Positions 1 through 11,500 of a stretch of 11,500 nucleotides of DNA are shown here, piece by piece. Both the position numbers and the translations under genes were made by a program. The notes under the pieces are model-generated. The model did not search any database. It saw only the letters and a list, made by a program, of their open reading frames with translations, and had not been told where the DNA came from. The stretch comes from Atribacteria bacterium SCGC AAA255-N14. GTDB taxonomy: Bacteria > Atribacterota > JS1 > SB-45 > 34-128. Location: contig ASPC01000114.1 in assembly GCA_000405345.1 (NCBI GenBank), positions 1 to 11,500 of the forward strand, in the 5' to 3' direction. Every line of letters starts with the position of its first letter. The stretch's first letter is position 1.

Positions 1-518
1 AAGAAAATTGAGCCCTCTAAACAAGAGCTTATCCCCTCTAAGGCAGCTTTAGCCACCAAATATTCCCGATTTTCTTCCCAATTTTTTCCAGATACTTTAC
101 CTTCATATATTTTTCCGTTACTTTCTAATTGTACACAAACTTCAAACTGATTACCGATAGCTCCCACTTTAATATCAGAGAATTTAAGTCTTAAAGAAGA
201 TTCTGATTCTTCTTCCTTTATTTGCTCATCTTTTATTTCTTTATCCTTTACTTGTGCTATACTAATTTTCCTATAATCTACTTGAATATTATATTTAGCT
301 AATAAAAACGATTCAATATCCCGGGTAATTCCTTTGGGGTTGGAAGAATCTTTAGTAATTATATGAATTTCTTTTATATCCCCATCTTCTGATAATACTA
401 TTTTTGCAAATAGAATATCGCTTAGATCTTTTAACGATTTTTCTATGTCCCCTACCTCGTAATTAAAACGCCGGGGAATTATAAAATTACGAAATGTATT
501 TAATTTATTTTTCTCCAT
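1..518 (-). CDS. Conserved hypothetical protein, N-terminal part (runs off the window)
   Basis: An open frame runs from an ATG at 518 to the window edge, giving 172 complete codons and no stop. An AGGAGG ribosome binding site overlaps the hpf stop codon and lies 6 bases before the ATG, so the two genes are almost certainly cotranscribed (10-base gap). Residues about 20-90 contain the pattern NPKGITRDIESFLLAKYNIQ followed by VDYRKISIAQ. I remember this kind of segment (NPKQxxRDIES...IDHRKISxAQ) from uncharacterised proteins of Clostridia and Actinobacteria. A Lys/Glu-rich linker (about 90-107) follows. The second domain (about 108-172) has alternating beta-like stretches and ends in YLVAKAALEGISSCLEG, a probable helix. 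There is no signal peptide or membrane segment, so it is probably cytosolic. I cannot assign a function. Confidence 0.85.
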   Translation of the reverse strand, partial: MEKNKLNTFRNFIIPRRFNYEVGDIEKSLKDLSDILFAKIVLSEDGDIKEIHIITKDSSNPKGITRDIESFLLAKYNIQVDYRKISIAQVKDKEIKDEQIKEEESESSLRLKFSDIKVGAIGNQFEVCVQLESNGKIYEGKVSGKNWEENREYLVAKAALEGISSCLEGSIF

Positions 519-528
519 AGATTCCTCC

Positions 529-1068
529 TTAAAATTCCGGCTCAATCAGCCCGAAATTCCCGTCTCTTCTTTTATACAGAACATTAACTTTATTGGTATT
601 ATCATTTGCAAAAACAAAAAAATTGTGTCCCAATAAATCCATTTGCATTGCCGCTTCTTCTACTGACATCGGTTTAATAGCAAATCTTTTAGTCTTTACA
701 ATTTTGGCAATCTTATCCGGCTCGCTATCTTCAACATCAATCTCTTTGTTAGCTAATACTATTTTTTCTGTGCCGGGGTGAGGTTTCTGAAAATATTTTT
801 CTTTATATTTCTTTATCTGTCTTTCTAATTTATCTGCCACTTTATCTATGGAAGTATACATATCATCTGTTTCTTCTTCTGCTCTAATCAAAGCCCTATT
901 GGTTTGTAAAGTCACTTCGACAATCTGTCTGCTCTTCTCTACACTTAAAGTTACTATTACTTCTAAGATATGATCAAAATGTCTCTCGATCTTGCTTAAT
1001 CTTTTTTCAATATAATTACGTATCGCATCTGTCACTTCAATATGTTTCCCTTTGAAAATAATTTTCAT
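529..1068 (-). CDS. hpf: Long-form ribosome hibernation promoting factor (HPF/RaiA)
   Basis: This 179-residue protein has the two-domain layout of long HPF. Residues 1-95 are the S30AE/YfiA domain, which in the family binds the 30S decoding region. It starts MKIIFKGKHIEVTDAIRNYI and has a basic helix near 78-92. After a linker (about 96-125), residues 126-179 form the dimerisation domain, with the family signature LLGHNFFVFANDNTNKVNVLY and then RRDGNFGLIEP. In known systems this C-terminal domain joins two 70S ribosomes into an inactive 100S dimer in stationary phase or stress. The ATG start has a clear AGGAGG 8 bases upstream. The gene follows a structured RNA at 1231-1459 on the same strand, the arrangement that gave the raiA RNA motif its name. 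A hypothetical gene follows 10 bases after its stop. Confidence 0.97.
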   Translation of the reverse strand: MKIIFKGKHIEVTDAIRNYIEKRLSKIERHFDHILEVIVTLSVEKSRQIVEVTLQTNRALIRAEEETDDMYTSIDKVADKLERQIKKYKEKYFQKPHPGTEKIVLANKEIDVEDSEPDKIAKIVKTKRFAIKPMSVEEAAMQMDLLGHNFFVFANDNTNKVNVLYKRRDGNFGLIEPEF

Positions 1069-1230
1069 ACCTTTTTCCTCCTTAGTAATAGTTTATTTTA
1101 CTTAATATATATATTCTCCGTCTAAACCGAAAACCCTTTTTTATTTTAAATTTTTTTTAAATATTTTTAATTTAATTTTCCCCTTTAACTTCTAATTGTT
1201 TTCCCTTCATTAATTATTTAAATATTTTAT
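1069..1230 (-). other. AT-rich spacer between the structured RNA and hpf
   Basis: These 162 bases contain long A/T runs and no credible gene. In the transcription direction the end of the structured element is not followed by a U-run, so I see no intrinsic terminator separating it from hpf. The RNA could therefore be the 5' part of a longer hpf transcript. The only clear signal is the hpf ribosome binding site AGGAGG at about 1077-1082. A TATATATATT stretch near 1100-1110 could act as a -10 region for hpf, but I could not pair it with a convincing -35. Confidence 0.5.
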
Positions 1231-1459
1231 CCGCCTTTCCTTAGACTGACCTGGTCTTTGCCCCCACACTCGCCTGCTGAGAGGTTTGCTCAAGAACTTT
1301 ATCCTTCACTACTACTCTTCTCTTATTGTTCTAACCTGTTAGGGTTAAGGCAGGACTTACTCCAAAGCCGCACCATGCTCAGTAACCAAAGTTACCTTAC
1401 GTGGGTCGTTTCGCCTGCGACTGGCTTCGACTTTCAACCACAGCTCTAAGGAGAGGCGG
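1231..1459 (-). ncRNA. Structured noncoding RNA upstream of hpf, probable raiA-motif RNA
   Basis: A GC-rich island of about 229 bases in otherwise AT-rich DNA is bounded by a near-perfect 15-base inverted repeat: 1231-1245 against 1445-1459, 14 of 15 positions pairing. This gives a long closing stem. Inside are further local helices: 1382-1395 (GTAAC/GTTAC, 4-base loop), 1332-1347 (TAACC/GGTTA, 6-base loop), 1349-1369 (GGC..GGA/TCC..GCC) and 1401-1441 (GTGG..GTCG/CGAC..CCAC). The minus strand is favoured because hpf/raiA lies 162 bases downstream and a candidate promoter sits just upstream in that orientation. A structured RNA of about 200 nucleotides, named raiA motif, is known upstream of raiA/hpf genes in Firmicutes and Actinobacteria, and size and position match. 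I assign it by context and fold, not by a covariance-model hit. A MITE-like element or another large RNA such as 6S RNA remains possible. Confidence 0.66.
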
Positions 1460-1468
1460 CATATGAGC

Positions 1469-1498
1469 TTTATACGGTACGGGATAAAGTTAAAACAA
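1469..1498 (-). promoter_or_regulatory. Candidate sigma-70-type promoter for the structured RNA
   Basis: On the minus strand a TTGTTT (-35 like, 1493-1498) is followed by an 18-base spacer and TATAAA (-10 like, 1469-1474). A transcript would begin about 7-10 bases further on, at the start of the closing stem of the structured RNA. The -10 overlaps the comF stop codon. The -10 matches consensus at five of six positions, but the -35 is weak, and AT-rich DNA gives many chance matches. The main support is its spacing from the RNA end. Confidence 0.35.
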
Positions 1499-2225
1499 AT
1501 ATATTCTTAGCTCGAGCTTTCATTAACTCTTTAGCACATTCTTCTACAGTAGCCCCGGTAGTAAACACATCATCCAAAATTAGAACATTTTTCCCTTTAA
1601 TTTCTTCTGGTTTCTCTACCGAAAAAGCTCTAAGAATATTTTTCTCCCTTTCTTTCCTGGATAAATTAACCTGAAAAGGGGTTAACTTTTTCTTTATTAA
1701 AACACTTTCTCCAACCGGAACAGAAAAATAATCTCCTATAACTTTACCCAGTAAAACACTCTGATTAAATCCTCTTTTATTTAAATCATTCTTATGTAAA
1801 GGAACGGGGATAATTAAGTCAAATTTATTTTCAAATTCATTATTTTTTAACAAATAATCCACCATTAACTTTCCTAATGGCTTAGCCAACTTTTTCTCTC
1901 CGTAGTATTTAAAGAGATGAATGCATTTTTTTAATACTTTATCGTATATTCCCATAGAACGAGAGAACTCAAAGGAATATTTTTTTATTTTACAGTCAAG
2001 GCATAAGATTTCTCTGTTTTGTTTAAAAAAATCTGTAGGTATTAAAGGTTTTCCGCACTTTACGCAATAAGGTCTTTCGATTAACTCAATGGTTTTAAAA
2101 CAATCCTCACAAATTGAATATCCTTTAGATTCTCGGATAGGCTTTTCACATACCTTACAATCTAAGGGAAAAACAAAATTAAGCAACCCTTCTTTTATAT
2201 ATTCTATCATACTTTGATTATTCAT
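1470..2225 (-). CDS. comF: ComF family protein (double zinc ribbon plus phosphoribosyltransferase-like domain)
   Basis: From the ATG at 2225 this is 251 residues, close to the usual ComF length. Four CxxC pairs in the N-terminal part (C23/C26, C39/C42, C54/C57, C75/C78) form the zinc-ribbon region. The C-terminal half is a type I phosphoribosyltransferase fold with VLILDDVFTTGAT at 214-226, the PRPP-loop signature, and PVPLHKNDLNKRGFNQS at 140-156, typical of the family. ComF proteins are linked to late steps of natural transformation, but many bacteria carry them without known competence and the biochemical role is unsettled. The frame stays open 48 codons further upstream. I reject that extension because it is encoded by intergenic repeats and has no family similarity, while the chosen ATG has an AGGATT upstream and begins where homology begins. 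Its stop lies 10 bases before the structured RNA. Confidence 0.93.
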   Translation of the reverse strand: MNNQSMIEYIKEGLLNFVFPLDCKVCEKPIRESKGYSICEDCFKTIELIERPYCVKCGKPLIPTDFFKQNREILCLDCKIKKYSFEFSRSMGIYDKVLKKCIHLFKYYGEKKLAKPLGKLMVDYLLKNNEFENKFDLIIPVPLHKNDLNKRGFNQSVLLGKVIGDYFSVPVGESVLIKKKLTPFQVNLSRKEREKNILRAFSVEKPEEIKGKNVLILDDVFTTGATVEECAKELMKARAKNIFVLTLSRTV

Positions 2226-2679
2226 ACTAATCCTAATTCGTAAAATTCCTAATATAGTATCGAGTATCGAGTATCGAGTAAATATTATAGCGTAGAGCGT
2301 GCAGCGTTTAGCGTAGAGAAACAGTATATAGTATTGAGTATCGAGTATATAGTCAAGGAAAAAATACAAGTGGTTTGATGAATCGAGCTCTCTAAAAACT
2401 ATATGTTACATGCTGATATCACAATACGCTACACAAGACACGAAAAAAAGCTTTGAGTTTTAAGTTATTGTTTTTCGCTTTTCGCTGTATGCTGTATAAT
2501 GATAACTAAAAATTGTATTAAAATTAAGGACTAATATATCTTGTATTTTACTTACACTTATTTACCCGCTCCTATACGCTAAACACTACCCGTTATTATG
2601 CTATTCACTATTTACATATCACTCATCACTTATCACTGCATTTTTTACGCAATACGATATACGATATACGCGATACGAA
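2226..2679. repeat. Repeat-word-rich intergenic region between ahcY and comF
   Basis: These 454 bases hold no credible gene and consist largely of short degenerate repeats. From left to right: a 7-base tandem GTATCGA, about 3.4 copies (2257-2280); a GCGTAGAGCGT-type block (2290-2318); a second TATCGAGTA-type block (2323-2353); CGCTTTTCGCTGTATGCTGTAT-like text around 2466-2487; CACTATTTACA/ATCACTCATCACTTATCACT-like words (about 2608-2637); and ATACGATATACG words (2647-2680) that run into the ahcY stop codon. CGTATTGCGT at 2647-2656 (minus) recurs twice at 11041-11064. I see no terminator hairpin with a U-run and no RNA gene. Confidence 0.75.
2257..2280. repeat. Heptamer tandem repeat GTATCGA, about 3.4 copies
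   Basis: Three perfect copies of GTATCGA plus GTA stand head to tail. Imperfect relatives follow at 2323-2353 (GTATTGA, GTATCGA, GTATATA). There are no spacers, so this is not a CRISPR array. The array is part of the spurious upstream extension of the comF frame, which it keeps open. Confidence 0.9.
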
Positions 2680-3936
2680 TCAGGTTCCCATCTGCCAGGA
2701 AGAAAGATATCTTTCTTGTTCCTCGGTAAGTCTATCAATCTTTATTCCCATCGATTCTAATTTTAATCTGGCAATCTCCTTATCAATAACCTCGGGAACG
2801 CAATAAACTTTTTTCTGTAAATTTTCCCCTTCTTTTACCAAATATTCAGCGGATAAAGCCTGATTGGCAAAACTCATATCCATCACGCTTGCCGGATGTC
2901 CTTCAGCGGCAGATAAATTCAACAGTCTCCCTTCTGCTAAAAGATTTATTTTCTTCCCATTTTTTAAAGTATATTCCTCTATATATTCTCTAATGTTTTT
3001 TCTACCTACTGCCAAACTTTTTAAAGCCTCTACGTTAATCTCTACATTAAAATGCCCCGAATTAGCCAAAATTGCTCCATCCTTCATTAAAGGAAATTCT
3101 TCTGCTGATATTACGTTTATATCACCAGTTAAGGTTATAAAAATATCTCCGATTTTGGCTGCCTCTTTTATGGGCATAACCCGATAACCGTCCATTACTG
3201 CTTCCAAAGCTTTCATGGGATCGACTTCGGTAATTACCACCTGGGCGCCCATACCATTGGCTCTTTTCGCCAAACCTCGAGCACACCAGCCATAACCACA
3301 AATTACAAATATTTTACCGGCAATTAGAATATTGGTCGCTCTCAACAAGCCATCGATGGTGCTCTGTCCGGTACCATATCTATTATCGAAGAGATATTTA
3401 GTCTGTGCATCGTTTACCGCAATAATCGGAAACTTTAAAGCTTCATCTTTTTCCATGCTTCTTAATCGGATAACTCCGGTAGTGGTTTCCTCAGTACCAG
3501 CAATGACATCTTTAATTAGTTCTTTCTTTTGAGAATGAATAGTGGAAACCAGATCAGCTCCATCATCCATAGTGATATTAGGCTTACAACTTAGCACTTT
3601 TTCAATATGTTGATAATAAGTATCTTTGTCCTCTCCTTTGATAGCAAATACTGGAATTCTAAAATCTTTAACCAGAGAGGCCGCTACATCATCCTGAGTA
3701 CTTAAAGGATTGGAAGCACATAAATATACTTCCGCACCTCCTTCTTTCAAGGTTATTGCCAAATTAGCTGTCTCGGTAGTCACATGAAGACAAGCAGATA
3801 TTCTAATTCCCTTTAGAGGTTTTTCGTTACTAAATCTTTTTCTTATACTTAAAAGAACTGGCATCTGTTTTTCAGCCCATTCAATTTTATCTTTCCCTTT
3901 TTCAGCCAAACTAATATCTTTTATTCCATAATTCAT
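2680..3936 (-). CDS. ahcY: Adenosylhomocysteinase (S-adenosylhomocysteine hydrolase)
   Basis: The 418-residue enzyme reversibly splits S-adenosylhomocysteine into adenosine and homocysteine, relieving product inhibition of methyltransferases. Visible family landmarks are HVTTETANL at 51-59 (substrate His and Glu), D125 in MDDGADL, EETTTGV at 149-155, and [18 protein letters not shown] at 175-192 with the substrate-binding Lys and Asp. The NAD-binding loop is [11 protein letters not shown] at 213-223, NSGHFNVE lies near 292-299, and the C-terminal tail ends in SSWQMGT. The length fits the shorter form found in archaea and Thermotoga-like bacteria rather than the longer eukaryotic form. The ATG is preceded by AAAGGGG at 8 bases. 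It stands alone between two repeat-rich gaps, so it is probably its own transcription unit. The TGA stop lies inside a repeat-word stretch. Confidence 0.97.
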
Positions 3937-4111
3937 TCTTCGTACCCCTTTCTTTTAATTAGTATTTAGTGAATAAAATACAGTAATGAGTGATGTGAAA
4001 TAAGTAATGGTTTAATATTTTCAAGTCTATAAAAACTAAAAAACAAGAACTAAAGCTTGTATTTAATGCTAAGGACTAATTAATTGGTAAATTGGCAAAT
4101 TGGAGAATCGG
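3937..4111. repeat. Intergenic repeat words between the metallo-hydrolase gene and ahcY
   Basis: This 175-base gap carries ATGAGTGATGTGA-like text (3986-4010), which resembles on the opposite strand the ATCACTCATCACTTATCACT text at about 2618-2637. It also has an ATTGGTAAATTGGCAAATTGG run (about 4082-4103) that extends close to the end of the upstream gene. The 11-base word TAAGGACTAAT occurs at 4070-4080 and again at 2525-2535. The ahcY promoter should lie here, but I cannot pick it out with confidence. Confidence 0.65.
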
Positions 4112-4741
4112 TCAATTTTTTATATATGGATTTGTCCTTCTCTCCTCACCTATAGTCGAATCCGGGCCATGACCTGGATAAATTATCTTATCATCACTTA
4201 AAAGCAATAATTTCCCCTTGATTGATTTTATTAAATCTTGGTAAGAACCATCGGGCAGGTCGGTTCGGCCAATACCACCGGCAAATAAAGTATCACCCGT
4301 AAAGACAATATTATTTAAAACAAGAGAAATTCCCCCCGGTGTATGACCCGGTGTGTGAATTACTGTTAAATTTAATCTGCCTAAAGATATCTCGTCTCCC
4401 TCTTCTAAAAGCTTATCTGCGGGAGGTGAGCATATTTCTTTACCCATAGAGGAAGAAAAATTTTTATTGGCATCAACTAACATATCAGCATCTAAGCTAT
4501 GGATTAATAATAAAGCTTCGGTCTTGGCTTTAAGCAAATTATTACCGGCAATATGATCGATATGCCCATGGGTATTTATAACATATTTTAAATCAAAATT
4601 ATTTTTTTGTAAAAGGTCTAAAATTAAATCTACCTCATCTTCTCCTCCCGGGTCAATTACCGCTGCCTTTTTAGTTATTTTACAACTAATTAAATAACAA
4701 TTAGTTTCTAATGCTCCTACTACTAATCTTTTTAGAAACAT
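4112..4741 (-). CDS. Metallo-beta-lactamase-fold hydrolase, glyoxalase II-like
   Basis: The 209-residue protein has the full metal-binding set of the fold: THGHIDH at 57-63, H133 in HTPGHTPGG, D150 in FTGDTLF, and H191 in YPGHGP. This pattern and the short length match small YcbL/GloB-like hydrolases, whose family members cleave thioesters such as S-lactoylglutathione using two metal ions. The long C-terminal glutathione-binding domain of classical glyoxalase II is absent, so the natural thioester is uncertain. It is cytosolic, with no signal peptide. It is the last gene of the rel-dtd-phosphodiesterase run, 88 bases after the phosphodiesterase gene. In Firmicutes a similar hydrolase gene is often found next to dtd and rel. 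The ATG start has AAAGGATT about 11 bases upstream, a modest ribosome binding site. Confidence 0.92.
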   Translation of the reverse strand: MFLKRLVVGALETNCYLISCKITKKAAVIDPGGEDEVDLILDLLQKNNFDLKYVINTHGHIDHIAGNNLLKAKTEALLLIHSLDADMLVDANKNFSSSMGKEICSPPADKLLEEGDEISLGRLNLTVIHTPGHTPGGISLVLNNIVFTGDTLFAGGIGRTDLPDGSYQDLIKSIKGKLLLLSDDKIIYPGHGPDSTIGEERRTNPYIKN

Positions 4742-4829
4742 TTCTTCTATAATCCTTTCGTTTAATAGACTCCTCTATGAATAATTCAAATTATTAAACA
4801 GTTTTTACCTTCTCGGATAGAGAAATCCA

Positions 4830-5834
4830 TTATTGGAAATCTTCTAAAAGAGATTGCATCACTTTGTTTATTTTTTTTAGAATCTGAGGATAATTAGTAA
4901 TAATTCCATCTACGCCATATAAAATAAATCGTACCATATCTATATCTCTATCGACCGTCCATACATACACTGTTTTATCCATCCGATGCAAACAAGAAAT
5001 AAGTTTTTCTTTGCACAAAAAGGCATGTGGGTTTAACCCATCCAGTCCATTAATATATCTTTCGGGATTTATCCATTTAGCATATAGTCCATTTGCTTTA
5101 AGTTCAGGATATCTCTCTTTTAGCAAGATTGCCGTATCTCTATCAAAAGAAGAAAAAAGAATATTGTTATATCCGAAACTCTTTGTCTCTTTTACTAATT
5201 TATCTACAATACCCGGATAAACCTTTTCCCCTCCCTTAATTTCTATATTTACAGAAAGTTTTCCTTTTAATATTTTAAGTACATCTCTAAGTAAAGGTAT
5301 CTGTTCATTGTGATACTCTCTCACCTTGTCTTTTTCTAAGTCAAGCATGTCCCTCTTTTTAATTTTTAATTGTCTGAAACAAACCTTCTTTCCATCATTT
5401 CTTGGGGAAAAAAGCTTTCTAACTTCACCAAACCGTTTGTCATCCCAATGCAAATAAAAGCTAATTTTTTTCTTAGTCAATTGCTCATAAACATTCAGGT
5501 AAAATGTATCGGACTGAATTTTTCTTAATTCTAAAAAATACTTCTTCTCTTCCGGTAATTTTTCCAAATTTTTTTCTTGATTTTTAGTAAACAACTCAGA
5601 AATATCGTATTTTTTTAATTCCTCAAAAGTAAACTGCTTAATAGGAATTTTTAGTCCGCTCAGCCTTTTTAAATCCATATCATGAATTACGGCTAACTTC
5701 CCATCTTTAGTAAGGTGCACATCCAATTCTATTCCATCTATTCCTAACTCAACTGCTTTTTTAAAACCAGAAAGGCTGTTTTCAGGAGCAATTCCTTTTG
5801 CTCCTCTATGTCCAATAATAAGAGGTAATTTCAT
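4830..5834 (-). CDS. Glycerophosphodiester phosphodiesterase with a large internal insertion
   Basis: The 334-residue protein belongs to the GDPD TIM-barrel family, which hydrolyses glycerophosphodiesters to glycerol 3-phosphate and an alcohol. The N-terminal half of the active site is intact: GHRG at 8-11, PENS at 18-21, ELDVHLTKDGKLAVIHD at 36-52 (E36, D38, H51 expected as metal and catalytic residues). The C-terminal half follows with NIEIKG at 196-201, W292 in VYVWTVD and GIITNYP at 310-316. Ordinary small GDPDs are about 240-250 residues. The extra length lies at about 83-172, between YDISELF and HNEQIPLLRDVLKILKG, where the barrel normally continues without interruption. That stretch is Lys-rich and includes SPRNDG, which looks like translated repeat DNA. 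It has no signal peptide. The ATG has AGGGAG 8 bases upstream. The gene starts 32 bases after dtd. Confidence 0.92.
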   Translation of the reverse strand: MKLPLIIGHRGAKGIAPENSLSGFKKAVELGIDGIELDVHLTKDGKLAVIHDMDLKRLSGLKIPIKQFTFEELKKYDISELFTKNQEKNLEKLPEEKKYFLELRKIQSDTFYLNVYEQLTKKKISFYLHWDDKRFGEVRKLFSPRNDGKKVCFRQLKIKKRDMLDLEKDKVREYHNEQIPLLRDVLKILKGKLSVNIEIKGGEKVYPGIVDKLVKETKSFGYNNILFSSFDRDTAILLKERYPELKANGLYAKWINPERYINGLDGLNPHAFLCKEKLISCLHRMDKTVYVWTVDRDIDMVRFILYGVDGIITNYPQILKKINKVMQSLLEDFQ

Positions 5835-5866
5835 TATAATTTCTCCCTAAAAAGGTTGATGTATTT

Positions 5867-6316
5867 CTAAATTAACTTTTCGCTATCCAAAAGAATGGTA
5901 ACCGGGCCATCATTGTAAATTTTTACCAACATCATGGCTTGAAATTCTCCGGTTTCAATTTTAAGACCATAATTTTTTATAGATTTTACAAAATAATCAT
6001 ATAATTTTACTGCTTTATCAGGAAGAGCCGCAGAAATAAAACTTGGGCGCCTTCCTTTTTTACAATCCCCGTATAAAGTAAATTGAGATATGACCAAAAT
6101 CTGGCCATTTATATCTTTCACGGAAAGATTCATCTTTCCCTCTTTATCTTCAAATATACGTAAATTCACTATTTTTTCAGCCAGATATTCTGCATCCTTT
6201 TCAGTATCGTTCTGGCCCACTCCTAAAAGGATTACCAGGCCCTTTTCTATTTTCCCTATTTCCTTTTCTTCAATCTCTACTGACCCTTTTTTTGCTCTCT
6301 GTACTACTGCTCTCAT
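5867..6316 (-). CDS. dtd: D-aminoacyl-tRNA deacylase
   Basis: The 149-residue protein has the normal full length for this enzyme, which hydrolyses D-aminoacyl-tRNA (and glycine mischarged on tRNA-Ala) and so keeps D-amino acids out of protein. Signature motifs are present: MRAVVQRA at the N-terminus, SQFTLYGD at 77-84 with the conserved Thr80, KKGRRPSF at 86-93, and [11 protein letters not shown] at 135-145 with the Gly-cisPro pair G137-P138 that rejects L-aminoacyl substrates. The ATG has GAGGG upstream at 7-8 bases. It lies 43 bases after rel and 32 bases before the phosphodiesterase gene, so cotranscription is likely. The rel-dtd neighbourhood is a common arrangement in Firmicutes. Confidence 0.97.
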
Positions 6317-6359
6317 TATTTGTCCCTCGGATAAAAGATTTTTCTTTATACTTTATTAA

Positions 6360-8507
6360 TTAAAAAGTTATTACTCTCTTTACGGTTAATACGCTTTTTA
6401 TTTTTTTTATTTTCCTTATTATTTCTTGAAGTTGATCAATATTGTTGATAGAAAGTGTTACATCTATATAAGCAATATTATTTTTATCAGTTATGGCATT
6501 TATGGCACTGACTGTAATTTTAAGGCTGGAAAAAATTAACAAAATATCGGAAACTAAATTTGGGCGGTCATCAGCAACTATTTTTACTTTTAGCGGATAA
6601 AACAGCTCTTCTGTCTTTATCCATTCTACTTTGACCAACCGATCTTTTTCAGCAGAAATAAAATCTACATTAGAACAGTTTACCTTATGTATGGATACAC
6701 CTCTCCCCCTGGTAATATAACCAATTATTTTATCACCGGGAACGGGATTACAACATCGAGAAAATCTTATCATCATATCATTGATTCCTTGAACTCTTAT
6801 TCCTTGATCGATTCTTTTTTTTGTTTTAACCAAGGGAATAATTGGAAAGATTCTTTCTTGGGGGATTATTTTAGATAAAACCTGATAAGCGGTTAATTTA
6901 CCGTACCCAATATTTTCAAACATTGATTCTGGTTCGGTAAAACCTAATTCAATACTCACTTCTTTTAACTTTTTAGTAAGCTCAAGAGAGGATTCAATCT
7001 TGTATTTTTCCATCTCTTTTTCAAAATATTCTTTCCCTTTTTGAATATTCTCTTCCCGCATCTCCTTTTTAAACCAGATTCTAATCCTATTTTTTGCCCC
7101 TGATGTCTTGGCAATTTTTAGCCAATCTCTACTGGGCCCCCGGCTTGATTTAGAAGTTAATATCTCTACAATATCTCCGCTCTTCAATTTAAAATCTAAA
7201 GGGACTATCTTTTTGTTAGCTTTAGCCCCCACACATCTATGACCTACATCTGTATGAATAAGATAGGCAAAGTCTATAGGGGTGGAACCTGAAGGCAATA
7301 TCTTTACATCACCCTTGGGAGTAAAAGTAAAAACTTCATCCTGAAAAAGGCCTATTTTTAAGTTTTCCATAAATTCTTTAGGATCTTTCAAATCTTTCTG
7401 CCATTCTAATATCTGCCTCAACCAGGAAAGTCTCTCTTCTAATTTCTTATCCTTTTTTAAATCAACTTTTTCCTTATATTTCCAATGAGCAGCTATTCCA
7501 TATTCAGCAGTTTTATGCATCTCCCCGGTGCGAATTTGTATTTCTAAAGGCTCACCCTTAGGGGTAATTACTGTAGTATGCAAAGACTGATACATGTTTG
7601 ATTTAGGCATAGCAATATAGTCTTTAAATCTACCAGGCATGGGTTTCCAAATTGAATGTAATAACCCCAAAACCGCATAACAATCCCTGACAGAGTTGCA
7701 AATTACCCTAATTGCAATTAAATCATATATCTGGAAAAAATCTTTTCCCCCTTTTTCCATCTTTTTATAAATGCTATAAATATTTTTCGGGCGACCTTGA
7801 ATTTCCGCCTTTATTTTTACTTTTTCTATCTCTTCTTTTATAATCTCCTTAATTGATTCGACATAATTTTCTCTTTCCAGGCGATTTTTTGCAATTCTGT
7901 TAACTACCTCTCTATATTTTATTGGCTCTAAATAACGCAGAGAAAGGTCTTCTAGCTCCCACCGAACCCTGGAAATACCTAACCTATTGGCGATAGGTAC
8001 ATAAATTTCCAGTGTTTCCTGAGCTATTTTTACTCTCTTGTGGGGTGGTACATATTGTAGGGTTCTCATGTTATTCAAGCGGTCTGCCAATTTTATTAAA
8101 ATAACTCTTACATCTTCTGCCATAGCCAAAAACATTTTACGAAAATTTTCAGCTTGCTGCTCTTCTCGCGTTTTAAAAGAAATTTTACTTAATTTGGTAA
8201 CACCGTTAACCAACATTGCTATTTCTTCGCCAAACTCTTCTTCAATGGAAGATAATGAGGTATCGGTATCTTCTACTATGTCATGCAAAATCCCCGCTGC
8301 AATAGTAATTACATCAAGCTCCAAATTAGCTAATATTTTAGCTACTTCTAAAAGATGTGAGGTGTAAGGTGCTCCGGAATACCTCTTTTGTTTCTGATGG
8401 GCTTTTGCAGAATATCTATAGGCTTTTTTTACCAAGTCCAAATCAGCTTGAGGGGCATATTGTGGTATTTTTTTTAAAATATATCTTATTAAAGTTAATT
8501 GAGAAAT
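6360..8507 (-). CDS. rel: Bifunctional (p)ppGpp synthetase/hydrolase, RelA/SpoT family
   Basis: The enzyme makes and degrades the alarmone (p)ppGpp. Numbered from the TTG at 8441 (693 residues), it has an HD hydrolase domain with ILHDIVEDT at 51-59, a synthetase domain with GRFKDYIAMPK at 270-280 and YQSLHTTV at 284-291, a TGS domain at about 368-428, a zinc-finger-type segment SRCCNPVPGD at 561-570, and a C-terminal ACT domain at about 615-690. The RFKD motif is the form seen in bifunctional Rel/SpoT rather than synthetase-only RelA. Both active sites look intact. No ATG, GTG or TTG lies upstream of 8441 in this frame, but family-like sequence (ILKKIPQYAPQADLDLVKKA) extends about 20 residues further up. 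I place the start at ATT 8505-8507, 4 bases after AAGGTGG, giving 715 residues. The TTG has no ribosome binding site. The start is inferred. Confidence 0.95.
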   Translation of the reverse strand: MSQLTLIRYILKKIPQYAPQADLDLVKKAYRYSAKAHQKQKRYSGAPYTSHLLEVAKILANLELDVITIAAGILHDIVEDTDTSLSSIEEEFGEEIAMLVNGVTKLSKISFKTREEQQAENFRKMFLAMAEDVRVILIKLADRLNNMRTLQYVPPHKRVKIAQETLEIYVPIANRLGISRVRWELEDLSLRYLEPIKYREVVNRIAKNRLERENYVESIKEIIKEEIEKVKIKAEIQGRPKNIYSIYKKMEKGGKDFFQIYDLIAIRVICNSVRDCYAVLGLLHSIWKPMPGRFKDYIAMPKSNMYQSLHTTVITPKGEPLEIQIRTGEMHKTAEYGIAAHWKYKEKVDLKKDKKLEERLSWLRQILEWQKDLKDPKEFMENLKIGLFQDEVFTFTPKGDVKILPSGSTPIDFAYLIHTDVGHRCVGAKANKKIVPLDFKLKSGDIVEILTSKSSRGPSRDWLKIAKTSGAKNRIRIWFKKEMREENIQKGKEYFEKEMEKYKIESSLELTKKLKEVSIELGFTEPESMFENIGYGKLTAYQVLSKIIPQERIFPIIPLVKTKKRIDQGIRVQGINDMMIRFSRCCNPVPGDKIIGYITRGRGVSIHKVNCSNVDFISAEKDRLVKVEWIKTEELFYPLKVKIVADDRPNLVSDILLIFSSLKITVSAINAITDKNNIAYIDVTLSINNIDQLQEIIRKIKKIKSVLTVKRVITF

Positions 8508-8519
8508 AACCCCACCTTC
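8505..8519 (-). promoter_or_regulatory. Ribosome binding site and inferred ATT start of rel
   Basis: On the minus strand GAAGGTGG (8512-8519) is followed by GGTT and then an in-frame ATT. If the core is read as AAGG, the spacing is 7 bases. No ATG/GTG/TTG exists in frame between the upstream TAA at 8544-8546 and the TTG at 8441, and the TTG has no purine-rich site before it. AUU is a known rare initiator (infC is the classic example). The call rests on homology and spacing only. Confidence 0.45.
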
Positions 8520-8784
8520 TTTGCTCGAAGTGTAGTTACCTGGTTAGTTAGTTTATTAGTTATCCGGTTTACTGATTAGCAAGTTTTCCAGTTAAAACAC
8601 AGGTTAAAAGTTGCAGGTTTCGAGTTTCCAGAAAGCACGTAGAGGTATATTGTATACTCCAAAAAACTGAAAACTCATAACCAACAACAGATTGATTTTA
8701 TCTAAAAAGGAAAAACTATAAACAAAAAACCAATTTTCTCTCTTGAATTTGTTTTCTTAACCAGCTAACCAAATATGCTATACA
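8508..8784. repeat. Intergenic repeat words between apt and rel
   Basis: This 277-base gap has no gene. It is built of GGTTAGTTAGTT-like and CCAGTTAAAACACAGGTT-like words (8533-8640), an AT-rich middle, and TTAACCAGCTAACCAAATATGC (about 8757-8778) just past the apt stop. The 13-base word AACTAACTAACCA on the minus strand (8541-8553) is repeated exactly on the plus strand at 11213-11225. A weak inverted repeat of AAACAAA/TTTGTTT type lies near 8718-8755, but it is not a convincing terminator. A promoter for rel probably lies here, though none stands out. Confidence 0.65.
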
Positions 8785-9303
8785 CTAACTATATTGTACC
8801 AGAGAAAAAACATCATATCCTTCTAATTTCTCCCGAGGATTTAAAAATTCAAGTTCAATTATAAAGGAAGCACCTATAACCTTTCCTCCTAATTTTTCAA
8901 TTAGTTCAAATACTGCAACAGTGGTACCACCTGTAGCAAGAAGGTCATCAATAACCATAATCTTATCTCCGCTATCTACAGCGTCTTTATGCATTTCCAA
9001 AATACCTTCCCCATATTCTAATTCGTAAGATACCTTCTCCACCTCACTGGGTAGTTTTTCTGGCTTTCTAACAGGCAAAAATCCGATCCCTAATTGATAA
9101 GCCACTGGAGCACCTATAATAAAACCGCGAGCTTCTATTCCTACAATATAATCAATTTGGTATTTACTGCAATGCTTAGTTATCTCATCAATACTGTATT
9201 TGAATGCTTTTTTATCTTTCAACAGAGTAGTAATATCTTTAAATTGGATGCCTTTTACTGGAAAATCCGGAATATTTCTAATTTTTTCTTTTAAATCTAT
9301 CAC
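8785..9303 (-). CDS. apt: Adenine phosphoribosyltransferase
   Basis: The 172-residue enzyme converts adenine and PRPP to AMP and pyrophosphate (purine salvage). It has the standard length and the family marks: IPDFPVKGIQFKDITTLL at 11-28, GIEARGFI at 55-62, VRKPEKLP at 78-85, and the PRPP loop VIDDLLATGGTT at 117-128. The start is a GTG at 9301-9303 with AGGAGG 9 bases upstream. That ribosome binding site overlaps the TAG stop of recJ, so the pair is tightly coupled (13-base gap). Adenine for salvage can come from nucleoside breakdown. The recJ-apt-rel order matches Bacillus and Clostridium chromosomes, although a repeat-rich gap separates apt from rel here. Confidence 0.97.
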   Translation of the reverse strand: MIDLKEKIRNIPDFPVKGIQFKDITTLLKDKKAFKYSIDEITKHCSKYQIDYIVGIEARGFIIGAPVAYQLGIGFLPVRKPEKLPSEVEKVSYELEYGEGILEMHKDAVDSGDKIMVIDDLLATGGTTVAVFELIEKLGGKVIGASFIIELEFLNPREKLEGYDVFSLVQYS

Positions 9304-9316
9304 TTTTATCTGCCTC

Positions 9317-11014
9317 CTAAATAATAGTTTTTATATCTTTTATATTTAATTGAACTTTTTCTGTTCCATTCCACTTATTTAATTCGATATTAAAAGCTAA
9401 ATCTACCACTTTGTTTTCAGAAAATATTTGGTTTCCTATTCTGCTTAATTTAAATCCTATCCCTTCTAATGTTCTGTTCTCTTCCTTAATTCTTATTTTT
9501 AAATGCTCCCTCTTTCCACCAACCAGCCTCCAATCAGATATTATGTTTTTGTAACTACAAAAGACAGGTTGAGGGTTCCCAATTCCAAATGGCTCTAGAA
9601 CACTAATATCTTTTACCAAACCAAAATTAATATCGCTTAGTGAAATCTGAACGTCTATTTTTAATTCTGGACTTATATCATCTTCTTTAATGAAATCTTG
9701 AGATATTTTATTTATCCTTGATTTAAACTCGGGAATTTTATTAGACTCTATAGTGATACCTGCGGCTAACTCATGCCCCCCAAAATTTATTAAAATGTCC
9801 TGGCACGATTCCAAAACGTTATATAAATGAAAACCTTTAATGCTCCTTCCTGAACCTTTTGCTGTCCCATCTTTTTTAGAAATAATAATTGCAGGACGAT
9901 TAAATTCATCTACTAATCTGGAGGCTATTATGCCGATTACCCCCTGATTCCAATTTTCTGATTCAAGAACCAATACTTTATTTCCTTCTTCTTTTACTTG
10001 TATGGAAGCAAATTCCCTGGCTTCTCTTAAAATATTATCTCCAATTTCCCGTCTATGTTTGTTTATTTCACTTAATTTTTGGGATAAATATTTAGCCTTA
10101 TATTCAGAATCAGTTAGCAACAATTCTAAGGCTAATTTAGGGTCGTCTAATCTTCCTGCTGCATTTATTCGGGGAGCAAGAGCAAAATTAACTTCTTTAG
10201 TACCTAAATTACCATAATTTACTCCGCTCTCCATTATTAACGCCTTCAAACCTTCTTTCTTGGTTTGATTAAGTGCCTTTAATCCGTGTTTGATTAAAAT
10301 ACGATTTTCATCGATAAAAGGGACTGAATCAGCAATCGACCCCAATGCAACATAATCAAGCAGACTCCATAAATCATCCTGGTTTTTTTTCAATTTTGAA
10401 TATAGGGCTTGGGCCACTTTAAAACTTACACCCACTCCTGCTAATTCCTTAAAAGGATAATTGGTATCGCATTTGGGGTTTATTATTGCTATTGCAGAAG
10501 GAAGTTCTTTTTGAGGTTGATGATGATCGGTAACTATAACATCTATACCATAATTATTTGCTTCCTCTATTTCAGAAATAGAACTAATTCCACAATCAAC
10601 AGTAATAATTAGTTTGATATTATTTTTAAAAGCAATATCTATGGCCTCTTCATTTAGTCCATATCCCTCCTGAAAGCGATTAGGTATATAGTAGTACAAA
10701 TTGGTGGTAAACTCTCTTAAAATCGTAAACAATAAGGCGACACTGGTTATTCCATCAACATCGTAATCTCCGTAAATCAATATTCTTTCATTGTCGTTTA
10801 TCGCTCTTAGTATTTTGTCAACAGCTTTTTCCATATCTTGGAAGATATAAGGATCTCTCAAGTCTTTAAGATCTGCCTTTAAGAATTTTCTAGCACTTAA
10901 AACTTCCTTTGTTTCTCTGTTTATTAGTAATTGGGCTAAAATTGGAGAGATATTTAATTCTTTGGATAACTCTGATTGTAATTTCTTATCTTCTTTTGAT
11001 ATGTTCCACTCTAT
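9317..11014 (-). CDS. recJ: Single-stranded-DNA-specific 5'-3' exonuclease RecJ
   Basis: RecJ degrades single-stranded DNA from the 5' end in recombination and mismatch or base-excision repair. Counted from the TTG at 10861 (514 residues), the DHH-family motifs are GDYDVDG at 31-37, TVDCG at 87-91 and TDHHQP at 111-116. The DHHA1 region has KGSGRS at 335-340 and NFGGHELAAG at 359-368, and an OB-like domain follows to the end. That TTG cannot be the natural start: 51 more codons upstream are open and give family-like sequence (ELNISPILAQLLINR, then ARKFLKADLKDL just before RDPYIF). The frame contains no ATG/GTG/TTG before the TGA at 11033-11035. I infer initiation at ATA 11012-11014, 10 bases after AAAGGAG, giving 565 residues. 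A one-base indel near 11018 would instead connect it to an ATG at 11036. recJ is coupled to apt by a 13-base gap. Confidence 0.95.
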   Translation of the reverse strand: MEWNISKEDKKLQSELSKELNISPILAQLLINRETKEVLSARKFLKADLKDLRDPYIFQDMEKAVDKILRAINDNERILIYGDYDVDGITSVALLFTILREFTTNLYYYIPNRFQEGYGLNEEAIDIAFKNNIKLIITVDCGISSISEIEEANNYGIDVIVTDHHQPQKELPSAIAIINPKCDTNYPFKELAGVGVSFKVAQALYSKLKKNQDDLWSLLDYVALGSIADSVPFIDENRILIKHGLKALNQTKKEGLKALIMESGVNYGNLGTKEVNFALAPRINAAGRLDDPKLALELLLTDSEYKAKYLSQKLSEINKHRREIGDNILREAREFASIQVKEEGNKVLVLESENWNQGVIGIIASRLVDEFNRPAIIISKKDGTAKGSGRSIKGFHLYNVLESCQDILINFGGHELAAGITIESNKIPEFKSRINKISQDFIKEDDISPELKIDVQISLSDINFGLVKDISVLEPFGIGNPQPVFCSYKNIISDWRLVGGKREHLKIRIKEENRTLEGIGFKLSRIGNQIFSENKVVDLAFNIELNKWNGTEKVQLNIKDIKTII

Positions 11015-11031
11015 TTTATTTGTGCTCCTTT
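11012..11031 (-). promoter_or_regulatory. Ribosome binding site and inferred ATA start of recJ
   Basis: AAAGGAG (11025-11031) is a strong Shine-Dalgarno sequence with no normal start codon in the recJ frame after it. The first plausible initiation codon is ATA (encoding the Ile of IEWNISKE), 10 bases on. An out-of-frame ATG at 11034-11036 overlaps this site and would give only six codons ending at TAA 11016-11018. If one base of the AAATAAAATA run were absent, that ATG would read into recJ as MRKEHKKIEW. Confidence 0.45.
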
Positions 11032-11335
11032 CTCATTTCTCGTATTGCGTGATGCGTATTGCGTATCGCGTAAGAAAAAACTCCAATATGCAAATTTTAG
11101 TTATTTTAATCTTTTTAACTTTTTGTTTTTTACTGGATACGATTCACGAGACACTAGGTACGAATTAGGCTTTTGGCTTCTATCTTCCCTTCCCTAAGCC
11201 AGCTAACTAGGTAACTAACTAACCAACTAACTAATTCTTAGCGAGATACTGAGATATGAATTTATCCTAAATTCTGACTCCTGATTCTGAATTCTGACTT
11301 CTATTTTCTTCACGCGATACTAATATATTTTGAAT
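11015..11335. repeat. Repeat-word-rich intergenic region between secF and recJ
   Basis: These 321 bases carry no credible gene and hold at least four word families: CGTATTGCGT twice (11041-11050 and 11055-11064) followed by CGTATCGCGTA (11062-11072); TACGATTCACGAGACACTAGG-like text (about 11137-11158); TAACTAAC-type tandem words (about 11202-11235); and ATTCTGACT/ATTCTGA words repeated around 11270-11303. A CACGCGATAC word lies near 11311-11320. An open frame on the plus strand here (10962-11168) is chance. I see no terminator after secF. recJ may have its own promoter here, but none is clear. Confidence 0.7.
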
Positions 11336-11500
11336 TTATTTTTTGCCCTTTTTTTCAGTAATTCTAATACCTTTTTGGTGTATCTTAAATATTTTATTCC
11401 ACTCTAATAATAAGGGACTGGCAATAAAAATTGAAGAATAAGTCCCGGCAATCATACCTATAAACAAGGCTAAAGCAAAATCAGAAAGTATATTCCCCCC
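11336..11500 (-). CDS. secF: Protein translocase subunit SecF, C-terminal fragment
   Basis: The minus strand from the window edge to the TAA at 11336-11338 gives 55 codons: GGNILSDFALALFIGMIAGT, then YSSIFIASPLLLEWNKIFK and a lysine-rich tail. The DFALAL...GTYSSIFIASPLLL segment is the hallmark of the last membrane helices of SecF. SecF works with SecD in the membrane, using proton or sodium motive force to help finish SecYEG-dependent protein export. The short basic cytoplasmic tail is normal. The rest of the gene, and presumably secD before it, lies beyond the window. The secD-secF-recJ-apt-rel order is shared with many Firmicutes. Confidence 0.93.
   Translation of the reverse strand, partial: GGNILSDFALALFIGMIAGTYSSIFIASPLLLEWNKIFKIHQKGIRITEKKGKK

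Follow-up and report, generated by a model that had tools for sequence, protein, structure and literature searches.

A raiA-motif RNA downstream of comF in one clade of Atribacterota

Introduction

The raiA motif RNA, also called ModT, is a known, intricately folded and poorly understood RNA that has been described mainly from Firmicutes and Actinobacteria. According to passages of PMC11706538, raiA RNA of Clostridia is an abundant, stable, growth-phase-regulated transcript that acts in trans, and complementation in C. difficile works from another locus. The same passages, citing Soares 2024, assign the RNA to nine classes in two phyla, while species are elsewhere said to come "mostly" from those phyla; they also place Acetohalobium arabaticum in Actinomycetota while giving its family as Halobacteroidaceae, so that phylum counts should be read with care. 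They further report a conserved SigA motif before raiA RNA in four clostridial species, judge synteny to be a poor guide, use non-sporulating carriers to argue against sporulation as its shared role, and state that probing favors an updated model of the RNA over the Rfam model (PMC11706538). Rfam family RF03072 was revised with R-scape for Rfam 15, according to the part of PMC11701678 that treats it.

The titles, abstracts and passages covered by our literature search contain no report of raiA RNA in Atribacterota; supplementary tables and the Rfam species list may well contain one. The occurrence described below adds a phylum to the range of an RNA already known and does not amount to a new RNA type.

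Results

The window, by which we mean the whole 11.5 kb stretch of DNA analyzed, encodes a full-length raiA-motif RNA on its minus strand, at 1453..1237. Rfam RF03072 matches there by cmscan with 174.2 bits (E 7e-45), over model positions 1-209 of 209 and far above the gathering cut-off of 101.3 bits. No other Rfam family reaches gathering level anywhere in the window, and from 1000 to 1700 no other RNA family appears even at E<=1. The RNA lies between a comF-family gene and hpf, all three on the minus strand. The features are as follows.

529..1068, minus strand: hpf, encoding a long-form ribosome hibernation-promoting factor (PF02482, Ribosomal_S30AE, and PF16321; TIGR00741 above cut-off)
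1231..1245, minus strand: 3' arm of closing stem P1a (sequence; covariation)
1237..1453, minus strand: raiA-motif (ModT) RNA, Rfam core (cmscan, full model 1-209)
1273..1354, minus strand: P6-P7-P8 domain in its long P7/P8 form (alignment); P6 pairs CCUGC at 1354-1350 with GCAGG at 1277-1273
1366..1372, minus strand: pk-loop, the 3' strand of pseudoknot pk-1 (pairing and double changes)
1381..1396, minus strand: P5 hairpin (covariation analysis)
1405..1431, minus strand: P3 hairpin (covariation, 73 sequences)
1431-1428 with 1408-1405, minus strand: P3a, GUCG/CGAC
1425-1423 with 1415-1413, minus strand: P3b, GCC/GGC
1416..1422, minus strand: P3 loop, the 5' strand of pk-1 (pairing and double changes)
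1445..1459, minus strand: closing stem P1a, 5' arm, in which 14 of 15 positions pair (sequence; covariation)
1470..2225, minus strand: comF-family gene (Pfam domains DZR_2 and Pribosyltran), with 16 nt between its stop codon and the Rfam start

The GntX and ComF NCBIfam models match the comF product with strong E-values, both below their curated cut-offs. An initial annotation made from the letters of the window had proposed a raiA-motif-like RNA between comF and hpf on one strand, closed by a 15-base inverted repeat with 14 pairs. The covariance model confirms the family, the Pfam domains of both neighbors confirm the placement, and the inverted repeat (1231-1245 and 1445-1459) is helix P1. 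Two details need adjustment. The extent given there, 1231..1459, is that of P1, whereas the Rfam core spans 1453..1237; and the element, which had been called GC-rich, has 49% G+C, which is rich only relative to its AT-rich surroundings.

Folding of the window copy gives a minimum free energy z-score of -2.47, with 3 of 200 shuffled sequences folding as well. Covariation was examined in an alignment of 21 atribacterial sequences (the window and 20 genome copies) and in a joint alignment of 73 rows that adds 52 from Clostridia. The 56 clostridial copies consist of 51 from a set of 57 class hits and five others; four copies longer than 265 nt were omitted from the joint alignment. Within Atribacterota, the closing stem that the initial annotation had singled out for a covariation check shows double changes in ten of its 15 pairs and pairing in 293 of 315 cells, a result matched by 0 of 200 shuffles. 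A 58-pair structure of the entire RNA has 98.1% of its cells paired, as against 28.6-47.1% when slid by one to three columns, and 14 double-changed pairs, where shuffles average 6.8; none of 500 shuffles reaches 14. Most double changes within Atribacterota come from P1. The other helices change less in this phylum on its own: P1b, P3b, P6 and the middle of P8 are invariant, and P1c, pk-1 and P5 show one-sided changes. Once Clostridia are added these helices gain double changes, P3b excepted. Alignment of the outer P1 columns is poor among the Clostridia, where 412 of 776 cells pair, and the covariation of outer P1 therefore rests on Atribacterota.

Pseudoknot pk-1, with seven pairs, is paired in all 147 cells in Atribacterota and in 498 of 509 cells across the 73 sequences, where five of its seven pairs are double-changed. 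Helix P3a (GUCG/CGAU in the joint alignment) is paired in 292 of 292 cells, 16 of them with double changes, and one of its pairs occurs in G-C, C-G and A-U forms; P3b pairs in all 219 of its cells, without a single double change. P5, P6, P7 and P8 are likewise supported by the joint alignment. The structure line given by cmscan is without P3a and P3b and has pairs at 28-30 and at 50-51/84-85, for which the 73 sequences offer no double change. P3a is seen in the cryo-EM structure, as described in passages of PMC11751092. The pattern of pairing and double changes argues that the fold of raiA RNA is conserved in Atribacterota.

Constancy of at least 96% across the 52 Clostridia was found at 84 positions, paired ones included; the window keeps 82 of these, and 81 stay the same in 90% or more of the atribacterial copies. 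We mapped 21 tertiary-contact residues, taken from passages of PMC11751092, onto Rfam consensus numbering; 17 are identical in all 21 atribacterial copies, and the remaining four (A43, A46, G179 and C181) vary in Atribacterota and in Clostridia too. Pair U83-A187 of pk-2 is present in 73 of 73 sequences. By our mapping, pair G84-C186 of pk-2 is kept in 11 of 21 Atribacterota, the window included, and in 42 of 52 Clostridia; it is replaced in 10 of 21 atribacterial copies (by G-A or A-A) and in about 9-10 of the 52 clostridial ones. The atribacterial copies fall into two forms, of which that of subclade B (G049-G058; loci L083, L085, L086, L093-L097, L099, L100) has a much shortened P8 and a variable P7. 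With the full model, P1-P8, pk-1, most contact residues and the comF and hpf neighbors, they resemble the raiA/ModT RNAs of Clostridia and Actinomycetota, and differ in their phylum and in the two subclade-specific P7/P8 forms. The published parts on the Clostridium acetobutylicum structure (PMC11751092; PDB 9ELY, PMC12286853) show the same P3a/P3b, pk-1 and GNRA-like turn residues; the altered G84-C186 pair of 10 of 21 atribacterial copies and the short P8 of subclade B set these apart from it. Family identity is thus established by the covariance model, by retention of the fold and most tertiary-contact residues, and by the comF-RNA-hpf neighborhood.

The best 80 of 171 hpf relatives in a species-level genome collection include eight loci from metagenome-assembled genomes (MAGs) titled Atribacteria or Atribacterota, with 72-89% identity to the window hpf; none of the other 72 exceeds 58%. 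All eight titled loci have raiA RNA upstream of hpf. In a RelA tree the window falls inside the raiA-bearing group of Atribacterota, and the conjecture that its lineage might lie outside Firmicutes and Actinobacteria is thereby borne out. Within Atribacterota the lineage is probably JS1. Among 50 Atribacterota genomes, 20 have one RF03072 match each, at 166-180 bits, and 30 have none under the stricter filters, which miss weak matches, that were used here and in every other genome search covering more than 40 genomes. All 20 positive genomes belong to one RelA clade of 23, and 19 of them have an hpf with 55-89% identity to that of the window. The three remaining members of the clade (G045, G047 and G048, 86-93% RelA identity) are without an hpf match as well, which makes an absent contig a likely reason for their lack of the RNA. 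G043 (0.6 Mb) is negative and, having no RelA match, cannot be placed. The other 26 negatives (G017-G042) are clearly more distant in RelA or hpf, where these were found. Twenty-two of the 26 have an hpf match, single in 20 (39-47% identity to the window) and split in two genomes (38-53%); no comF match was found upstream of hpf at the 11 of these loci that were examined, over up to 1.5 kb each. Twenty-four of the 26 are in the RelA tree, on one side of a branch with a support of only 78, with G042 on a long branch. At one positive locus (G003, L088) a stretch of N separates the RNA from a further fragment of raiA 3' sequence downstream; this is probably a scaffolding artifact.

All 21 atribacterial loci have comF upstream of the RNA, with the comF stop codon 7-34 nt before the Rfam start, and 20 have hpf downstream, at distances from 80 to 326 nt (the longest includes a run of N). 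The exception is G046 (L084, 1-1200 minus), in which comF precedes the RNA and a pyrimidine-nucleoside phosphorylase gene follows; no hpf was found within 1.5 kb downstream of that RNA or in its MAG. The RNA can therefore be retained without an adjacent hpf. In Clostridia, 19 of 56 loci have no same-strand hpf in the stretch examined. A profile grown from atribacterial ComF finds comF upstream at 20 of the 56, eight of them at 8-11 nt, a lower bound given that passages of PMC11706538, citing Soares 2024, put the figure at 74%. The order comF-RNA-hpf also occurs in one Actinomycetota record, from Nonomuraea, in which HPF scores above its cut-off and ComF below. The spacer between comF and ahcY in the window (2256-2353 and 2618-2678) contains many repeats with a 7-base period (AGTATCG, AGCGTAG, ATACGAT); GTATCGAGTA, with at most one mismatch, has 8 occurrences in the window where 0.3 would be expected, and runs of the type TTAGTCGTTAGTG lie 3' of the RNA in G005, G006 and G046.

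Atribacterial and clostridial loci differ in the sequence that abuts the RNA. A promoter score of at least 11 next to the RNA is reached at 0 of 21 atribacterial loci versus 31 of 55 clostridial ones. The clostridial near-consensus promoters adjoin the RNA, some overlapping the last comF codons, and at 45 of the 55 loci at most 5% of shuffles score as well; a single atribacterial copy of the 21 (G056) beats its own shuffles. No atribacterial copy thus has a SigA-like promoter comparable to the clostridial ones, which suggests release of the RNA from the comF transcript. tmRNA and tRNAs served as controls. Of 18 full-length tmRNA matches from the same clade 17 were scored, and 16 of these, G053 being the exception, are without an adjacent promoter above shuffles; 14 tRNAs, mostly one tRNA-Ala, yielded one consensus promoter (tRNA-Leu, TTGACG-17-TATAAT). 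Such controls rarely show promoters, and the missing SigA-like promoter may therefore partly reflect unfamiliar promoter rules. In the 17 tmRNA loci (L257-L271, L273, L274), tmRNA closely follows an apparent coding frame, as the raiA RNA follows comF; judged by its letters, this frame is probably smpB. For hpf itself, none of 19 spacers has a best promoter score that stands above its shuffles (5% level), and window positions 1000-1600 contain no terminator-like site.

The trees are unrooted, and the RNA is a short sequence. The RNA tree separates the 21 Atribacterota from 52 Clostridia with support 99/99, and its two atribacterial subclades match those of the HPF and RelA trees. The HPF tree was built from 98 sequences, a single one for each genome and with frames of 140 residues or longer, taken from the 171 hpf loci; it joins the raiA-bearing Atribacterota in one group (94/89) and parts them from 57 Bacillota rows by a branch of 98/95. 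These patterns argue for vertical inheritance of the RNA in the atribacterial clade and against recent transfer from the sampled Clostridia. Rooting the RNA tree with the Nonomuraea copy failed, as this copy formed a long branch that landed by G008 inside Atribacterota (89/94). HPF residues 46 and 49 (numbered as in the window protein), mostly Asn and Ile, are common to raiA-bearing Atribacterota and Clostridia and rare in raiA-lacking relatives. They are the two positions specific to raiA-bearing lineages, against none in three control pairings; as a raiA-linked signature they are too few and are confounded by descent.

Beyond Atribacterota, RF03072 was found in 13 of 119 genomes of the phylum of a Halanaerobiales MAG, 11 times above cut-off; the six of these 13 copies that were placed against the clostridial ones came out scattered. 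Two matches from that phylum, both below cut-off, are 113 nt long (G430:C1:1551088-1551200 and G505:C1:117664-117776; 57.0 and 51.7 bits) and are possible reduced variants. RF03072 matched 0 of 198 genomes of the phylum of a Nitrospiraceae MAG, in a search in which nothing at all rang, 0 of eight genomes with non-atribacterial hpf loci, and six of 47 further genomes of that kind. Phage records gave no raiA RNA match at E<=0.01, and the single exact raiA pattern searched in viral contigs was not found. Both matches in the plasmid collection are records of chromosome size (2.6 and 11.9 Mb, from Acetoanaerobium and Nonomuraea). Carriage by phages or plasmids was accordingly rejected.

A search for the Spo0A_C domain found it in none of the 50 Atribacterota genomes; the only control to ring was B. 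subtilis. Because Spo0A is absent from all 50, sporulation is not a role common to all carriers of raiA RNA. GGDEF proteins occur in all 50 genomes, so a c-di-GMP route like that suggested for C. difficile may operate here, but it is not singled out.

Discussion

We propose that the window encodes a genuine raiA/ModT RNA, inherited vertically in one clade of Atribacterota, that follows comF, usually precedes hpf, acts in trans during exit from growth, and is processed from the comF transcript; we put the probability of this reading at roughly 85%. As others have shown for the RNA in Clostridia, the atribacterial RNA would be expressed in growing cells as a compact, long-lived, structured molecule that works in trans, and would help cells pass from growth to a resting state. 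In Atribacterota such a passage could not run through Spo0A-driven sporulation. HPF makes resting ribosome dimers, and hpf is the usual downstream neighbor of the RNA (G046 excepted), which leads us to favor a ribosome link; our best guess for the underlying step is ribosome hibernation or an adjustment of translation capacity. As to its synthesis, the RNA probably has no SigA promoter of its own and would be transcribed together with comF and then freed near P1, a layout that we read from the sequence with low to moderate confidence.

Upstream placement on the same strand at 20 of 21 atribacterial loci, together with the Rfam type label "Cis-reg; riboswitch", would suit a cis-acting leader, that is, a riboswitch of hpf. 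The variable distance between RNA and hpf, the lack of a terminator-like site between 1000 and 1600, the G046 copy in front of a different gene and the 19 clostridial loci without same-strand hpf all speak against it, as does the successful complementation from another locus in C. difficile reported in passages of PMC11706538; we give the idea a slim chance. The 15-base inverted ends could also be those of a MITE, a transposon-like repeat with terminal inverted repeats. Dispersal of that kind, which the initial annotation had named as a point to check, is contradicted by the 20 positive genomes, every one of which has a single copy preceded by comF, and the internal structure is both conserved and covarying, so that the likelihood of a mobile element is practically nil.

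The question of transfer arises from hpf, since the window gene is nearer to several Bacillota (up to 58%) than to raiA-lacking Atribacterota, and a recent horizontal transfer of the comF-raiA-hpf block from Clostridia was the first reading of these identities. RelA tilts alike, though, with 47-57% identity to Bacillota rows versus 45-51% to raiA-lacking Atribacterota over whole matches, so the closeness is no peculiarity of this locus. The RelA control and the separation of Atribacterota from Bacillota and Clostridia in the HPF and RNA trees leave that reading unsupported, and we judge its chance to be small. An ancient transfer into Atribacterota would also be compatible with these trees, which are unrooted. 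Returning to vertical inheritance, a bolder form of it would have the comF-raiA RNA-hpf block arise before Bacillota, Actinomycetota and Atribacterota diverged, with ribosome-pool tuning at growth exit as its original job, sporulation as a later clostridial addition, and excision from the comF transcript as the atribacterial practice. We consider this scenario rather unlikely.

raiA RNA is among the most intricate bacterial RNAs of unproven molecular function. The 21 atribacterial sequences are independent evidence for its closing stem and, with Clostridia, for P3a, which is missing from the Rfam structure line. They also offer natural variants for dissecting the RNA: a short P8, an altered pk-2 pair, copies without an adjacent SigA-like promoter, and one copy with no hpf beside it. 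A branch of a Spo0A-less phylum that has kept raiA RNA by vertical descent removes sporulation as the common denominator of its carriers.
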